Assembly (NCBI RefSeq): GCF_009936215.1 | Contig: NZ_AP019551.1 | Coordinates: 1,264,708 to 1,328,707 of the forward strand | Source: Athalassotoga saccharophila | GTDB lineage: Bacteria > Thermotogota > Thermotogae > Mesoaciditogales > Mesoaciditogaceae | Reading direction: 5' to 3' | Length of the DNA: 64,000 bases | Shown: one piece after another, positions 1 through 64,000 of the stretch | How the letters are laid out: each line of letters starts with the position of its first letter | How positions within the stretch are numbered: the first letter of the stretch is position 1 | Program-made: the position numbers and the translations under genes | The notes under the pieces: generated by a model | The model's input: the letters and a program-made list of their open reading frames with translations, nothing else | Database searches by the model: none | What the model was told of the DNA's origin: nothing

Positions 1-382
1 CTTCTGTTATCGAGATGTCTTCGGGAGGCCAATGTATAAGATAAAGATCGAGATGATCTGTTCCAAGTCTTTTAAGCGATCCTTCGACAGATTTGATCAT
101 GTCTTTAATTTTAAGATGATTTGGCCAGACCTTCGATGTCAAAAAGACTTTATCTCTTCCGATCTCCTTTAGAGCCCTTCCAACCAATTCTTCCGTGTGG
201 CCTGATCCGTAATATTCTGCCGTGTCAATATGCGTCATTCCAAGTTCGACGGCCCTCACGATTGCCTTTATTGATTCTTTATCGTTAGATGGATCTGGCG
301 AAATCCCTCCACCCATTTCCCACGTACCAAGGCCTATTGCCGGAAGGAATTCATCCGTCTTCCCGAGCCTCATTTTTTTCAT
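1..382 (-). CDS. Aldo/keto reductase, C-terminal part outside the window
   Basis: The reverse-strand frame is open from an ATG at 382 to the left edge, giving about 127 N-terminal residues of an NAD(P)H-dependent carbonyl reductase. Visible family marks are IGLGTWEMGG near the N-terminus, HIDTAEYYGSG (with the Asp and Tyr of the AKR catalytic tetrad), TSKVWP (the catalytic Lys) and LIHWP. The start is set by overlap: the upstream SPW gene ends in TGA at 381-379, so the two share ATGA and are probably translationally coupled. The substrate cannot be told; bacterial AKRs of this type usually act on 2-oxo aldehydes or sugars, and the glyoxalase-fold gene two positions upstream would fit aldehyde detoxification, but that is inference. 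Confidence 0.88.
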   Translation of the reverse strand, partial: MKKMRLGKTDEFLPAIGLGTWEMGGGISPDPSNDKESIKAIVRAVELGMTHIDTAEYYGSGHTEELVGRALKEIGRDKVFLTSKVWPNHLKIKDMIKSVEGSLKRLGTDHLDLYLIHWPPEDISITE

Positions 383-696
383 TTTACCACCTGCTTTCTC
401 TCAATTAGAGACATTATAATGATCAAAATGCCTATAAAGAGACTATTTACCATATTGATATCTTTTTGCATAAAAAAAGGCACAAAAGATATAAAAGATA
501 TCCATATTCCAGATAGAATTATGATTATGACTGAAAAGTTTGTATCTTTTATCATCAAAAAGCCAAAAAGTATCACAAGTATACCCATGAAAAAGTTATT
601 CCACAAATCAGCGGGCATATTCAAAATGTAAGGGAGAAATGCCGAAATCGCAAACCAAAATCCTAAAATCATTGTTACGATCTTTTGCCATCTCAT
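379..696 (-). CDS. SPW-repeat family integral membrane protein
   Basis: A 105-residue protein with four predicted membrane helices arranged as two similar halves. Each half has the pattern of the SPW repeat family: an aromatic-rich helix (GFWFAISAFLPYI, then SGIWISFISFVPF), a short polar turn with W/N (LWNNFF, VNSLF), then a second helix (MGILVILFGFLM, IGILIIIMSLI). SPW proteins are small membrane proteins of unknown function, so no activity is assigned. The gene sits between the VOC gene (4-nt gap upstream) and the aldo/keto reductase, whose ATG overlaps its TGA. All three probably form one transcript running leftward. Confidence 0.72.
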   Translation of the reverse strand: MRWQKIVTMILGFWFAISAFLPYILNMPADLWNNFFMGILVILFGFLMIKDTNFSVIIIILSGIWISFISFVPFFMQKDINMVNSLFIGILIIIMSLIERKQVVK

Positions 697-700
697 ACCA

Positions 701-1111
701 TCATCTCGATGCTTTGTACTGAGGTGATTTGTCAGATATTTCCATCAATTCTATTCTGTTTCCATCCGGATCTTTTATCCAGCATTGCCAGTTGAAATCC
801 TTTCCCTGTTTTGGATCTACGTCTATGATGACATTCTTCTTTTTAAGTTCTTCGGCGACCTTCTGGATATCATCGACTTCAAAGCAAAGGTGTGAAAATC
901 CTGCCTCGTTTTGAGAATGTTCTTTCTTTTTTCCGCCATAGAAAAGTTCTATGAATTGATTTTTGCCCACTTTTATGTAGTTTATCCAGGGCTTCCCTTC
1001 GTCATCTCTTATTTCGAATGCCTTTTCAAATCCGAGTTGATCGCAGTAGAAATGAAGAGATTTTTCCATGTCGCTTACGGTATACGCAACATGTGCTATT
1101 CCTTTGATCAC
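701..1111 (-). CDS. VOC (glyoxalase/bleomycin-resistance fold) family protein
   Basis: A 136-residue single-domain protein with two beta-alpha-beta-beta-beta modules typical of vicinal oxygen chelate enzymes. Expected metal positions are visible: H in IAHVAYTV, E in FIELFYG, H in SHLCFEVDD and E in NRIELMEI. The C-terminal motif DPDGNRIEL is characteristic of the lactoylglutathione lyase branch. Translation probably starts at GTG 1111, about ten bases after AAGGAGATGG. It is the first gene of a leftward unit with an SPW membrane protein and an aldo/keto reductase. Glyoxalase I, methylmalonyl-CoA epimerase or a resistance protein are all possible; the sequence alone does not decide. Confidence 0.85.
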   Translation of the reverse strand: MIKGIAHVAYTVSDMEKSLHFYCDQLGFEKAFEIRDDEGKPWINYIKVGKNQFIELFYGGKKKEHSQNEAGFSHLCFEVDDIQKVAEELKKKNVIIDVDPKQGKDFNWQCWIKDPDGNRIELMEISDKSPQYKASR

Positions 1112-1124
1112 CTATACCATCTCC

Positions 1125-1154
1125 TTGTTGGACATATCATTTCAATTATATAAT
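1125..1154. promoter_or_regulatory. Divergent promoter region with overlapping -10 boxes
   Basis: Between the VOC gene (minus) and the DUF364 gene (plus), ATTATATAAT at 1145-1154 reads as TATAAT on the plus strand (1149-1154) and on the minus strand (1150-1145). A plus-strand -35 candidate TTGTTG lies at 1125-1130, 18 bases upstream. No good minus-strand -35 is visible. The call rests on the hexamers only. Confidence 0.4.
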
Positions 1155-1250
1155 GAATCCGTCGAATAACCATTCACGTGTCGTTTGGATACCTGTGGTA
1201 TATTTATATGGATCATGTTTGGACCAAATTCGATACGAGGAGGATTTAGA

Positions 1251-1991
1251 ATGGACAGGTATGAGATCTTAAAATCAAGAGCAAAGTTGAGCGGGAAAGG
1301 TCTAAAAGTTGAAGATTACGTTATGGGTATAGGGCTGTGCGCTGTACTTTTGAATAACGGAAATGCCGGCGTTTCCTATACAGACAGAAAATCTATACCA
1401 TGGGGATGTTCTCTCTACGACACGCTTCCAAAAACGGGTATTCCAGTTGAAGAATTCATAGAATTTTTCGATTCTTCAGACGTGCTTCTCAACGCACTCG
1501 GAACGGCTGCAATAAATGCCTGTCTTAACACGTCAAAATATGAAGAAGGGGACGTCATGGATGCAGTAAAATTAAGCGCAAGCGATTCAGTTGCCATGAT
1601 AGGATATTTTGATCCGATGATATCGAATATAAAAAGACAGGTCAAATCTCTTTACATCTTTGAGAGAGAAAGGCAACAAACGACGTGGCCTCAACCTGCT
1701 CTCGGCCCCGAAATGATCCCTGATATTCTTCCGAAGAGTGACGTTGTTATTATTTCCGCAACAACCGTGATGAATAAAACCTTCGATGATATCGTAAAAT
1801 ACATCAAAACGCCACGCACAATTCTTCTCGGTCCTTCTGCCCCGATGGTGCCGGATGTATTTCCAGAAATAAAGGTATTTGGCGGAACAATAATAACTCC
1901 TCCGGCTTTAAAGGTAATCGCGCACGGAGGAGGAACGAGAAATCTCTACAGGGAAAAGGTTGGAAAGAAAGTGATACTTGTTGTTAACTGA
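1251..1991 (+). CDS. DUF364 family protein (putative heavy-metal chelation/Rossmann protein)
   Basis: A 246-residue protein. The ATG at 1251 is chosen because GAGGAGG lies just upstream; a longer frame from 1185 has no ribosome site. The N-terminal half (residues 1-95) resembles the DUF4213 cap with GLCAVLL and WGCSLYDTLP. The C-terminal half is the DUF364 Rossmann-like domain: SVAMIGYFDPM, DVVIISATTVMNKTFDDI, TILLGPSAPMVPDVF. In the family, DUF364 proteins often lie beside metal or molybdenum transport genes, but nothing of that kind is here. The gene ends convergently inside sufB, with an 8-nt overlap of the two coding ends. Function is unknown. Confidence 0.8.
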   Translation: MDRYEILKSRAKLSGKGLKVEDYVMGIGLCAVLLNNGNAGVSYTDRKSIPWGCSLYDTLPKTGIPVEEFIEFFDSSDVLLNALGTAAINACLNTSKYEEGDVMDAVKLSASDSVAMIGYFDPMISNIKRQVKSLYIFERERQQTTWPQPALGPEMIPDILPKSDVVIISATTVMNKTFDDIVKYIKTPRTILLGPSAPMVPDVFPEIKVFGGTIITPPALKVIAHGGGTRNLYREKVGKKVILVVN

Positions 1992-2943
1992 GCATACCTT
2001 TTATTATGAATTCAGTCGCTTCTTCTTCGCTCATACCCTTTGCGACGAGGGTGGCAAGTTGTTTTGAATTTATCCTTCCTATAGAAGCCTCATGGGTTAA
2101 TTCCGATAGATCGTTTGTAACCTTTAAAACGGGTAGAGTCGCAACGTCTACCTGATTTCCTTTTGTCACCTCGGTACATTCTATGTGTCCTTTTGAGTAA
2201 GGGGCATTTCCGAAGGCTTCATTTATTATCCTCGCGTGTGTCTGATCCGTTGCCACGATGGTGCTTTTGGCTATTCCGTGGGCATTTTTACCGTTAAGAC
2301 CAAGACTTTCTTTTATGTTTATTTCATCATTTGCCTTTCCTCTAACTTTACTTTCGAGATTTGCAATGGCACCATCTTTTAGATCGACATCCATTTTGAC
2401 TACGAGTTTTCCTACCCTTGTCCTTGTCAATTCAAAGGTATTGCTGTATCTTCCATTTTCATCTACAATGGCATGTGTTTCGGAAATGACCGTTACCCCG
2501 CCTTCTTCTGAGTGAAAATGAGCATCGGCGTAGGTCATGGTGGCATTTTTACCTATTTTTACTATGGCAGTCATTTTGTGCGTCAATTTAGTTGACCACG
2601 GAAAAGAGCAGTGAGAAATGAAATTTACGCTTGCACCATCTTCAATTATGAATTCAAAATTTATCCTTTGTTCTCCCTCTTTTCCAAGGAAACCAGTACA
2701 AAGGTGAATAGGCATTGCGATCTTCTTGCCCTTAAGAATCCTTATCTTTGCCCATACTCCCAAATCTTGTTTGCCGGCCTCTATTTCGACGCCTTCCACG
2801 TTGTTAAGACCTATCACCTTATCTCCGCTTATTATTATTGAGGCAATACGTTTATCAAGCAGATTGTCTGCCTTTCCACCACTTTTTTCGTAAGCCTCGG
2901 CTATTTTTTCGAATTCTTTTGAATAATCCGGCGCTATTCTCAT
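1984..2943 (-). CDS. sufB: SufB/SufD-family Fe-S scaffold protein
   Basis: A 319-residue SufB-like scaffold that assembles Fe-S clusters with the SufC ATPase. The C-terminal half is a right-handed beta-helix core with the family blocks GHIECTEV, ATLPVLKV, THEASIGRIN (Glu/His region involved in cluster assembly) and SEEEATEFIIKG. It is much shorter than standard SufB (about 470 residues) because the long N-terminal region is missing. A longer frame to 2991 exists, but ATG 2943 overlaps the sufC stop (ATGA), which fits coupling. No sufD, sufS, sufU or sufE lies nearby, so this resembles the minimal two-component SufBC (SMS) type known from archaea and some anaerobes. Confidence 0.88.
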   Translation of the reverse strand: MRIAPDYSKEFEKIAEAYEKSGGKADNLLDKRIASIIISGDKVIGLNNVEGVEIEAGKQDLGVWAKIRILKGKKIAMPIHLCTGFLGKEGEQRINFEFIIEDGASVNFISHCSFPWSTKLTHKMTAIVKIGKNATMTYADAHFHSEEGGVTVISETHAIVDENGRYSNTFELTRTRVGKLVVKMDVDLKDGAIANLESKVRGKANDEINIKESLGLNGKNAHGIAKSTIVATDQTHARIINEAFGNAPYSKGHIECTEVTKGNQVDVATLPVLKVTNDLSELTHEASIGRINSKQLATLVAKGMSEEEATEFIIKGMLS

Positions 2944-3677
2944 ATCATTTCCCTTTCTTTCACAAGATGGATTTCGTTCGGATGATCGCAAGCATCACAC
3001 ATTGACTTGTAATATTTGGATATTTCGACCGGATCGCCCTCTTTTAGAACTATTCCGGCGCACAAAAGGTAAGCATAGTCAGAGTTAATTGCTATTTCTT
3101 CTCTGTGTGTTATCGTTATGACCGCAATCTTCCTTTTGATCAGGGCATCTATGAATTTGTTTATCGTCTCTATAGACATCATATCTATTCCGGAATCTGG
3201 CTCATCGAGTATCACATACTTTGGATCGAGCATGTATATAGAGGCAAGTTCTATTCTCTTTCTCTCGCCACCACTTAAAGATCCATCAACATATCTTTTT
3301 AAATATTCGTCTCCGAGGCCAACGAGTTTAAGCGCATTTTTCATCTCCTCGAGAGACTTTTTTATCTTTCCTCCAAGGGTGAGATATTCGAGAACTCTTA
3401 TTCCGTCAAACCGGACATTTTCTTGAAAGGCTATGGTAATTCCCATCTGAGCCCTTTTACTCATGTCAAGGTCGGTTATATCGACACCATCGAGATAGAT
3501 CCTTCCGGATTGAGGCCTGTAATCTTCCATTCCCATTATCATATTCGCAACGGTAGATTTACCAGTGCCGTTATTTCCGAGAACGGTGTATCTTTTACCG
3601 ATCTCGAATTTCATGTTCAATCTCTTGAGTATGACCTTACCATCTATTTCAAGATGGATATCCCTCAATTCAAGCAT
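2940..3677 (-). CDS. sufC: SufC Fe-S assembly ATPase
   Basis: A 245-residue ABC-type ATPase that drives the SufB scaffold. Visible motifs are Walker A GNNGTGKST (residues 34-42), the Q-loop AFQEN, signature LSGGERKR (about 134-141), Walker B YVILDEPDSGID and the H-loop ITHREE. AFQENVRFDGIRV and the DSGID after Walker B are typical of SufC rather than of transporters. Unusually, the tail carries CDACDH (C227, C230, H232), a possible metal or cluster site. ATG 3677 follows GAAGGTGAAAAA. It lies 10 bases after the SDR gene and its stop overlaps the sufB start. Confidence 0.94.
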   Translation of the reverse strand: MLELRDIHLEIDGKVILKRLNMKFEIGKRYTVLGNNGTGKSTVANMIMGMEDYRPQSGRIYLDGVDITDLDMSKRAQMGITIAFQENVRFDGIRVLEYLTLGGKIKKSLEEMKNALKLVGLGDEYLKRYVDGSLSGGERKRIELASIYMLDPKYVILDEPDSGIDMMSIETINKFIDALIKRKIAVITITHREEIAINSDYAYLLCAGIVLKEGDPVEISKYYKSMCDACDHPNEIHLVKEREMI

Positions 3678-3687
3678 TTTTTCACCT

Positions 3688-4419
3688 TCAAATGATCATT
3701 CCCCCATCTACCCCTATTACCTGACCGGTTATGTACGATGATTCGTTTGAAGCCAAAAAGAGTATGACGTTGGCTATTTCTACGGGTTCTGCAAGTCTTC
3801 CAAGCAATGTTTTTGATTTTATCTCATCTATCTTTTCTTTCGACAAACCCGATATCAAAGGGGTTCTAACGTATCCCGGCGCTATGGCATTCACGCGTAT
3901 TCCATATCTTGCAAATTCTTTGGCCCATACCTTTGCCAAGACGTTAACGCCCGCTTTCGACGCAGAGTAAGCGCTTTGACCCGGATTGCCGTAAACTCCC
4001 ACTATCGAAGAAACATTCACAACGACACCGCCATTCTGCTTTACCATGTATTTCATGACGGCCTTTGTGGTGTTGTATGTACCTTTCAAATTCACATTTA
4101 GAGTGAAATCAAAATCTTCTAAGTTATTTTCAAGTAAAGGTTTTTCTCTTACAGATCCAGCATTATTGATTAATACATCTATGCGACCAAGGTCTTTGGC
4201 TATCGCGTCAACGACCCTTTCAACTTCCGAAAAATCTGTGACATCCATTTTGTATGTTCTGTATTTTATGCCCAGCGCCTTCTGTGCTTCTTCAAGTCCT
4301 TTCTCATTTACATCGCACGCGGCAACAACGCTTCCCTCTGAAAGAAATTTCTTCGCTGTCTCAAGTCCAATTCCCGAGGCGGCACCAGTTATAAGGGTTA
4401 CCTTATCCCTGAATTTCAC
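3688..4419 (-). CDS. Short-chain dehydrogenase/reductase, FabG-like
   Basis: A 243-residue classical SDR. It has the nucleotide-binding TGAASGIG (about 11-18), NNAG (85-88), and a catalytic Ser near 137-138, Tyr 151 and Lys 155 in YSASK. The end, ITGQVIGVDGGM, is typical of the FabG (3-oxoacyl-ACP reductase) branch. I take GTG 4419 as the start: GAAGGTGATC directly upstream is a long ribosome site at the right distance, while an upstream GTG at 4428 lies inside that site. Its place between an S9 peptidase and sufCB suggests a shared transcript but no shared pathway. FabG or another ketoreductase is likely; the fab cluster is not in this window. Confidence 0.9.
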   Translation of the reverse strand: MKFRDKVTLITGAASGIGLETAKKFLSEGSVVAACDVNEKGLEEAQKALGIKYRTYKMDVTDFSEVERVVDAIAKDLGRIDVLINNAGSVREKPLLENNLEDFDFTLNVNLKGTYNTTKAVMKYMVKQNGGVVVNVSSIVGVYGNPGQSAYSASKAGVNVLAKVWAKEFARYGIRVNAIAPGYVRTPLISGLSKEKIDEIKSKTLLGRLAEPVEIANVILFLASNESSYITGQVIGVDGGMII

Positions 4420-4456
4420 TTTGATCACCTTCTAATCTATACTAATTATATCATAT

Positions 4457-6346
4457 TTAAAGGTACTTTTTAAACCATTCAACTATCAGATTTAATCTTT
4501 TTATTCTGTGGTATGGCTTTCCCGATCTTGAGAGTTCGTGATTTTCCGAAGGAAAGAGTGCGAGTTTTGCCTCCTTTCCAAAGTATCTGAGAGCCGTAAA
4601 GAACTGGAATGCCTCTACCATGTAACATCTGTAATCTTCCATTGAGTGGATCATCAAAAGCGGGGTTTGAACATTTTTCACGTGTGTTAAAGGAGACATC
4701 TCCATGTATCCTTTTGTGTTGGACCAAGGATCACCTCCGAGTTGATCCGGACCAAAGAAATATCCTATGTCCGTCGTTCCAAAGAATGAAATCCAGTTGC
4801 TTATCGATCTTTGAGAGACGGCCGCTTTGAATTTGTTCGTTTGTGTTACTATCCAGTTTGTCATGAATCCACCGTAAGATCCACCTGTCACACCAAGCCT
4901 CTTTCCGTCTATAAAGTCATACTTTTTTATCGCTTCATCTACAACCTCGATGATGTCTTGATAATCTCTCTTTCCGTAATTTCCATATATATAGGAGAAT
5001 TCTTCACCGTATCCATCACTTCCTCTTGGATTTGAAAAGATAACCGCAAAACCATTTGATGCAAGTATTTGAAATTCAAGAAAGAAAGCATTTCCGTAAG
5101 CCGTGCGGGGACCACCGTGAATTTCAAGAACGGCAGGATATTTCTTTCCTTTCTCGTAATCTGCAGGTTTCATAATCCAGGCGTCCACCGTTTTACCGTC
5201 CGAAGTTTTGACGGCAAAATATTCGGGCGTCGATACTTTGAATTTTTTCAGATCGTTGAAGCGAGAAAGTTTTCTCTCTTTACCATCTTTGTAAATGTAC
5301 AATTCATCGAGACTTGTAAAATTCATTGCGAGAAATGCGATATTACCATCTGAAACGCTAAAACCTGAGATGGATCTCTGACCCGAGATTACCTCTTCAA
5401 CCTTCCCATCATGGGCAATATATATTTTGGAAAGCGGCCCTTCCGTCATCATGAAATATATACCTTTTTGAGTCCAGAAGATTCTATTTGGTGAAGATCC
5501 TCGTGAGTCACTATTTATCGAATTACCTTTCGGAAGATCTATATCGCAAACTTTTTTCATTTTTCCTTTCAAATCCATCGTGAATAACCTTTCATTTGTA
5601 AATGAACCGTGGGCAAGATCCGAAATCATGACGGCCAGTTTTGAAGAATCAGGGCTCCATGAGATGTTTCCGATTGAAAGATTAGATTCTGTGAGTTTTT
5701 TAATCTTGCCATTGATTTCTAAGATGAAAAGATCAGACACAAGCGGATGATGTTCCATATCTGTTGCCTCGACGAAAGCAATGTATTTCCCGTCCGGAGA
5801 GACGGCAAAGTTGAAAATCTCTCCTTTTTCATCTGTAAGTTGTTTTTTTGTACCATTTTTCTTTACAAGAAAAAGTTGTTTTTTGACGTTATAGACAAAG
5901 CCCTCTCCATTTGCCCAGAAAGGTATCTTATCTATTTCATGAACATCGTCCTTTATCTTTTTGTTGGATTTCTGCTTTTCTTTTATGGCAACTGACAGGA
6001 CAAGTTCATCGTTGTTAAGCCACCCAAGATCTGTTATTTGATCTTCAAAATGAAGGACTTTTTTTGCCTCCCCGCCTTTTGAGTTTATAATCATCAAATC
6101 AGATCCGTTATCGTTTGATCTCACAAAAGCAATCTCCGATCCATCAGATGACCATCTTGGAGAGGAATCTTTACCAGTCGTAAATTGAAAAATACGCCCG
6201 TCATACATGTAAATAGATTTATCATATCCATCCTGTTTTTCATTTGCCTTGCTAATGGTAAAAACTATCCTTTTTCCGAAAGGATCTATCTGTGGATCTC
6301 CCGGGAATTTCAAGTCTAAAAAGGTTTCAGAAGAAAATTTCTTCAT
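4457..6346 (-). CDS. S9 family prolyl oligopeptidase / acylaminoacyl peptidase
   Basis: A 629-residue cytoplasmic serine peptidase that cleaves short peptides. The N-terminal two thirds has WD40-like propeller repeats (SSPRWSSDGSEIAFV, FNFAVSPDGKYIAFV, ISWSPDSSKLAV). The C-terminal third is an alpha/beta hydrolase with the nucleophile in GGSYGG (Ser about 490), Asp in SMEDYR (about 571) and His in SENHELS (about 603). There is no signal peptide. ATG 6346 sits nine bases after AAGGAG; the ATG at 6355 touches that site and is unlikely. It begins the leftward S9-SDR-sufC-sufB run, which itself reads away from the rpmH promoter. Confidence 0.92.
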   Translation of the reverse strand: MKKFSSETFLDLKFPGDPQIDPFGKRIVFTISKANEKQDGYDKSIYMYDGRIFQFTTGKDSSPRWSSDGSEIAFVRSNDNGSDLMIINSKGGEAKKVLHFEDQITDLGWLNNDELVLSVAIKEKQKSNKKIKDDVHEIDKIPFWANGEGFVYNVKKQLFLVKKNGTKKQLTDEKGEIFNFAVSPDGKYIAFVEATDMEHHPLVSDLFILEINGKIKKLTESNLSIGNISWSPDSSKLAVMISDLAHGSFTNERLFTMDLKGKMKKVCDIDLPKGNSINSDSRGSSPNRIFWTQKGIYFMMTEGPLSKIYIAHDGKVEEVISGQRSISGFSVSDGNIAFLAMNFTSLDELYIYKDGKERKLSRFNDLKKFKVSTPEYFAVKTSDGKTVDAWIMKPADYEKGKKYPAVLEIHGGPRTAYGNAFFLEFQILASNGFAVIFSNPRGSDGYGEEFSYIYGNYGKRDYQDIIEVVDEAIKKYDFIDGKRLGVTGGSYGGFMTNWIVTQTNKFKAAVSQRSISNWISFFGTTDIGYFFGPDQLGGDPWSNTKGYMEMSPLTHVKNVQTPLLMIHSMEDYRCYMVEAFQFFTALRYFGKEAKLALFPSENHELSRSGKPYHRIKRLNLIVEWFKKYL

Positions 6347-6419
6347 GGGAATCATCTCCTTTTATAACTTTTATTTTCATTATACTACTTAACGGTAATT
6401 GAACAGAATCAAATTGATC

Positions 6420-6448
6420 TTGACAATGTTTCATTCACTTTGTATAAT
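6420..6448 (+). promoter_or_regulatory. Consensus sigma-70-type promoter of the rpmH operon
   Basis: TTGACA at 6420-6425, a 17-base spacer and TATAAT at 6443-6448: both hexamers are perfect. It is followed by a short leader with AAGGAGG before rpmH at 6481. This is what one expects for a strongly expressed ribosomal-protein gene and probably serves the whole following overlapping run. Confidence 0.88.
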
Positions 6449-6480
6449 CATTTTACAAGACATGCTAAGGAGGTTGCTTT

Positions 6481-6615
6481 ATGAAACGTACCTATCAGCC
6501 AAAGAGCAGAAAAAGGGCTAAAACTCACGGTTTCCTCTCAAGAATGAGAACGAATTCTGGAAGACGTGTTTTAAGTAACAGAAGAAGGGCTGGAAGAAAA
6601 AGATTAACGGTTTGA
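6481..6615 (+). CDS. rpmH: Ribosomal protein L34 (bL34)
   Basis: A 44-residue, extremely basic protein starting [18 protein letters not shown] and continuing [18 protein letters not shown], which is diagnostic for bL34 of the large subunit. Length matches the family exactly. AAGGAGG precedes the ATG at good spacing and a perfect promoter lies at 6420-6448. The stop TGA (6613-6615) overlaps the TTG start of rnpA as TTGA, the rpmH-rnpA linkage conserved in most bacteria. Confidence 0.97.
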
Positions 6616-6974
6616 ATACCTTTGAATCAATGAATCGAATCAAAAAGGAAAAGGATTTCCAAAGGATTTTTCTCGAAGGTCAAAGTGTATCGAATGATCT
6701 TTTAGTCGTGAAATACATCTTCAACGATCTTGGATGGCCACGGATAGGAATTGTGGTATCAAAAAAATTCGGAAAGGCTCATATCAGAAATCGATTCAAA
6801 AGGTATGTCCGTGAAACTTTCAGAACGAATAAACCTAAAAAAGGAATCGATATGATCGTCTTACCCAAAAAGGAATTGAAAGATCAGTTTGAAGAGATAA
6901 AATTCGATACATTCAGATCTTCTTTCCTTTTTTTACTCTCCAATCTTGAGAGGAAGAATTTAAATGAGGCTTAG
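6612..6974 (+). CDS. rnpA: Ribonuclease P protein component
   Basis: A 120-residue basic protein that binds RNase P RNA for tRNA 5' maturation. The RNR signature is present as [16 protein letters not shown], after the family block [12 protein letters not shown] take TTG 6612, which overlaps the rpmH stop; an ATG at 6630 would give a protein six residues shorter and is the alternative. The 3' end overlaps yidD by 11 bases. Order and overlaps indicate one rpmH-rnpA-yidD-yidC-jag message. Confidence 0.95.
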
Positions 6975-7206
6975 GGATATACTTATAAAGCCTATAAGAT
7001 TTTACCAAAAGTACATTTCCCCTTTGAAACCCCCATCATGCAGGTTCACGCCAACCTGCTCTAATTATGCCATAGAAGCGATAGAAAGATTTGGCTTTAA
7101 GGGAGTAATACTTGCCGTATGGCGTGTTTTGAGATGTAATCCCTACAGTAAAGGTGGAGAAGATCCGGTACCGACAAAATTCATAATTGGAGGTAAACGC
7201 AGGTGA
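6964..7206 (+). CDS. yidD: Membrane protein insertion efficiency factor YidD
   Basis: An 80-residue protein of the YidD (UPF0161) family, which sits at the inner membrane and helps YidC-dependent insertion. Signature blocks are [27 protein letters not shown] (with the conserved Cys pair) and [17 protein letters not shown]. Length is normal. It overlaps rnpA by 11 bases and the GTG of yidC by four (GTGA), so all are translationally linked. Confidence 0.96.
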
Positions 7207-8600
7207 CAAAAAATGTCTTTGTGCTACTATTTCTTGTCTTTACCCTAAGCGCTCTTGCCTTTGCTATACCGCAGGTGGAGGTATCGCTTTCGGCAACGAC
7301 GGCAACTGTCACGACAAAACTTTACAGATATTCTGTAGATCTTAAGACTGGAGTTTTGCAGAACGAGTATAGCGTCTTTTATGAAAATGTTCATTCGTGG
7401 GAAAACACAGGCGATGGTCTTGTGCTTTACTACGATGGTAAACCTCTGACGCCGTCAAGTTGGTCGATTTCTCCAAATGGACACGGTACTTTTCAGACAA
7501 AATCGAATGTAACTCTGAATTTCTTTTACGATGTTAATGGAGTTAATGTCGAAAAATCTATAACATTTGTCAACAATCCAAATTACGAAGTTGTCGTTTC
7601 TGTCAAAGCGCCAAAGGATATGACATTGTCCTTGACATTTCCAACGTTGGAAGCGAATTTCAACCGTTCAAGCGGAGAGGTCTTCGGATCTTACTACTCA
7701 AAAAAGGGCATAGTTACATTCACCTCTCTTTCAAATGGAATATTCAATGACGGTGGCGTTGCGACCTTTTCCGGAAATTTGGAAGCAAAAGTCTATATGG
7801 GACCTGTTAAAAACACGCTAATCTTTTCAGTTTTTCCAAAAGAACAAGGCGTTATATCCAATTTCATAGGCACCTATCCGGGATCGGAGCCATGGTATTC
7901 ATGGTTTATGTACATATTCGTGGCTTTTCTCAACTGGCTTTACGATCTGACAGGCAATTACGGATGGGCAATAATACTTTTTGGAATAATTGTAAGAGTG
8001 GTCCTCTATCCGCTTTTCCATGTCCAGTTAAAATCGATGCTCAAGATGAGAGACGTTCAGCCCAAAATTCAAGAACTTCAGAAGAAATACAAGGATCCAA
8101 AAAAGTTGCAAGAAGAGATGATGAAACTCTACAAAGCCGAAGGCGTGAATCCCACAGGAGGATGTCTTCCTCTTTTGATCCAACTTCCCATACTTGGGCT
8201 TCTATATTACGTCATTTTTTACTCGAGAGAGGTTTTTGCGTACAATCCCCAGTTTTTGATATGGAATGATCTGTCTGTTGGAGGTATTAATGAAAACATA
8301 ATTTTGTTGTTGCTTATCGTGTTTTTCACCCTTTGGTCTTCTTTGTGGACAAGCACAAAACCAAGTCAGGTATGGCTTTCTGCAGGCATGTCTGCTGTTG
8401 TTGAATTCATATTCATAGGCTTCCCGGTCGGCCTTTTCCTTTACTACACAACCTTTTCAGGAATGCAGGTTTTGACAAGTTACGTTGCGGCAAAGATTTA
8501 TAAAATGAAAGGTATAACGTGGAGAGAGTTGTTCGGAATGAATCCAAAAGTCCAGTGGGGGGACAAAAGATGGAAAAAACGTTCGAAGCCAAAAGCGTAG
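7203..8600 (+). CDS. yidC: Membrane protein insertase YidC/Oxa1 family
   Basis: A 465-residue insertase for Sec-dependent and independent membrane proteins. A signal-anchor (residues 1-20, ending ALAFA) is followed by a periplasmic beta-rich domain to about residue 225, as in Gram-negative-type YidC. The Oxa1 core starts near [16 protein letters not shown], then the hydrophilic-groove helix [12 protein letters not shown] (conserved Arg), the cytoplasmic coiled-coil hairpin [27 protein letters not shown] and further membrane segments, with a basic tail. The start is GTG 7203 with GGAGG upstream. jag begins inside its last codons. Confidence 0.95.
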
Positions 8601-9214
8601 AAGAGTGCCTTGAGATTGCGTGCAAAGAGTTTCAGGCAAAAAAAGAGGAACTTAATTTTTCAGTCGTCCAAGAACCATCAAAGGGATTTTTAGGAATAGG
8701 ATCAAAAAATGCCATTGTAAAGGTATCTTTGAATGATAATTTTAACATCAGGCAAATAAGAGAATTTTTGGAGAAGTTGATCGGGTTTTACAATCAAAAT
8801 GTCGAAATAAATGTCGATATTTTGAAAGAAATGCTCTCTTATTCAGTCAGTATAAAATCCGATAGTCCTCTTTCAAACCTTATCGGGAAGCACGGCCATA
8901 CTATGGAAGCGATCGAACATATACTTTCGGTTTACATAAACAAAATAAACGATCACAGGATTTCGGTAAGAATCGATATAAACGATTACAGATCGAGAAG
9001 GGAAAACTTTGTAAAGCAGATCGTTACCGAATCGATCAAAAAGATCGAAAGTGGTCGCGTAAAGAGAATATCGCTTGAGCCTATGAATATTCATGAAAGA
9101 AAAATTGCGCACGAGATTCTCTCCCAGTATCCCAACCTAAAGGCTTATTCGGTTGGAAATGAACCGTATCGTCATATAATAATAGAAGGTTCAAGGGTCA
9201 AAATTTCAAAATGA
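8570..9214 (+). CDS. jag: Jag/KhpB (EloR) RNA-binding protein
   Basis: A 214-residue protein with the three Jag parts: Jag-N (residues 1-50; [13 protein letters not shown] and GFLGIGSKNA), a KH domain with the GxxG loop in LIGKHGHTMEAI, and a C-terminal R3H domain with RKIAH. In firmicutes KhpB partners with KhpA and controls cell elongation and division. ATG 8570 lies after GGGGGG inside the end of yidC (31-base overlap); the frame upstream to 8519 has no ribosome site. Its position behind yidC is the classic one. Confidence 0.94.
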   Translation: MEKTFEAKSVEECLEIACKEFQAKKEELNFSVVQEPSKGFLGIGSKNAIVKVSLNDNFNIRQIREFLEKLIGFYNQNVEINVDILKEMLSYSVSIKSDSPLSNLIGKHGHTMEAIEHILSVYINKINDHRISVRIDINDYRSRRENFVKQIVTESIKKIESGRVKRISLEPMNIHERKIAHEILSQYPNLKAYSVGNEPYRHIIIEGSRVKISK

Positions 9215-9230
9215 TCAGAGGGTGATGAAT

Positions 9231-10142
9231 TTGAAAAAGTTAATAGAGTCTGTTCCTAACTTCAGTGAAGGGCGCCGGGAGGAAGTTGTCAAAGAGATAG
9301 TTAAAATGGCAGAAGAAACTGATAATGTGTGGGTCTTTGACTGGTCGATGGATAAAGATCACAACAGATCCGTCATTACCATCGTTGGAGATCCTGAAGG
9401 TGTTAGCGAGGCCATATTCAAGATGTCAAAAAAGGCAGTTGAACTCATAGACCTAAGGCATCATACGGGAGAGCATCCTCGAATGGGATCGGTGGATGTA
9501 ATTCCGTTCATTCCAATAAGAGGTTCAACGATGGAAGAGTGCATCGAGATATCTAAAAAGGTTGGAAAACGCATAGGAGAGGAATTGAAAGTTCCGGTTT
9601 ATCTTTACGAAAAGTCCGCAACAACTCCTTTGAGAGAAAATCTTGCCGATATAAGGAAGGGAGAATTTGAAGGCTTTTTTGAAAAGATAAAGTTGCCAGA
9701 ATGGGCTCCAGACTTCGGACCAAGCGAGGTTCATCCTACGGCTGGTGTCGTTGCTGTTGGCGCGAGGGAGTATCTTATAGCCTTTAACGTTAATCTTGGG
9801 ACGAAAGATTTGAAAATAGCAGAAAATATCGCTAAAGCCGTCAGAAATTCTTCTGGAGGGTACAGATTCGTAAAGGCCATAGGAGTTGATTTGAAAGAAA
9901 AGGGAATAGTGCAGGTATCTATGAATATGACCAATTACAAAAAGAGCCCTCTTCACAGAGTGTTTGAAACGATCCGCATCGAGGCCGAGAGGTATGGAGT
10001 GCCGATAGTTGGATCTGAAATAATAGGAATGATCCCAATGGATGCGATAATTCAAACTTACAAATTCTATCTTAGGATAGATGATCTGTCCTCTGACAAG
10101 GTGATAGAAAATAAATTGCTCGACAAAATCAGTGAATTTTGA
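9231..10142 (+). CDS. ftcD: Glutamate formimidoyltransferase
   Basis: A 303-residue enzyme moving the formimino group from N-formiminoglutamate to tetrahydrofolate, the last step of one histidine-degradation route. It contains only the two formiminotransferase subdomains and lacks the cyclodeaminase part. Family blocks are VPNFSEGR at the N-terminus, DKDHNRSVITI, HTGEHPRMGSVDVIPF and NMTNYKKSPLHRVFE. TTG 9231 is preferred because AGAGGGTGAT lies at the right distance; GTG 9222 and ATG 9225 fall within that site. Its 3' end overlaps hutI by 11 bases. hutH and hutU are not in this window. Confidence 0.92.
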   Translation: MKKLIESVPNFSEGRREEVVKEIVKMAEETDNVWVFDWSMDKDHNRSVITIVGDPEGVSEAIFKMSKKAVELIDLRHHTGEHPRMGSVDVIPFIPIRGSTMEECIEISKKVGKRIGEELKVPVYLYEKSATTPLRENLADIRKGEFEGFFEKIKLPEWAPDFGPSEVHPTAGVVAVGAREYLIAFNVNLGTKDLKIAENIAKAVRNSSGGYRFVKAIGVDLKEKGIVQVSMNMTNYKKSPLHRVFETIRIEAERYGVPIVGSEIIGMIPMDAIIQTYKFYLRIDDLSSDKVIENKLLDKISEF

Positions 10143-11352
10143 AATAAGAAATGCCAAGATAGTAACTGCGCGTGGAAATGAAGCGGTAAATGATTATGTT
10201 TTAGAAACTTTCACGGCCAACATACACATATCGAATGGATGTATCGTCGCAATAGATGAACAAATCCGAGGCGTCGATTTTTTTGACGCGTCCGGTCTCA
10301 TAGCGCTCCCGGGATTCGTTGATCCACATACACACATACCATTTGTCGGAGAAAGAAGCAAAGAGTTCATAATGAGATCGAAAGGTATCAAATACGCCGA
10401 TATTCTAAAGGCAGGCGGTGGAATTCATTCAACTGTCGACGATGTGAGAAGGGCCAGTGTTGACGATCTTGTAAATGCGGGGCTTAAATACCTCGGATGG
10501 ATGCTAAAAAACGGTGTGACTTCTGCGGAATGCAAGAGCGGGTACGGTCTCGATTTTGAAAATGAAATAAAGCAACTTGAGGCGATAAAGATCATTTCAA
10601 CTCTTACAAGTCAAAATATAGTTTCAACTTTTTTGGGGGCCCATGCCATTCCCCCAAAAGGAGAGAAGGCATTTTTTGAAGATTTAAAGGCGATGATGAA
10701 AGAAATTAAAGAAAAAAATCTTGCCGAATTCGTAGATGTTTTTTGCGATGAAGGGGCTTTTTCGGTTGATTTTTCACGCGAATATCTCAATTTTGCCAAA
10801 TCGCTTGGATTTAAATTGAAGGCACACGCAGACGAACTTACAAATAACGGATTTGCAAAAATCGCATCGATGTTAGGTGCGACAAGCGTTGATCATCTTG
10901 CCATGTGTGATGAGTCGGAAATCAACGAGATGTCAAAAAACAAAACAATAGCAGTGCTTTTGCCTTTAACAAGTTTTTATCTCAAGAATAAATTTGCACC
11001 TGCCGCAAAGATCATAAATTCCGGCGTTCCAGTCGCTTTAGGGTCTGATTTCAATCCGGGATCGAATACATTTTATTCTCCATTCCTTACAATTCATCTC
11101 GCGGTCAATTACATGGGTATGACCACCGCTCAGGCCATCGTGGCCCATACCTTGAATGCGGCCTGCGCGATAGGACTTGGAGAAAGGGTTGGAAGCATAG
11201 AGCCGGGTAAGAGAGCCGACATATTGCTTTTAGATGTACCGTCAATCGATTACATACCTTATATGCCCACGAATGAGATCATCAGGGCAATATTTTTGAA
11301 TGGTGAATTCTTTGAAAATAGAAATAGTCTTTCCGGGAAAAATAAAAAATGA
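10132..11352 (+). CDS. hutI: Imidazolonepropionase
   Basis: A 406-residue amidohydrolase that opens imidazolone-5-propionate to N-formiminoglutamate, the substrate of the product of the preceding gene. Metal ligands are visible in PGFVDPHTHIPF (HxH), AHADE and GSDFNPGS; the substrate-site block ECKSGYGLDFENE is specific for HutI. GTG 10132 overlaps the ftcD end, and the last codons overlap rlmH, so the two hut genes are translationally locked into a housekeeping run. Length is normal for the family. Confidence 0.95.
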   Translation: MNFEIRNAKIVTARGNEAVNDYVLETFTANIHISNGCIVAIDEQIRGVDFFDASGLIALPGFVDPHTHIPFVGERSKEFIMRSKGIKYADILKAGGGIHSTVDDVRRASVDDLVNAGLKYLGWMLKNGVTSAECKSGYGLDFENEIKQLEAIKIISTLTSQNIVSTFLGAHAIPPKGEKAFFEDLKAMMKEIKEKNLAEFVDVFCDEGAFSVDFSREYLNFAKSLGFKLKAHADELTNNGFAKIASMLGATSVDHLAMCDESEINEMSKNKTIAVLLPLTSFYLKNKFAPAAKIINSGVPVALGSDFNPGSNTFYSPFLTIHLAVNYMGMTTAQAIVAHTLNAACAIGLGERVGSIEPGKRADILLLDVPSIDYIPYMPTNEIIRAIFLNGEFFENRNSLSGKNKK

Positions 11353-11767
11353 TTTTCTTCAAGAAGGATTCAATGAATACGTAAAAAGAATCAAGAGGAT
11401 GGTAAAGATCGAAATAAAAACCCTCGAGTCTTCTCATTCACAAAATCCTGAGATTTGTATTGAGGAAGAATCAAAAAAACTGATAAAATATCTTGGGGAG
11501 AAAAAATTCATCCTACTTGACGTTGAGGGAGAAGAGATGAACACCGCTGAATTTGCAGATTTGATAAGGAATGGGATCGAAAATAGCCATGATATATGCT
11601 TTGTCGTTGGAGGAACTTATGGTGTTTCTAACGAACTCAAAAAGCGGGCAAATTTAAGACTTTCCATCTCGCCGATGACCTTTACACATTCGATAACGCT
11701 TCTATTACTTGTCGAGCAAATCTATAGATCTATGAAGATCATCTCTTCACAGCCATACGATCATTGA
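11312..11767 (+). CDS. rlmH: 23S rRNA pseudouridine-1915 N3-methyltransferase RlmH
   Basis: A 151-residue SPOUT methyltransferase acting on helix 69 of 23S rRNA. The trefoil-knot AdoMet site shows as FILLDVEGEEM, CFVVGGTYGVS and ISPMTFTHSITLLLLVEQIYRS; the C-terminus SSQPYDH matches the family end. TTG 11312 (MKIEIVFPGK) aligns with the usual RlmH start; ATG 11300 or GTG 11303 are alternatives, and no strong ribosome site separates them. It starts inside the 3' end of hutI. Confidence 0.93.
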   Translation: MKIEIVFPGKIKNDFLQEGFNEYVKRIKRMVKIEIKTLESSHSQNPEICIEEESKKLIKYLGEKKFILLDVEGEEMNTAEFADLIRNGIENSHDICFVVGGTYGVSNELKKRANLRLSISPMTFTHSITLLLLVEQIYRSMKIISSQPYDH

Positions 11768-11804
11768 CAGAGGCTCAATTTAAAAACACAAGGAGGTTAT
11801 TCAT

Positions 11805-13127
11805 TTGAGTGATCCTCTGAGTTACATGTACATTTTTGGTGGCATTGTTGCCATTTTGATACTTTTAATCCTTTCCGCATTCTTTTCTGCATCGGAAACT
11901 TCTTTGTTAAGTGTAAGCAGAAAAAAGCTCCGTGATGCTATAAGTGGTCAGGAGAATATGAACTTTGAAAATCAATTGAAAACCTCGAACAGATATTTAA
12001 CTGTCATCCTTGTCTTGAATAACCTTGTTAACATTTTGATCTCTTCTTTGTCCACGGTCATATTGATCAACGTTCTGCCAAAAGATGCTTCAGAGGGATT
12101 GGTCCTCACAATTGTCACAATTGTTGTTACTTTGATAGTCGTAGTTTTTGGTGAGATCACACCAAAGTTGTACGCGAGAGAGAACGCCGCTTCTTTTTTC
12201 AAAATATCATTTCCCATTGTAAAAATTTTGGACTTCATCTTAAGGCCGGTGGTCTTTGCACTCAACGCCTTTTCGAGTCTTATAAGCAAAACTTTCACAA
12301 AAAAACCCTCCGAGCCCTTTATTTCGAGTGAAGACATTCTTTTCGAGATAGATGTCGGTAAGGATGTCGGAGTCATAGAAGAGGAAGAAGGTGCTATACT
12401 AAAAGGTGCTTTAAAACTCAAAAGCACCTACGTAAGAGAGATCATGGTGCCAAGGATAGAGATGGTTACACTCGAATCGAATGTAAGCCTCAAAGAGGCA
12501 ATTAAAAAATTCGATGAGTCCAAGTACTCTCGATTGCCAGTGTATTCCGAAAGTATCGATCACATAATCGGGATATGTTATTCGAAAGATATAATATCGG
12601 TCATAAATGAAAAAGGAAAGGATTCGCTTGATCAAATAATCGTAAGGGACGTGATGAGGCCTCCGTATTTTGTACCGGAAACGAAAAAAATAGATGACTT
12701 GCTTCACGAAATGAGATACATGAAGATGCACATAGCAATAGTTGTGGATGAATACGGGGGTACGGCCGGCCTTGTTACGCTCGAAGATGTCCTTGAAGAA
12801 TTAACGGGTGAGATCTTCGATGAATACGACGTGGATGAAGACAGAGTTCAGATCACAAAAACAGACAGAAATACATACATAATAGATGGTCTTACACCTC
12901 TAAACAGCATAGAAAGAGAGATCGGAATTTCTTTTCCCGAAAGTGAATTCGAAACGATAGGAGGATATCTTCTGAAGATCTTTGAGAGGGTTCCAAGGCC
13001 CGGCGAGATCGTTGAAACGAATGATTTTACCATCAAAATCCTTGAGTCTAACAGATTACGAATAATAAAGATAGAACTTAAATTGAAGGGGATGACAGAA
13101 ATTGACAGTTCAGGAGTTGATAAATAA
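11805..13127 (+). CDS. CNNM-CBS-CorC_HlyC family membrane protein
   Basis: A 440-residue membrane protein of the hemolysin C / MpfA family, linked in other bacteria to Mg2+ or Co2+ homeostasis and efflux. An N-terminal CNNM (DUF21) domain with about four membrane segments (FSASETSLLSVSRKKL, VVVFGEITPKLYARENA) covers residues 1-190. Two CBS motifs follow (MVPRIEMVTLE... and VMRPPYFVPETKKIDDLL... with VVDEYGGTAGLVTLEDVLEE), then the CorC_HlyC domain (DGLTPLNSIEREIGI, FETIGGYLL). The start is TTG 11805 after AAGGAGG. It overlaps cdd by 26 bases. Confidence 0.92.
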   Translation: MSDPLSYMYIFGGIVAILILLILSAFFSASETSLLSVSRKKLRDAISGQENMNFENQLKTSNRYLTVILVLNNLVNILISSLSTVILINVLPKDASEGLVLTIVTIVVTLIVVVFGEITPKLYARENAASFFKISFPIVKILDFILRPVVFALNAFSSLISKTFTKKPSEPFISSEDILFEIDVGKDVGVIEEEEGAILKGALKLKSTYVREIMVPRIEMVTLESNVSLKEAIKKFDESKYSRLPVYSESIDHIIGICYSKDIISVINEKGKDSLDQIIVRDVMRPPYFVPETKKIDDLLHEMRYMKMHIAIVVDEYGGTAGLVTLEDVLEELTGEIFDEYDVDEDRVQITKTDRNTYIIDGLTPLNSIEREIGISFPESEFETIGGYLLKIFERVPRPGEIVETNDFTIKILESNRLRIIKIELKLKGMTEIDSSGVDK

Positions 13128-13494
13128 AGCAAAAGAGGCAAAAAAACACGCCTACGCGCCATATTCAAACTTTGCCGTCGGAGCGGCAGTTGAGACTGAA
13201 TCTGGAAGGGTATATACGGGATGCAATGTTGAGAATTCTTCCTTTGGACTTAGCATGTGCGCAGAAAGAATAGCGATCTTCAAAGCCGTAAGCGAAGGAG
13301 AAAAGAAGTTCAAAAGGATCGCGATAGTCGCCGACACAAAAGGTCCAGTATCACCATGCGGTGCCTGCAGGCAGGTTATGGCCGAATTTGGAAACTTTGA
13401 AGTCATTCTTTCAAATGAAAACGGTGATGTTGAAAAGACCACTGTTGAAGAACTTCTTCCCGGATCCTTTGATCTTAGGAGGGATAAAAATTGA
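13102..13494 (+). CDS. cdd: Cytidine deaminase
   Basis: A 130-residue enzyme deaminating cytidine and deoxycytidine in pyrimidine salvage. It has the substrate loop YSNFAVGAAVE, the zinc and proton-shuttle motif CAER and the zinc motif PCGACRQVM, as in homotetrameric Cdd. TTG 13102 lies inside the end of the CNNM gene. The coding end overlaps the TTG start of the GH13 gene, so these genes share a transcript despite unrelated roles. Confidence 0.94.
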   Translation: MTVQELINKAKEAKKHAYAPYSNFAVGAAVETESGRVYTGCNVENSSFGLSMCAERIAIFKAVSEGEKKFKRIAIVADTKGPVSPCGACRQVMAEFGNFEVILSNENGDVEKTTVEELLPGSFDLRRDKN

Positions 13495-15524
13495 AAAAAG
13501 TAATTTTATTTTCGATCTTTATTGCGTTATTCCTTTCTTTTGCTTTTTCAAAGACAGTAACCTTTGCCTATCAGGGCGATTCAAATACGAAGTTTGTCTC
13601 CGTTCTTGGTAATTTCAACGATTGGTCTTCAACCTCTACAGTTATGAGAAATGCCTTCGGGACTGTGTGGATGGTTCAGATAGATCTACCTGATGGTATA
13701 TATTACTACAATTTCGATGTCGATGGTCAGATAATAACAGACCCGGCCAATCCTAAAACAGTTTCAAATGGAAAAGGCGGATATTACTCGATCTTAATCG
13801 TTGGAACTTACGTTCCGCCCACCGGCAAGTTAAACAGCGGGATCATACATACGAATTACATACACTTCGATCAATATTCTCTCAAATACGTTGATCCATC
13901 TTCGACTAAGACGATTTATTTTTCTATAGAAACCCTTCATGACGATGTTGATGCCGCTACATTGGTAGTCAACAAAGAAATGTATCCGATGAAAAGGATA
14001 GTCCTCGATCAATACACGGATATCTTCAGAACTGAGTTCCATCCATCAACACCCAAATTTGAATACAAATTCATTTTAAGAAATGGAGATCGTAGCGTAG
14101 AGGTCGGATCGACGGGAATTGCGACGAAATCGAATTTCTTTACATTTGATTTCGCCTCTCCCGATGTAAAAATCTTAAGTGTTCCCAAGTGGTCCGAAGG
14201 GGCCATCGTCTACGAGATCTTTCCGGAGAGATTCTGGGATGGAAATCCAAAAAATGATCCTGCTGGCACCATGCCATGGGGAGGCACCCCAACAAATGAC
14301 AACTTTTTCGGAGGAGATCTAAGGGGAATAATAGACCATTTGGATTACCTTAAATCTCTCGGAGTTAACGTTCTCTATACAACCCCGATCTTCGAAGCAC
14401 CGTCAAATCACAAATACGATACACAGAATTACATGAAAATAGATCCCCACTTTGGAACCCTTGAAACCTTTGAAGAACTCTCAAATGATCTTAAAAAGGA
14501 TGACATTCACTGGATATTGGACGGTGTTTTCAACCATACCGGAACACAATTTTTTGCATTTCAAAACCTTTTGAAAAACCAGCAGAATTCACCTTACAAA
14601 GATTGGTATTTCGTGCTTAAATATCCAGTCATCGAAATGCCCGGATATTACAGAACATTCCAAAATTACGCCTCTTTACCCAAATTGAACGTAATGAATC
14701 CCGATGTTCAAAAATATTTAAAAGGCGTCGTAGATTACTGGACATCGAAAGGTATAAGCGGATGGAGAATAGATTCGGCAAATGTCATATCAGATCAATT
14801 TCTCGTAAAACTCTATAACTGGATTCACGAGGTTAATCCCGATTCTCTCGATGTGGCCGAAATATGGACGAATGCGTCTCAATGGTTTGATGAAGGCGCC
14901 TTTAACTCGGTGATGAATTATCTTTTCCAGAATGCGGCCTACAGTTTTATACTTTACAACAGTGGCGCCTCCTCATTCGTAAAAAGCACGGACGCATATC
15001 TTAACACCTATCCTCCTCAACTTTGGAATTCTCTGTGGAATTTGATAGATAGCCATGATACGCCCCGTGCCCTCACGGCCGCAAATGGAGATGTCAAAAA
15101 GATGATGGCCTTAGTCGGCCTTCAGATGACCTTCCCGGGCGCTCCAATGATATATTACGGGGATGAAATTGGAATGACCGGGGGCAATGACCCTCTCAAT
15201 CGTGGCTGTATGATATGGGACACATCTAAATGGAATATGCAGATCTTTGATTGGTACAAATTGATGATAAAGATTCACCAAGAACCGGCCATAAGATACG
15301 GAAATTACAAAGTTACATGTACCGACGGAGATGTACTTGGATTTGAAAGAAGTTATCAAGGAGAAAATGTCTACGTTTTCATAAATGGCGGAAATACCTC
15401 TCAAAAGGTGAGCACCGGACTTTCGGGAAAATTCGAAAACCTCGTTGATGGCACCTTGATCGACGGACAGAACTTGAATATAAAATTACAACCATACGAG
15501 GTAATGGTGCTCAAGGAGGAATAA
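13491..15524 (+). CDS. Secreted GH13 alpha-glucanase (neopullulanase/cyclomaltodextrinase-like)
   Basis: A 677-residue exported glycosidase for alpha-glucans. The signal peptide is residues 1-20 (ending SFAFS). A CBM48-like domain (SVLGNFNDWSS) and a second beta domain run to about 235, followed by a GH13 barrel. The conserved regions are DGVFNH (about 343), GWRIDSAN with the nucleophile Asp (about 427), VAEIWT with the acid Glu (about 457) and IDSHDT (about 520). The block SNHKYDTQNYMKIDPHFG points to the neopullulanase/maltogenic amylase group. TTG 13491 follows AGGAGGG. It probably works outside the cytoplasm to feed sugar importers. The exact linkage specificity is not decided. Confidence 0.92.
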   Translation: MKKVILFSIFIALFLSFAFSKTVTFAYQGDSNTKFVSVLGNFNDWSSTSTVMRNAFGTVWMVQIDLPDGIYYYNFDVDGQIITDPANPKTVSNGKGGYYSILIVGTYVPPTGKLNSGIIHTNYIHFDQYSLKYVDPSSTKTIYFSIETLHDDVDAATLVVNKEMYPMKRIVLDQYTDIFRTEFHPSTPKFEYKFILRNGDRSVEVGSTGIATKSNFFTFDFASPDVKILSVPKWSEGAIVYEIFPERFWDGNPKNDPAGTMPWGGTPTNDNFFGGDLRGIIDHLDYLKSLGVNVLYTTPIFEAPSNHKYDTQNYMKIDPHFGTLETFEELSNDLKKDDIHWILDGVFNHTGTQFFAFQNLLKNQQNSPYKDWYFVLKYPVIEMPGYYRTFQNYASLPKLNVMNPDVQKYLKGVVDYWTSKGISGWRIDSANVISDQFLVKLYNWIHEVNPDSLDVAEIWTNASQWFDEGAFNSVMNYLFQNAAYSFILYNSGASSFVKSTDAYLNTYPPQLWNSLWNLIDSHDTPRALTAANGDVKKMMALVGLQMTFPGAPMIYYGDEIGMTGGNDPLNRGCMIWDTSKWNMQIFDWYKLMIKIHQEPAIRYGNYKVTCTDGDVLGFERSYQGENVYVFINGGNTSQKVSTGLSGKFENLVDGTLIDGQNLNIKLQPYEVMVLKEE

Positions 15525-15543
15525 AGTCAATGGAGGTGTTTTT

Positions 15544-16797
15544 ATGAAAAGACTTGCTTTTTTGATCCTAAGTTTGGTCTGTTTTTCCTTTGCCTTTTCA
15601 ATGACAAATATTGTCGTATATGATCAGATGGCTCTTGTTTCTTCAAATGTGGCGATAAAAGATGGAAATGGAACTTTCATGATCCCGACTACAAATGGTG
15701 CAATTCCTGAATCTCTTCTCATTTCCGCGAATGGGACTTACGAATATCACAGCGCCGAGTCTTATACTCTCGACTACTTTCTTAAAAAATTTCTCGGCAT
15801 GATCGTCCAGTTTGAGTTTACATCTGGATCTACTGACATTGTAAAAAATGTTCGGATTCTCTGTGCAAATCCGGTCATAATCCAAAACGTTGAAAATGGA
15901 AAAGTCTACTTTTCTCCATCGGGCCAGTTTATATTCCCGTCCTTTCCGCAGATCGATTCTCAAAATTACTTTATCGTATCGGCCGATGCCTCATCCCTTT
16001 CTTATTCATACCTTACAAATGGGATTGGATGGAAGGCTTACTACACTCTGAACTTGGATAATGGCCTTATGACTGGCAATGTGGAATTGTGGAATAAAAC
16101 CGATACAACCTTTAGAAATTTCAACCTTTCTATTCTTTCTGGAAATCCATTCACATCAAGCACAAATCAGCCACAAGTTATGAAAGCATTTGTCGCTTAT
16201 ATGCCATCTCCTTCGATGCCCGAGGAGCAAAGCGTTGAGGGATACAAGATCTACAACTACGGTAAAGTAGAAGCACTCGATTCGAATTCTACCGTATTTC
16301 TTCCACTCTTTTCAAAAAAAGTGAAGGTTGAGAAGTTGAACATCGTCTACAATCCTTCTCAGAATCTAACAAACGCAGTTCAGGTATCTCGGGTCTTTCA
16401 CGATTTTCCTGTTCCTGCCGGCACTGTAAGCCTTTACAAAACAGATAATGGTGTGACTTACTTTCTCGGACAAACGAATATAACTGACACAGCCTCTGGG
16501 ATCTCTTTGGAACTTTCCTACGGCCAGAATTTCGATCTCGCGGCCCAGTCCATAGAGGTTCAGAGAACGATGGTATCAAAAGATCTTTACAACCATTATT
16601 ATCAGGTAACGGCCATCAATTCTTCATCTACTTCCCAATCTTTATGGATATATGTCTCCATTCCTCCAGATGCCACGGTGATTTCTAAACCGAGTGTTAA
16701 ATTCGAAAGAACATCCACGACTCAGATACGGTTCTACCTCGATCTTGGGCCGAATTCAAAGGAAGTGTTTACTTACGGATTACAGACAAGTTATTGA
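15544..16797 (+). CDS. Secreted DUF4139-like protein
   Basis: A 417-residue protein with a signal peptide (residues 1-19, SFAFS end). The middle and end show the DUF4139 pattern: a conserved SYLTNGIGWKAYYTLNL block with a beta sandwich that follows (GNVELWNKTDTTFRNFNLSILSG), then VEKLNIVY and FPVPAGTVSLYKTD. DUF4139 proteins are exported and of unknown function. The strong ATG 15544 has GGAGG upstream. It stands 19 bases behind the GH13 gene, so a role at the cell surface or sheath with that enzyme is possible but unproven. The yqeK frame overlaps or begins just after its end. Confidence 0.75.
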   Translation: MKRLAFLILSLVCFSFAFSMTNIVVYDQMALVSSNVAIKDGNGTFMIPTTNGAIPESLLISANGTYEYHSAESYTLDYFLKKFLGMIVQFEFTSGSTDIVKNVRILCANPVIIQNVENGKVYFSPSGQFIFPSFPQIDSQNYFIVSADASSLSYSYLTNGIGWKAYYTLNLDNGLMTGNVELWNKTDTTFRNFNLSILSGNPFTSSTNQPQVMKAFVAYMPSPSMPEEQSVEGYKIYNYGKVEALDSNSTVFLPLFSKKVKVEKLNIVYNPSQNLTNAVQVSRVFHDFPVPAGTVSLYKTDNGVTYFLGQTNITDTASGISLELSYGQNFDLAAQSIEVQRTMVSKDLYNHYYQVTAINSSSTSQSLWIYVSIPPDATVISKPSVKFERTSTTQIRFYLDLGPNSKEVFTYGLQTSY

Positions 16798-16801
16798 AGA
16801 G

Positions 16802-17353
16802 TTGAGAAGGATCAGATCATTTATGGTGAGCCGCCATAGGGCGGCTCACATAGAAAGAATGGAAGAGGATGCCGTGAATTTCGCAAAAATTTACGCTTTA
16901 GATCTCCAAAGACTTTTGGTATGCGTCGATTCTCATGATCTATTCAGAGACGTCCTTCCACAAAAATTGATAAGAATCGCGAAAGTATGGAATTTAGATG
17001 TAACGCCTGTCGAGAAATTCTCACCTCTTTTGCTTCATGGAAAAGTTGCGGCCGAATACATCAAAAGGCGCTTTGGAATAAATGACAAAGAGATCCTTGA
17101 TGCCGTCGCTTATCATACATCCGGAATTCCGACCGAATCGCCTATCGTCATGGCCATGTTCATACTCGATTCTACAGAATCCGGAAGAGATTTTGAAGGC
17201 ATAGAAGAGTTAAGAGAAATATCCGCAAAGTCTCTTAAAGAAGGGTTTGAAGCCATAGTCAAAAATAAATTGATATACGCCGTCACAAACAATTTACTCG
17301 TTCTGCCCGAAACGGTCGAAACATGGAATTACATAAGAGGAGTGAAAAGTTGA
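16802..17353 (+). CDS. yqeK: YqeK-like HD-domain protein (symmetrical Ap4A hydrolase)
   Basis: About 183 residues of HD phosphohydrolase. The metal ligands appear in order: H in RAAHIERM, HD in SHDLFRD, H in LLHGKVAAEYI and H in AVAYHTSG; the spacing and AYHTSG fit YqeK, which hydrolyses diadenosine tetraphosphate. The start is unsure: TTG 16802, ATG 16823 or further upstream in the same frame, none with a strong ribosome site. A perfect 10-bp hairpin (16826-16849) lies over the first codons. nadD, usually upstream, is absent; the LCP-like gene follows with a TTGA overlap, as in the conserved nadD-yqeK-lytR-rsfS order. Confidence 0.8.
   Translation: MRRIRSFMVSRHRAAHIERMEEDAVNFAKIYALDLQRLLVCVDSHDLFRDVLPQKLIRIAKVWNLDVTPVEKFSPLLLHGKVAAEYIKRRFGINDKEILDAVAYHTSGIPTESPIVMAMFILDSTESGRDFEGIEELREISAKSLKEGFEAIVKNKLIYAVTNNLLVLPETVETWNYIRGVKS
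16826..16849 (+). repeat. Perfect GC-rich hairpin at the 5' end of yqeK
   Basis: GTGAGCCGCC (16826-16835) and GGCGGCTCAC (16840-16849) pair perfectly over 10 bp with an ATAG loop. It follows the stop of the DUF4139 gene by 28 bases but has no T-run, and its right arm encodes RAAH with the first metal-binding His of YqeK. It is therefore coding or overlaps the start region, and may lower translation rather than end transcription. Confidence 0.75.
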
Positions 17354-18369
17354 AGAATATTCTTCTATCTCTTTCTGTAATAGTTTCAATTTTCGGAATA
17401 ATTATATCTTCGATAGTTATTTATCCTCTTTTTGAAAGCGGATTTTCGGCAATAGCCAATGAATATCCAAATTCAAAAGTCTATCTTTTGTCAGTCATAA
17501 AAGACAGCGCGGGAATTAACGCGATTGAGATAGTGGGAATGGACTTAACGACTAAGAACCTTATAATCGTGAGCGTTCCAACAGATCTTTCCATAAATGG
17601 CCAGATCATTTCGAATATTTACCAGACCAAGGGCATTGAACAGATGGAAAAAGCAATAGAAGAAGTTACTAATTTGAAAATGACAGACTGGCTTGTCTCG
17701 ACAAAGTCTGCACTCGAGGGCTATCAAAGCGGTCTTCAATACCAAACCATCGAAGATCTTATAAAGATCATAGAAAAAGAGAAAACGCAGGATCCGCTTT
17801 CTTTGTTTTACTCTTTTAAGAATTTTTCAAGCCAGTTCAAAAGCAGCATAAATTTTACGAGATTCGTTAGGATCATTCATTTCATACAGACAAAGCCTTC
17901 GATCTTCAAAATTGAATACCCATACATTTATTCAAATGGAACTTTCGTAACAAATACCAATGCTTTAAAAAACTTTGCCATGGAAATGGAAAATTGTACA
18001 CCTTTTTATAATCCTTTCTCGATAAAGCCTGTTATTATAAATTGCTCGGATCAAAATCCGTCCACATTTTATCAGACAAACATGAATTTGTGGTCTAAAA
18101 ATGGGTATGACTTTGAAATAATACCGGATCTTTTCGGGAAATTCAAAGGGGAGAATATCGTGATATCTCTTTCAGATAGTTCTTGGAAGTTAGATGCCAT
18201 CAAATCCGCTCTTTCTAAAATTTATCCAAATATCAAATTCACATTTGTAAGTGCGTCCACGCCAGAATTTCTTAAAACTTATTACGATATCGTTGATTGG
18301 GCCTCTTCGAAGAGATACTACTCCATTGGAAAATATGACTTTTTAATCCTCTTGGGTCATTCTTCGTAA
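17350..18369 (+). CDS. LytR-CpsA-Psr (LCP)-like protein
   Basis: A 339-residue protein with one N-terminal membrane helix (residues 4-27) and an extracytoplasmic part. The block MDLTTKNLIIVSVPTDLSI, followed by GIEQMEKAIEEVTNLKMTDWLV, matches the start of LCP domains, which attach polymers to the cell wall. Later family Arg/Asp motifs are weak, so catalytic activity is not assured. The tail (TFVSASTPEFL, YDFLILLG) resembles a LytR C-terminal domain. TTG 17350 overlaps the yqeK stop as TTGA and follows GAGGAG; longer frames have no such site. It is convergent with pgl, with a 13-base overlap. Confidence 0.7.
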   Translation: MKNILLSLSVIVSIFGIIISSIVIYPLFESGFSAIANEYPNSKVYLLSVIKDSAGINAIEIVGMDLTTKNLIIVSVPTDLSINGQIISNIYQTKGIEQMEKAIEEVTNLKMTDWLVSTKSALEGYQSGLQYQTIEDLIKIIEKEKTQDPLSLFYSFKNFSSQFKSSINFTRFVRIIHFIQTKPSIFKIEYPYIYSNGTFVTNTNALKNFAMEMENCTPFYNPFSIKPVIINCSDQNPSTFYQTNMNLWSKNGYDFEIIPDLFGKFKGENIVISLSDSSWKLDAIKSALSKIYPNIKFTFVSASTPEFLKTYYDIVDWASSKRYYSIGKYDFLILLGHSS

Positions 18370-19022
18370 ATCATTATCTCGAGATGATCGGATCTGACCA
18401 TATTCACAGGCATCTCATTTGAAAGATTTTCTAAAGTCCGTATTTTTTCGCGCCCGCCGGCCAGAATAAAAGTGTTCTTTGACCTGTTAAGAACGGGAAA
18501 GGTAAGGGTTATCCGTTCTACAAAGGGCTCTAATCCTGCCTCTGTAAAGACTACCCATCTTTTTTCTTCGTGGATCAAAGGAGAATTTGGAAAGATAGAG
18601 GCAGTATGACCATCCTTTCCCATTCCAAGAAAGAGTATGTCAAAAGTCGGACCGTCGTCAAAAAAGGATCTTAGCGTCTCTTCGTAATCTTTGACTGCAT
18701 CCTCGAGAGGCAGATCCGTCCTTATTTTGTGAACATTTTGAGGCGGTATCTTTATAAATTTTATTAAAGAATCGTAAGCCATTCCATAATTGCTTCGCGG
18801 ATCATCGTACGGGACGTATCTTTCGTCTCCCCAAAAAAGATGGATCCTTTCCCACGGAAAGTTCTCAAGGGCCATTCTTTCATAAAGTTTCTTTGGGGTA
18901 TTTCCCCCAGCAAGACAAAGGGTAAAGATCTGATCTTTTTTGAAATACTGAGAGAGAAAATTTAAAATGGCTTCGTTCATATCTTCTATACTTTTGAACC
19001 TATTTACAGTGCGTTGTACCAT
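18357..19022 (-). CDS. pgl: 6-phosphogluconolactonase
   Basis: A 221-residue enzyme hydrolysing 6-phosphogluconolactone, the second step of the oxidative pentose-phosphate branch. Typical blocks are LAGGNTPKKLYE, FWGDERYVPYDDPRSNYGMA and FLGMGKDGHTASIFP with the catalytic His. Length is normal for the devB/SOL family. It overlaps zwf by 19 bases, and its 3' end overlaps the convergent LCP-like gene by 13 bases. Together with gnd and zwf it forms a complete operon for NAD(P)H and ribulose 5-phosphate production. Confidence 0.95.
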   Translation of the reverse strand: MVQRTVNRFKSIEDMNEAILNFLSQYFKKDQIFTLCLAGGNTPKKLYERMALENFPWERIHLFWGDERYVPYDDPRSNYGMAYDSLIKFIKIPPQNVHKIRTDLPLEDAVKDYEETLRSFFDDGPTFDILFLGMGKDGHTASIFPNSPLIHEEKRWVVFTEAGLEPFVERITLTFPVLNRSKNTFILAGGREKIRTLENLSNEMPVNMVRSDHLEIMIYEE

Positions 19023-20521
19023 TCTCTTCCATCCTTCTTTATCAATTCATCCGAAGATGAAGGGCCCCATGTGCCCGCCTCGTAAATATCCAGTTTTGCA
19101 CTTTCATTTTCACTCTCCCATTTTTTTATCAATGGGGTGAATATCTTCCAACTTTCACGCATTACGTCGTCTCTTATAAACAAAGTTTGATCTCCGAGCA
19201 TGCAATCGAGCAAAAGCCGTTCATATGCCTCTGGAGGCCTTATCCCAAAGACTTCGGCGTATTTGAAATCCATAGTTAAAGTACTCATGCAAAGTTTTGG
19301 GCCGGGATGCTTTGCCTGAAAGGACAGTACAATTCCTTCTTCTGGCTGAATGTTTATTCTGAGAATGTTGGGCGGTATGCTTTTTGCCGGAAGTTGCGTG
19401 AAAATTGAATGTGGCACCCTTTTAAATGTGATTATGATCTCGCTCACACGCTTTGAAAGTCTCTTTCCCGATCTCATGTAAAATGGCACGCCGCTCCATC
19501 TCCAGTTGTCTATCATGAATTTGGCCGCGGCAAATGTTTCAACCCGTGAGTGTGGATTAACTCCGGGCTCTTCGACATAACTTACGACTTCTTTTCCGCC
19601 TATTTTTCCTCTTCCATACTGCCCTCTTACAAACCATGAATCGAGATCATCGAGAGGAAATGGCCTTATTGATCTGAATAATTTTACCTTTTCGTTGTGT
19701 ATCTCATCGGCATCAAAAAAAGCAGGGGGCTCCATTGCCACAAGGGACAAAAGTTGCATCATATGATTCTGAAACATGTCTCTGACAAGGCCTGCGTGCT
19801 CGTAATATCCTGCTCTGTGTTCGACACCAATATCCTCTGCCACAGTTATTTGAACGTTGTCTATGTACTGATTGTTCCAAATAGGCTCAAAGATCGAATT
19901 TGCAAATCTGAATATGAGTATATTCTGTACAGTTTCCTTTCCCAAATAGTGATCTATTCTGTATATTTGATTTTCTTTGAGAGTCGCATGAAGGTGTTTG
20001 TCCAATTCGTTGGCACTGTCAAGATCGAAGCCAAAGGGTTTCTCTATTATCACTCTTGAAAAACCATTTTCCTGACTTGTAAGGCCAAGATCTCCAAGGT
20101 TCTCAACAATTGGAAGATATAAAGCGGGCGGAACGGCCATATAAAATATCTTGTTACCATTTGTCATGAACTTTTTCTCGAGATCTCTGATTTTCCATTT
20201 CAAATCAGAATAGAGTGAAAGCGAATCATACTCTCCTTGAATGTAAAAGGTTCTTTCAATAAAATCTTGAACTTTATCCGCATCGCCTGACAGTACTTCT
20301 CTTACCTTTTCTCTGAAAGTTTCGTCTGTAAATTCAGTTCTGGCGACTCCTAAAATGTAAAAATTTTCCGGCATCAATCCCTTCAAAAAAAGGTTAAAAA
20401 GAGACGGCAAGAGTTTTCTCGATGTTAAATCGCCAGATGCTCCAAAGATCGTTATTCCAACAGGTTGAGGATGCGATTCTGTACAGAAAAAATCCTTACA
20501 CGTTATTACCGGAACGCTCAA
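19004..20521 (-). CDS. zwf: Glucose-6-phosphate dehydrogenase
   Basis: A 505-residue enzyme oxidising glucose 6-phosphate. It has the dinucleotide site GASGDLTSRKLLPSL, EKPFGFDLDSA and the active-site RIDHYLGKE. The start TTG 20521 overlaps the gnd stop as TTGA. The N-terminus carries a 20-residue extension (with CKDFFC) before the Rossmann strand, a little longer than usual. The gene order gnd-zwf-pgl with overlapping ends implies equal, coupled expression. Confidence 0.96.
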   Translation of the reverse strand: MSVPVITCKDFFCTESHPQPVGITIFGASGDLTSRKLLPSLFNLFLKGLMPENFYILGVARTEFTDETFREKVREVLSGDADKVQDFIERTFYIQGEYDSLSLYSDLKWKIRDLEKKFMTNGNKIFYMAVPPALYLPIVENLGDLGLTSQENGFSRVIIEKPFGFDLDSANELDKHLHATLKENQIYRIDHYLGKETVQNILIFRFANSIFEPIWNNQYIDNVQITVAEDIGVEHRAGYYEHAGLVRDMFQNHMMQLLSLVAMEPPAFFDADEIHNEKVKLFRSIRPFPLDDLDSWFVRGQYGRGKIGGKEVVSYVEEPGVNPHSRVETFAAAKFMIDNWRWSGVPFYMRSGKRLSKRVSEIIITFKRVPHSIFTQLPAKSIPPNILRINIQPEEGIVLSFQAKHPGPKLCMSTLTMDFKYAEVFGIRPPEAYERLLLDCMLGDQTLFIRDDVMRESWKIFTPLIKKWESENESAKLDIYEAGTWGPSSSDELIKKDGREWYNAL

Positions 20522-21432
20522 TTGTGATCATCTTCTTTGTAAACTTTATGTCCACCAAATTCATTTCTTAGAGCCGCGATAATTTTATCCGAGAATTGGT
20601 CCTCTTTCCTCGATTCGAATCTTTTGAAAAGCGCATGCGCAATGGCAGTTGCAGAGACACCGAGATCTACAGCCTCATTTACCGTCCATCTGCCCTCTCC
20701 AGAATCCTCAACGTACCCTTTTATCTCCGAAAGATCTTTATCTTTTTTCAAAGCATCTTCGAGAAGTTCCAAAAGCCATGATCTAACGACACTTCCGTGG
20801 TTCCATATATGGGCAACTTTTTCAAGATCCAAAGTCTTACCGTAAGGAGATTCGTGAAGTATTTCAAATCCCTCTCCATAGGCTTCCATAAGTGCGTACT
20901 CTATGCCGTTGTGAACCATCTTGGTGTAATGGCCTGCCCCGGTAGGGCCGCAATACATGTAACCTTCCTTTGGGGCAAGAGACTTTAAGATTGGTTCTAT
21001 GTACTCAAAGTCGGATTTATTTCCCCCTATCATCGTACAGTACCCCACTTCCAATCCCCATATACCACCAGAGACCCCCGCATCGATGTAATGAATGCCA
21101 TGCTTTGAGAGAAAATCTGCCCTTCTTATATCATCTTTATAAAATCCGTTGCTTCCGTCTATGATTATATCTCCAACTTTCATGAAATTCACAAGTTCAT
21201 TTATATGTTCATCAGTTACCTCTCCTGCAGGTAACATCAACCACACAACGGCAGGTTTATCGAGTTGTAAGACAAGATCCTCTAAACTTTTCGCACCATC
21301 TGATCCAAATTTCTTTATTTCTTCGATCTTTTCCTCGGTACGGTTGTAGGCAACGACCTTATGATTTCCCAAAAGAAGTCTTTTTGCCATATTCATTCCC
21401 ATTCTTCCAAGACCTACTATGCCTATTTTCAT
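20518..21432 (-). CDS. gnd: 6-phosphogluconate dehydrogenase, short (decarboxylating) type
   Basis: A 304-residue protein of the short Gnd/YqeC type. It shows GIVGLGRMGMNMAKRL (NAD(P) site), DAGVSGGIWGLEVG, and the catalytic Lys block GAGHYTKMVHNGIEYALM. Standard Gnd has about 470 residues; the short form is often NAD-dependent. ATG 21432 is chosen because AAAGGAGATGATC lies at proper distance, while ATG 21441 touches it. A TATAAT on the minus strand (21461-21456) is a -10 candidate. It is the first gene of the oxidative pentose-phosphate operon. Confidence 0.93.
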   Translation of the reverse strand: MKIGIVGLGRMGMNMAKRLLLGNHKVVAYNRTEEKIEEIKKFGSDGAKSLEDLVLQLDKPAVVWLMLPAGEVTDEHINELVNFMKVGDIIIDGSNGFYKDDIRRADFLSKHGIHYIDAGVSGGIWGLEVGYCTMIGGNKSDFEYIEPILKSLAPKEGYMYCGPTGAGHYTKMVHNGIEYALMEAYGEGFEILHESPYGKTLDLEKVAHIWNHGSVVRSWLLELLEDALKKDKDLSEIKGYVEDSGEGRWTVNEAVDLGVSATAIAHALFKRFESRKEDQFSDKIIAALRNEFGGHKVYKEDDHN

Positions 21433-21587
21433 AAAGATCATCTCCTTTCTTTAAAATTATACTTTAATTTGCATTAAAATCTGCACAGCAATTTCAGTAA
21501 TCGGATGGCAGGATGCTTTGAAGTGAACAGTAACAGATGAGGAGTAGTGATAATTTCCAATTGTCCATTTTCAATTATTCTACATGC

Positions 21588-21620
21588 CACAAGCCACACG
21601 CTACGTGCCATTATAGGTAC
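21588..21620 (+). repeat. Degenerate dispersed repeat, copy 1
   Basis: In the gnd-DHFR gap (21433-21679, no gene seen) the stretch begins CACAAGCCA and continues GCTACGTGCC and ATTATAGG. The same order of words occurs on the minus strand at 46194-46156 and partly at 50261-50288. Just upstream, 21550-21580 is a low-complexity run of CAATT/TTCAATT words. Similarity was judged by eye. Confidence 0.5.
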
Positions 21621-21679
21621 CTCCTATTATCATTTGCTTTTGTAGTAAAATTGTATACACAGCGTAAGGAGTGATCTAA

Positions 21680-22168
21680 ATGCAGGTTGTTATAATTGCC
21701 GTTTTGAGTGCGAATGGTAAGATCGCAAGGTTTGGAAGTTCAAAGATAGATTGGAATTCAAAAGACGATCTTGAATGGTTCAAAAGGAAGACAAAGGAGA
21801 TAGGAATTGTCGTTTGCGGAAGGAAAACTTTCGAAACCTTCAACGGTCCTCTTAAAGACAGAATTAACATAGTAATGACTCATAATCCGAAGAAAAACGG
21901 CCCAGAAAATCTCATTTACACATCAGATCAACCCGACCAAATAATACATTTTGCCGAAAAATTAGGATATACCCGTCTTGCCGTTATCGGAGGGAGGGAG
22001 GTTTTTACACTATTTATGAATTTTGTGGATGAACTATATTTGACCTATGAGCCGATTTTCATAGATGGAATGGATCTTTTCGATGTGTCTAAGGATATCA
22101 AATTGAATCTTGTGAACATAGAAATGTTGGGAGAGGATTTCGTAGTTCATTATAGAGTTCAAAAATGA
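21680..22168 (+). CDS. RibD C-terminal / dihydrofolate reductase-family protein
   Basis: A 162-residue reductase with the DHFR-like fold. It starts MQVVIIAVLSANGKIA, then has GIVVCGRKTFETFNG (nucleotide binding), LAVIGGREVFTLFM and a C-terminal beta strand FVVHYRV. The GG-R/E block is typical of the RibD_C branch, which includes pyrimidine reductases of riboflavin synthesis and DHFR-like proteins. No rib or thy genes are nearby, so a role in folate reduction is only a guess. AAGGAGTGATC gives a good ribosome site. The stop codon overlaps the promoter of the next gene. Confidence 0.82.
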   Translation: MQVVIIAVLSANGKIARFGSSKIDWNSKDDLEWFKRKTKEIGIVVCGRKTFETFNGPLKDRINIVMTHNPKKNGPENLIYTSDQPDQIIHFAEKLGYTRLAVIGGREVFTLFMNFVDELYLTYEPIFIDGMDLFDVSKDIKLNLVNIEMLGEDFVVHYRVQK

Positions 22169-22174
22169 TATAAT
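22146..22174 (+). promoter_or_regulatory. Promoter of the secreted protein at 22207
   Basis: TTCATT at 22146-22151, a 17-base spacer and a perfect TATAAT at 22169-22174, lying over the stop codon of the reductase gene. The next start, with AAAGGAGG, is 33 bases downstream. Confidence 0.65.
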
Positions 22175-22206
22175 CTAATGGCTTTTAATCGAAAGGAGGT
22201 TTTTTA

Positions 22207-23544
22207 ATGATCAGGAAAATAACAATCTTAGGTTTTGTGATTTTGATCGCTTCTTCTGTTTTTGCGGGAGTTTTGAATTACGTTCCACAAAATGCAAATC
22301 TTGTTATTCTATTCCAGAACAATGGCCAAAATTATGACTCTCTTAAAAACAATGTCCCGATTTTTTCATTCTTACTCAACGATCTCGGTCTTGAAAGCCT
22401 CGTCCAATCATCGGTCAGCAACACGGCCAATTCTTTGAATTTCAAATCATCGCAGATATGGTCTTTCACGCTGAATGATTTTGTCATTTTTGCCAATGAA
22501 AGTCAAAAAGATCTTGCCATTGTTGCAAAAGGCGATTCAACGGTGCTCGTTAAATTCATACAGTCTTTGATAGGCGGTCAGATTGGCAGCACTACGCTAA
22601 ATGGTAAGAAAATTCAAAGTGTAACGATCAACGGCATTACGGTTTATTTCTATTCTGATTCTGGATATACAATAATTTCCAATTCCACATCGATGATAAA
22701 TGATGCAATCAACGCGAATGCTTCGAATAAATCATTTGCTTTCAACGTCTCTTATCCCAAAAATGCATGGTTTGTATCTGCGTTCAATGGCAGTCTCTTA
22801 ACGAACGCTTCTACAAATCTCGTTAACCAAAATGGTGGTTACGCTTATGGCGTTGTCTCAAATGGTCAACTTTACGTCTATGGAAAGGACAATCTCGTCT
22901 ACAAAGACCAAAGTTTAAAGAAAGCGATTCTTTCTTCAAAGGTTAATTCTCTGTCTCTTGCGACAAATTCAGCAACTGGAGAGATGTGGATAAGTGCAGA
23001 TATTCCAAATCCTTCTGATTTTTACAACATTTTAAAGCCTTACATATCGAAAAATGACGCATCGGATATTTCAAATGTCATCGGTTATTTAAACGGTAAA
23101 GTCTTTGCGCAGGCAAATTTAATCTCTTCGCAGGATTATGTCATAACGATGTACCTTTCCAAGGACATTTCTTCTCTATCTTCACTTTCAAAAGATGCGA
23201 ATGGTCAGTTTACATGGCAAGGACATACAGTCTTAAGGTATGACACTACAGAGGGTACAAAGACAGTCCACGATTACACGATAATATATCCGGATAGAAT
23301 AGTCTCTTCGAATATGCAACCAGACAATCTTGTAAAATATCTCTCCGGCGCGAAACCGGCCCAAAGTATGGGGATATTTCCATCGTTATCATCTCAACTT
23401 TGGCAGAATTCATTTTTAACAGTTTACGTTAATTCCTCAGGTGCGATTGAGAATATGCTCCAGTACAGCGTTAACTCTGGAGTTGTAATTCAGGCAAGGA
23501 ATGACAGTGACGGGAACATCGAATTTCAAATGATTGTGAAGTGA
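22207..23544 (+). CDS. Secreted protein of unknown function
   Basis: A 445-residue protein with a clear signal peptide (residues 1-20, ending SSVFA). The rest is rich in Asn, Ser and beta-type segments, with no Cys in the mature part that I can find. It starts with a module beginning VLNYVPQNANLVILFQNN, and shows repeated hydrophobic blocks (NSLSLATNSATGEMWISADIP, KVFAQANLISSQDYVITMYLS) like the DUF3352-type exported proteins, but I cannot confirm membership. It has its own promoter and AAAGGAGG, and the aminotransferase follows after 4 bases. It may be an outer-sheath or periplasmic protein; no function is claimed. Confidence 0.75.
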   Translation: MIRKITILGFVILIASSVFAGVLNYVPQNANLVILFQNNGQNYDSLKNNVPIFSFLLNDLGLESLVQSSVSNTANSLNFKSSQIWSFTLNDFVIFANESQKDLAIVAKGDSTVLVKFIQSLIGGQIGSTTLNGKKIQSVTINGITVYFYSDSGYTIISNSTSMINDAINANASNKSFAFNVSYPKNAWFVSAFNGSLLTNASTNLVNQNGGYAYGVVSNGQLYVYGKDNLVYKDQSLKKAILSSKVNSLSLATNSATGEMWISADIPNPSDFYNILKPYISKNDASDISNVIGYLNGKVFAQANLISSQDYVITMYLSKDISSLSSLSKDANGQFTWQGHTVLRYDTTEGTKTVHDYTIIYPDRIVSSNMQPDNLVKYLSGAKPAQSMGIFPSLSSQLWQNSFLTVYVNSSGAIENMLQYSVNSGVVIQARNDSDGNIEFQMIVK

Positions 23545-23548
23545 GAAT

Positions 23549-24700
23549 ATGTCGGGACTCTCCTCGATGATGAAAGGTATAAAAACTTCGACAACTTTGA
23601 AGATAGACAACTTAGCCAAGGAGATGAAAAAAGCGGGTAATGACGTGGTTCTCTTTACCGCAGGAGAGCCCGATTTTCCAACTCCTCAACCTATAAAAGA
23701 TGCCGCGAAATCCGCAATAGATGCGAATTTTACCAAATACACTAACTCAAATGGGATCGATGAATTAAGATCTGCTATTTCCAAGAAGTTGAAAAATGAA
23801 AATGATCTTTCTTACGATCCGGATCAAATTGTAGTTTCAAATGGAGGGAAACAAGCGCTTTTTAACGCCTTCGGATCGATTCTTGAGCCGGGAGACGAGG
23901 TCATTGTCATAGCACCTGCGTGGGTAAGTTATGTTCCACAAATTGAAATGTGGAAAGGTAAACCTGTCATACTAAATACGTATCCCGAGAATGAATATAT
24001 ACCTTCTATATCCGATTTCGAAAAACTTCTGACCTCAAGAACGAAGGCAATTTTGATGAATTCTCCAAATAATCCTACAGGATCGGTTTATCCCAAAGAA
24101 ATAATCGAGATGATAGCGGATTTTGCAAAGCACAATGATCTATTCGTTGTGACGGACGAGATATATGAAAAACTTTCTTACGATTTGCCACACGTCTCTA
24201 TTGGTTCTATCGACGGAATGCGCGATAGGACTATAACGATAAATGGATTTTCTAAGAGTTATGCAATGACCGGATGGAGAATCGGATACTGTGCAGGACC
24301 GTCTAACATCATAAAAGAGATCTCAAAAATTCAGTCTCACACCACATCAAATGTCAATTCAATAACCCAAATAGCCGCCGTGAAAGCACTTGAAATAGAT
24401 ACATCGTATATGGTGAAAGAATTTAAAGAAAGAAGAGACCTTATAGCAGACCTTCTCAAAGAGACAAATTTGAAATTCTTCAAACCCAAAGGCGCTTTTT
24501 ATGTGATGATCGATCTCAGAGATTTTCTCAACGGGAAAAGCACCGAGGAACTCTGCCTTGATATGATAAAACAGGCCGGAGTCGCAATTATTCCGGCAGA
24601 TGATTTTTACGCTCCCGGCTTTGCGAGAATATCATTTTCAACTTCAAAAGAAGAGATTAAAAAGGGAATATCAAGAATCAAAAATTATCTCAAATCTTAA
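23549..24700 (+). CDS. Class I/II PLP aminotransferase (aspartate aminotransferase-like)
   Basis: A 383-residue fold-type I aminotransferase. It has the FTAGEPDFPTP start block, NSPNNPTGSVYP (substrate and cofactor contacts), DEIYEKLSYD, the PLP lysine in GFSKSYAMTGWRIGY and an Arg near the C-terminus in GFARISFS. This pattern is that of the AspC subgroup Ib aspartate aminotransferases; other amino acids are possible. It follows a secreted protein gene after 4 bases and is followed by the wecA-like gene with 13 bases between, so transcription is shared. Confidence 0.92.
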   Translation: MSGLSSMMKGIKTSTTLKIDNLAKEMKKAGNDVVLFTAGEPDFPTPQPIKDAAKSAIDANFTKYTNSNGIDELRSAISKKLKNENDLSYDPDQIVVSNGGKQALFNAFGSILEPGDEVIVIAPAWVSYVPQIEMWKGKPVILNTYPENEYIPSISDFEKLLTSRTKAILMNSPNNPTGSVYPKEIIEMIADFAKHNDLFVVTDEIYEKLSYDLPHVSIGSIDGMRDRTITINGFSKSYAMTGWRIGYCAGPSNIIKEISKIQSHTTSNVNSITQIAAVKALEIDTSYMVKEFKERRDLIADLLKETNLKFFKPKGAFYVMIDLRDFLNGKSTEELCLDMIKQAGVAIIPADDFYAPGFARISFSTSKEEIKKGISRIKNYLKS

Positions 24701-24713
24701 AGGAATGATGATT

Positions 24714-25775
24714 TTGGACAGAGTTATAGTTGGATTGATAGCCTTTTTAGCAACGATCTTGATAACACCACTGGCAATAATATTCGCCAAAAAGCACAAT
24801 TTTGTGGATATTCCAGATAAAAGGAAGATACACAAAAGTCCAACCCCAAGAATAGGAGGCATAGGAATAGCCAGCGGAATATTTGCCGGTATGATAGTAA
24901 CCGGCATATTGACAAGAATGACATGGGTATTTTGGTCTCTTATTCCCTTTGGGATTATAACGATTATGGGTTTTATAGATGATGTAAAGGGACTTTCATT
25001 CAAGTGGAAATTTCTGATCCAAATCATCGCCTCTATTCTTGCGATTGTCCTTGTCGGCACGAATATCGATCATATAAACAATCCGTTCGGTGGAAGTATA
25101 AATTTTGGAATATTCGGTCCCATACTTACAATCATATGGCTTGTGGGAGTTACGAATGCCATAAATCTCACGGACGGTCTTGATGGTCTTGCCGCCGGAA
25201 TAAGTGCGATATCTGCATTCACGATAGCGATAACTGCTTCGAGAGTAGATGTAACCGCAACGCTCGTTGCGATTTCCATCTTTGCTTCTGCAGTGGCATT
25301 TTTGAGATACAATTTTCACCCTGCAAAAACCTTCATGGGAGATACCGGAAGCCAATTGCTCGGCTTTTCTCTTGCTCTCATAGCAATAAAGGGAGCATCT
25401 CTTTCTGCATCCACTCTTTCGCTCGCGGTACCGTTGCTCGCTCTCGGATTTCCAATTTTGGACACAGTTTACGCTTTTGCAAGAAGAATTCTCGGCGGTC
25501 GAAATCCTTTTCTTCCGGACAAAATGCACATTCATCATCAATTACTCGACATAGGATTTTCACAGATCACGGCCGTGCTTTTTATGTACGCGATAAGTAT
25601 ACTATTTTCAATTATTGCCATAAAGTACAGGGGTATTCATGATCTAACAGCGATTGCTTTTTATATAATAATAGGTATTTTACTTATATCTTTTTTGTGG
25701 GTCATGAGAAAGAGGAGGGCTAAAAATGGGCGATATGCTAAAGATCAAAATAGCAAAACTAAACAAAACAGTTGA
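24714..25775 (+). CDS. WecA/TagO-type undecaprenyl-phosphate GlcNAc-1-phosphate transferase
   Basis: A 353-residue polytopic membrane enzyme (about ten or eleven helices) of the MraY/WecA family, which loads a sugar phosphate on the lipid carrier for surface polymers. Motifs are RKIHKSPTPRIGGIGI, GFIDDVKGLSFKWK (catalytic Asp pair), NLTDGLDGLAAG, HPAKTFMGDTGSQLLGF and HIHHQLLDIG. TTG 24714 is preferred because AAAGGAATGAT sits at good distance; ATG 24705 and 24708 are inside that site. The gene overlaps uridine kinase by 50 bases. The HHQ loop is WecA-like rather than MraY-like. Confidence 0.92.
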   Translation: MDRVIVGLIAFLATILITPLAIIFAKKHNFVDIPDKRKIHKSPTPRIGGIGIASGIFAGMIVTGILTRMTWVFWSLIPFGIITIMGFIDDVKGLSFKWKFLIQIIASILAIVLVGTNIDHINNPFGGSINFGIFGPILTIIWLVGVTNAINLTDGLDGLAAGISAISAFTIAITASRVDVTATLVAISIFASAVAFLRYNFHPAKTFMGDTGSQLLGFSLALIAIKGASLSASTLSLAVPLLALGFPILDTVYAFARRILGGRNPFLPDKMHIHHQLLDIGFSQITAVLFMYAISILFSIIAIKYRGIHDLTAIAFYIIIGILLISFLWVMRKRRAKNGRYAKDQNSKTKQNS

Positions 25776-27387
25776 ATATCCGAAGGGAATAATCATCGAA
25801 GGGATAGCGAAAGAGTATCAAAAATTCTATCCTTCGAAGATAGTTGCATCACTTTTCAACAACGATATAAGGGAACTTTCGAAAACTCTCGAAAGAGATG
25901 GCACGCTTGATTTCATCGATCTGACAAGTGAGGACGGAGTTAGGATATATCAAAGAGGTCTCATGTTTTTGGCATATGTTGCGGCAAAAAAGATCTTTCC
26001 TGACAAAAAGATGCGTGTCAGATATTCTCTTGGAAAGGGCATATACTGCGAATTCGATGGATGGGTGCCATCGGAAGAGGAACTCAAAAATCTGAAGGAT
26101 AAAATGCGTGAACTTGTAGAAATGGATATACCATTCTTAAAAGAAGAACTTTACAAATTCGATGCTCTTGAACTTTTTGAGAAAAATGGCATGAAAGACA
26201 AAATAGAACTTTTGAAGTACAGGACGAAATCCACGATAAACATTTACTGGTTTGAAAATTATTTCAACTACTATTATGGTCATATGGTTCCTTCTACATC
26301 TTACATAACGCTCTTTGACGTTGTCAAAGTTAACGATGGATTTGTCCTTGTTCATCCAGATATAACGTCTCCGAATGAATTACCAGTTTACGTTCCACAG
26401 GTAAAGATGGCAAAGGCTTACGAGGACAGGGCAAGATGGGGAAAGATCGTGGGAATGGAGACTGTGGGAGATTTAAACAAAATAGTTGCCGATGGAAAGG
26501 CACGCGAACTTATAATGATGTGTGAATTGCTCCACGAAAAGGAGATATCAAAAATAGCAGACACGATAACTTCTAAAGGAAGCGTTAAACTTGTGTTATG
26601 TGCGGGACCTTCTTCTTCTGGAAAAACAACATTTTCGAAGAGATTGTCTTTGCAATTAAGAGTCAACGGCTTTGAGCCTTATGCAATTTCTCTCGATGAT
26701 TATTTCGTCGAAAGGGACAAAACGCCGCTTGGACCGGATGGAAAGCCGGATTTCGAATCGATAGAGGCATTAGATCTTGAACTTTTTTCTCAAAACATGA
26801 ATGATATCTTTAGCGGGAAGACTGTTGAACTTCCAAAGTTCAACTTCAAAACGGGCAAGCGCGAATACAAAGGAGAGATGATAAAGCCGACCGAAAAGAC
26901 AATTCTTGTCGTTGAAGGCATTCACGGTCTTAACCCTTTGATGACGAAGAATTTTGATCCTTCTTTAGTCTACAAAGTTTACGTTAGCGCCCTAACCCAG
27001 ACAAGTCTCGATGAGGACAACAGGATTCCAACGACAGATGTCAGGATAATAAGAAGGATGATAAGGGATTACAATTTCAGAGGCCATAGCGCCCTTATGA
27101 CTTTACAGATGTGGCAGAATGTCAGAATCGGAGAAGAAAAGAATATCTTCCCTTATCAAGAAGAGGCAGACGTGATGTTTAACTCCGCACTTCCCTATGA
27201 ACTTGCGGTGTTAAAAAACTTTGCGATGCCACTTTTGCTTCAGGTTGACAATTCTACAGCCGAATACAGCCAAGCGAGAAGACTTATAAGATTTCTCGAT
27301 TATTTCTTACCAATAGTTGATTTCGATGTCATACCTGCTACTTCCATAATAAGGGAGTTCATAGGTTCAAGTTATTTCCATTATTAA
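25726..27387 (+). CDS. Uridine kinase-like protein with ThrRS/TGS-like N-terminus
   Basis: A 553-residue protein. Residues 1-70 resemble a TGS-type ubiquitin fold (MLKIKIAKLNKTVEYPKG), residues 70-285 the second ThrRS-like region (FDALELFEKNGMKDKIELL), and the last 260 a P-loop kinase of the uridine kinase/phosphoribulokinase family with GPSSSGKTTFSKRL (about 296-305), SLDDYFVERDKTP and VVEGIHGLNPLM. This architecture is known in Thermotogota and many firmicutes and is taken to be a nucleoside kinase. ATG 25726 follows GAGGAGGG. It starts inside the wecA-like gene. Confidence 0.9.
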   Translation: MGDMLKIKIAKLNKTVEYPKGIIIEGIAKEYQKFYPSKIVASLFNNDIRELSKTLERDGTLDFIDLTSEDGVRIYQRGLMFLAYVAAKKIFPDKKMRVRYSLGKGIYCEFDGWVPSEEELKNLKDKMRELVEMDIPFLKEELYKFDALELFEKNGMKDKIELLKYRTKSTINIYWFENYFNYYYGHMVPSTSYITLFDVVKVNDGFVLVHPDITSPNELPVYVPQVKMAKAYEDRARWGKIVGMETVGDLNKIVADGKARELIMMCELLHEKEISKIADTITSKGSVKLVLCAGPSSSGKTTFSKRLSLQLRVNGFEPYAISLDDYFVERDKTPLGPDGKPDFESIEALDLELFSQNMNDIFSGKTVELPKFNFKTGKREYKGEMIKPTEKTILVVEGIHGLNPLMTKNFDPSLVYKVYVSALTQTSLDEDNRIPTTDVRIIRRMIRDYNFRGHSALMTLQMWQNVRIGEEKNIFPYQEEADVMFNSALPYELAVLKNFAMPLLLQVDNSTAEYSQARRLIRFLDYFLPIVDFDVIPATSIIREFIGSSYFHY

Positions 27388-27512
27388 TACACTTAAATAA
27401 CTTTGAAAGTCGAATGTTCATTGAAGACCTGCCGGAACGATGATTCGAAATTTAAAATTATTTTGTTATACATAGATGAGAGGAGGAATGCGAAGAATCT
27501 TCGCGAAATCAG

Positions 27513-28673
27513 ATGGGTGAAAAATTTGTTGTTATGCAGGGAGATGAGGCATGCGCGCGTGGCGCGATTTTGGCAGGATGCAGATTTTTTGCCGGCTATC
27601 CGATCACGCCGGCGACAGATATAGCCGAGGTTATGGCCGCAAAATTACCAAAGGTTGGTGGCACATTCATACAAATGGAGGATGAAATAGCAAGTGCCTC
27701 GGCAATAATAGGTGCCTCTCTTGCCGGTGTTAAATCGATGACCGCAACGAGCGGTCCGGGCTTTAGTCTCATGCAAGAGGCTATTGGATACGCTTCTATG
27801 ACGGAGACGCCGGTTGTTTTTGTCGATGTGCAAAGGACAGGGCCAAGTACCGGTTTTCCAACAAAGACGGCTCAAGGGGATATAATGCAATCGAGATGGG
27901 GAACACATGGAGATCATGCGATAATAGTTTTGTATCCTTCCACGGTCGAAGAGATTTACAGATACATAGTGACGGCCTTTAACTTCTCGGAAATTTACAG
28001 AACTCCGGTGATATTTTTAATGGATGAGACGATAGGCCACTTAAGAGAAAGTTTTTATCTCCCAGATCCTGAAGAATTTACCATTGTAGAAAGGGTAACG
28101 TCTTCAAGCGTAGATCAAAATACAATATACCAGCCATTTTTGGAAGAGTCAGAATTAGATGATGAGATCCAGCCATTAGTTCCCATGGGAGACACGAGAT
28201 TTCACATTTCCGGATTGTTCCACGACGAAAGTGGTTTCCCGGTTGGAAATGCAGACGAGGCTTCAAAACTTGTGAAGCACTTTGTAAACAAGATAAACTT
28301 ACACATTGATGAGATTCTCATATACGATTCTTACATGATCGAAGATGCAGAATATTTGATAATAGCGTACGGATCAACAGCGAGAAGTGCTTACAGGGCT
28401 TTAAAACTTGCGAGGGCAAATGGAATAAAGGCGGGCCTTTTCAAGCCAATTACCATATGGCCATTTCCTGCCAATCCGTTAAGAAAGATACTTTCAAACA
28501 TAAATGGCATAGTTGTTGCCGAGATGAATATGGGACAATTCGCACGTGAGGTCATGAGAATAAACAAAAAATCCATTCCAATGGAGACAGTGCTTAGAGA
28601 GGACGGTGAATTGATCCAGCCTTACGCTATAGTCGAGGCTTTGACAAGAATTTCAAGTGAACACGAAGAATAA
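27513..28673 (+). CDS. korA: 2-oxoacid:ferredoxin oxidoreductase alpha subunit (KorA-like), orphan
   Basis: A 386-residue alpha subunit of the KorAB type that binds 2-oxoacid with the TPP-carrying beta subunit: MQGDEACARGAILAGCRFFAGYPITPATDI, QMEDEIASASAIIGASLAG, TATSGPGFSLMQEAIGYASMTE and RTGPSTGFPT. Domain II ends with MNMGQFAREVMRI. The beta, gamma and delta genes usually next to it are not here: an unrelated transporter follows with a 17-base overlap. The start ATG 27513 has no close ribosome site; a GAGGAGG 26 bases upstream is separated by a small hairpin and a short leader ORF. The substrate may be 2-oxoglutarate or another 2-oxoacid. Confidence 0.9.
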   Translation: MGEKFVVMQGDEACARGAILAGCRFFAGYPITPATDIAEVMAAKLPKVGGTFIQMEDEIASASAIIGASLAGVKSMTATSGPGFSLMQEAIGYASMTETPVVFVDVQRTGPSTGFPTKTAQGDIMQSRWGTHGDHAIIVLYPSTVEEIYRYIVTAFNFSEIYRTPVIFLMDETIGHLRESFYLPDPEEFTIVERVTSSSVDQNTIYQPFLEESELDDEIQPLVPMGDTRFHISGLFHDESGFPVGNADEASKLVKHFVNKINLHIDEILIYDSYMIEDAEYLIIAYGSTARSAYRALKLARANGIKAGLFKPITIWPFPANPLRKILSNINGIVVAEMNMGQFAREVMRINKKSIPMETVLREDGELIQPYAIVEALTRISSEHEE

Positions 28674-29559
28674 TACTCTGAATGTTTCTCTTGCTTTACT
28701 TGTTATTTTCTTTTGGGGAATATCTTTTGTAGCGATAAAAGTTGTCGTAAGCGTTATACCACCGATAACAATGGCTCTGTTCAGGTTTATGATCTCATTT
28801 TTGATACTGTGGATCTTCTCAAAGATAAGGCCAAACGGGCAGAAACTTACAAGAAAGGCTAAAGCACTTTCTGCCCTTGCGGGTTTGTGGGGAATAACGA
28901 TTTACTTCATCTTCGAAAATTTTGGCGTGAATTTTACAACGCCAGCGCAGGCTTCTATCTTGATTGCAACGGTGCCAATTTTTACCATATTAATCATGGA
29001 CGTATCGAGAAAAAAGATGAGTGGCATTCTGCTTTATGTCATGTCTTTTCTTTCTTTGATAGGTGTTTCGATAATAATCCTTTCGAATGGATTTGATTTT
29101 AGAGGAGACGTTATAGGAGATTTACTTGTGCTTGTGGCAGCGATATCGTGGGGAATGTACACGCTCTACGTTGAAAAACTTTCAGGATATGACAACCTTT
29201 TGACCACCGTTGAGATGACAAAATGGGGTCTCATCTTTCTTATTCCCTTCTCCGCCGTTGAGATGTACATAAGAAAGCCGAATGTGCTATCATTCTTCAG
29301 GCCAGACGTGATATTGTGGCTCTTGTTTCTCGGCACACTATGTTCTGGCTTTGGATATCTTATATGGAATTATGCGGTAAGGACTGTCGGATCAAGGACA
29401 ACGAGCAATTTCATATATCTAATACCAGTTGTCTCTGTCATAGCAGACGCCGCTATACTTAGAAATATCCCTTCCGTATGGCTTTACATAGGAGGAGGGG
29501 TAACAATGGTTGGTGTCATAGCAGGCGAAAGACTTGGAAGGAAGGAAGAACTCAGTTGA
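28657..29559 (+). CDS. EamA/DMT-superfamily transporter
   Basis: A 300-residue membrane protein with ten predicted helices in two EamA repeats. The first starts [20 protein letters not shown] and the second [19 protein letters not shown]. EamA proteins export amino acids, metabolites or drugs; the substrate cannot be named. GTG 28657 lies inside the korA end. Its stop overlaps panD (opposite strand) by 8 bases. Confidence 0.9.
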
Positions 29560-29899
29560 TCTTGATTCTGTTTTGTGAGTCAACGAAGACGATTTTTGGA
29601 ATGTGAGGTTCATTGACATCAAAGATGGCATAGGCCATTATTATGACAGTATCTCCCACCTCACCCAGACGCGCGGCCGCACCGTTAAGAGAGATTATGC
29701 CTGAATTTTCTTCTCCTTTTATGGCGTAAGTTTCGAATCTATTTCCGTTGTTGACATTTACAACCTGAACGAGTTCTCCTTCCTCAATTCCTGCAGCCCT
29801 CATAAGTGCGCTATCGATCGTTATCGAACCTTCGTACTCAAGATTCTTGGAAGTGATAGTTGCTCTGTGAATTTTCGAACTTAAAAATATCTTTTGCAT
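29552..29899 (-). CDS. panD: Aspartate 1-decarboxylase proenzyme
   Basis: A 115-residue pyruvoyl enzyme making beta-alanine for pantothenate. The self-cleavage site is Gly24-Ser25 in YEGSITID; other family blocks are [30 protein letters not shown] and [10 protein letters not shown]. Length is normal. GGAGG precedes the ATG; a TATAAT lies upstream on the minus strand (29937-29932). It stands alone, without panB or panC. Its 3' end overlaps the convergent transporter gene. Confidence 0.96.
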
Positions 29900-29955
29900 T
29901 TCAAACCTCCATAAGATCTTTTGACATCTGTATTATACCAGAAAAATCGGACATT

Positions 29956-29988
29956 TCGAATCATCGAAAAGATTCGACATGTTATAAT
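29956..29988. promoter_or_regulatory. Divergent panD/pepV promoter region with inverted repeat
   Basis: TCGAATC (29956-29962) and GATTCGA (29971-29977) form a perfect 7-bp inverted repeat with an 8-base spacer. It lies just before a TATAAT at 29983-29988 that would serve pepV, occupying its -35 position, and upstream of the panD -10. An operator is a plausible reading; no -35 consensus is seen. Confidence 0.4.
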
Positions 29989-30021
29989 TGAATTAATTTA
30001 GAGTTGAATGGGAGGCAAAAG

Positions 30022-31416
30022 ATGAATAAAGATCTTGATAATCTTGTTCTTTCTTTAAAAGACGAAATGTTAAAAGAGATCTCTGAGATCATAAAATTCA
30101 AATCATACAAATCGACACCAACTCCTGATGCACCTTTTGGCGTTGAGGTAAAAAAGGCGCTCGACTACGCGCTTTCTCTTGGGAAAAAATATGGCTTTAA
30201 AACGAAAAATGTGGACAATTACGCAGGCCACGTTGAATTTGGAAATGGTCAAAAGACCTTTGGAGTGCTTGGCCATTTAGACGTCGTTCCGGAAGGAACT
30301 GGCTGGTCAGTGGATCCGTATGGCGGGGTGATCAAGGACGGATATCTGTGGGGTAGAGGATCAGAAGATGACAAAGGCCCCATAATGGCTGCTTTTTTCG
30401 CTCTCAAGGCTGTAAAAGACTTTGGAATTAATCCCAAAGGCAGAATAAGGGTTATTTTCGGAACCAATGAAGAATCTGGATGGGAGTGCATGAAACATTA
30501 TTTCAAACACGAGAAAAAGCCCGATTGGGGAGTAACCCCAGATGGCGCATTTCCTATGATAAATGTTGAAAAGGGTATCGCTGATATCGAGATAAGTCTC
30601 TCGAGAAATCCATCGTTGAAAAAGGGAAGCCTTTCTCTTGTATCCCTTAAAGGCGGAGAGGCTCCGAACATGGTGGCGCAAAACGCAAAGGCCGTCATCA
30701 AAATAAATAACAAGAAATTTTCCACAGAGATTCTGAAGGGTTTTAAACCTTCGAATGGTGCAAAGATAAATTTTTCAATCGATAAAGATAGACTTGAGAT
30801 AACTGCCACGGGTAAATCAGCGCACGGCGCGAATCCATCGGCAGGCATCAATGCCATAAGTGCACTTTTGGATTTAATCGGAAATCTTGATCTTGACGAC
30901 GTAGAGATCCTTGGCCACATCAAAAAAATTTCTCAAAAAGTAGGGTACGAGACAGATGGAAAGTCCCTTGGCATAGCCGGCCGGGATGAGATGTCCGGTC
31001 CTTTGACTGTAAATTTGGGTCTTATGGAAATAAATCCCAAAAAGATGAAATTGGTTCTTAACATAAGATACCCGATCTTTTTCAATTTGAAAATGATAAA
31101 AAAGCAAATTGAAGAATCTCTCAAAGGACTGAAGATATCGGTAGGGCACCATCATGATCCACTCTTTGTCTCTCCTGACAACGAATTAATACACATCCTT
31201 TCGGATGTGTACGAGGACATGACGGGACAAAAAGCCTACCTCATAGCAATAGGAGGAGGAACCTACGCAAGGGCAATTCCAAATGCCGTTGCCTTTGGTC
31301 CTACCTTCCCAGGTCATGAGTCGAGAGAGCACCAGCCAGATGAGAGGATATCCATAGATGATCTTTTGATGATCTCAAGAATCTATGCCCAGTTATTCTA
31401 TAAAATCCTTTCGTAG
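30022..31416 (+). CDS. pepV: Sapep-family dipeptidase (PepV-like, M20)
   Basis: A 464-residue metallopeptidase that splits dipeptides in the cytoplasm. Metal ligands appear in LGHLDVVP (His, Asp), GRGSEDDKGP (Asp) and TNEESGWE (Glu pair); a dimer or lid domain interrupts it (KSAHGANPSAGINAI), and GGGTYARAIPNAVAFGP is near the end. ATG 30022 follows GGGAGG; a TTG at 30004 has no ribosome site. YqeY and kdd follow closely and are likely cotranscribed. Confidence 0.93.
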   Translation: MNKDLDNLVLSLKDEMLKEISEIIKFKSYKSTPTPDAPFGVEVKKALDYALSLGKKYGFKTKNVDNYAGHVEFGNGQKTFGVLGHLDVVPEGTGWSVDPYGGVIKDGYLWGRGSEDDKGPIMAAFFALKAVKDFGINPKGRIRVIFGTNEESGWECMKHYFKHEKKPDWGVTPDGAFPMINVEKGIADIEISLSRNPSLKKGSLSLVSLKGGEAPNMVAQNAKAVIKINNKKFSTEILKGFKPSNGAKINFSIDKDRLEITATGKSAHGANPSAGINAISALLDLIGNLDLDDVEILGHIKKISQKVGYETDGKSLGIAGRDEMSGPLTVNLGLMEINPKKMKLVLNIRYPIFFNLKMIKKQIEESLKGLKISVGHHHDPLFVSPDNELIHILSDVYEDMTGQKAYLIAIGGGTYARAIPNAVAFGPTFPGHESREHQPDERISIDDLLMISRIYAQLFYKILS

Positions 31417-31426
31417 GAGGTAATTT

Positions 31427-31870
31427 ATGAGTATCTTAGAGGATCTGAGAAACAAGTTAAAAGATGCGATGATCGCAAAAGACGAGGTTCGCACGAGAGT
31501 TCTAAGGCTTTTAGTGTCTGCCGTCAAGAATTTCGAGGTTGAGAAGATAAAGCAAATAAGTGAAGAGGAGTTCGATGCAGTAGTTAAAAAACAAATAAAG
31601 GAAAGAGAAGAAGCGATAGAAGATTTTACCAAGGGAAATAGGCTCGATCTTGCCGAAGAAGAGAAAAAAGAACTCGAGATATTGAAAGAATTCGCAAGGC
31701 CCGAACTTTCAGACGAAGAAATAGAGAAGGTTGTCTCGGAGAAGATCAAGGAGATGGGAATTTCATCTTCAAAAGAGATTGGGAAATTGATGGGATCACT
31801 CATGAAGGAATTCAAGGGAAAGGCTTCCGGCGATCGTGTGAAGGCAATCGCCGAGAAACTCTTAAAATAA
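31427..31870 (+). CDS. GatB/YqeY domain protein
   Basis: A 147-residue, highly charged helical protein of the YqeY family, related to the tail domain of GatB and possibly able to bind tRNA. The pattern LKDAMIAKDEVRTRVLRLLVSAVKNFE, QIKEREEAIEDFTKGNRLDLAEEEKKEL and MGSLMKEFKGKASGDRV is diagnostic. AGGAGGTAATTT precedes the ATG. It lies 10 bases after pepV and 26 bases before kdd. Its precise role is unknown in any organism. Confidence 0.92.
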   Translation: MSILEDLRNKLKDAMIAKDEVRTRVLRLLVSAVKNFEVEKIKQISEEEFDAVVKKQIKEREEAIEDFTKGNRLDLAEEEKKELEILKEFARPELSDEEIEKVVSEKIKEMGISSSKEIGKLMGSLMKEFKGKASGDRVKAIAEKLLK

Positions 31871-31896
31871 AAATAAATCGGTGAGGAGGAAGTAAA

Positions 31897-32928
31897 ATGA
31901 TAGGAAACAAATACGGTACTCACAGGGTAATAGAGCCCAAGGGAGTACTTCCACAGCCTGCGTGGAAGATTGACAACGATATGTCAAAACTTTACGACAA
32001 CGAAATCCTTGTCGACGTCGTGACTCTAAACATCGATGCGGCATCCTTTACCCAGATAAGAGACTCTGTCGGTGATGACGAAGAGAAGATCGCTTCAAAG
32101 ATCATGGAAATAGTCAAAGAAAGGGGTAAGATGCAAAATCCAGTTACAGGCTCTGGAGGTATGCTCATAGGAAGGGTAGAAAAGATAGGAGAGGCACTTA
32201 AAAACAAGATAGATCTCAAGGTTGGTGACGAGATAGCAACGCTCGTTTCCTTGTCTTTGACACCGTTAAAGATAGAGAAGATAAAGAAGGTTCATCTCGA
32301 TAAAGATCAGGTAGACGTAGAGGCAAAGGCGATCCTTTTTGAAAGCGGGATTTACGCAAAACTTCCGCCAGACATGGACAGACGCCTTGCGCTTGCAATT
32401 CTCGATGTCGCCGGAGCGCCGGCGCAGACGGCAAGGCTTGTAAACCCAAATGATATCGTCGTTATAATCGGTGCTTACGGAAAATCCGGGTTACTTTGTT
32501 CCTACGTTGCGAAAAAATATGCCGGACCTGCCGGAAAGGTCATCGCAATAGTTCGATCAAAGGCAAAAGCCGAAAACCTCGTGAAAATTGGAATAACTGA
32601 CATATTCGAAGCAGACGCAAGGGACGCCGTAAAAGTAGAAGAAATCGTTTCAAAGACCACAAATGGAAGAATGGCGGACGTGACTATAAATGTGGTAAAC
32701 AATCCTGACACGGAGATGGCATCGATCCTCGCGACGCGTGATTATGGGACGGTCTACTTCTTTTCGATGGCTACATCATTTACCAAGGCTGCTCTTGGCG
32801 CAGAAGGCGTTGGCAAGGATGTCAATATGATAATAGGAAATGGATACATGACAAACCACGCACAGATAGCGCTCGATACTGTAAGAGAAAGTAAGGTTTT
32901 GAAAGAGATATTCGAAAGAATGTATTAA
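31897..32928 (+). CDS. kdd: L-erythro-3,5-diaminohexanoate dehydrogenase
   Basis: A 343-residue NAD-dependent enzyme of lysine fermentation that oxidatively deaminates 3,5-diaminohexanoate. Characteristic blocks are GTHRVIEPKGVLPQPAWKID, NPVTGSGGMLIGRV, the Rossmann segment VIIGAYGKSGLLCSYVAKK and SMATSFTKAALGAEGVGKD with NMIIGNGYMTNHA. Zinc-type ligands of ordinary alcohol dehydrogenases are missing, which separates Kdd from them. The other lysine-fermentation genes (kamA, kamDE, kce, kal) are not in the window. GAGGAGG precedes the start. A bidirectional hairpin terminator follows. Confidence 0.9.
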   Translation: MIGNKYGTHRVIEPKGVLPQPAWKIDNDMSKLYDNEILVDVVTLNIDAASFTQIRDSVGDDEEKIASKIMEIVKERGKMQNPVTGSGGMLIGRVEKIGEALKNKIDLKVGDEIATLVSLSLTPLKIEKIKKVHLDKDQVDVEAKAILFESGIYAKLPPDMDRRLALAILDVAGAPAQTARLVNPNDIVVIIGAYGKSGLLCSYVAKKYAGPAGKVIAIVRSKAKAENLVKIGITDIFEADARDAVKVEEIVSKTTNGRMADVTINVVNNPDTEMASILATRDYGTVYFFSMATSFTKAALGAEGVGKDVNMIIGNGYMTNHAQIALDTVRESKVLKEIFERMY

Positions 32929-32932
32929 AAAT

Positions 32933-32956
32933 AAAGCACGGAATCTTCCGTGCTTT
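32933..32956 (-). terminator. Hairpin terminator between kdd and the ABC operon
   Basis: AAAGCACGGAA (32933-32943) and TTCCGTGCTTT (32946-32956) pair perfectly over 11 bp with a two-base gap. On the minus strand it is followed by a T-rich tail (ATTTTTAA), so it ends the ABC operon; from the plus side it can also stop kdd transcription. The arm overlaps the permease stop codon. Confidence 0.82.
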
Positions 32957-33773
32957 ATCCTTTCACCGCTCCTCCGAGAAGTCCTTTCACAAAGTACTTC
33001 CCCGCGATAAGATAGACTATTAAAGTCGGAATGGCCGTTATAAGGGCACCGGCCATAAGCGTATTCCATTGGGCCATCATCGATCCGTTAAGGTTGTTGA
33101 GCATGACCGTAACTGGCCTGACATCCGGCATAGATCCGAGAACGAGACCGAAGAGAAAGTTATTCCATATATTTGTGAATTGCCATATAGAGGCAACAAC
33201 GATTCCGGGTATTGAAAGAGGAAGGATTATCCTTGCGTATATCTGGAGAGTATTCGCTCCATCAACCTGGCCGGCTTCTAACAAACTCGTCGGGATAGAA
33301 CTGTAGAAGTTTCTAAATATAAGCGTGGTAATTGGTATTCCGTACGCTGTATGGGTTATTATCAAAGACCAGATATTTCCGTAAAGGCCCAAAGAAGCCA
33401 TGAATTTCACGAGCGGTATCAAGACCACCTGATATGGCAAAAACATTCCGAAAAGCAAAAATAGAAAGACCGTGTTTGACCCTTTGAATTTGACCTTTGT
33501 CAGGGCAAATCCTCCTATAGATCCGAGGAAAACCGAGAAAATCAAAGCGGGAATTGTGAATTCAAAACTGTTGACAAATCCCTGAGAAATTCCATTCCAT
33601 GCCGTTACAAATCCAGAAAGATCTATATGAACTGGTAATGACCAAGAACTCGTCGTGTTGACTTCCTGAAGAGATTTAAGGGAAGTTACGATCAACATGT
33701 ATATTGGAAAGAGAAAAAAGATCGAAGCGATTATCAAAACTGTATAAACGGCTATCTTTTTTGATATTCTCAT
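32955..33773 (-). CDS. Carbohydrate ABC transporter permease (MalG type)
   Basis: A 272-residue inner-membrane permease with six predicted helices. The EAA loop that docks the ATPase is EAGQVDGANTLQIYARIILPLSIPG. It belongs to the CUT1 family. It overlaps the upstream permease gene by ATGA (33773-33770). There is no ATPase gene in the operon, so a shared MsmX/MalK-like ATPase coded elsewhere is likely. Confidence 0.94.
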   Translation of the reverse strand: MRISKKIAVYTVLIIASIFFLFPIYMLIVTSLKSLQEVNTTSSWSLPVHIDLSGFVTAWNGISQGFVNSFEFTIPALIFSVFLGSIGGFALTKVKFKGSNTVFLFLLFGMFLPYQVVLIPLVKFMASLGLYGNIWSLIITHTAYGIPITTLIFRNFYSSIPTSLLEAGQVDGANTLQIYARIILPLSIPGIVVASIWQFTNIWNNFLFGLVLGSMPDVRPVTVMLNNLNGSMMAQWNTLMAGALITAIPTLIVYLIAGKYFVKGLLGGAVKG

Positions 33774-34645
33774 GCCTCTTCCTCCGTGATTCTACCGGCC
33801 GTGAATATGTAAGGAATAACGACTATAAGTGTTAGCGCAAATATTATCATGGCTATCGCGGCACCTCTCGCGACGAAATTTTGTTTGAACCCTGCTATGA
33901 ACATGTAAACGGCTGGCATGTCCGTTGCAAAAGCGGGACCTCCCTGCGTCATGACCCAGACTATATCGAACATCTGCAAAGAAAGTTGAACCATCAAAAC
34001 GAAAGCGGTAACGGTTGAAGATTGAACCATTGGAATTATTATATTCCAGTAAAGCCTAAATCCATGGGCTCCATCGAGTCTCGCCGCTTCGAGTACTTCC
34101 TGTGGTATGCCCCTAAGACCCGCAAGATATATCGACGTTGTAAAGCCGGTATACTGCCATATCGTTGCTATTATTATGGCCGGCAGGGCATAGGTCATGC
34201 TTCCAAGCCAGTTTATAGCGGGAAGATGAAGAATCTGAAATAAAGATGCAAGGGCACCATTAGTCGGATCGTAAATCCATACCCATATAACGCCGGAAAC
34301 AACAAGGGAAATGGCCATTGGAAGCAAAAAAACAGTTCTAAAAAACGATTCGAATTTTACCCCGCTGTTCAAAAGAGTGGCAAGGAAAAATCCAAGAATC
34401 ATTGTTCCGAGGACGAAGAACGGCAGGAAGATGAAGTTATTTATAAGATCCATGTGGAATCTCATGTCCTGCGTGAAGAGATATATGTAATTTTTAAGGC
34501 CCGCAAAGGACCAGTTTGGAAGTAAAGTATTCCAATTGGTAAGAGACACTGCAAAGGTCCACGCTATAAAAGCATAGACGAATATGCCAACGATTATCAC
34601 AGATGGCAATATAAGTCCTATCGACAAAGCAGTTCTTTTCTTCAT
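33770..34645 (-). CDS. Carbohydrate ABC transporter permease (MalF/UgpA type)
   Basis: A 291-residue permease with six predicted helices and the EAA loop EAARLDGAHGFRLYWNIIIPM. ATG 34645 is preferred because GGAGG stands just before it; a longer frame to 34672 would run into the intercistronic hairpin. It pairs with the MalG-type protein downstream and with the binding protein encoded upstream across a terminator-like hairpin. Confidence 0.93.
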   Translation of the reverse strand: MKKRTALSIGLILPSVIIVGIFVYAFIAWTFAVSLTNWNTLLPNWSFAGLKNYIYLFTQDMRFHMDLINNFIFLPFFVLGTMILGFFLATLLNSGVKFESFFRTVFLLPMAISLVVSGVIWVWIYDPTNGALASLFQILHLPAINWLGSMTYALPAIIIATIWQYTGFTTSIYLAGLRGIPQEVLEAARLDGAHGFRLYWNIIIPMVQSSTVTAFVLMVQLSLQMFDIVWVMTQGGPAFATDMPAVYMFIAGFKQNFVARGAAIAMIIFALTLIVVIPYIFTAGRITEEEA

Positions 34646-34666
34646 GTCAACCTCCAAATTCAAAAA

Positions 34667-34686
34667 GGGCACCTTAAAAGGTGCCC
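34667..34686 (-). terminator. Terminator-like hairpin between binding protein and permeases
   Basis: GGGCACCTT (34667-34675) and AAGGTGCCC (34678-34686) are perfectly paired over 9 bp. On the minus strand the stem is followed by TTTTTG, so part of the transcription may stop here after the binding-protein gene. That would give much more binding protein than permease, a common device in ABC operons. Confidence 0.8.
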
Positions 34687-34692
34687 GTATGA

Positions 34693-35967
34693 TCAGTAAT
34701 TGACTCCTGCGGCTGCAACTGTACCTGCCAGATTGTCCTGCTGTGCAGTTGTGTTGAGAAGGTTAACGCATGCGGCAAGGCTCATTTCTGGATGGTACTG
34801 AATAACTGTAAGAGCGTTTTCCCAGTCTGTAACGAACGCAACTGGCGCTTCACTACCGTGGACTGCGGAAGCCGTAAGGACATCTTTCTTGAGCGCTTCC
34901 ATATTGGCAACCTGAATAGGATTGAAACCTGTCGTTGGAACGTTTATATTTGCAGGAATCGATCCCTTTATCTGGTTGAATGCAGCCTGAGCCGGGACTG
35001 TGGCTATGAACTTTAGCCAGTCATAACCTGTCTGGACGTCTGGAGCACCCACAGGAATTGGGAAGGAGTCAACAACGAGGTTGTATATGCCTTCCGTTCC
35101 GGGTACCGCAACGCCACCGTAATCAACATTTGGAGTCCATCCTGCGGCCATGAAATAACCGTTGGCCCAGTCGCCCATTATCGTCATCGCAGCCTGTCCA
35201 TTGACGAGCAATCCGCAGGCCTGATCCCATGTCAAAGAGGCATGGTTTGGATTGACGTATTGAAGTTCTGTTCTGAAGTACTGAATTGTCTGCTGAACGG
35301 CAGGATCGGAGGCAGTTATTTTGCCCTCAAAATACTCGTTGTATTTTTGAGGTCCGGCAACCGCGAGCAATGTCTCTTCAAAGAGCATTGCCGTTGTCCA
35401 GTTTGCAGAATCTCCAAGCGCTATTGGAATGTATCCGGCAGATTTTATCTTTGGGAGCATATTTATGAAGTCCTGAATCGTTGTTGGCATCGTCAAGCCA
35501 AGTTTGTCAAATATCGCCTTGTTGTACCATACCATATTTGCTCTGTGAACATCCATTGGAACTGCGTAGAACTGTCCCTGATAGGAGCAAAGTTGCTGAA
35601 TTCTCTCAGGAAACACCTTTGTCCATCCCTCAGATTGCCATAAATTGGTTATAGGCTGAAGTAGATTGGCACTTGCGTACTGGTACATTTCCCACCCGGC
35701 ATGGACTTGGAATGTCGTAGGTGGTACACCGGCAAAAATCAAAGATTTTATAACTGCTTGCATGTTAACTCCGGCTCCACCGGCAACGGGGTTCTGAACG
35801 ATCTTGATGTCCGGATATTGCTGCTGGAACATGTCAAGTACTTTTGTTATTGCCTGTTTTTCTCCACCGGCCGTCCACCAGTCGTAGATGGAAAAGGTTG
35901 CCGCTACCGACATCACCGCAAGTGCACCTATAAGAAGGCCCACGAGCAGAATGACTCTTTTCTTCAT
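34693..35967 (-). CDS. Sugar ABC transporter substrate-binding protein
   Basis: A 424-residue exported binding protein. The signal peptide is residues 1-23 (MKKRVILLVGLLIGALA...VAA) with no lipobox Cys visible. The mature part begins TFSIYDWWTAGGEKQAI, a start seen in CUT1 proteins for glucose, mannose and related sugars; NGQAAMTIMGDWANGYF is the typical late block. GAGGAAG precedes ATG 35967. It is the second gene of a ROK-led operon. Which sugar is bound cannot be read from the sequence. Confidence 0.93.
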   Translation of the reverse strand: MKKRVILLVGLLIGALAVMSVAATFSIYDWWTAGGEKQAITKVLDMFQQQYPDIKIVQNPVAGGAGVNMQAVIKSLIFAGVPPTTFQVHAGWEMYQYASANLLQPITNLWQSEGWTKVFPERIQQLCSYQGQFYAVPMDVHRANMVWYNKAIFDKLGLTMPTTIQDFINMLPKIKSAGYIPIALGDSANWTTAMLFEETLLAVAGPQKYNEYFEGKITASDPAVQQTIQYFRTELQYVNPNHASLTWDQACGLLVNGQAAMTIMGDWANGYFMAAGWTPNVDYGGVAVPGTEGIYNLVVDSFPIPVGAPDVQTGYDWLKFIATVPAQAAFNQIKGSIPANINVPTTGFNPIQVANMEALKKDVLTASAVHGSEAPVAFVTDWENALTVIQYHPEMSLAACVNLLNTTAQQDNLAGTVAAAGVNY

Positions 35968-35993
35968 ACTTCCTCACCCTTTCTTTTTATTTT

Positions 35994-36020
35994 GTCTGGC
36001 TTTGCCAGACCTTAATTAAG
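35994..36020. promoter_or_regulatory. Paired palindromes between ROK gene and binding-protein gene
   Basis: GTCTGGC (35994-36000) and GCCAGAC (36004-36010) form a 7-bp inverted repeat with a TTT spacer, directly followed by the palindrome CTTAATTAAG (36011-36020). There is no T-run after it on the minus strand, so it is more likely an operator or processing hairpin than a terminator. It overlaps the last codons of the ROK gene. Confidence 0.45.
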
Positions 36021-37178
36021 ATTATTCACTATATTTTCTATTGCAAGCACGTTAGAACCGAAAACGGGTGGTTCTATACTTTCAAATGAGGTATCGCGAA
36101 ACTTCAAATTTTCAAGTACTCCGGGCATTGCTCTTTTGGATATTCGGCTTAATATCTCATCGCCGAAATATTTCCAGATGTGATTGTAACCTCCTCCAAT
36201 AATTATGAGTTCGGGATCGAAGGTATTGATGATGTTCAAAATTCCAATTGAAAGATAATAGATGAATCCTTCAAGTGCATCGATGGCTTTCTTTTCAGAT
36301 TTTATATAAAGTTCAACAAGATCGGAAAACTTTTCAGTGTAGGTTCTCCCCCTCAATTTCTTTCCGTATTTTTCATATTCGATCACCGGTAGCACAAGGG
36401 ACGCGTATCTTTCGAGACATCCGTAATTTCCACAATGACATTTTATTTCGGATCTCGCCTCGACAGTTATATGTCCGACCTCACCGCCGGCAAATCCACT
36501 TCCTCTCAGTATTTTGTGATTTATCATCGCACCTCCGCCTATTCCCTGACTTATGTAAAGGAAAAAGAGATTTTCACTTTTTCTCGCGTCATCGGCAAAG
36601 AGACTCTCGGCAAGTACAGAAAGGTTTGCCTCATTGTCTGCCATGATCTTGTATTTGTGATTTATCATTTCTTTCAAATCCACATTTTTCCAGTTAAGGT
36701 TAGGGGCATAGATTATTCTTGCCATTTCGGTGTTGACTATGCCCGGAAATGCAAAGACTATGTACGTGAATTCATTCAAAGGGAATTTTTTTTCTAAGTA
36801 ATCTATCGTATCGTTGACTTCTGATATAAAAGATTTCAAAGATCCGGTATGGAATTTCTTTATGGACTTGATCTCTTTATTTAAAAACCCTATAGCGACG
36901 GTAGTTTGTTCTACCCCGACGTTGAAGATAACACTCGACACGAACTTGCTTGTGACGGAGATATCGATTGGCTTCCTTCCAATTCCGATCTTTTCGGAGT
37001 ATCCAATCTCTTCTATAAGACCATCTGCAAAAAGATCGGAGACAATTCTACTTACCGTGCTTGGAGTAAGTTTTGTGTACTTTGCAAGTTCCGCTCTTGA
37101 GGTAGGACCATTTTCTATAAGGTAGCGGAGAATCATCTGCTTGTTCATTATTTTCATGCTCTGGAGATTTATCTTCAT
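36012..37178 (-). CDS. ROK-family (XylR/NagC-type) transcriptional repressor
   Basis: A 388-residue sugar-responsive repressor. Residues 10-65 are a winged helix-turn-helix (ENGPTSRAELAKYTKLTPSTVSRIV). The ROK kinase-like domain follows, with an ATP-type Gly-rich loop region and the zinc motif CHCGNYGCLE after GEVGHITVEA; IIIGGGYNHI lies near the end. It heads the operon with the binding protein and two permeases, so it most likely controls sugar uptake and itself. The upstream minus-strand region has two TATAAT words without a good -35. Confidence 0.93.
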   Translation of the reverse strand: MKINLQSMKIMNKQMILRYLIENGPTSRAELAKYTKLTPSTVSRIVSDLFADGLIEEIGYSEKIGIGRKPIDISVTSKFVSSVIFNVGVEQTTVAIGFLNKEIKSIKKFHTGSLKSFISEVNDTIDYLEKKFPLNEFTYIVFAFPGIVNTEMARIIYAPNLNWKNVDLKEMINHKYKIMADNEANLSVLAESLFADDARKSENLFFLYISQGIGGGAMINHKILRGSGFAGGEVGHITVEARSEIKCHCGNYGCLERYASLVLPVIEYEKYGKKLRGRTYTEKFSDLVELYIKSEKKAIDALEGFIYYLSIGILNIINTFDPELIIIGGGYNHIWKYFGDEILSRISKRAMPGVLENLKFRDTSFESIEPPVFGSNVLAIENIVNNLN

Positions 37179-37354
37179 CTTCTATCTTTTATCCCCTTTA
37201 ATTTCTTCTATGAAAGAATAAATTATTTTACTTTCAAATGCAATTCCAAAATTCAGAGATTATAGGTTATTATAGACAATTTATGGCAATTAATTAAACA
37301 ATGCTATTTATTTCGTCGATTATCTTTGATAAATCTGTAAAATCTTCAAAAATC

Positions 37355-37383
37355 TTGACAACAGATCAAAAATGTGCTAAAAT
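37355..37383 (+). promoter_or_regulatory. Perfect sigma-70-type promoter of the small transcription unit
   Basis: TTGACA at 37355-37360, spacer of 17 bases, TAAAAT at 37378-37383. It points to the short unit at 37388-37590 and nothing else on this strand. The gap 37179-37594 (416 bases) holds this promoter, the small ORF and its hairpins; the part 37179-37354 is AT-rich leader of the ROK gene with no further feature. Confidence 0.8.
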
Positions 37384-37387
37384 CAGA

Positions 37388-37414
37388 TCGTGATCTGGTT
37401 AGGTAGGATCACGA
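37388..37414 (+). promoter_or_regulatory. 5' inverted repeat directly before the ribosome site
   Basis: TCGTGATC (37388-37395) and GATCACGA (37407-37414) are perfectly complementary (8 bp, 11-base loop). The expected transcription start falls at about 37388-37391, so the RNA would begin with this hairpin, and its right arm abuts AAAGGAGGG. It may stabilise the RNA, act as operator, or control access to the ribosome site. Confidence 0.65.
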
Positions 37415-37428
37415 AAGGAGGGAGTTAT

Positions 37429-37506
37429 ATGTGGTGGTCATGGCAACTTTATGATCTCTACCTCAAAGAACTCCAGGAAAGAATGGAGAAGAAATCGAGC
37501 AAGTAA
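37429..37506 (+). CDS. Possible 25-residue Trp-rich small protein
   Basis: An ORF of 25 codons beginning MWWSWQLYDLYLKELQ and ending in KKSSK. AAAGGAGGGAG lies six bases before the ATG, one of the strongest ribosome sites in the window. The first half is aromatic and hydrophobic (three Trp, two Tyr), the second is charged and helical, like a short amphipathic or membrane-edge peptide. It has its own promoter and terminator and no partner gene on this strand. I recognise no family. It could equally be a leader in a structured RNA. Confidence 0.5.
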   Translation: MWWSWQLYDLYLKELQERMEKKSSK

Positions 37507-37534
37507 CACACCTTGCTCTACCGGAAGGTAGAGC
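37497..37534 (+). other. Mutually exclusive hairpins over the small ORF stop codon
   Basis: GAGCAAG (37497-37503) pairs with CTTGCTC (37512-37518), placing the TAA stop in the loop. Alternatively GCTCTACC (37515-37522) pairs with GGTAGAGC (37527-37534) around a GGAA (GNRA-type) tetraloop. The two share bases 37515-37518, so only one can form at a time; a ribosome at the stop codon would favour the second. Confidence 0.6.
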
Positions 37535-37567
37535 CTTAGTCGTAAAAAATCAATTGTTATAAATTAG

Positions 37568-37589
37568 AAGCCACCTCTGGTGGCTTTTT
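37568..37589 (+). terminator. Terminator of the small transcription unit
   Basis: AAGCCACC (37568-37575) and GGTGGCTT (37579-37586) form an 8-bp stem with a TCT loop, followed by a T-run to 37589. It ends plus-strand transcription just before the convergent sirtuin gene, and may act from the other side too. Confidence 0.85.
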
Positions 37590-37594
37590 CCATT

Positions 37595-38335
37595 TTATAG
37601 AAGAGAAATTATTTCGTTCGAAATTTTTTCAAGATCCTCTCTGAAAATCAATGAAGCCCATCTATCGAGTGGTGTAGGCTCTCTATTTACAATTACAAGT
37701 TCTCCACCCTTTTTGAGCGTTATTTGAGGAAAGGATGCGGCAGGGTAAACCGCGAGCGATGTTCCCATTGCGATCATCAAGGTTGAATCGTCTATCATCC
37801 TGTAGGCTTTATCAACCTCAGATTCTGGCAATAACTCTCCGAAAAAGATTATATCTGGCTTTATGACACCACCGCAATCGCATCTTGCAACTTTGTCCGG
37901 TGAGATGATGGATCGACTGTACATTTCGTCAAGAGAATATTCCCTCAAGCATTTGATGCAATGTCCTTTCTCTATACTTCCGTGTATTTGCGCAACATTC
38001 AAAGACCCGGCCTTTTTGTGGAGCATGTCTATATTTTGGGTTATAACACCATTTACGAGTTTAAGAGATTCTAATTTTTCGATCATGTAATGAACTACAT
38101 TTGGCTTTGCGTCCTTCATTGTGAATATATTCTCGACGGCAAATTTGTAAAAGTAAGACGGGTTCGAAAGGAAATTATCAAGTCCGAAGAGTTCTTCGGG
38201 ATCATATCTTGAATAGATTCCGGATGGAGATCGAAAATCCGGTATTCCGCTTGGAGTGCTTACTCCGGCCCCGGTCAGGATTGTAACCCTTCCATGATGA
38301 GAGGTTATTTTATCGATTAGAGATCCGACATTCAC
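37595..38335 (-). CDS. cobB: Sir2-family NAD-dependent protein deacylase
   Basis: A 246-residue sirtuin that removes acyl groups from lysines with NAD use. It has GAGVSTPSGIPDFRSP (NAD site), TQNIDMLHKKAG, the catalytic His in QIHGSIEKG, a zinc site built from CIKC and CDCG, and PDIIFFGE, AMGTSLAVYPAA. The start is GTG 38335 with GGAGG encoded in the end of the MFS gene; one base separates the two genes. Confidence 0.95.
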   Translation of the reverse strand: MNVGSLIDKITSHHGRVTILTGAGVSTPSGIPDFRSPSGIYSRYDPEELFGLDNFLSNPSYFYKFAVENIFTMKDAKPNVVHYMIEKLESLKLVNGVITQNIDMLHKKAGSLNVAQIHGSIEKGHCIKCLREYSLDEMYSRSIISPDKVARCDCGGVIKPDIIFFGELLPESEVDKAYRMIDDSTLMIAMGTSLAVYPAASFPQITLKKGGELVIVNREPTPLDRWASLIFREDLEKISNEIISLL

Positions 38336-38336
38336 A

Positions 38337-39518
38337 TTATCGCCTCCGGTGATCTTTGATAAAGATCAAGAAGATAAATGACGCAAACATACTTACCGCG
38401 CCTGCGACAAAAAGCATGTTAAAACCCACCAAATCCATCAAAAGGCCAAAAACTGGTGGCGCTATTATTGAGGCAAGGGAAGAGAAGAGATAATAAAGTC
38501 CCGTGTAAGTTCCCGTACTCTCAGAAGATGCGTAACTCACAACTAAAGGATAAGAATTTATAGTGAACATGGCATTTAGAGCGCCAGCGATGGGAAGTAA
38601 GATTTCAAAAACGGTGAAATTCGTAACTGTCGCAAAGATGATCAAAACAGGCACGCTTCCTATGGCTCCCACCATCATCGCATATTTTTTTCCTATCTTT
38701 GTCGCTATAAAGCCGGCCGGAAGTGCAAAGGCAATGAACGCTATCGAATAAAAACCAAGAGAAAATGAAGAGATGGCCGGATTTATCTTAAGCGCTATTT
38801 CGGCATACCGGGTAAAGAAAGTTTCTATAGAACTGAAGCCCGCGATGAGCGTAAAGATAGAAAGAAGTGTAAAAAATGGCGCTTTATTTTTATCTTTTAC
38901 CAAGAATAGAAATGATTTGAATATATTCTGCTTTTGACTCTTGTCTTGTATTTTAGGTTCCTTTATTCCAAAAAAGAGAACAATAGGGACGATAAAAGAA
39001 AGGATTGCGACAAGAAAGAATGGATAGGCGTTATTCACCTTGTAAAGTTGGGAACCGATGAAAAACATGATAAGAGAACCGAGCCCTCCCATGAAGTTTA
39101 TTACGCCATTGGCCTTGCTCCTGTTATGCTCTGCGGTTATATCTGGCATAAGGGCAATAACGGGAGAACGATATGTCGCTATGATCACATTAAAGACAAG
39201 ATCTATCGCTATAAGAGTAAGAAAACTTTTTTGAAGCGGTAAAAGCGCATAAGCAATGCCAGCAAGAGGCATTCCAATTATGATGTAAGGCATTCGCCGG
39301 CCTATCTTGGTACGCGTGTTATCGCTCATGGCCCCTATGATCGGAAGTAGAATTATATTCGCTATGTTGTCCCATACCATGACAAAGCCTATGAGAGTAT
39401 TGCTATCCGTATATTTGCCTAAAAAGATAGGCATGTAGGCGTTGTATCCTGCCCATACCATCGATACAACCATAAAACCAAGGCCGAGTAAAAAAGTTTG
39501 TCTGTAATTCAAATTCAT
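38337..39518 (-). CDS. MFS transporter
   Basis: A 393-residue transporter with twelve predicted helices. NTLIGFVMVWDNIANIILLPIIGAMSDNTRTKIGRRMPYI includes the A-loop signature of the major facilitator superfamily, in the form seen in the SLC45/GPH-like sugar group. ATG 39518 follows GGAGG, while a longer frame overlaps the preceding gene. It stands one base behind the YcdB-like gene and one base before the sirtuin gene. The substrate is unknown. Confidence 0.92.
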   Translation of the reverse strand: MNLNYRQTFLLGLGFMVVSMVWAGYNAYMPIFLGKYTDSNTLIGFVMVWDNIANIILLPIIGAMSDNTRTKIGRRMPYIIIGMPLAGIAYALLPLQKSFLTLIAIDLVFNVIIATYRSPVIALMPDITAEHNRSKANGVINFMGGLGSLIMFFIGSQLYKVNNAYPFFLVAILSFIVPIVLFFGIKEPKIQDKSQKQNIFKSFLFLVKDKNKAPFFTLLSIFTLIAGFSSIETFFTRYAEIALKINPAISSFSLGFYSIAFIAFALPAGFIATKIGKKYAMMVGAIGSVPVLIIFATVTNFTVFEILLPIAGALNAMFTINSYPLVVSYASSESTGTYTGLYYLFSSLASIIAPPVFGLLMDLVGFNMLFVAGAVSMFASFIFLIFIKDHRRR

Positions 39519-39519
39519 C

Positions 39520-41517
39520 CTATCCTCCAAACTCATTCTTTAGTTCGATGGCTTTTATTATCGAAATACCTGCCTCAAGACGTGTTACATCTGATGAGGA
39601 ATTGGATGTTATTCCTAATGTTCTGGCAAGTGTTTGATAACCGTAAAATTTTGCGACGACCTTAAGCCCTAAAAATCTCACCATTATTTCGGAAAGTGTT
39701 TCTTCATCGAGAAACTTTCTCGGATTTATCGCCGATGGTACAAGATCATCGTATATCGCTGTATCTATTATTTGCTTTGTTGAAATTGAACTAACGTAAT
39801 CCGCACCATTTTTTACGGCAAGCAGATTTCTTAAAAAATCTTCGACCGTTATCTTTTCGGAAGGCATAAAGAGATCTCCGTACTCTCCGAACAGTCCAGC
39901 CTGTCCGAGGTATGATATGTAAGTTGCGTATTCAGTCGAATTCAGGTCATTGAAATGGTAAGCCGTGGCATTTTTGCCAATTGGCATGCCATTCCAGTTG
40001 ATAGGTTCTCCGGTCTTGGCATTTAGAAGATCGGATACAATGGGATTTCTTATTTCCGGTAAATAAACGAGTTTTACGGTCGGCGTCGAATTGTTTTCAT
40101 TGTTTATCTTCACATAATTAAGTACCAAAGGCCTGTAATCCAAAAAGATTTGTTTTGCCATATTCAAAGGTATAATTTCAGAAGTACTTTCAAAGGAAAC
40201 ACTTGACCAGTTTGACCAGTAACTCGTTACCAATCCGAAATCGCTTACCGTTATATTGATGTTATTGGCGGGAAATGGTATGCCGTTGACAATTCTATCG
40301 TAGACAAAATTGTACGCGCCTTGAGGTTTATATCCGGCCTGTGGATTCAATCTTATTTGATTAAAAAATTCGGGTTGCGCCTTTTTCAAAAAGGATTCGG
40401 CTATTTTTTGCGCTTCACCTTCGTCTAAATGGTTCTTTACATTTCCACCTTGGTAATTTACGTAGAGGTGATCGAGTGATCCATTCAGTGCATCTATTCC
40501 TGCAAATATAGATGTTATTGTACTAGATTGTGATTTGATCCGGTCCCAGTAAAGATTCCACACAATTCTACCGTCATTTGGGTTGTAAGCAAGACTTGCA
40601 CTTGTTAATTCAAGGTTTGGAGAAATTTCAACGATCTTTTTCAAATCATCCACCGCCAATTTTTCGTCTATGAATTTGGTTTCTGCCGATTGTGACTGAT
40701 AGTTTTCTTTATCGGGTACTTTGCCCTGACCGTTGACGATATTAGAAAAATAACCCCAGTTCACCCATTGATCGTCTTCAAGTTTAAGCGGCTTACCCGT
40801 TACGGCATCTATTGCGCCGCTTGAAGAGAGAGCATAAACGAGGATAGCAGTTGATTCATGTGTGCTATGGACCGGATAATATTCAAGTTTTAAAAGATCA
40901 TTTGAGAGAAATGCCTGTTTTGCCTGATCAGAAGTTATAATATCCGGTGAATATGGAAATTTCTGATCCGACCATTCGATCTGATAACGGGATATTCTAC
41001 CGCTTTGGGCGTCGACAGACACTTCAACGTAATTGGCCGGGAATGGTATTCCGTTTACAGATCTTTCCCATTCAAATGTGTAAAATTGTGGAAGGCTCAA
41101 TGGCACAATTTGATCGGAATTGTTTACATGGATTAACTGATCGATTTTCCCGGGAATTATTTTTTTCAAAAAAGATAAGGCTATCTCTCTTGCCTTTTCT
41201 CTCGGGATTTTTGGGAATGCGTATTTTGATTGATTTTTATATTGATTCCAATAATACATGCTCTCAATCTCACCATTCGAAGCGTTTATTGTGACATTCA
41301 AACTTCCATTTGAAAGATCATTTATCTGAGGTGATGACCATGATAAATACCACTCTCCAAGATGGTCATATGTATTGTAATTAAAGGAGAAATTCGTAAA
41401 GGTCGAAGGAAGATCAAAATATGTCTGTGCTATCTTTACCGCATCATTTAAAGTTATATCCGCATAAACTACAATTCCGGCCAACAAAAAGATGGTAACA
41501 AAAAGATATTTTTTCAA
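39520..41517 (-). CDS. Secreted YcdB/YcdC-domain protein with SLH-like end
   Basis: A protein of about 665 residues with a signal peptide (ending GIVVYA). Two YcdB/PepSY-like tandem units follow: each has a helix with AxxxAxxFLKK (AREIALSFLKKIIPG; AQKIAESFLKKAQPE), then YTFEWERSVNGIPFPANYVEV or YNFVYDRIVNGIPFPANNINI. The last 130 residues carry three SLH-like segments (AGLFGEYGDLFMPSEKITVED, IYDDLVPSAINPRKFLDEET, LGITSNSSSDVTRLEAGI). TTG 41517 fits AGGAAGTGAT; GTG 41526 lies within that site. It may anchor to the outer sheath or wall. Confidence 0.82.
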   Translation of the reverse strand: MKKYLFVTIFLLAGIVVYADITLNDAVKIAQTYFDLPSTFTNFSFNYNTYDHLGEWYLSWSSPQINDLSNGSLNVTINASNGEIESMYYWNQYKNQSKYAFPKIPREKAREIALSFLKKIIPGKIDQLIHVNNSDQIVPLSLPQFYTFEWERSVNGIPFPANYVEVSVDAQSGRISRYQIEWSDQKFPYSPDIITSDQAKQAFLSNDLLKLEYYPVHSTHESTAILVYALSSSGAIDAVTGKPLKLEDDQWVNWGYFSNIVNGQGKVPDKENYQSQSAETKFIDEKLAVDDLKKIVEISPNLELTSASLAYNPNDGRIVWNLYWDRIKSQSSTITSIFAGIDALNGSLDHLYVNYQGGNVKNHLDEGEAQKIAESFLKKAQPEFFNQIRLNPQAGYKPQGAYNFVYDRIVNGIPFPANNINITVSDFGLVTSYWSNWSSVSFESTSEIIPLNMAKQIFLDYRPLVLNYVKINNENNSTPTVKLVYLPEIRNPIVSDLLNAKTGEPINWNGMPIGKNATAYHFNDLNSTEYATYISYLGQAGLFGEYGDLFMPSEKITVEDFLRNLLAVKNGADYVSSISTKQIIDTAIYDDLVPSAINPRKFLDEETLSEIMVRFLGLKVVAKFYGYQTLARTLGITSNSSSDVTRLEAGISIIKAIELKNEFGG

Positions 41518-41530
41518 AAAAATCACTTCC

Positions 41531-44080
41531 TTATTTTTTAATCAACTCGACGATTTTATTCTCATCAACGGGCCGTGAAAAAAGATAGCCCTGGATAGCG
41601 TCGCATCCCGAGAATCTCAAAAGTTTTAACTGTTCCATCTCTTCGACGCCTTCGGCTATCGTCTTTATTCCCATCTTTCTCGAGAGTGATATTATCGTAT
41701 CGACTATGGCAAAGTCCCTCTCGTCTTTGTGGATATTTCTTATAAAGGATATGTCTATTTTCAAAATATCGACGGGTAGGCTTTTTAAGTACAAAAATGA
41801 AGAGTACCCGGTCCCAAAATCATCGAGTGCTATCTTTATTCCGGAAGATCTCAACTTTGAAAGGATTTTCATCGCACGATCCATATGGCCTAAAAAAAGC
41901 CTTTCGGTGATCTCGAGACTCAAAAGTTGAGGGTCAACATCGTAAGAATCAAGAACCTTTATTATCTCACCGTCTAAGTTTTCTCTTTCGAACGTACGTG
42001 GTGATATATTCACAGAAACCGGCACTACCCTGAAATTGTTTTCCTTCCACTCTTTTATCTTTTTTACAACTGTCTCGATGACCCATTTTTCAACTTCTAC
42101 TATCAAAGGATCTTTTTCAAGAAATGGAATGAATTCATTCGGAGGAATTATTCTTCCATCTCTCGACCATCTAATTAGCGCCTCCATTCCGGATATATTT
42201 CCAGAAATGGTATCAAAATAAGGCTGGAAAAAGAGGATGAATTCTGAGTTTTTGAATGCCATTTCGAGTTCATTTTTCATCAAAATCTCTTTTCTGACGC
42301 TTTCTTTTATCTCTTCGTTAAAAAATCCAACGGATTTATCTCCTAAAGATTTGGCAGAAGAAAGGGTAAGTGTGGCATTCGAAATGATTACATCTGGTTT
42401 ATCCCCGTCTTCGGGGTAAAATGCGAAACCCAAGTTGTAATGAAGGGTTATTTCATTGCCTTTCACGGTGAAAGTACGATCTAAAATTTCTTTTAAATTT
42501 TCTACAACCCTTGCGATATCCGAAGGTGACTGAATGATTATCCCAAAATTGTCTCCCTTGAGTTTTGATACGAATCCTCCTTCCAGTACTGGAAAGAGTT
42601 CGTTCAACCTATTTGCAATCTCTCTTAGCACTTGATCTCCGGCTTCGAAGGTGAAAAGACTGTTTATGTTCGAAAAATCCCTTAAGCCTATCAAGATAAG
42701 GGCAAATTTTTGGGAGAGTAAAATCCTTTTCGATGTCTCTTCGTAAAACAAATCCGCATTTGGAAGGTCAGTAACAGGATCGTAAAGAGACAATTTGTAT
42801 ATCATATCCTCGTATTCCCTCATCTTTGTTATATCCTTATCTATGGAAACGAAGTACTTTATCTTATCGTTTATTTTGATGGGCACGACAGTTTTATCAA
42901 GGTAAACGAGAGATCCATCCCTTTTTCTGTTTATGAATATCCCGTTGTAGATATGTCCAGATTTTATCCTCTCCCAGAAGGCTTTGTAAAACCTTTCATC
43001 GTGAAGGCCAGATTTTAATATTCTTGGATTTTGACCGATCACATCTGATCTTTTGTAGCCGGTTATCCTTTCGAATCCATTATTTACATATGTTATGGTG
43101 CCATCGTAATCCGTTACAACGACACAGTCCGTTGTGTTTTCAAGGGCAGTTGAAAGTATGTAATTTTGCCTTTCAAACTCGATCTTGTTTAGAGCGAATT
43201 CCAAATCGTCCTTTATCTCATCGAGCAATTTGTAATTTTCTCTGTCGAATATCCCTTCTTTTTCAGAATAGATGTTGATAACGCCAATTGAACTTCCCAT
43301 TTTAACAAGAGGTATGGCGGCCGATGAAAGGAAATTCATCGAAGCAAGTTCCTCTCTCCACGGGAACATAAATGGATTTTTTACAGTGCTGTTATTTATG
43401 TAAACGCGTTGCTTGTGAAAAGCCCTCAACACCATTCCGAATTGGGGATTATCCTTTGTGTTGAATTGCAAAGTTTTGGCATAACCGTAAATATCATTCG
43501 ATGAATAAAAGGGCCTTATAAAGCCCTTTTCATCCTTTATTCCCACCCATGCCATCTTGAATTTTCCATCTTCGACAAAGATATCGCACACTTTCTTCAA
43601 AAGTTCATTCTCGTCCCGTTCTCTTACAAGCATTTGATTGACATTGGATATCACGGAATGGAGTCTTTCGAGGTTTTCAAGTTTTTCCCTCTGGAGATGG
43701 TCTTTTGTAACGTCTATAAAGGTTCCTATGCCGGCATATTTTCCGTGAATTTTAACGGTCGATGTGATCAAATTCACCCATAAAGTCTTTCCGCTTTTCG
43801 ACACCACCTTTAGATTTTCCCACGGCACTTTCAAAGGCTCGCCTTTTTCACGTTTTTTGGCGATTTCGCAGGCGGCCCTTCTGTCCGACTCGTAATAGAG
43901 CAAATCCCACGGCTTTAAATGTTTCTCTTCCAATTCATCAAATGTGTATTCCGTGAATTTTTCGAAGAATTTGTTAACGTACAAAAAGCCCTGCGTCGTG
44001 AAAAGAAAAACACCTAAGACCTCTGATTCGGATAAAATGTTAAAAATTTCATGAGAATCCTCTTGATTTACTTCATACAT
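41531..44080 (-). CDS. PAS-GAF-PAS-GGDEF-EAL cyclic-di-GMP phosphodiesterase
   Basis: An 849-residue cytoplasmic sensor without membrane segments. The order is PAS (1-130), GAF (135-295), PAS (305-420), GGDEF (425-585) and EAL (595-845). The cyclase signature is degenerate: where GGDEF is expected the sequence reads KGDNF, so synthesis of c-di-GMP is unlikely. The EAL domain keeps MEALIRW, DDFGTGYSSF and LKIDISFI, and should degrade c-di-GMP. It lies between the iron alcohol dehydrogenase gene (29-base gap) and the YcdB-like secreted protein. The second PAS (ITYVNNGFERITGY) is typical of redox or ligand sensing. Confidence 0.92.
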   Translation of the reverse strand: MYEVNQEDSHEIFNILSESEVLGVFLFTTQGFLYVNKFFEKFTEYTFDELEEKHLKPWDLLYYESDRRAACEIAKKREKGEPLKVPWENLKVVSKSGKTLWVNLITSTVKIHGKYAGIGTFIDVTKDHLQREKLENLERLHSVISNVNQMLVRERDENELLKKVCDIFVEDGKFKMAWVGIKDEKGFIRPFYSSNDIYGYAKTLQFNTKDNPQFGMVLRAFHKQRVYINNSTVKNPFMFPWREELASMNFLSSAAIPLVKMGSSIGVINIYSEKEGIFDRENYKLLDEIKDDLEFALNKIEFERQNYILSTALENTTDCVVVTDYDGTITYVNNGFERITGYKRSDVIGQNPRILKSGLHDERFYKAFWERIKSGHIYNGIFINRKRDGSLVYLDKTVVPIKINDKIKYFVSIDKDITKMREYEDMIYKLSLYDPVTDLPNADLFYEETSKRILLSQKFALILIGLRDFSNINSLFTFEAGDQVLREIANRLNELFPVLEGGFVSKLKGDNFGIIIQSPSDIARVVENLKEILDRTFTVKGNEITLHYNLGFAFYPEDGDKPDVIISNATLTLSSAKSLGDKSVGFFNEEIKESVRKEILMKNELEMAFKNSEFILFFQPYFDTISGNISGMEALIRWSRDGRIIPPNEFIPFLEKDPLIVEVEKWVIETVVKKIKEWKENNFRVVPVSVNISPRTFERENLDGEIIKVLDSYDVDPQLLSLEITERLFLGHMDRAMKILSKLRSSGIKIALDDFGTGYSSFLYLKSLPVDILKIDISFIRNIHKDERDFAIVDTIISLSRKMGIKTIAEGVEEMEQLKLLRFSGCDAIQGYLFSRPVDENKIVELIKK

Positions 44081-44109
44081 AGCGCTTTCCCAAATTCATG
44101 TCCCCTTTA

Positions 44110-45195
44110 TCAAAGAGATTTGTATATCTCTTTTACAAATTCAAAATCGTAAATTCCAGGGGTATTCAAAACCTGACCCGATTTAAGATCTATTTCCCTT
44201 GCGAATTCTTCGGCATCTTTATCGCTTAACTTCAACTTTGGTCTTGGATAAATAGCGTCTATAAAATCGCACAATCCCTGTGTACCACCGAAGACTTCCG
44301 TTGCCATCTTTACCCTTTGAGGCTCGAATTTTGCGGCATTTTTTACTATCTGGCATATTGTCATCATATTCGCAAGACCATGTCTTATTCCTATATGAGA
44401 AGTCAGAGGATATCCAAGTGCATGGACTATCGTTGTGCCCGTCTGGGATATTGTGATTCCGGAAAGAGTAGCGGCAAGCGCCACATTCGATCTGTGAGTG
44501 ATGTTCGATGGCTCTCTTACGACCGAATGAAGCGATTGCTTGATAAGTTCAAGGCCCTTTACTGCCATTGCATCGGTAATGGGGGTATTTATTTTTGAGA
44601 GGATACTCTCTACAAGTTGAGAAAGCGCGTCAAGTCCAGTCGTTATTGTAACGTCTGCAGGCATCGTTAACGTGTATTTAGGATCGACGATTGCAAGTGT
44701 TGGAAATAATTTTTTTGTCCTAAGGCCAAGTTTTCTGCCATCGTAAGAGGTTAAGACCGCGTACTGGGTTACCTCACTTCCCGTTCCAGAGGTTGTGGTT
44801 ATCTCAACTACGGGATATGTCGATATTTGGTCTTTTATTTCGTAAAGATCGGCAACTTTTTTGTTCATCCTTGCTGCGGCGCTTATTGCCTTTGCGGCAT
44901 CCATCGGGCTGCCCCCTCCGACTCCAATTACAAAGTCGCATTCCTTTGACTTGAAGATCCCCGCACCTTTGTCTATAAGATCAAATGGAGGATTTTCTTC
45001 TATTTCACTGAAAAATTCGTATGAAATTCCCTTTGAATTAAGAGATCCGACAAGATCGTTAATCGCGTTGTTCTTCTTTGCGGATCCTCCCTTTCCAGTG
45101 ACTATAAATGCCTTTTTCCCAAATAATGAGAAATCTACTCCCGAAATCGCATTTTCTCCAAACCTTAGATCAACAGGATTAAAAAAAGCGAACAT
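44110..45195 (-). CDS. Iron-containing alcohol dehydrogenase
   Basis: A 361-residue group III alcohol dehydrogenase. The NAD site is GVGGGSPMDAAKAIS, followed by TTSGTGSEVTQYAVLT; iron ligands are the Asp in TGLDALSQLVES and the His residues in VHALGYPLTSHIGIRHGLANMM. ATG 45195 follows GAGAGGTGATAAA; a longer frame to 45210 overlaps the PflX gene. Butanol or 1,3-propanediol dehydrogenase activity is possible. It is placed 4 bases after a radical SAM gene. Confidence 0.94.
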   Translation of the reverse strand: MFAFFNPVDLRFGENAISGVDFSLFGKKAFIVTGKGGSAKKNNAINDLVGSLNSKGISYEFFSEIEENPPFDLIDKGAGIFKSKECDFVIGVGGGSPMDAAKAISAAARMNKKVADLYEIKDQISTYPVVEITTTSGTGSEVTQYAVLTSYDGRKLGLRTKKLFPTLAIVDPKYTLTMPADVTITTGLDALSQLVESILSKINTPITDAMAVKGLELIKQSLHSVVREPSNITHRSNVALAATLSGITISQTGTTIVHALGYPLTSHIGIRHGLANMMTICQIVKNAAKFEPQRVKMATEVFGGTQGLCDFIDAIYPRPKLKLSDKDAEEFAREIDLKSGQVLNTPGIYDFEFVKEIYKSL

Positions 45196-45199
45196 TTTA

Positions 45200-46111
45200 T
45201 CACCTCTCAATAGATTTTGCGTAAACGCCTTTCATCTTTTCGAATAGAGGCTGGTACCAACCGTTCAAATTGTACCTTTTCAATATTTCAAGTGCCTCGG
45301 TGTATTCTTCATAATTTACCTTTCTTGAAATTTCTTCGATCTTCAAGGCCTTGTACACGGGGAAATACTGCGACATCAAAGAAACCGGCACAGATATGGA
45401 AAGTTCTTCGGCAACAAATCTCATGGCCTCTTCAGTTCCACCTATTCCATTTGGAAGTATAAGATGCCTTACTATGAGCCCTCTCATTCTCTCTTCTCTA
45501 AAGGACCCAACCTGTCTGTACATCTCCCTTAAAGATCTTTTGGTAACGTCCCAGTAATCATTCACCAAAGAATATCTTTTTCCCATCTCATTATCAGTGT
45601 ACCTTATGTCCGCAAGATATACATCCACTATCCCTTCAAGATGCTTTAAAGTCTCTGGATGGACGTAACTTGAAGTGTTAAAGACAATGGGAAGTTTAAA
45701 ACCTTTTTCGCTTGCTATCATAAGGGCATGGACGATGGATCTAAGGTGTGGTTCGGGCGTTACAAGATCGAGGGTCTTTGCGCCACTTTTTTGAAGTTTT
45801 AAAAAAATCTCCGCAAGTTCTTCATCCTCTAAAGTTTTTCCAACGTTCAACTGACTGAAACCAAAGTTCTGGCAGTAGAGACATCTCATCCCGCATCCCG
45901 AGAAAAAAACTGCGCCTGCACCACCGTCACCTACGAGTGGAGGTTCCTCTCCAAAGTGAAGTACGGCATTCGTTATCTTCGCCTTTTCTGACTGACCGCA
46001 TACACCCTTCTTTTTGTATCTATCGATTTTGCAGTCTCTCGCGCAAAGATCGCAACTTTTTAGAGTATTTTCAAAGTAATCAAGAGCGTCCTTTAACTTT
46101 TCTTTATCCAT
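45200..46111 (-). CDS. Radical SAM protein, PflX/COG1313 type
   Basis: A 303-residue radical SAM protein similar to pyruvate formate-lyase activating enzymes. The 4Fe-4S cysteines are in FFSGCGMRCLYCQN (CxxxCxxC). An N-terminal region has further Cys (CDLCARDCKIDR, GVCGQ) as expected for this group. LVTPEPHLRSIVHAL and NTSSYVHPETLKHLEGIVD complete the barrel. It is the first gene of a leftward run. No glycyl-radical enzyme is in the window, so its target is unknown. Confidence 0.9.
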   Translation of the reverse strand: MDKEKLKDALDYFENTLKSCDLCARDCKIDRYKKKGVCGQSEKAKITNAVLHFGEEPPLVGDGGAGAVFFSGCGMRCLYCQNFGFSQLNVGKTLEDEELAEIFLKLQKSGAKTLDLVTPEPHLRSIVHALMIASEKGFKLPIVFNTSSYVHPETLKHLEGIVDVYLADIRYTDNEMGKRYSLVNDYWDVTKRSLREMYRQVGSFREERMRGLIVRHLILPNGIGGTEEAMRFVAEELSISVPVSLMSQYFPVYKALKIEEISRKVNYEEYTEALEILKRYNLNGWYQPLFEKMKGVYAKSIER

Positions 46112-46155
46112 AAAAGCCTCCGGAAATATTTTACCACATCAATCGGGAATGCTGT

Positions 46156-46194
46156 GTGCCTGTATAGTGTAAGGCATGTGGCACATGGCTTGTG
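46156..46194 (-). repeat. Degenerate dispersed repeat, copy 2
   Basis: In the gap 46112-46277, reading the minus strand from 46194: CACAAGCCA, GTGCCACATGCC, TTACACTATA, AGG words in the same order as at 21588-21620. It includes CATGTG-G-CACATG, a 6-bp inverted repeat. No gene is seen in this gap. Confidence 0.5.
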
Positions 46195-46277
46195 ACACTT
46201 AGAAAAAGGAGATACGATAACTACCACAAATGCCGTGAGACACAAGAGACGTGTTATAATTTCGAAGGGGGGATTGT

Positions 46278-47207
46278 ATGAAAAAATTTGTTTTTTCTAT
46301 TTTGATCTTTTCTCTTTTTTCTTTCGCTTTTTCTCTTACTCCATTTCAAAATGGATGGTCTTTCGATCTTGAGGCCCACAGAGGTGGACGTGGGTTGATG
46401 CCAGAAAATACGATGGCCGCATTTAGGAATGCGATAAAGATAGGTGCTACAACTTTGGAACTTGATATTGCGATTACAAAAGATGGTATTCCCGTAATCT
46501 CTCACGATCCATTTCTTAATCCTCAAAAAGTTTCAAAAAACGGTCAATTCATCAACGAGAAGATTTTGATAAAAGATCTTACCTACTCACAGATTCTTGA
46601 ATACGATGTGGGTATCATGAGATCAGATTACAGAATGCCGAACCAAATGCAGATTGAAAATGAAAAAATGCCATCATTTGAAGAAGTCCTCGCTTTTGTA
46701 AAAGAAATGCAGAGTGACGGAAAGAAATACATGATAAACGCGGAAACAAAGACCTTTCCATCTGTATTTGGATATACCTACGATGCAAAAACTTTTGTCA
46801 ATGCTATACTTCCACTCATAAAAAAGTATGGTCTTGAAGACACGGTCATGATTCAGTCATTCAACTGGGAAACCTTAAAACTTGTCAAAGAAATGGATCC
46901 GCGCATCACGACTGTGGCTTTACTTCAAAGAATTTACTACGAAAACCCGTTATGGACGTCTGGATTAAAACTTTCCGATTTCAGTAATCCTGTCTTAATG
47001 GCAAAAAGTCTTGGAGTAGATATAATCTCTCCGTATTACAAAGAATGCACGGCCGAGACTATCAAGATCTCTCACGAATACGGGATGGCCGTCGTGCCAT
47101 GGACGATAAATGACCGATCCGAAATGGAAAGATTTATCTCAATGGGTGTTGATGGGATAATAACGGATTATCCAAATTTGTTAAAATCACTTCTAATCTC
47201 GAACTGA
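46278..47207 (+). CDS. Secreted glycerophosphodiester phosphodiesterase
   Basis: A 309-residue exported enzyme splitting glycerophosphodiesters. The signal peptide is residues 1-20 (SFAFS end). The catalytic block is EAHRGGRGLMPENTMAAF with HRGG, then ELDIAITKDGIPVISHDP (second His and the metal Glu/Asp). The domain ends VDGIITDYPNLL. This is the GlpQ/YqiK type. The promoter is a TATAAT at 46255-46260, so the leader is very short; GGGGGG is the ribosome site. It stands alone between oppositely directed genes. Confidence 0.93.
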   Translation: MKKFVFSILIFSLFSFAFSLTPFQNGWSFDLEAHRGGRGLMPENTMAAFRNAIKIGATTLELDIAITKDGIPVISHDPFLNPQKVSKNGQFINEKILIKDLTYSQILEYDVGIMRSDYRMPNQMQIENEKMPSFEEVLAFVKEMQSDGKKYMINAETKTFPSVFGYTYDAKTFVNAILPLIKKYGLEDTVMIQSFNWETLKLVKEMDPRITTVALLQRIYYENPLWTSGLKLSDFSNPVLMAKSLGVDIISPYYKECTAETIKISHEYGMAVVPWTINDRSEMERFISMGVDGIITDYPNLLKSLLISN

Positions 47208-47225
47208 TTTGGCATCTTCTTCAAA

Positions 47226-47972
47226 TTAAGATTTCAAATTCGCCTTTCTAACTGCCTTGATTACGGCAGAGGAACTGCCACGAAAAAATGAAGCGATTTC
47301 GCCAAGATTTACGGCTATTTCTAAAGTACGTTTAGGTCCCTTTCCATTTAAAAGGCCGTAGATGATGCCGACATCAAAGGCATCTCCACATCCGAGGGGA
47401 AAATCTCCCCTTTTAGAGATATTTTTGTATATCTCAACGTTATCTTTGATATATTTACCCCCATTCTCGCCGAGTTTTAGGAAAACTTCTTTGAATTTTG
47501 GAGGAGAGATGCTTTCAAACTCTCTTTCGTTCGGGATCAAAACATCGCAAAGACTTACGTATTCCTCTCTCCATTCAAAAGAAGGCGATGGATCTAAAAT
47601 CACGATTCCTCCCTCATTTTTCATCTTTTTTGCGTATTTTTCAAATGTATCTCCTCCGCATTCAAGAGTTGAAAAAAGCACTTTTGATTTGAAATCATCA
47701 ACGGGTATGTCCAAATTAACCCCTCTGTATACTGCAAGTACCTCCGTTTCATTTCTGCAGACAAAGATACCGCTTTTACCATTCACGTGTCTTAGATTTT
47801 CAAAGGGCCAATCATCCCCGACGGCACAATGAAAGGTTGATTCTATTCCAATTTCTCGTAATCCCGCAAAAACATTGTATCCCGTGCCACCTGACATTTC
47901 GATCACGTCTTCTGCGTGAATTTGCCCGTAAAAAAGAATATCCCTGAATGCACCGCCGAGTATGTCTATCAT
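47226..47972 (-). CDS. PfkB-family carbohydrate/nucleoside kinase
   Basis: A 248-residue small kinase of the ribokinase family. It opens MIDILGGAFRDILFYGQ with SGGTGYNVFAGL, and has the active-site motif GCGDAFDVGIIYGLL with the catalytic Asp. It is shorter than typical ribokinases (about 300). The start ATG 47972 overlaps the stop of the ECF S-component gene (ATGA), so the transported compound is probably the kinase substrate: a vitamin precursor or nucleoside would fit. The substrate itself is not known. Confidence 0.88.
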   Translation of the reverse strand: MIDILGGAFRDILFYGQIHAEDVIEMSGGTGYNVFAGLREIGIESTFHCAVGDDWPFENLRHVNGKSGIFVCRNETEVLAVYRGVNLDIPVDDFKSKVLFSTLECGGDTFEKYAKKMKNEGGIVILDPSPSFEWREEYVSLCDVLIPNEREFESISPPKFKEVFLKLGENGGKYIKDNVEIYKNISKRGDFPLGCGDAFDVGIIYGLLNGKGPKRTLEIAVNLGEIASFFRGSSSAVIKAVRKANLKS

Positions 47973-48481
47973 GACTTTCTTGCACGCTTAATCGAATATC
48001 TTATTGTGGGAATCAAAAGGAATTGAATGACGATGCCCGGAAGTCCGAGGGCAAAACTCAATAAGATCGCCGTCAATGGTTGAAGATGAATCCCGACCAT
48101 GTAGCCTATCACGTAATATCCAAGGGAATAAACAACTCCACCGGCTATTATGGAAATCGCAAGGTTAAGAAAGATGTTCAAATTTCGCCTTTCAAATAAG
48201 CCTGTAAGAATTCCATAAGTTCCAAGTTGCAAAGCCATAAAAACCGCAATTGGAGGCATCAAAGGCGGCATACCAAAAATCACACTGCTCAAAAGCGGCA
48301 AAACTATTCCTACGGTTAATCCTACCCACGGTCCTGCGACTACGCCGGTCGTAAGTGCCACAAAATTGAGCGGACCAAAGATCGTTCCGAACTGCTGTCC
48401 TCCTATTGAGTGAATAACGAGAGAAAGTACAAGTCCAACGGCCAACAATACCCCTCCGTAAACAACAGATCTTGCCTTCAA
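47969..48481 (-). CDS. ECF transporter S-component
   Basis: A 170-residue membrane protein with six predicted helices of the ECF substrate-binding type (GLVLSLVIHSIGGQQFGTIFGPLNFVALTTGVVAGPWVGLTVG; IFGMPPLMPPIAV; FALGLPGIVIQFLLIPTI). Helix 1 has the small-residue pattern AVGL that S-components use for EcfT docking. TTG 48481 fits the site AAGGGGTGAT; GTG 48490 lies inside it. An upstream TTGTGA-N17-TTATAT on the minus strand is a promoter candidate. The EcfAAT energising unit must be coded elsewhere. Confidence 0.85.
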   Translation of the reverse strand: MKARSVVYGGVLLAVGLVLSLVIHSIGGQQFGTIFGPLNFVALTTGVVAGPWVGLTVGIVLPLLSSVIFGMPPLMPPIAVFMALQLGTYGILTGLFERRNLNIFLNLAISIIAGGVVYSLGYYVIGYMVGIHLQPLTAILLSFALGLPGIVIQFLLIPTIRYSIKRARKS

Positions 48482-48549
48482 ATCAATCACCCCTTGTTTT
48501 TTCTTTAATATAAAATTATTTCAATTATCTTCACAAATTTGTTCGTAAT

Positions 48550-49125
48550 TCATATCACGTTCATTTCATACTCGATCAACTGGCACAGAGTATGACCAAG
48601 CAGTATGTGCGTTTCCTGAATGCGCGGGGTTTTATCTGAGTCTACCGTAAAAAGCACATCACACATTCTCATCTCATCGCCATATTTCCCGGTAAACCCT
48701 ATTGTAAAAGCCCCGATCTCTTTTGCCCTCTTTAGAGCCCGAATGACATTCAAAGATTTTCCGCTTGTGCTTATTCCAACGACAACATCCTCGGATTTAA
48801 CGTAAGATTCGACCTGACGCTCAAACAGATATTCGAACCCAAAATCATTCGGTATCTCTGTAAGGATAGAGGGATTGGACGCAAAAGATGCCGATCTTAT
48901 CGGAGGACGGTTCATGTAAAATCTCCCCACCAGTTCGGCAGAAAGATGTGCGGCATCTGCGGCGCTTCCACCGTTACCCATGAAAAAGACGCCACCACCG
49001 TGCTTTATCCTTTCAACGATTTTGGATGAAGTATCGATTATTTTATCGATGTTTTCTTTCAAAAACCTTTCTTTAACGTGAATGCTTTCTTCAAAAGCCT
49101 CTTTTACAAGTTTATCAAGATCCAT
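48550..49125 (-). CDS. GmhA-like SIS phosphosugar isomerase
   Basis: A 191-residue SIS-domain protein like sedoheptulose-7-phosphate isomerase. FMGNGGSAADAAHLSAELVGRF (catalytic Glu), NDFGFEYLFERQVES and QETHILLGHTLCQLIE (catalytic His) are typical. In Gram-negatives GmhA starts heptose synthesis; no other heptose gene lies here. It overlaps a ROK sugar kinase gene by 11 bases and follows the mannosidase cluster, so it may act on another hexose phosphate such as a mannose-derived one. That is inference. Confidence 0.88.
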   Translation of the reverse strand: MDLDKLVKEAFEESIHVKERFLKENIDKIIDTSSKIVERIKHGGGVFFMGNGGSAADAAHLSAELVGRFYMNRPPIRSASFASNPSILTEIPNDFGFEYLFERQVESYVKSEDVVVGISTSGKSLNVIRALKRAKEIGAFTIGFTGKYGDEMRMCDVLFTVDSDKTPRIQETHILLGHTLCQLIEYEMNVI

Positions 49126-50035
49126 CTCTTTCCTCCTTTAACGCATTGAGAGCGGTTATCAAAGCGGCATAGTCTCCTATTCTTTCTCCAAGCATTGACT
49201 TAACCACTTTTTTGGTCGCTCCCGTGTCGAGTGCCTCTTTGGCAAGTGTATTTTTTGCCTCCTCAAGCCAGATATCGGGAAGGCGCAAACTTAAACTTCC
49301 GAGAATTATCCTATCGGGATCGAAAATATCGAAAAGATTTGCAAGGCCTATCCCAAGATACCTTCCACTCCTTTTTAAAACCTCCATCGACTTTTCATCT
49401 CCCGATAACGCCATTTTAGAAATTTCTCTGGTCGTTATTCTTCTTGGAAAATAATCTGGAAAAAGATATCGTGCAAGTTTGGCAATACCATCCCCGCTAC
49501 AGTAAGATTCCCACGATCCCGATTTTCCATAAACCTCAGGCCCGTCCTCTGCGATCCTTATGTGGCCGACCTCACCTGCCATGTTAGACGATCCTCTGTA
49601 AATCTTGCCATTTATGATTATTCCGGCCCCAAGGCCCGTTCCAAGCGTAAGGAAGATTATGTTTCTAAATCCTCTTCCCGCACCAAGTTCAAATTCTGCA
49701 ATTGCTCCGGCTTTGGCATCGTGCTCTATCCTGACGGGACATGTGAAATATTTTCTGATTTCGTAGCGTAAATTCACATTTCCCCATCCAAGGTGTGGTG
49801 GATTGTAAATTATCCCCTTTTGGGCATCTAAAGGTCCTCCGACAGAAACTCCTATGGCATCGATAGGATCTATTTTAGAAAGGTAATTCAGCAATCTTTC
49901 AAAGAAATCAGAAAAGCCTAATTTTGGCTTTGTTGGGAATTCATATCGATTTATGATTTCGAGTTTTTCGTTTCCGACGACAATCGCAGTCTTTGTGCCG
50001 CCTATGTCGAGACCCACAAGATATTCTGAGTTCAT
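49115..50035 (-). CDS. ROK-family sugar kinase without the usual zinc motif
   Basis: A 306-residue sugar kinase. The phosphate loop is GLDIGGTKTAIVV, the catalytic Asp lies in EHDAKAGAIAE, and LTLGTGLGAGIIING and AGEVGHIRI are present. The CxCGxxGC zinc motif that normally follows is absent: the sequence reads GSWESYCSGDG. There is no helix-turn-helix, so it is an enzyme. It follows the GH38 gene across a 268-base gap and is coupled to the GmhA-like isomerase. Mannose or a related hexose is a plausible substrate. No good ribosome site is seen before ATG 50035. Confidence 0.9.
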   Translation of the reverse strand: MNSEYLVGLDIGGTKTAIVVGNEKLEIINRYEFPTKPKLGFSDFFERLLNYLSKIDPIDAIGVSVGGPLDAQKGIIYNPPHLGWGNVNLRYEIRKYFTCPVRIEHDAKAGAIAEFELGAGRGFRNIIFLTLGTGLGAGIIINGKIYRGSSNMAGEVGHIRIAEDGPEVYGKSGSWESYCSGDGIAKLARYLFPDYFPRRITTREISKMALSGDEKSMEVLKRSGRYLGIGLANLFDIFDPDRIILGSLSLRLPDIWLEEAKNTLAKEALDTGATKKVVKSMLGERIGDYAALITALNALKEERDGS

Positions 50036-50054
50036 CGTTCTTGTGGCAAGGAGA

Positions 50055-50076
50055 CTCCAACTTATAGAAGTTGGAG
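50055..50076. repeat. Perfect hairpin upstream of the ROK kinase
   Basis: CTCCAACTT (50055-50063) and AAGTTGGAG (50068-50076) are perfectly paired with loop ATAG, the same loop as the hairpin at 16826-16849. No T-run follows on either strand. It lies 20 bases before the ATG of the kinase on the minus strand, in its 5' untranslated region. Confidence 0.65.
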
Positions 50077-50260
50077 AGGAATTGCCATATTCACCTGCCT
50101 TTCTATCAACAATGTTTTTGCACTTTCCAGTTTCTTTAACTGTTTCCAGTTCGCAGACACATGTATCTTGCTACCATCTAACGATTGTGCTAACCACTTT
50201 TTCCGTCAGTTAACATGAATTCACTTAACCGAATAGCCTTTTGATCCTTAATCTCTTTTG

Positions 50261-50288
50261 CGTGCCATGTGCCATGCGTTACGTATCA
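50261..50288 (+). repeat. Degenerate dispersed repeat, copy 3 (partial)
   Basis: CGTGCCATGTGCCATGCGTTACG shares words with the other two repeats, such as GCCATGTGCCA with copy 2. The gap 50036-50303 also contains CCAGTTTCTTTAACTG and similar low-complexity scraps, but no gene I can support. Confidence 0.4.
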
Positions 50289-50303
50289 AATCAACAAGGG
50301 CTT

Positions 50304-52700
50304 TTACAAGCCCTCACCTCTAAAGGTGGTGGGTGTTGACTCTTCGATCAAGTTCACCTCTTTAAAAGATCCGTTTTTGAATTTCAAACTTTTTATTTCA
50401 TACTTCTTTATATCAAATGCTTTCAAATTGCCAAAAGCATTTAGAAAGAATTTTCTGTTTGATCCTGTCATTTCCCATACCCGTATTATTGCACTTCCAT
50501 CTTTAGATTCTGACATTTTGAGCACTTCCATCATTACCCCTTCTCCATTCACTTCAACAAAAGAATTCATCGGTGGAAACTTCCCTCCATGTTTTGGGAC
50601 GCTGAATATCTCTAACGGTTCATTCAAAGACTGGGATATCTTTAATCCCTCTTCCCTTTGATTTGGAGAGTAACCCGACATCCATATATCGAATTCTTGA
50701 ATTCCTTCATCTGTAAAATACAAAGATTCATTTCTTTTTATCCTGTATGGCATATGCCATGCAAAAGGAGGATTTCTAAGAATTGTTATTCTCGCCTCAT
50801 TGTCTAAAACATCGTAGGCATACTTCCCGTTATTTCCGATCGTAAAGCCACGGTTATCGTTTTCGAAAAATAATGCCCTTTGCATAGGATATTCCTGACC
50901 ATTTAAAGGTCTTTCAATCATCCCGTATGGAACTTCAGAAATGACCTTTTTTATTCCGTTAAAGGAAAATTTTAATTTGATCATTTTGAGAGGCTCATGC
51001 CAATCAATTATGAAATGTATTCTTACAACAGGATCATATTCATGCACTCTTATAATCTCGAAGATCTTAGATCTTTTGTATCTCATCTCGATCTTTATCT
51101 TAGATTCCAATTTTCCACTCTCGATCTTTACCTTTCCCCTCAAGGGTTCTGATTCTCTTGAATATTTTGATATTCCGTGACTCCATGTATCGGAATCGTC
51201 ATTTATAACGATAGGTATACAGGAAGGTTCGGAGAAATATCGAGTATTTCTTTTTTTGTCGTAGAAGTTCATATATCCTTCATCTGTGAATTCGAGACGG
51301 TAGAATTCATTTTCAACGAAATCATCCCCGCAGATTAAATCACTTTTTGTTTCAGACGATTTTCCATCTTTAAGCCAGTAAACGCTATATCCAAGAGGCG
51401 GCACCGTGGCCTTGAAAAGGATCCTGTAAGTGTTGTTCATCAACTCAGTCGGATGAACTCTTTGATACTCTACCTCTTTTCCATTCGAATCCACAAGCAC
51501 CCTGTCACCCCATTCTTCCCAGTTGAGCCACGGTTCGAATTCCACATATTCTTCTCTTTTAAAAGCCGAAGGATTGAAGACCACAAATGGCAGACCATCT
51601 CCACGGGTATCTATGTCTTTTGCCAAAGTCTGGAGAGATAGATGCTTTATCCTTTCGGCATCGCTTATAACTCCTCCCAGTTCGTTATAAGCGTCTTCAT
51701 ACGCTTCTTTTATCGCCGTCCCGCCAAGAAGATCGTGAAATTGATTGAAAAGCAAAGATTTCCATGTCCTTTCGAAAACGTCGTATGGATAAGGGATTTT
51801 TTCCACAACGGAGGCAATCGTTGAAAATTTCTCGGCAGTGATAAGTGTGTTTTCGCTTTTTCTGTTGAGAATTTTCATTTTTGAATTCACCGAATAGGCA
51901 CCTATCGAATGGTACTGCAGTTCATCTTCGGTAACTGGCAGATTCTCTTCTTTGTCCTTTACTTGATCGAAGAATTTGTCCGGAGAACTGAATTCTAATT
52001 TTACTTCATCCGAAAAATTCTTGTGATTTCTTATGTAATTTACATCTTCTATAGTTGGCCCTCCACCATGATCTCCAACGCCGTAAAAGACCATCGTTGT
52101 TTCTGAAGCAGATTCTGCTAAATATGCCATTATTTGCTTTTCAAGGTCTCCCTTATCCCTTCTTGTTTCATAATTTCTGCTAAGCCTGAAGGCTACAACC
52201 TCACTTCCATCCGGAGATCTCCATCTAAAAAGTGATGGAAGGTTTTTTTCATTCGGACCCGGTCTCATGAAAACGTAATAGTCAAAGCCGCTTTTTTTGA
52301 GTATTTGTGGCAAAGTTCCGGCATGGCCAAAACTGTCTACGTTGTATCCAACCTTTACATCTATTCCAAACTTTTCTTTGAAATACCTTTTTCCATATAA
52401 ACCCTGCCTTACGAAAGATTCACCAGATGGAATGTTACAATCGGGCTGTACCCACCAGCCGTTGACTATGTTCCATCTGCCGGATTTTACGAATTTTACT
52501 ATCTCATCGAATAATTGAGGGTCAGTTTTTTCAATCCATTCGTACATCCTTGCTTCGCCTTTCGTGAAGATCAAATCGTCCGAATTTTTGAGCAATTCAA
52601 CCATGGTACGGCATGTCGAAATCATCTCGGAGACCCCTTCGGGCCATCTCCAAAGCCAGACGGGATCTATGTGCGCGTTGCCAATCATGTGAACGATCAT
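50304..52700 (-). CDS. GH38 alpha-mannosidase
   Basis: A 798-residue zinc enzyme removing alpha-linked mannose. The N-terminal catalytic domain starts with MIGNAHIDPVWLWRW (zinc His, Asp) and contains YNVDSFGHAGTLPQIL with the nucleophile Asp; FNQFHDLLGGTA is the third zinc block. The rest is the beta-rich C-terminal part. There is no signal peptide, so it works on imported mannosides. ATG overlaps the stop of the Cys/Met enzyme gene. It belongs to the ROK-ABC operon starting at 58053. Confidence 0.95.
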   Translation of the reverse strand: MIVHMIGNAHIDPVWLWRWPEGVSEMISTCRTMVELLKNSDDLIFTKGEARMYEWIEKTDPQLFDEIVKFVKSGRWNIVNGWWVQPDCNIPSGESFVRQGLYGKRYFKEKFGIDVKVGYNVDSFGHAGTLPQILKKSGFDYYVFMRPGPNEKNLPSLFRWRSPDGSEVVAFRLSRNYETRRDKGDLEKQIMAYLAESASETTMVFYGVGDHGGGPTIEDVNYIRNHKNFSDEVKLEFSSPDKFFDQVKDKEENLPVTEDELQYHSIGAYSVNSKMKILNRKSENTLITAEKFSTIASVVEKIPYPYDVFERTWKSLLFNQFHDLLGGTAIKEAYEDAYNELGGVISDAERIKHLSLQTLAKDIDTRGDGLPFVVFNPSAFKREEYVEFEPWLNWEEWGDRVLVDSNGKEVEYQRVHPTELMNNTYRILFKATVPPLGYSVYWLKDGKSSETKSDLICGDDFVENEFYRLEFTDEGYMNFYDKKRNTRYFSEPSCIPIVINDDSDTWSHGISKYSRESEPLRGKVKIESGKLESKIKIEMRYKRSKIFEIIRVHEYDPVVRIHFIIDWHEPLKMIKLKFSFNGIKKVISEVPYGMIERPLNGQEYPMQRALFFENDNRGFTIGNNGKYAYDVLDNEARITILRNPPFAWHMPYRIKRNESLYFTDEGIQEFDIWMSGYSPNQREEGLKISQSLNEPLEIFSVPKHGGKFPPMNSFVEVNGEGVMMEVLKMSESKDGSAIIRVWEMTGSNRKFFLNAFGNLKAFDIKKYEIKSLKFKNGSFKEVNLIEESTPTTFRGEGL

Positions 52701-53854
52701 CTCTTCATCATCCTTTTCAATGCTCTTTCAAGATCGTCGATCAATATTTCCGGATCCTCAAGTCCCACATGGATTCTAACGATCGAAACATTATCTTCCG
52801 AGAGATCTTTGTGCGAAACTGCATATGGTACAACGAGGCTTTCATATCCTCCCCAACTTACTGCTCTTTTGAAAATACGCAAATTATCCGTGAATGCCTT
52901 TACGTCTTCTATCCTTTTAGTTGCCAGTTTTATCGAAAATAGACCAGATCCACCTCTCATTTGTTTTTTGGCAAGGGCCAATTGAGGATTATCCTTATAA
53001 AATGGATAATTTATCCCTTCAATGGCAGGATGTTCAGAAAGGTAATTTATTACCTTCATCGTGCTTTGGAAGTGCCTTTCCATTCTTATGTGAAGTGTTC
53101 TCAACCCTCTTAAAATAAGCCAACTCGCAAATGGATCTGGAACGGCACCAATGTTGAGAAATTCCGTTTTGAAAATGTGTGAAATGTCCTTTTTGCTACC
53201 GATCACGACACCCGCAACGACATCACTGTGACCGCCAAAGTATTTGCTTGAAGAATGAACCACGAGATCTATCCCAAAATCCAGAGGGTTTTGAAAGTAA
53301 GGAGTTGCCCAGGTGTTGTCTATTATCGTCTTTATACCGCGTTTTTTGGCAAAAGCAGATATATTTTCAAGATCCTGAATTTTGAATGTAAAAGTCGTCG
53401 GGCTTTCAAGGTATATTAACTTCGTTTCTGGCCTTACAGCAGAACGTATCTCTTCTTCGCTTCCATCAACATAAGTATGTGAAATGCCAAAACGTTTCAG
53501 ATACTTCTCAAGCAAAGTCTTTGTCCAACTGTAACTGTCTTCAACGCAAACAACATGATCTCCTGACTTCAAAAAGGCCATTACTCCTGCCGAAATTGCC
53601 GCAACTCCGGACGCAAATAATTTTGCCTTTTGTCCATGCTCAAGAGCGGCAATTTTCTCTTCTACTATATTAACGGTTGGGTTATTTCCCCTCGTATAGA
53701 GGTAATGCCCTTCCTCATCCGAAAGAGCCTCTTTGAATTTATCGAAAGAATCGAATTCAAAGATAGAGGTCTGGAAAATAGGTGGGGTAACCGAACCAAA
53801 TGGAATATTTTCTTCTCCGAGATGATGAAGTATTTCCGTGATATTTTTTTTCAT
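52697..53854 (-). CDS. Cys/Met metabolism PLP enzyme (cystathionine synthase/lyase family)
   Basis: A 385-residue fold-type I enzyme. YTRGNNPTVNIVEEKIAALE, FASGVAAISAGVMAF, DNTWATPYFQNPLDFG and the PLP Lys in VHSSSKYFGGHSDVV identify it. Cystathionine gamma-synthase, cystathionine beta-lyase and methionine gamma-lyase share these motifs, so the reaction is open. AGGAGGAATCG precedes ATG 53854. It sits between the sugar permeases (11 bases) and alpha-mannosidase (ATGA overlap), an odd place for amino acid metabolism. Confidence 0.9.
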   Translation of the reverse strand: MKKNITEILHHLGEENIPFGSVTPPIFQTSIFEFDSFDKFKEALSDEEGHYLYTRGNNPTVNIVEEKIAALEHGQKAKLFASGVAAISAGVMAFLKSGDHVVCVEDSYSWTKTLLEKYLKRFGISHTYVDGSEEEIRSAVRPETKLIYLESPTTFTFKIQDLENISAFAKKRGIKTIIDNTWATPYFQNPLDFGIDLVVHSSSKYFGGHSDVVAGVVIGSKKDISHIFKTEFLNIGAVPDPFASWLILRGLRTLHIRMERHFQSTMKVINYLSEHPAIEGINYPFYKDNPQLALAKKQMRGGSGLFSIKLATKRIEDVKAFTDNLRIFKRAVSWGGYESLVVPYAVSHKDLSEDNVSIVRIHVGLEDPEILIDDLERALKRMMKR

Positions 53855-53865
53855 GACGATTCCTC

Positions 53866-54705
53866 CTATTCTTTAACTGCTCCCTCCGTTAATCCTGCGA
53901 TTATGTACTTTTGTGCAAAAGCAAAAACGATTATAGTGGGCAATAAGGCAACTACAAGTCCTGCACTCATTACTCCCCAACTTATGCCGGCCTTTGAAAT
54001 GAAGGAGTTCAAAGCGGCCGGAACTGTCATTTTGTCATTTGAAGATAGAAACATGACGGCCAAAAACAATTCATTCCATATGTTAACAAAGAAAAAACTG
54101 AAAATGGCCATGATGGCAGGCAAACTTATAGGTAAAACGATCCTGTAAAGTACTTCGAGAGTTCCACATCCGTCTATAAGGGCGGCCTCTTCGAGTGAAA
54201 CAGGTATCCTGTCAAAGAATCCTTTAGACATTATGGTACCAAACGCTATTACCATGTCGATGTAGATAATTCCGAGTACAAAAAGATTGTTTATCATACC
54301 GAATTTGGAAAGCATCAAAAAAAGTGGGAGCATAAGTAGAAAGCCTGGGATCATCTGCGTAAGATACATGGCAAGAAGAATTCCGTTGCTTAATTTTTTG
54401 GAACTCAAACGTGAGAGTCCGTATCCACTTAGAACAGAGACTATTAAAGCACCGAGAGACGATCCCAAGGAGACAAGCAAACTATTTCTAAAGTAGATTC
54501 CAAAATTCGCAAATGTAAAAAGGAATCTGTAATTTTCAAAGTCAAGGCTTTTTGGAAAAAATGTAATTGGAAATGTGTACAATTCCTTTGGACCTTTAAA
54601 AGATGTTACCAACACCCAGTAAAGAGGGATCAAAGCAAATATCAAATATCCACCAAGAGCCATGAATTTTAAAACTGATTCGATGAAAATTTTTAATTTT
54701 TTCAT
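53866..54705 (-). CDS. Carbohydrate ABC transporter permease (MalG type)
   Basis: A 279-residue permease with six predicted helices and EAA loop EAALIDGCGTLEVLYRIVLPISLPA. The start overlaps the stop of the MalF-type gene (ATGA). It is part of the second ATPase-less CUT1 importer in the window. Neighbouring GH38 suggests a mannose-containing oligosaccharide as cargo. Confidence 0.94.
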   Translation of the reverse strand: MKKLKIFIESVLKFMALGGYLIFALIPLYWVLVTSFKGPKELYTFPITFFPKSLDFENYRFLFTFANFGIYFRNSLLVSLGSSLGALIVSVLSGYGLSRLSSKKLSNGILLAMYLTQMIPGFLLMLPLFLMLSKFGMINNLFVLGIIYIDMVIAFGTIMSKGFFDRIPVSLEEAALIDGCGTLEVLYRIVLPISLPAIMAIFSFFFVNIWNELFLAVMFLSSNDKMTVPAALNSFISKAGISWGVMSAGLVVALLPTIIVFAFAQKYIIAGLTEGAVKE

Positions 54706-55586
54706 ATAACCCCTCTTTCCAATCTTGAGAAGATACTTAAGTAAATGACTGCGTAGATCATGAGAATACTCATTATTATAAAACCTATAGCAGCCGCCTG
54801 ACCGTAATTGTAAAAACTATACATCTTTATTATCATGTAATTGGCCAAGGTGTTTGTACTGTTGGCAGGTCCTCCATTTGTCATTGCGTATATTATGTCA
54901 GGGAAATTCAAAATCCACATCGTACGCAACAGTATCGTACTTGCTATCGTTGGTCTTATGTATGGAATCGTAACGTTCACAAGCCTTCTAAATCGACCGG
55001 CTCCATCTATCTTTGCCGCTTCATAAAGTTCTTCCGGTACAGATTGTAAAGCCGCCAAAAGCATTATCGCAAAAAATGGTATCCCATACCAGATATTGAC
55101 CACAATAACCGATGCAAGTGCGATGTGTGGATCGGATAAGAAACCTATGCCTTGATTTATAATTCCAAATCTCATAAGAATGCCATTTATAAGTCCAAAT
55201 TGACCGTTAAAAATCCATGCCCAGACCAATCCTATTGCAAAACCGGATACGGCCCATGGATAAAAAACAAGTCCAGAATAAATGCCTCTTCCTTTAAAAG
55301 GCTTTTTTAGCAATAATGCCAATCCAAATCCAAGTGTGAACTGGAAAACTAAGGATACGACAACCCATATCACCGTGTTTAAGACTATTTGGACAAAATT
55401 AAAATCAACACTTGTGAATATGTTTATGAAATTATCAAAACCATTGAAATATATGTTTGAAAGATTGTATAAATTATAATTTTCAAATGCTATTTGTATT
55501 TCCTGACCTATAGGAATATATGTAAAGATAACTAACAATACGATCGTTGGTAAAACCATGATGAACAACTTAAGGTTTCTACTCAT
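54702..55586 (-). CDS. Carbohydrate ABC transporter permease (MalF/UgpA type)
   Basis: A 294-residue permease with six predicted helices and EAA loop EAAKIDGAGRFRRLVNVTIPYIRP. ATG 55586 is preferred, as GGAGG lies eight bases before it; the longer frame to 55622 would pass through the hairpin at 55602-55629. Works with the MalG-type partner coded next and the binding protein encoded upstream. Confidence 0.94.
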   Translation of the reverse strand: MSRNLKLFIMVLPTIVLLVIFTYIPIGQEIQIAFENYNLYNLSNIYFNGFDNFINIFTSVDFNFVQIVLNTVIWVVVSLVFQFTLGFGLALLLKKPFKGRGIYSGLVFYPWAVSGFAIGLVWAWIFNGQFGLINGILMRFGIINQGIGFLSDPHIALASVIVVNIWYGIPFFAIMLLAALQSVPEELYEAAKIDGAGRFRRLVNVTIPYIRPTIASTILLRTMWILNFPDIIYAMTNGGPANSTNTLANYMIIKMYSFYNYGQAAAIGFIIMSILMIYAVIYLSIFSRLERGVI

Positions 55587-55601
55587 GGATGTCCTCCAGT
55601 A

Positions 55602-55629
55602 AATCCAGGTGTCAAAAGACACCTGGATT
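55602..55629 (-). other. Strong intercistronic hairpin after the binding-protein gene
   Basis: AATCCAGGTGTC (55602-55613) and GACACCTGGATT (55618-55629) pair perfectly over 12 bp with an AAAA loop. There is no T-run on the minus strand (it is followed by TACTGGAGG), so it probably protects the 3' end of the binding-protein message or slows transcription rather than ending it. Confidence 0.8.
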
Positions 55630-55634
55630 ATTTC

Positions 55635-56891
55635 TTATTTACTTGACCAGTAATTGTTCCATTTCGCCAGAACGGCATCGAGAGAAATGTTTCCAAGTAG
55701 CAATGATTGCATATCCGCCTGCTGTATGCTTGGCCATCCGGGCCATTTTGAGGAATTAAATGGGTAATTTGAAAAGATGTATTTTTCAGGATGTTTCATC
55801 ATATATGCCCATGCGCTGTAAACACCTGTGCTGAAATACGGATCGTTTTCATAAGTTACGGAACTTATCGGAAGAGGTCCGTAATTCTTGTTAAACCAGG
55901 CGTTGACTTCAGGACTTGAAACGTAGGCGATGAATTTCCATGCCGCTTCTTTATGTTGGGAATAAGAGACTATTCCAAGGCCGTTAAATCCGTAATTTGG
56001 ATAGGCTTTTCCAGTCGGCCCTACCGGAAGGGGCACAACTGTATATTGATCTTTGTCAAGCATCGTGTTAAGTAATCCTACCGTGTCCGGATCCTGCATC
56101 AAAATAGGGGTTACTCCCGATACGAATGAGTTGACTTGAGAATCAAAACCCCAGTTTATAGAATCCTGAGGAGAGGTTTTAAACAGTTTGATGTACATTT
56201 CCCATCCGGCTTTGTACTGTGGAGATGTGAAGATCGTTTGTCCATTTGGAAGAATGTAGAGGTTGTCTGGATTTGCATTTTCAACAAAAGAAGTTGCAAG
56301 GGTGTCAGGGAATATGAAGGGCGAATTTTTCCCTCTGTTGTCCCATCCATACTGATTTTTTGATGGATTGTACAATTTCTGGCACGCATTCAAAACATCC
56401 TGCCATGTTTTGAGATCATCGGGGTTGATGCCATATTTGGCCAATATATCCGTTCTTACAAATAGGGCTTTGACAAAGAATGACTGCGGAATCATGTAAG
56501 GTGTGTTATTCACAGTTTTTGCCGCCTGCCATGCAAGTGGAATGAGAGTTTTTGATGCACTCCATGTTGCTATGTAAGGAGTGAGATTAGTCAACCAGCC
56601 ATTGTCAACAAGTTGTTTTATCGTGTAATCTCTTACCTCAATGATATCCAGAGGCTGTTTCCCCATCAACATTGTTGTGAGTTTGTTATCTGCCTGTTCG
56701 TATGGAGGAGAGATAAGATTTATCTTTATGTTTGGATTAAGGGCTTCGAAGTCTTTTATAACCTGTTCCCACCACGCCGTTCTTTGAGGACTTGTCAATA
56801 CCTGCATGAAATTAAGTGTGATCGTCTCACCAAGTGAAACTATCCCTATTGCCAGTACCAAAATGAGCACTACAAAACCTATTCTCTTCAT
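55635..56891 (-). CDS. Sugar ABC transporter substrate-binding protein
   Basis: A 418-residue exported CUT1 binding protein. The signal peptide ends near residue 21 (GIVSLG), with no lipobox. The mature part starts ETITLNFMQVLTSPQRTAWWEQVIKDFEALNPNIKINLI, then DIIEVRDYTIKQLVDNGWLTNLTPYI. ATG 56891 follows AAGGGG. It lies between a ROK repressor gene and two permease genes. Its likely cargo, from the GH38 in the same operon, is a mannoside; that is inference. Confidence 0.93.
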   Translation of the reverse strand: MKRIGFVVLILVLAIGIVSLGETITLNFMQVLTSPQRTAWWEQVIKDFEALNPNIKINLISPPYEQADNKLTTMLMGKQPLDIIEVRDYTIKQLVDNGWLTNLTPYIATWSASKTLIPLAWQAAKTVNNTPYMIPQSFFVKALFVRTDILAKYGINPDDLKTWQDVLNACQKLYNPSKNQYGWDNRGKNSPFIFPDTLATSFVENANPDNLYILPNGQTIFTSPQYKAGWEMYIKLFKTSPQDSINWGFDSQVNSFVSGVTPILMQDPDTVGLLNTMLDKDQYTVVPLPVGPTGKAYPNYGFNGLGIVSYSQHKEAAWKFIAYVSSPEVNAWFNKNYGPLPISSVTYENDPYFSTGVYSAWAYMMKHPEKYIFSNYPFNSSKWPGWPSIQQADMQSLLLGNISLDAVLAKWNNYWSSK

Positions 56892-56913
56892 ATACACCCC
56901 TTCCTTTCTTATT

Positions 56914-56926
56914 GGCCAAATTGGCC
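56914..56926. promoter_or_regulatory. Inverted repeat at the ROK/binding-protein junction
   Basis: GGCCAA (56914-56919) and TTGGCC (56921-56926) surround a single A at the end of the ROK gene, overlapping its stop. The same place in the first ROK-ABC operon (35994-36010) also has an inverted repeat of different sequence. It could be an operator or a small hairpin. Confidence 0.4.
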
Positions 56927-58053
56927 TAAATTTTTATCATCCTTTTTTCAACGTATTTCACCCTTCCATGTGCCGACGCACCAAGCGCTACGACAAATGC
57001 GTCTCCGAGTGTTGACAATTCAACCTTTACCTCATGATCGTAGAAAAGATATTTCTTTATGGTACTTCTAACCGAGTTCAAGAAGGTATTTCCGAGATAG
57101 GTTGCCTTTCCTCCCAAAAAGATCGTAGATATGCCTGTGAGATGAATCATAGAAACTATTACCGCACCAACCTCTTCTCCGATCTCTTGCAAAAATTCAA
57201 TCACTTTTTTGTCTTTGTTTTTTTCGGCCTTCTTTAAACTCTCAAAATCTGGTATCCCAAACATCCTTGTCCTTTCAAGAATGGCATCGGCACCGTAAAG
57301 ATCTTCAAGATATTTGAACGTACCATTGTCCTTTACAAGAAAATGTCCCATTTCGCCTGCGTAACCGTATTCTCCATGATGTATTTCTCCATTTAAAATG
57401 ATCCCGGATCCAATTCCTTCTTCCATATGGATGGATATAAATGAGTTTAAATTCTTACCTTTACCGTAGTATTTTTCGGCGATCGCAGCGACATCGGCGT
57501 CATTTTCTATCCATGCGTTAACCTTGTATCTGTCTGAAAAGATCTTTGCAAGAGGTACATTTTCAAATTCCAAAAATTTTGCCGGTTTGAGGATAATTCC
57601 GTTTTTAGAGTCAAGGGTTCCGGGTGCTCCAAAGGCTATGGCATCTATCTTATCTCGATTGCCGGCAATTAAATCATCTGTCACTTCAAAGATCGAATTA
57701 ATTATGGAATTGTAATCAAAGGATTTGTAATATTTTGATTTTCTTCTCAAAATTTTTCCATCTGCATCGACAATGCATCCTTCGACCTGTTTTCTTAGAA
57801 TTCCTATTCCGGCAACGTGAAAGGCATCTGGCACTATTTCGAGCAAGGTCTGAGGCTTTCCTATCCGGGAATCATGGGTTTTTTCCTTTTCTCTTATGAA
57901 TCCCAAATCGATAAAATTCTTTGTGATTTCTCCGACGGTGGTTTTTGTGAGATCCAATTCATTTGCTATTTCAACTCTTGAAGCATTTTTAACCATAAGC
58001 GTTTCAAAAATTCTCAAAGAATTTCTTAAACCGACTGAACTTATGGCATTCAT
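56926..58053 (-). CDS. ROK-family transcriptional repressor lacking the zinc motif
   Basis: A 375-residue repressor. The winged helix-turn-helix is in residues 10-65 (ASRVEIANELDLTKTTVGEITKNFIDLG), followed by a ROK domain (AFGAPGTLDS, WIENDADVAAIAEKYYG, EEGIGSGIILNGEIHHG, YAGEMGHFLV). After GHFLV the usual CxCGxxGCxE zinc motif is missing. AAGGAGTACAAT precedes ATG 58053. It heads the operon with the mannoside importer and presumably controls it and itself. Sugar binding might differ from zinc-containing members. Confidence 0.92.
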   Translation of the reverse strand: MNAISSVGLRNSLRIFETLMVKNASRVEIANELDLTKTTVGEITKNFIDLGFIREKEKTHDSRIGKPQTLLEIVPDAFHVAGIGILRKQVEGCIVDADGKILRRKSKYYKSFDYNSIINSIFEVTDDLIAGNRDKIDAIAFGAPGTLDSKNGIILKPAKFLEFENVPLAKIFSDRYKVNAWIENDADVAAIAEKYYGKGKNLNSFISIHMEEGIGSGIILNGEIHHGEYGYAGEMGHFLVKDNGTFKYLEDLYGADAILERTRMFGIPDFESLKKAEKNKDKKVIEFLQEIGEEVGAVIVSMIHLTGISTIFLGGKATYLGNTFLNSVRSTIKKYLFYDHEVKVELSTLGDAFVVALGASAHGRVKYVEKRMIKI

Positions 58054-58079
58054 ATTGTACTCCTTGAATAATAATTAGT

Positions 58080-58094
58080 AAGTAAAGTTTACTT
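58080..58094. promoter_or_regulatory. Candidate operator upstream of the second ROK repressor
   Basis: AAGTAAA-G-TTTACTT, a perfect 7-bp inverted repeat around one base, lies 27 bases before the ROK start, near the expected -10/+1 of its promoter. AT-rich palindromes of this kind are known operators for ROK repressors. The rest of the 329-base gap 58054-58382 contains AT-rich sequence with TTTATC...GATAAA and the divergent promoter at 58314. Confidence 0.5.
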
Positions 58095-58313
58095 TATTAT
58101 CTATCTTTCTTCTTCAAAATTCAAAGGCAAAAAATAGCAGAATTTTGACTTTATTTCTAATTTTAAACGTTTATCGATGATTGATAAATACAATCTTAAA
58201 TGATCGTTAATTATCTCTAAATATCAAATGATTTCATTTAAATAATCTTTACACATAGCGCGAAATTTTTGCCTCTCACTTTTTCTTTATTGACTTTACA
58301 GTTAACTATACAT

Positions 58314-58352
58314 TTCACAAATTGGTCAAAATTGATATAATATATTTGACCA
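58314..58352 (+). promoter_or_regulatory. Promoter with an operator bracketing the -10 box
   Basis: TTCACA (58314-58319), 16 bases, TATAAT (58336-58341). The -10 is flanked by TGGTCAAA (58323-58330) and TTTGACCA (58345-58352), a perfect 8-bp inverted repeat whose arm centres are about two DNA turns apart. A dimeric repressor binding there would block the promoter. It drives the membrane protein at 58383. Confidence 0.65.
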
Positions 58353-58382
58353 TATCGTTTAGGAAGATTAAAGGGGGCATTT

Positions 58383-58985
58383 ATGGATTTTTTAGAAGGA
58401 TTCACAGATGTTTTTGAAAGAATTAAGAAAAATCCTTTGATTTTGGCGCCTGTTTTTGGCGTACTTTTGATAACATTGATCTTCAACCTCATTCTTTACG
58501 GATTGCGATCAGATGAATTTAATGGTTTAATCTTGATCATGATGGTCTCTTTCATATTCGGAGTTATAGAATGGGCTCTTGCAATTCTTGCCGTTTCCAT
58601 CATGACCTCTATTATGATGGGAGAAAAAAGATTGTGGAAAGAAGAATTAAGAGTCTTTTTTAACTTCTTCGCCTTCTCTATCTTTATGTCTTTTTTTCTT
58701 ATGATCGGTTTTGAGATAAACGTTATACTTGGCCTTGTAATGCTCCTTCTTATCCTTTACGTGCCGAACTGGTTTGTGGCGTCAAATGCGTGCGATCTTT
58801 ACGGTGGATTCAAGTGGAACCTCTCATTTATCTTCAGAGGAATAAGATCTGCCTATGCTTTTATAATAATCATAGTAACGGCTCTATTGACGCTTGTGCC
58901 TTATGCTGGCAATTACCTTGCGATTTTTTTCTACGTTGTCTGGACGGCGAACACTTACATCCATATAATGGAAAATCAAAAGTAG
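58383..58985 (+). CDS. Integral membrane protein of unknown function
   Basis: A 200-residue protein with five or six predicted helices: NPLILAPVFGVLLITLIFNLIL, LILIMMVSFIFGVI with LAILAVSIMTSIMMG, FNFFAFSIFMSFFLMIGF, VILGLVMLLLILYVPNWFVA and AFIIIIVTALLTLVPYAGNYLAIFFYVVW. The pattern, with a C-terminal proline turn and a short soluble start, resembles DUF4013-type membrane proteins, without certainty. AAAGGGGG precedes ATG 58383. It has its own operator-flanked promoter and GNAT and GH20 genes follow closely. Confidence 0.75.
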   Translation: MDFLEGFTDVFERIKKNPLILAPVFGVLLITLIFNLILYGLRSDEFNGLILIMMVSFIFGVIEWALAILAVSIMTSIMMGEKRLWKEELRVFFNFFAFSIFMSFFLMIGFEINVILGLVMLLLILYVPNWFVASNACDLYGGFKWNLSFIFRGIRSAYAFIIIIVTALLTLVPYAGNYLAIFFYVVWTANTYIHIMENQK

Positions 58986-58995
58986 GTTGATTATT

Positions 58996-59976
58996 GTGAA
59001 AATTCTAAAATTGCCACAAAAAAGAATACCAGAGGCTATAGACCTCGCAAATAGGGTGTTCAGGAAAGGCGGAGGAGACATGGGAAGGGATTATCCCGCG
59101 CTTTTTTCGTCTGAGAATGCCCAGAATATTTTATGTATTGAAGAGGATGGGAAGATAGTCTCTATCTTTGGCCTTTTGTTCAAGGATGTGCAGATCTTCT
59201 CGGCAAGAATTAAGGCATCGCTTGCCGGTTCCGTTTGCACCGATGAGAGATATCGAGGACGTGGATATTCAACTCTTTTGATGAAGGAGGCCGGAGATTA
59301 TTCTGTAAAGAAAGGCGCTTCTCTTATGATGATATCCGGTGATAATTCGATATACAGAAAGTTCGGATCCGTTGACGCCGGAGTTTATTACGCACATTTT
59401 GTCGATGGAAATAACTCTGTTGAATATCATGAGGCTACCATTGACGATCTTGACAATTTGATGATCTTTCACGCAAAAAATCCGGTCAGATTTGTAAGAG
59501 ACAGAAAAACTTTCAAGATGATGTTAGAAACTTCAAAGGCAGACAATATGCCGGCCAAGATATTTGTCTCGAATAAGGCTTACATCGTTGTAACTGAAGG
59601 AATAGTTGAAAAAGACAACGAGAACAGATACCACTGTGTTGATCACGGTGGATGTCAAATCGATGTTGCGAATCTTGTAAAGTCAGTCGCAAGCAAGATG
59701 AAGCCGATGGTAATTCACACAACATCTGCAGATTGCACGTTAAATGAGATCTTTATGTCTGAGAAAAGTGTCAGGAGAAGATTTATCGGCACCGTCAAGA
59801 TTTTGGACTCCGCACTCCTTTTGAATCAATTAAGGCCATATCTTGAAGAGTTGCCATATGATGTAAAAATCATAGATGATTTAAGCGAGATGACAAAATA
59901 CGTCTTTGGATCGACTGAATACGAGTCTAAATCTTTGGAAATTCCTCTTCCAGACTACGGTCTGGACTACGTTTAG
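58996..59976 (+). CDS. GNAT-family N-acetyltransferase
   Basis: A 326-residue protein with an N-terminal GNAT domain. The acetyl-CoA loop is ERYRGRGYSTLLMKEA, after SLAGSVCTDE; YRKFGSVDAGVYYAHFV follows. The C-terminal half (EATIDDLDNLMIFH, then ADNMPAKIFVSNKAYIVVTEG) appears to be a second, degenerate acetyltransferase-like domain, giving an Eis-like layout. GTG 58996 fits the site AGGTTGAT; TTG 58987 is within it. The end of the gene can form a hairpin CCAGAC-TACG-GTCTGG at 59950-59965. The substrate is unknown. Confidence 0.85.
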   Translation: MKILKLPQKRIPEAIDLANRVFRKGGGDMGRDYPALFSSENAQNILCIEEDGKIVSIFGLLFKDVQIFSARIKASLAGSVCTDERYRGRGYSTLLMKEAGDYSVKKGASLMMISGDNSIYRKFGSVDAGVYYAHFVDGNNSVEYHEATIDDLDNLMIFHAKNPVRFVRDRKTFKMMLETSKADNMPAKIFVSNKAYIVVTEGIVEKDNENRYHCVDHGGCQIDVANLVKSVASKMKPMVIHTTSADCTLNEIFMSEKSVRRRFIGTVKILDSALLLNQLRPYLEELPYDVKIIDDLSEMTKYVFGSTEYESKSLEIPLPDYGLDYV

Positions 59977-59988
59977 GATGTGATAAAG

Positions 59989-61626
59989 ATGATGATAGTT
60001 CCCGAACCCAAAATGACAAAGATTGGCAAGGAACGTTATTCATTCGATGGATTTTCGAATCTGCCATCTTTTTTAAAAAAAGAATTTGGAATAAAGGATG
60101 GGAAGTGGAAGATAGAAAAGATTGACAAAGCAGGCAGTGGGCTGAAGATAACCGACGGTAAGGTCCAAATTTGGGGAGATGAACTTACCCCTTATGCGAC
60201 CTTAATCCAGATCTTGAACCAGTCGGGTGATTTTCTTCCCGAAATCGAGGTGGAAGAATCATTCAGATTCGAATTCAGAGGATATCATCTTGACATAGCG
60301 CGCGGGGGAGTGCCAAATCTCAAAACTTTTAAAGCATTACTCAGATGGTTATTCTTGACAAAATACAATTACTTTGCGATATACTTCGAAGATTTATTCC
60401 CGTGGAAAATAGATCCAAAGATAGGAGAGCACAGAGGAAGATTGACGGCAGATGAAGTCGACGAGATCATCGATTACGGTAAATCTCTCGGCATAGAGGT
60501 CTTTCCGTCTCTCGAATTGACCGGTCATATGGAGCACATACTATCCCTTCCAGAATATCGTGAGTTCAGCGAATGGCACAGGCCTTCGGAAGGATGTCTT
60601 GATCTTTCAAACGATAAGGCATCTGATTTTGCGATGAAATTACTCGAAGAGGTAGTTGAATTTTTCCCATCAAAGCACATTCACATAGGCGGAGATGAAA
60701 CATGGGCATTGGGACGCGGAAAGAGTTTAAACAAAGGGTGGGAATTTCAGGGCCATAAGTTGTACGAGTCCCATTACGATCGCATGATAAAGATCGTGAA
60801 GTCTCATGGCAAGATTCCAATGATGTGGGGAGACATGCTGACGGGCATGTATCTGACCAAGGCCGAGAGTGAAAAATGGCAAGAAGTTTTGAAAAGCAAA
60901 ATCTGGGACGAAGTGATCATCGCAAACTGGGATTATTCATCGAATAAAAAAGCGTTTTTCAAAGAAAAAATAAATTCTTTTGGGAAGAGAACCCAAATAG
61001 CGTGTCCGGGCCTTTCAGATTGGAACACATTTTATCCAAACTTTAAGATCGCCATCTCAAACGTCAAGAATTTCATAGGTGCTGCCAAAGACGAAAATCT
61101 TCCCGGCTTTATGGTAACATCCTGGGGAGACGATGGTCAGGAATGCCTTTTCTCATTTTTAAATCCTTTGATTTTGGCGACTATGGAGATCGCCGAAGGA
61201 AATGGAAGATGGGAAGAAAAATGGATGGCTCTAAGCGATGAAGACGAAAAGATAACAAATGTCAGAAAGATCTTTGGCAATTCTGAAATTTCAACCATGA
61301 CGCTCAAGCGTGTACTCTTTGGAGACCTTTATCCTCTTTACAAAATCAAAGATCAAAAGATAAAGAAAGATTTTGAAGAAGTACTTGAGAAAACAAAAGA
61401 TGTGATTTTACCTGACGATCTTGAATTCTTAAGACAGATGATCGAGACTGCCGTTGCCTTGATGAATAAAAAGGCACGCGCATCGGATTTCATATCTCTT
61501 TCCAACTCGTACTCAAAGTTATGGGTCAAAGAAAGAAAGATGGAAGGACTGGAAAATCTCCTTCCGAGATTCTGGGGAATGGCTGGCATTTCAGACATGA
61601 AAAATAATCATCTTAGCGGAAAATGA
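59989..61626 (+). CDS. Cytoplasmic GH20 beta-N-acetylhexosaminidase-like protein
   Basis: A 545-residue glycosidase. Residues 1-85 form the alpha/beta cap; the catalytic barrel starts FRFEFRGYHLDIARGG and contains the acid pair in HIHIGGDETW (Asp-Glu). Substrate-assisted cleavage of GlcNAc or GalNAc is the family reaction. No signal peptide is present, so it acts on imported chito- or glyco-oligosaccharides or on wall fragments. ATG 59989 has AGGATGTGAT before it. The C-terminal end overlaps dppF (opposite strand) by 19 bases. Confidence 0.88.
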   Translation: MMIVPEPKMTKIGKERYSFDGFSNLPSFLKKEFGIKDGKWKIEKIDKAGSGLKITDGKVQIWGDELTPYATLIQILNQSGDFLPEIEVEESFRFEFRGYHLDIARGGVPNLKTFKALLRWLFLTKYNYFAIYFEDLFPWKIDPKIGEHRGRLTADEVDEIIDYGKSLGIEVFPSLELTGHMEHILSLPEYREFSEWHRPSEGCLDLSNDKASDFAMKLLEEVVEFFPSKHIHIGGDETWALGRGKSLNKGWEFQGHKLYESHYDRMIKIVKSHGKIPMMWGDMLTGMYLTKAESEKWQEVLKSKIWDEVIIANWDYSSNKKAFFKEKINSFGKRTQIACPGLSDWNTFYPNFKIAISNVKNFIGAAKDENLPGFMVTSWGDDGQECLFSFLNPLILATMEIAEGNGRWEEKWMALSDEDEKITNVRKIFGNSEISTMTLKRVLFGDLYPLYKIKDQKIKKDFEEVLEKTKDVILPDDLEFLRQMIETAVALMNKKARASDFISLSNSYSKLWVKERKMEGLENLLPRFWGMAGISDMKNNHLSGK

Positions 61627-62576
61627 CATTTTACAAAATGGCCTTTTGATGCTTCGATGACTGCCGGATCCGATCTTTTGCAAATCTCTTTTGCGTAAGG
61701 ACATCTTGGATGAAATCTACACCCTTGGGGAGGATTAACGGCGCTCGGTATTTCTCCTTTTGGGATCGTTCTTGATCTTTTTCTTTTCGGATCTGGATCT
61801 GGAATTGCACTCAAAAGCGCGTAGGTGTAAGGATGAGACGGAAGGGTAAAGATATCATCCTTTGATCCAATCTCAACTATTTGGCCGAGATACATAACAG
61901 CAACAAAATCAGAAATGTAATCCACCACGGCAAGATTATGCGTTATGAAGAGATAGGTAAGTGAGAAGGTATTCTTGAGATCGATCAAAAGATCGAGTAT
62001 TGTCGCCTGAACGGAAACGTCGAGTGCAGAGGTTGGTTCATCGAGCACTATGAATTCAGGATTTAATATTAAAGCCCTCGCCATCGCTATTCTTTGCCTT
62101 TGTCCTCCGCTGAACTCATGTGGGTATCTGAACATGTGATCTTCGTTTAGACCGACCTTTTTCAAAATTGCTTTTACCCTTTCCAAGATCTCGTTTGAGG
62201 AGATTTTTTCATGAATGTAAAGGCCCTCTCCAATTATGTCCTTCACAAGTCTGCGCGGATGAAGTGAATTGTAGGGATCTTGAAAGACGATCTGCATCTT
62301 TTTTCTGAAAGTTATCATTTCTTTCTGGCTTAAATTCATTATGTCCTGACCTTTGTAAATTATCTTCCCAGAGGTCGGCTCTATTAATCTAAGAATTGTC
62401 CGACCAAATGTCGTCTTTCCGCTGCCAGATTCTCCAACGATCGAAAAGATCTTTCTTGATGGTATTTGTACGCTTACGTCATCGACGGCATGAACGTATT
62501 GGCCTTTCGAGAAGATGCCTCTTTTAAGAGGAAAGTATTTTTTCAAATTTTGAATTTCGATCAAAAATTCATCCAT
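61608..62576 (-). CDS. dppF: Oligopeptide ABC transporter ATPase (DppF/OppF)
   Basis: A 322-residue ATPase. Walker A is GESGSGKTTFGR, signature FSGGQRQRIAMARAL, Walker B PEFIVLDEPTSALD, H-loop FITHNL, and the C-terminal oligopeptide-type domain ends GCRFHPRCPYAKEIC with a Cys cluster for an Fe-S site. ATG 62576 follows GGTGATAAAA; GTG 62585 lies within that site. Its start overlaps the dppD end. Part of a dipeptide or oligosaccharide importer of the Dpp/Opp class, which in Thermotogota often carries sugars. Confidence 0.94.
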   Translation of the reverse strand: MDEFLIEIQNLKKYFPLKRGIFSKGQYVHAVDDVSVQIPSRKIFSIVGESGSGKTTFGRTILRLIEPTSGKIIYKGQDIMNLSQKEMITFRKKMQIVFQDPYNSLHPRRLVKDIIGEGLYIHEKISSNEILERVKAILKKVGLNEDHMFRYPHEFSGGQRQRIAMARALILNPEFIVLDEPTSALDVSVQATILDLLIDLKNTFSLTYLFITHNLAVVDYISDFVAVMYLGQIVEIGSKDDIFTLPSHPYTYALLSAIPDPDPKRKRSRTIPKGEIPSAVNPPQGCRFHPRCPYAKEICKRSDPAVIEASKGHFVKCHFPLR

Positions 62577-63540
62577 TTTTATCACCGTAAAGATGACATG
62601 CCACTAAATGACCCGGATTCATTTCCGTCAAAGGGGGCTTTTCTACACTGCATATCTTCATCGCATATGGGCATCTCGGATGGAACCTGCAACCGGACGG
62701 AGGATTGACAAGATCCGGAACACTCCCGGGGATACCGGTAAGTTTGTCTCTATTTCCCACCTTGGGGATGGCTTTTAGCAATCCTTTTGTGTAGGGATGA
62801 AGTGGATTGTCAAAAAGTTCCTCAGTTTTTGCCTGTTCTACAACTGTGCCGGCATACATTATCATGATCTTATCGCAAAATTGTGCGGCTACCCCAAGAT
62901 CGTGTGTTATGAGAATAACCGTGTTATTCATCTTAGAGACGAGATCGTCGAGTAAATTCATTATCTGGGCCTGAATCGTGACATCGAGTGCAGAGGTTGG
63001 TTCATCGGCTATCAGCAATTTTGGATTCGATGAAAGTGCCATTGCTATCATTATCCTTTGGGCCATTCCGCCGCTTAATTCGTGCGGATAAAGATTTGAA
63101 ACCCTTGTTGGATCAAGATCGACGGCTTTTAACGCCTCGAAGACTTCTTGCCGGCATGACTTTATCGATGTGTTTTTTATCTTTGCTATGCTTTCCCCTA
63201 TTTGAAATCCTACTTTCATTACGGGGTTAAGTGAGGACAATGGCTCCTGAAAGATCATAGATATTTCCCTTCCGCGGATCGTATTCAAAATACTTTCCTG
63301 AGTTTTAACAAGGTCTTTGCCATCAAAGACGATCTCGCCTTCGACGATCTCGCCCGGCTGCTCGATGAGTCTCATTATCGCAAGGGATGTAACTGACTTT
63401 CCACATCCTGTCTCCCCTATTATTCCAAATCTCTCATTTTTTAGGACCGTAAAATTGATACGATCAAGCGCATGAACAGTTCCCCTGTAAGTGTGGAAGA
63501 CAACTTTCAAATTTTTTACCGTCAAGATCGCATCTTTCAT
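62569..63540 (-). CDS. dppD: Oligopeptide ABC transporter ATPase (DppD/OppD)
   Basis: A 323-residue ATPase with Walker A GETGCGKSVTSLA, signature LSGGMAQRIMIAMAL, Walker B PKLLIADEPTSALDVT, H-loop LITHDLGV and a C-terminal GCRFHPRCPYAMKIC Cys cluster. The start overlaps the dppC stop (ATGA at 63540-63537) and its end overlaps dppF, so all three are translationally coupled. Confidence 0.94.
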   Translation of the reverse strand: MKDAILTVKNLKVVFHTYRGTVHALDRINFTVLKNERFGIIGETGCGKSVTSLAIMRLIEQPGEIVEGEIVFDGKDLVKTQESILNTIRGREISMIFQEPLSSLNPVMKVGFQIGESIAKIKNTSIKSCRQEVFEALKAVDLDPTRVSNLYPHELSGGMAQRIMIAMALSSNPKLLIADEPTSALDVTIQAQIMNLLDDLVSKMNNTVILITHDLGVAAQFCDKIMIMYAGTVVEQAKTEELFDNPLHPYTKGLLKAIPKVGNRDKLTGIPGSVPDLVNPPSGCRFHPRCPYAMKICSVEKPPLTEMNPGHLVACHLYGDKNG

Positions 63541-64000
63541 CTTCTTAACCTCGGATCCATTATGTCTCTTAAGCCATCACCAAGAAGGTTAAATCCAAGT
63601 ACGACTATGGCTATCGCGATGCCCGGAAAGGTAGAGATCCACCATTGATCGAGCAGGAAACTTCTTCCATCACTGACCATAGCACCCCATTCGGGAAGAG
63701 GTGGTCTAACTCCAAGGCCAAGGAAGCCCAAACTTGCGGCCGTTAAAATGACAGTGCCCATTCTTAAGGTGAGTTGAACGAGAACCGGTGAGACGCACAT
63801 CGGCGTTACGTGGATCGATATTATCCTTGTTCTACTTGCTCCGAGTGCCCTTATGGCCTCTATGTAAGGTTGATTCTTCACCTTCATTGCCTCGGCCCTC
63901 GCAAGGCGCGCAAAGACTGTCCATCCCACAAGGGAAATCGCTATTATCGTGTTTATAAGGCTCGGTCCCAGCATAGCGGCAAAGGCCATGGCGAGTATTA
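63537..64000 (-). CDS. dppC: Oligopeptide ABC transporter permease (DppC/OppC), N-terminal part outside the window
   Basis: The reverse-strand frame is open to the right edge, giving the last 154 or so residues of an inner-membrane permease. The EAA loop is EAIRALGASRTRIISIHVTPM, preceded by a membrane segment (INTIIAISLVGWTVFARLARAE) and followed by AASLGFLGLGVRPPLPEWGAMVSDGR, typical of the DppC family. An ATG at 63989 is internal. It leads into dppD and dppF. Confidence 0.93.
   Translation of the reverse strand, partial: ILAMAFAAMLGPSLINTIIAISLVGWTVFARLARAEAMKVKNQPYIEAIRALGASRTRIISIHVTPMCVSPVLVQLTLRMGTVILTAASLGFLGLGVRPPLPEWGAMVSDGRSFLLDQWWISTFPGIAIAIVVLGFNLLGDGLRDIMDPRLRR

Follow-up and report, generated by a model that had tools for sequence, protein, structure and literature searches.

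A conserved small transcription unit beside a ROK regulator gene in Mesoaciditoga, with a candidate regulated gene for a 25-residue microprotein

An intergenic gap of exactly 416 bases (37179-37594) in the window, as the whole 64-kb stretch of DNA analysed is called here, lies between a ROK regulator gene (36012-37178) and a Sir2 gene (37595-38335) and harbours a complete small unit made of a promoter, a palindrome, a 5' stem, a Shine-Dalgarno region, an ORF, hairpins and a terminator (37355-37588). Is this arrangement a chance pattern, the leader of another gene, a microprotein gene, a regulatory RNA, or the last two at once? The question was raised by an earlier note on this DNA, whose promoter, 5' hairpin, Shine-Dalgarno sequence, 25-codon ORF, two hairpins and terminator were all located where it had placed them. 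The length of the gap was also correct, but the flanking genes, said to be divergent, are in tandem on the minus strand; it is the unit itself that is divergent from ROK, its left neighbour, and convergent with Sir2, its right neighbour.

Genomic context and phylogenetic range

Four genomes of the genus Mesoaciditoga (Thermotogota) were examined, the window's own (G000, 2.04 Mb) and three close relatives recorded as Mesoaciditoga sp. ARK-11, 'Thermotoga sp.' SulCav_AS07-7 (SulCav) and bacterium FK4.bin83 (FK4). Each carries the unit next to the same ROK gene, the ARK-11 contig stopping within the second 3' hairpin. Searched with the DNA and with the peptide, 60 relatives yielded the unit in the remaining three genus members and in none of six genomes belonging to other genera of the family. 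Similarly, three genomes from other genera (G004-G006) have a ROK orthologue without the unit upstream, within the limits of their contigs. A peptide profile applied to 103 Thermotogota genomes gave convincing matches only in the four genus members, the weaker matches not being checked singly, and RNA model R1 found nothing credible outside the genus in the same 103 genomes. Of the R1 matches outside the genus, the best ones inspected fall within unrelated coding regions or at their start, and its second-best matches within the four Mesoaciditoga genomes, considered as possible paralogues, fall at unrelated places. The unit is single copy in the window's genome and was not found in viral, phage or plasmid collections. 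An Rfam search of the whole window gave zero matches at the gathering score, and no Pfam match to the 25-residue peptide was obtained. The refuting outcome named beforehand, an ORF and hairpins conserved in no relative, did not materialise, the unit being present in four genomes with peptides that are 80-100% identical. Judged by these comparisons, the unit is a real conserved feature and more than a chance pattern.

The surroundings are conserved on one side of the unit. In all four genomes the ROK-ABC sugar transport operon is divergent from it. Beyond the terminator the window has Sir2, FK4 has a GntR-like frame with an ABC-2 transporter, and SulCav has an Opp operon that possesses its own promoter-like TTGACT-N17-TAGAAT 3' of the unit's terminator. 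No same-strand gene follows the unit in the window. Because the downstream gene differs among relatives while the terminator is kept wherever the contig extends to it (three genomes), the unit stands alone and is not a leader, as the earlier note had proposed.

Promoter, candidate operator and 5' stem

The plus-strand promoter is of the sigma-70 type (TTGACA-N17-TAAAAT, 37355..37383, 11/12 consensus), with a -35 element TTGACA at 37355-37360, a 17-nt spacer and a -10 element TAAAAT at 37378-37383 that is extended by a TG one base before it. In a consensus scan, only three sites in the 64 kb score at least 11/12, the unit's promoter included; the other two lie at 6420 (+) and 58314 (+) and score 12/12, and 11/12 with an extended -10. 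Spacer and -10 are nearly invariant in the alignment of the four genomes, and transcription would start at about 37390. At the opposite end, an intrinsic terminator (37566..37588, +) shows a compensatory change on both sides of its stem, CC/GG in the window becoming CGC/GCG in FK4 and SulCav. Sequence signals and their conservation therefore give the unit a promoter, a ribosome site and a terminator of its own. The strength of these signals had been read as a sign of high expression, a reading that found no specific support since Thermotoga maritima generally has unusually strong promoters and ribosome sites (PMC3636130); a palindrome at the start site suggests regulation instead.

This palindrome, which the earlier note did not mention, is the near-perfect 18-bp ATCAGATCGYGATCTGAT (37382-37399) and straddles the -10/+1 region in each of the four genomes. 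It is near-perfect or perfect in the two more distant relatives, occurring as ATCAGATCGTGATCTGGT in the window and ARK-11, as ATCAGATCGTGATCTGAT in SulCav and as the perfect ATCAGATCGCGATCTGAT in FK4. In pattern searches, the sole exact occurrence of CAGATCNNGATCTG in the genome is the unit's own site. Within the family the core CAGATCGYGATCT has one other recurrent place only, a conserved intergenic site beside mnmA found across Mesoaciditogaceae in seven genomes (G000, G001, G003, G005, G006, G007 and G009; L044:1501-1513, equal to G000:C1:732171-732183, and L092, L094, L095, L096, L097 and L099). The site lies between mnmA and rpoN in Mesoaciditoga, or between mnmA and a rhomboid protease gene elsewhere, and overlaps a -35 element; the names mnmA, rpoN and rhomboid were read from translated sequence and not from a family search. 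Inspection by eye of the ORFs around mnmA revealed rpoN as the only obvious regulator gene. Among the inspected further copies in the genome that differ from the palindrome at one position, all but the mnmA site fall within ORFs; beyond the family, sequences identical to AGATCGYGATCTTG are inside coding regions. A second CAGATCGTGATCT in G005 (C62) was dropped as it sits within a miaB-like coding gene. The position of the palindrome across the start site, together with a core common to the mnmA site, suggests a repressor-controlled gene. We infer that a DNA-binding regulator acts at the palindrome, and the mnmA-side copy looks like a candidate operator of that regulator.

Two further elements were observed in this region. 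A GATCA half-site in the promoter spacer (37363-37369) is kept in all four genomes and lies 21 bp, or two helical turns, upstream of the left half of the palindrome. Immediately upstream of ROK, a separate near-perfect palindrome (37206-37250, TTCTATGAAAGAATAAATTATTTTACTTTCAAAT region) is conserved in the four genomes, is perfect as TTTATTCTTTCATAGAAAGAATAAA in L003 and is probably the ROK regulator's own operator.

Immediately after the start region, TCGTGATC (37388-37395) pairs with GATCACGA (37407-37414). The 8-bp pairing had been described before and stands, but not its placement at the RNA 5' end: the left arm begins about 2 nt upstream of the presumed +1 at 37390, so the 5'-terminal stem-loop of the RNA (GTGATC...GATCAC, 37390..37414, +) would comprise about 6-7 bp. 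The bases of the left arm also belong to the DNA palindrome. In FK4 the stem GTGATC/GATCAC changes to GCGAT/ATCGC, with a compensatory replacement of U-A by C-G on both sides. The hairpin is thus partly a putative DNA operator, and the right arm together with this change speaks for an RNA stem as well. The loop of the stem and its distance from the Shine-Dalgarno region vary among relatives, and the predicted 5' UTR differs in length by up to 17 nt. The Shine-Dalgarno region AAAGGAGGG (37414..37422, +) is located about 6 nt before the ATG and is present in the relatives as AAAGGAGGG or GAAGGAGTG.

The reading frame and the hairpins at its stop codon

The ORF (37429..37506, +) encodes the 25-residue peptide MWWSWQLYDLYLKELQERMEKKSSK and ends with TAA. 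The peptide is identical in the window and ARK-11, and becomes MWWTWQVYDLYQKELQEKMGKKSSK in SulCav and MWWTWQVYDLYQKELQEKMEKKSSK in FK4. The N-terminal half is rich in Trp and Tyr, codons 2, 3 and 5 specifying Trp, and the C-terminal half is rich in Lys and Glu. By inspection, 9 of the 25 residues are charged and there is no uninterrupted hydrophobic stretch. An amphipathic helix was considered, and the argument for it cannot be made because the hydrophobic moment is not above that of shuffled sequences. The frame has no indels in any of the four genomes and its stop, TAA or TGA, is at the same place in all. Third codon positions hold 9 of the 14 variable sites (p 0.017), and Nei-Gojobori dN/dS values range from 0 to 0.27 over six pairs, both tests having limited power as the four genomes form two pairs. 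These patterns of substitution indicate purifying selection on the ORF and support a microprotein. The earlier note had left the choice between a microprotein, a regulatory RNA or both; the first is thus supported, the RNA hairpins are conserved too, and both may hold together.

Two hairpins lie at the 3' end of the frame. H1 (GAGCAAG/CTTGCTC, 7 bp, 37497..37518, +) encloses the stop codon and has a predicted folding energy of -8.5 kcal/mol; its stem is invariant in all four genomes and five of its eight loop bases vary. H2 (GCTCTACC/GGTAGAGC, 8 bp, 37515..37534, +) has a stem that is invariant in three genomes and a loop in which all four bases vary. The sharing of 37515-37518 (GCTC) by the two hairpins was as described earlier, but only H1 overlaps the stop codon, H2 being entirely downstream of it. 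Similarly, the GNRA-type loop exists in the window as GGAA but is not conserved, the loop being GGAA, GTAA or CACC overall, with CACC in FK4. Because of the common bases, H2 and full H1 are mutually exclusive, and folding predictions in three genomes place the two states about 0.4-1.5 kcal/mol apart. Among the columns 3' of the sense codons, variation affects 0 of 19 stem positions and 9 of 12 loop positions (Fisher p 1.1e-5). No covariation was found in H1 or H2 across the four genomes since the stems are invariant, and a constraint at the DNA level or from an antisense transcript may also underlie this invariance. The fold of 37387-37590 is well below shuffles in the window (z -3.57), and z-scores range from -3.5 to -4.0 in three genomes. 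Conserved RNA elements are found outside the ORF, as invariant stems with variable loops at H1 and H2 and as compensatory substitutions affecting the 5' stem and the terminator. By alignment, conservation exceeds that of the surrounding sequence in the ORF, in the two competing hairpins at its 3' end, in the start region and in the terminator.

Function and alternative explanations

With moderate confidence, the unit is best explained as a regulated, monocistronic gene that encodes a 25-residue microprotein and is restricted to the genus Mesoaciditoga. A transcription factor would bind the palindrome over -10/+1 and block transcription until derepressed, and the same factor may act at the mnmA intergenic region. 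The resulting mRNA of roughly 195 nt would be shielded by the 5'-terminal stem and the terminator hairpin, and the strong ribosome site would drive translation of a peptide that may act by binding a partner. H1, predicted to form only when no ribosome occupies the stop codon, would tune mRNA stability or translation termination together with H2. Beyond its role as mRNA, the transcript possibly also acts as an RNA.

This last point leads to the main rival, a dual-function RNA that both encodes the peptide and base-pairs with target mRNAs, possibly of sugar-transport genes, which we consider rather unlikely. SgrS/SgrT and SR1/SR1P are dual-function RNA precedents. A third is VcdRP, a dual-function small RNA with a 29-residue product and a role in carbon metabolism (PMC8672173). 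The unit resembles all three in its short, separate transcript bounded by a promoter and a terminator of its own, its short conserved ORF, its structured RNA and its sugar-gene surroundings; the conservation of its hairpins beyond the ORF and the linkage, in four of four genomes, to the ROK gene for a sugar regulator and to an ABC transporter for sugars point the same way. In contrast to these systems, the conserved hairpins of the unit are at the stop codon. Almost every strongly conserved 3' base belongs to a stem and the linker at 37538-37565 varies, leaving no evident invariant unpaired seed. A bolder reading, which appears improbable, is a translation-gated RNA switch: a ribosome at the stop codon would open H1, whose 5' arm consists of the last codons, and allow the nearly iso-energetic H2 to form, such that the RNA would sense its own translation and change its stability or its action on targets, under a regulator common to the unit and the tRNA-thiolation gene mnmA.

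It is very unlikely that the unit is solely a non-coding regulatory RNA with an incidental ORF. The conserved hairpins would fit such an RNA, whereas dN/dS well below 1, the third-position bias, the retained Shine-Dalgarno sequence and a frame free of indels, although the 5' UTR changes in length, all speak for coding. The two remaining explanations fail on defining features. A type I toxin governed by an antisense or structured-RNA antitoxin, to which we give very little credence, shares with the unit a short ORF on a structured RNA, and many sRNA-encoded ORFs have been predicted to be such toxins (PMC5521070). In contrast to type I toxins, the peptide has no membrane-spanning segment or other transmembrane-like hydrophobic stretch, a consensus scan detected no minus-strand promoter of at least 9/12 within 37390-37590, and the unit is a single-copy feature of one conserved locus, adjoining the same gene in all four genomes and not found in the phage, plasmid and viral collections searched. 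Least credible is a Trp attenuator or leader of a structural gene lying downstream now or formerly. The Trp codons, mutually exclusive hairpins and terminator recall a trp leader, but no same-strand gene follows in the window, the downstream genes of the relatives differ, the SulCav Opp operon has its own promoter-like site, the Trp codons finish about 54 nt before H1, too distant for classical stalling, and no U-run comes after H2.

The microprotein gene preferred here belongs to a kind already known, as conserved ORFs of 10-50 codons on sRNA-sized transcripts are common; a survey that predicted them widely in bacteria averaged 29 per species (Friedman et al. 2017, PMC5521070). The unit resembles these sRNA-encoded microproteins in ORF and transcript size, and differs from them in a peptide that is Trp-rich, genus-restricted and devoid of a membrane segment, and in the operator-like palindrome at its start site. 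As far as the searched libraries show, this particular unit is new. In Thermotoga maritima, 13 putative ncRNAs have been described, four of them with small ORFs and without peptide evidence (PMC3636130). To a deep-branching thermophilic phylum with few described small RNAs and proteins the unit would thus add a microprotein gene whose peptide and RNA both appear to be under selection, and the putative operator common to the unit and the mnmA intergenic region across Mesoaciditogaceae should make the regulator findable by DNA pull-down.
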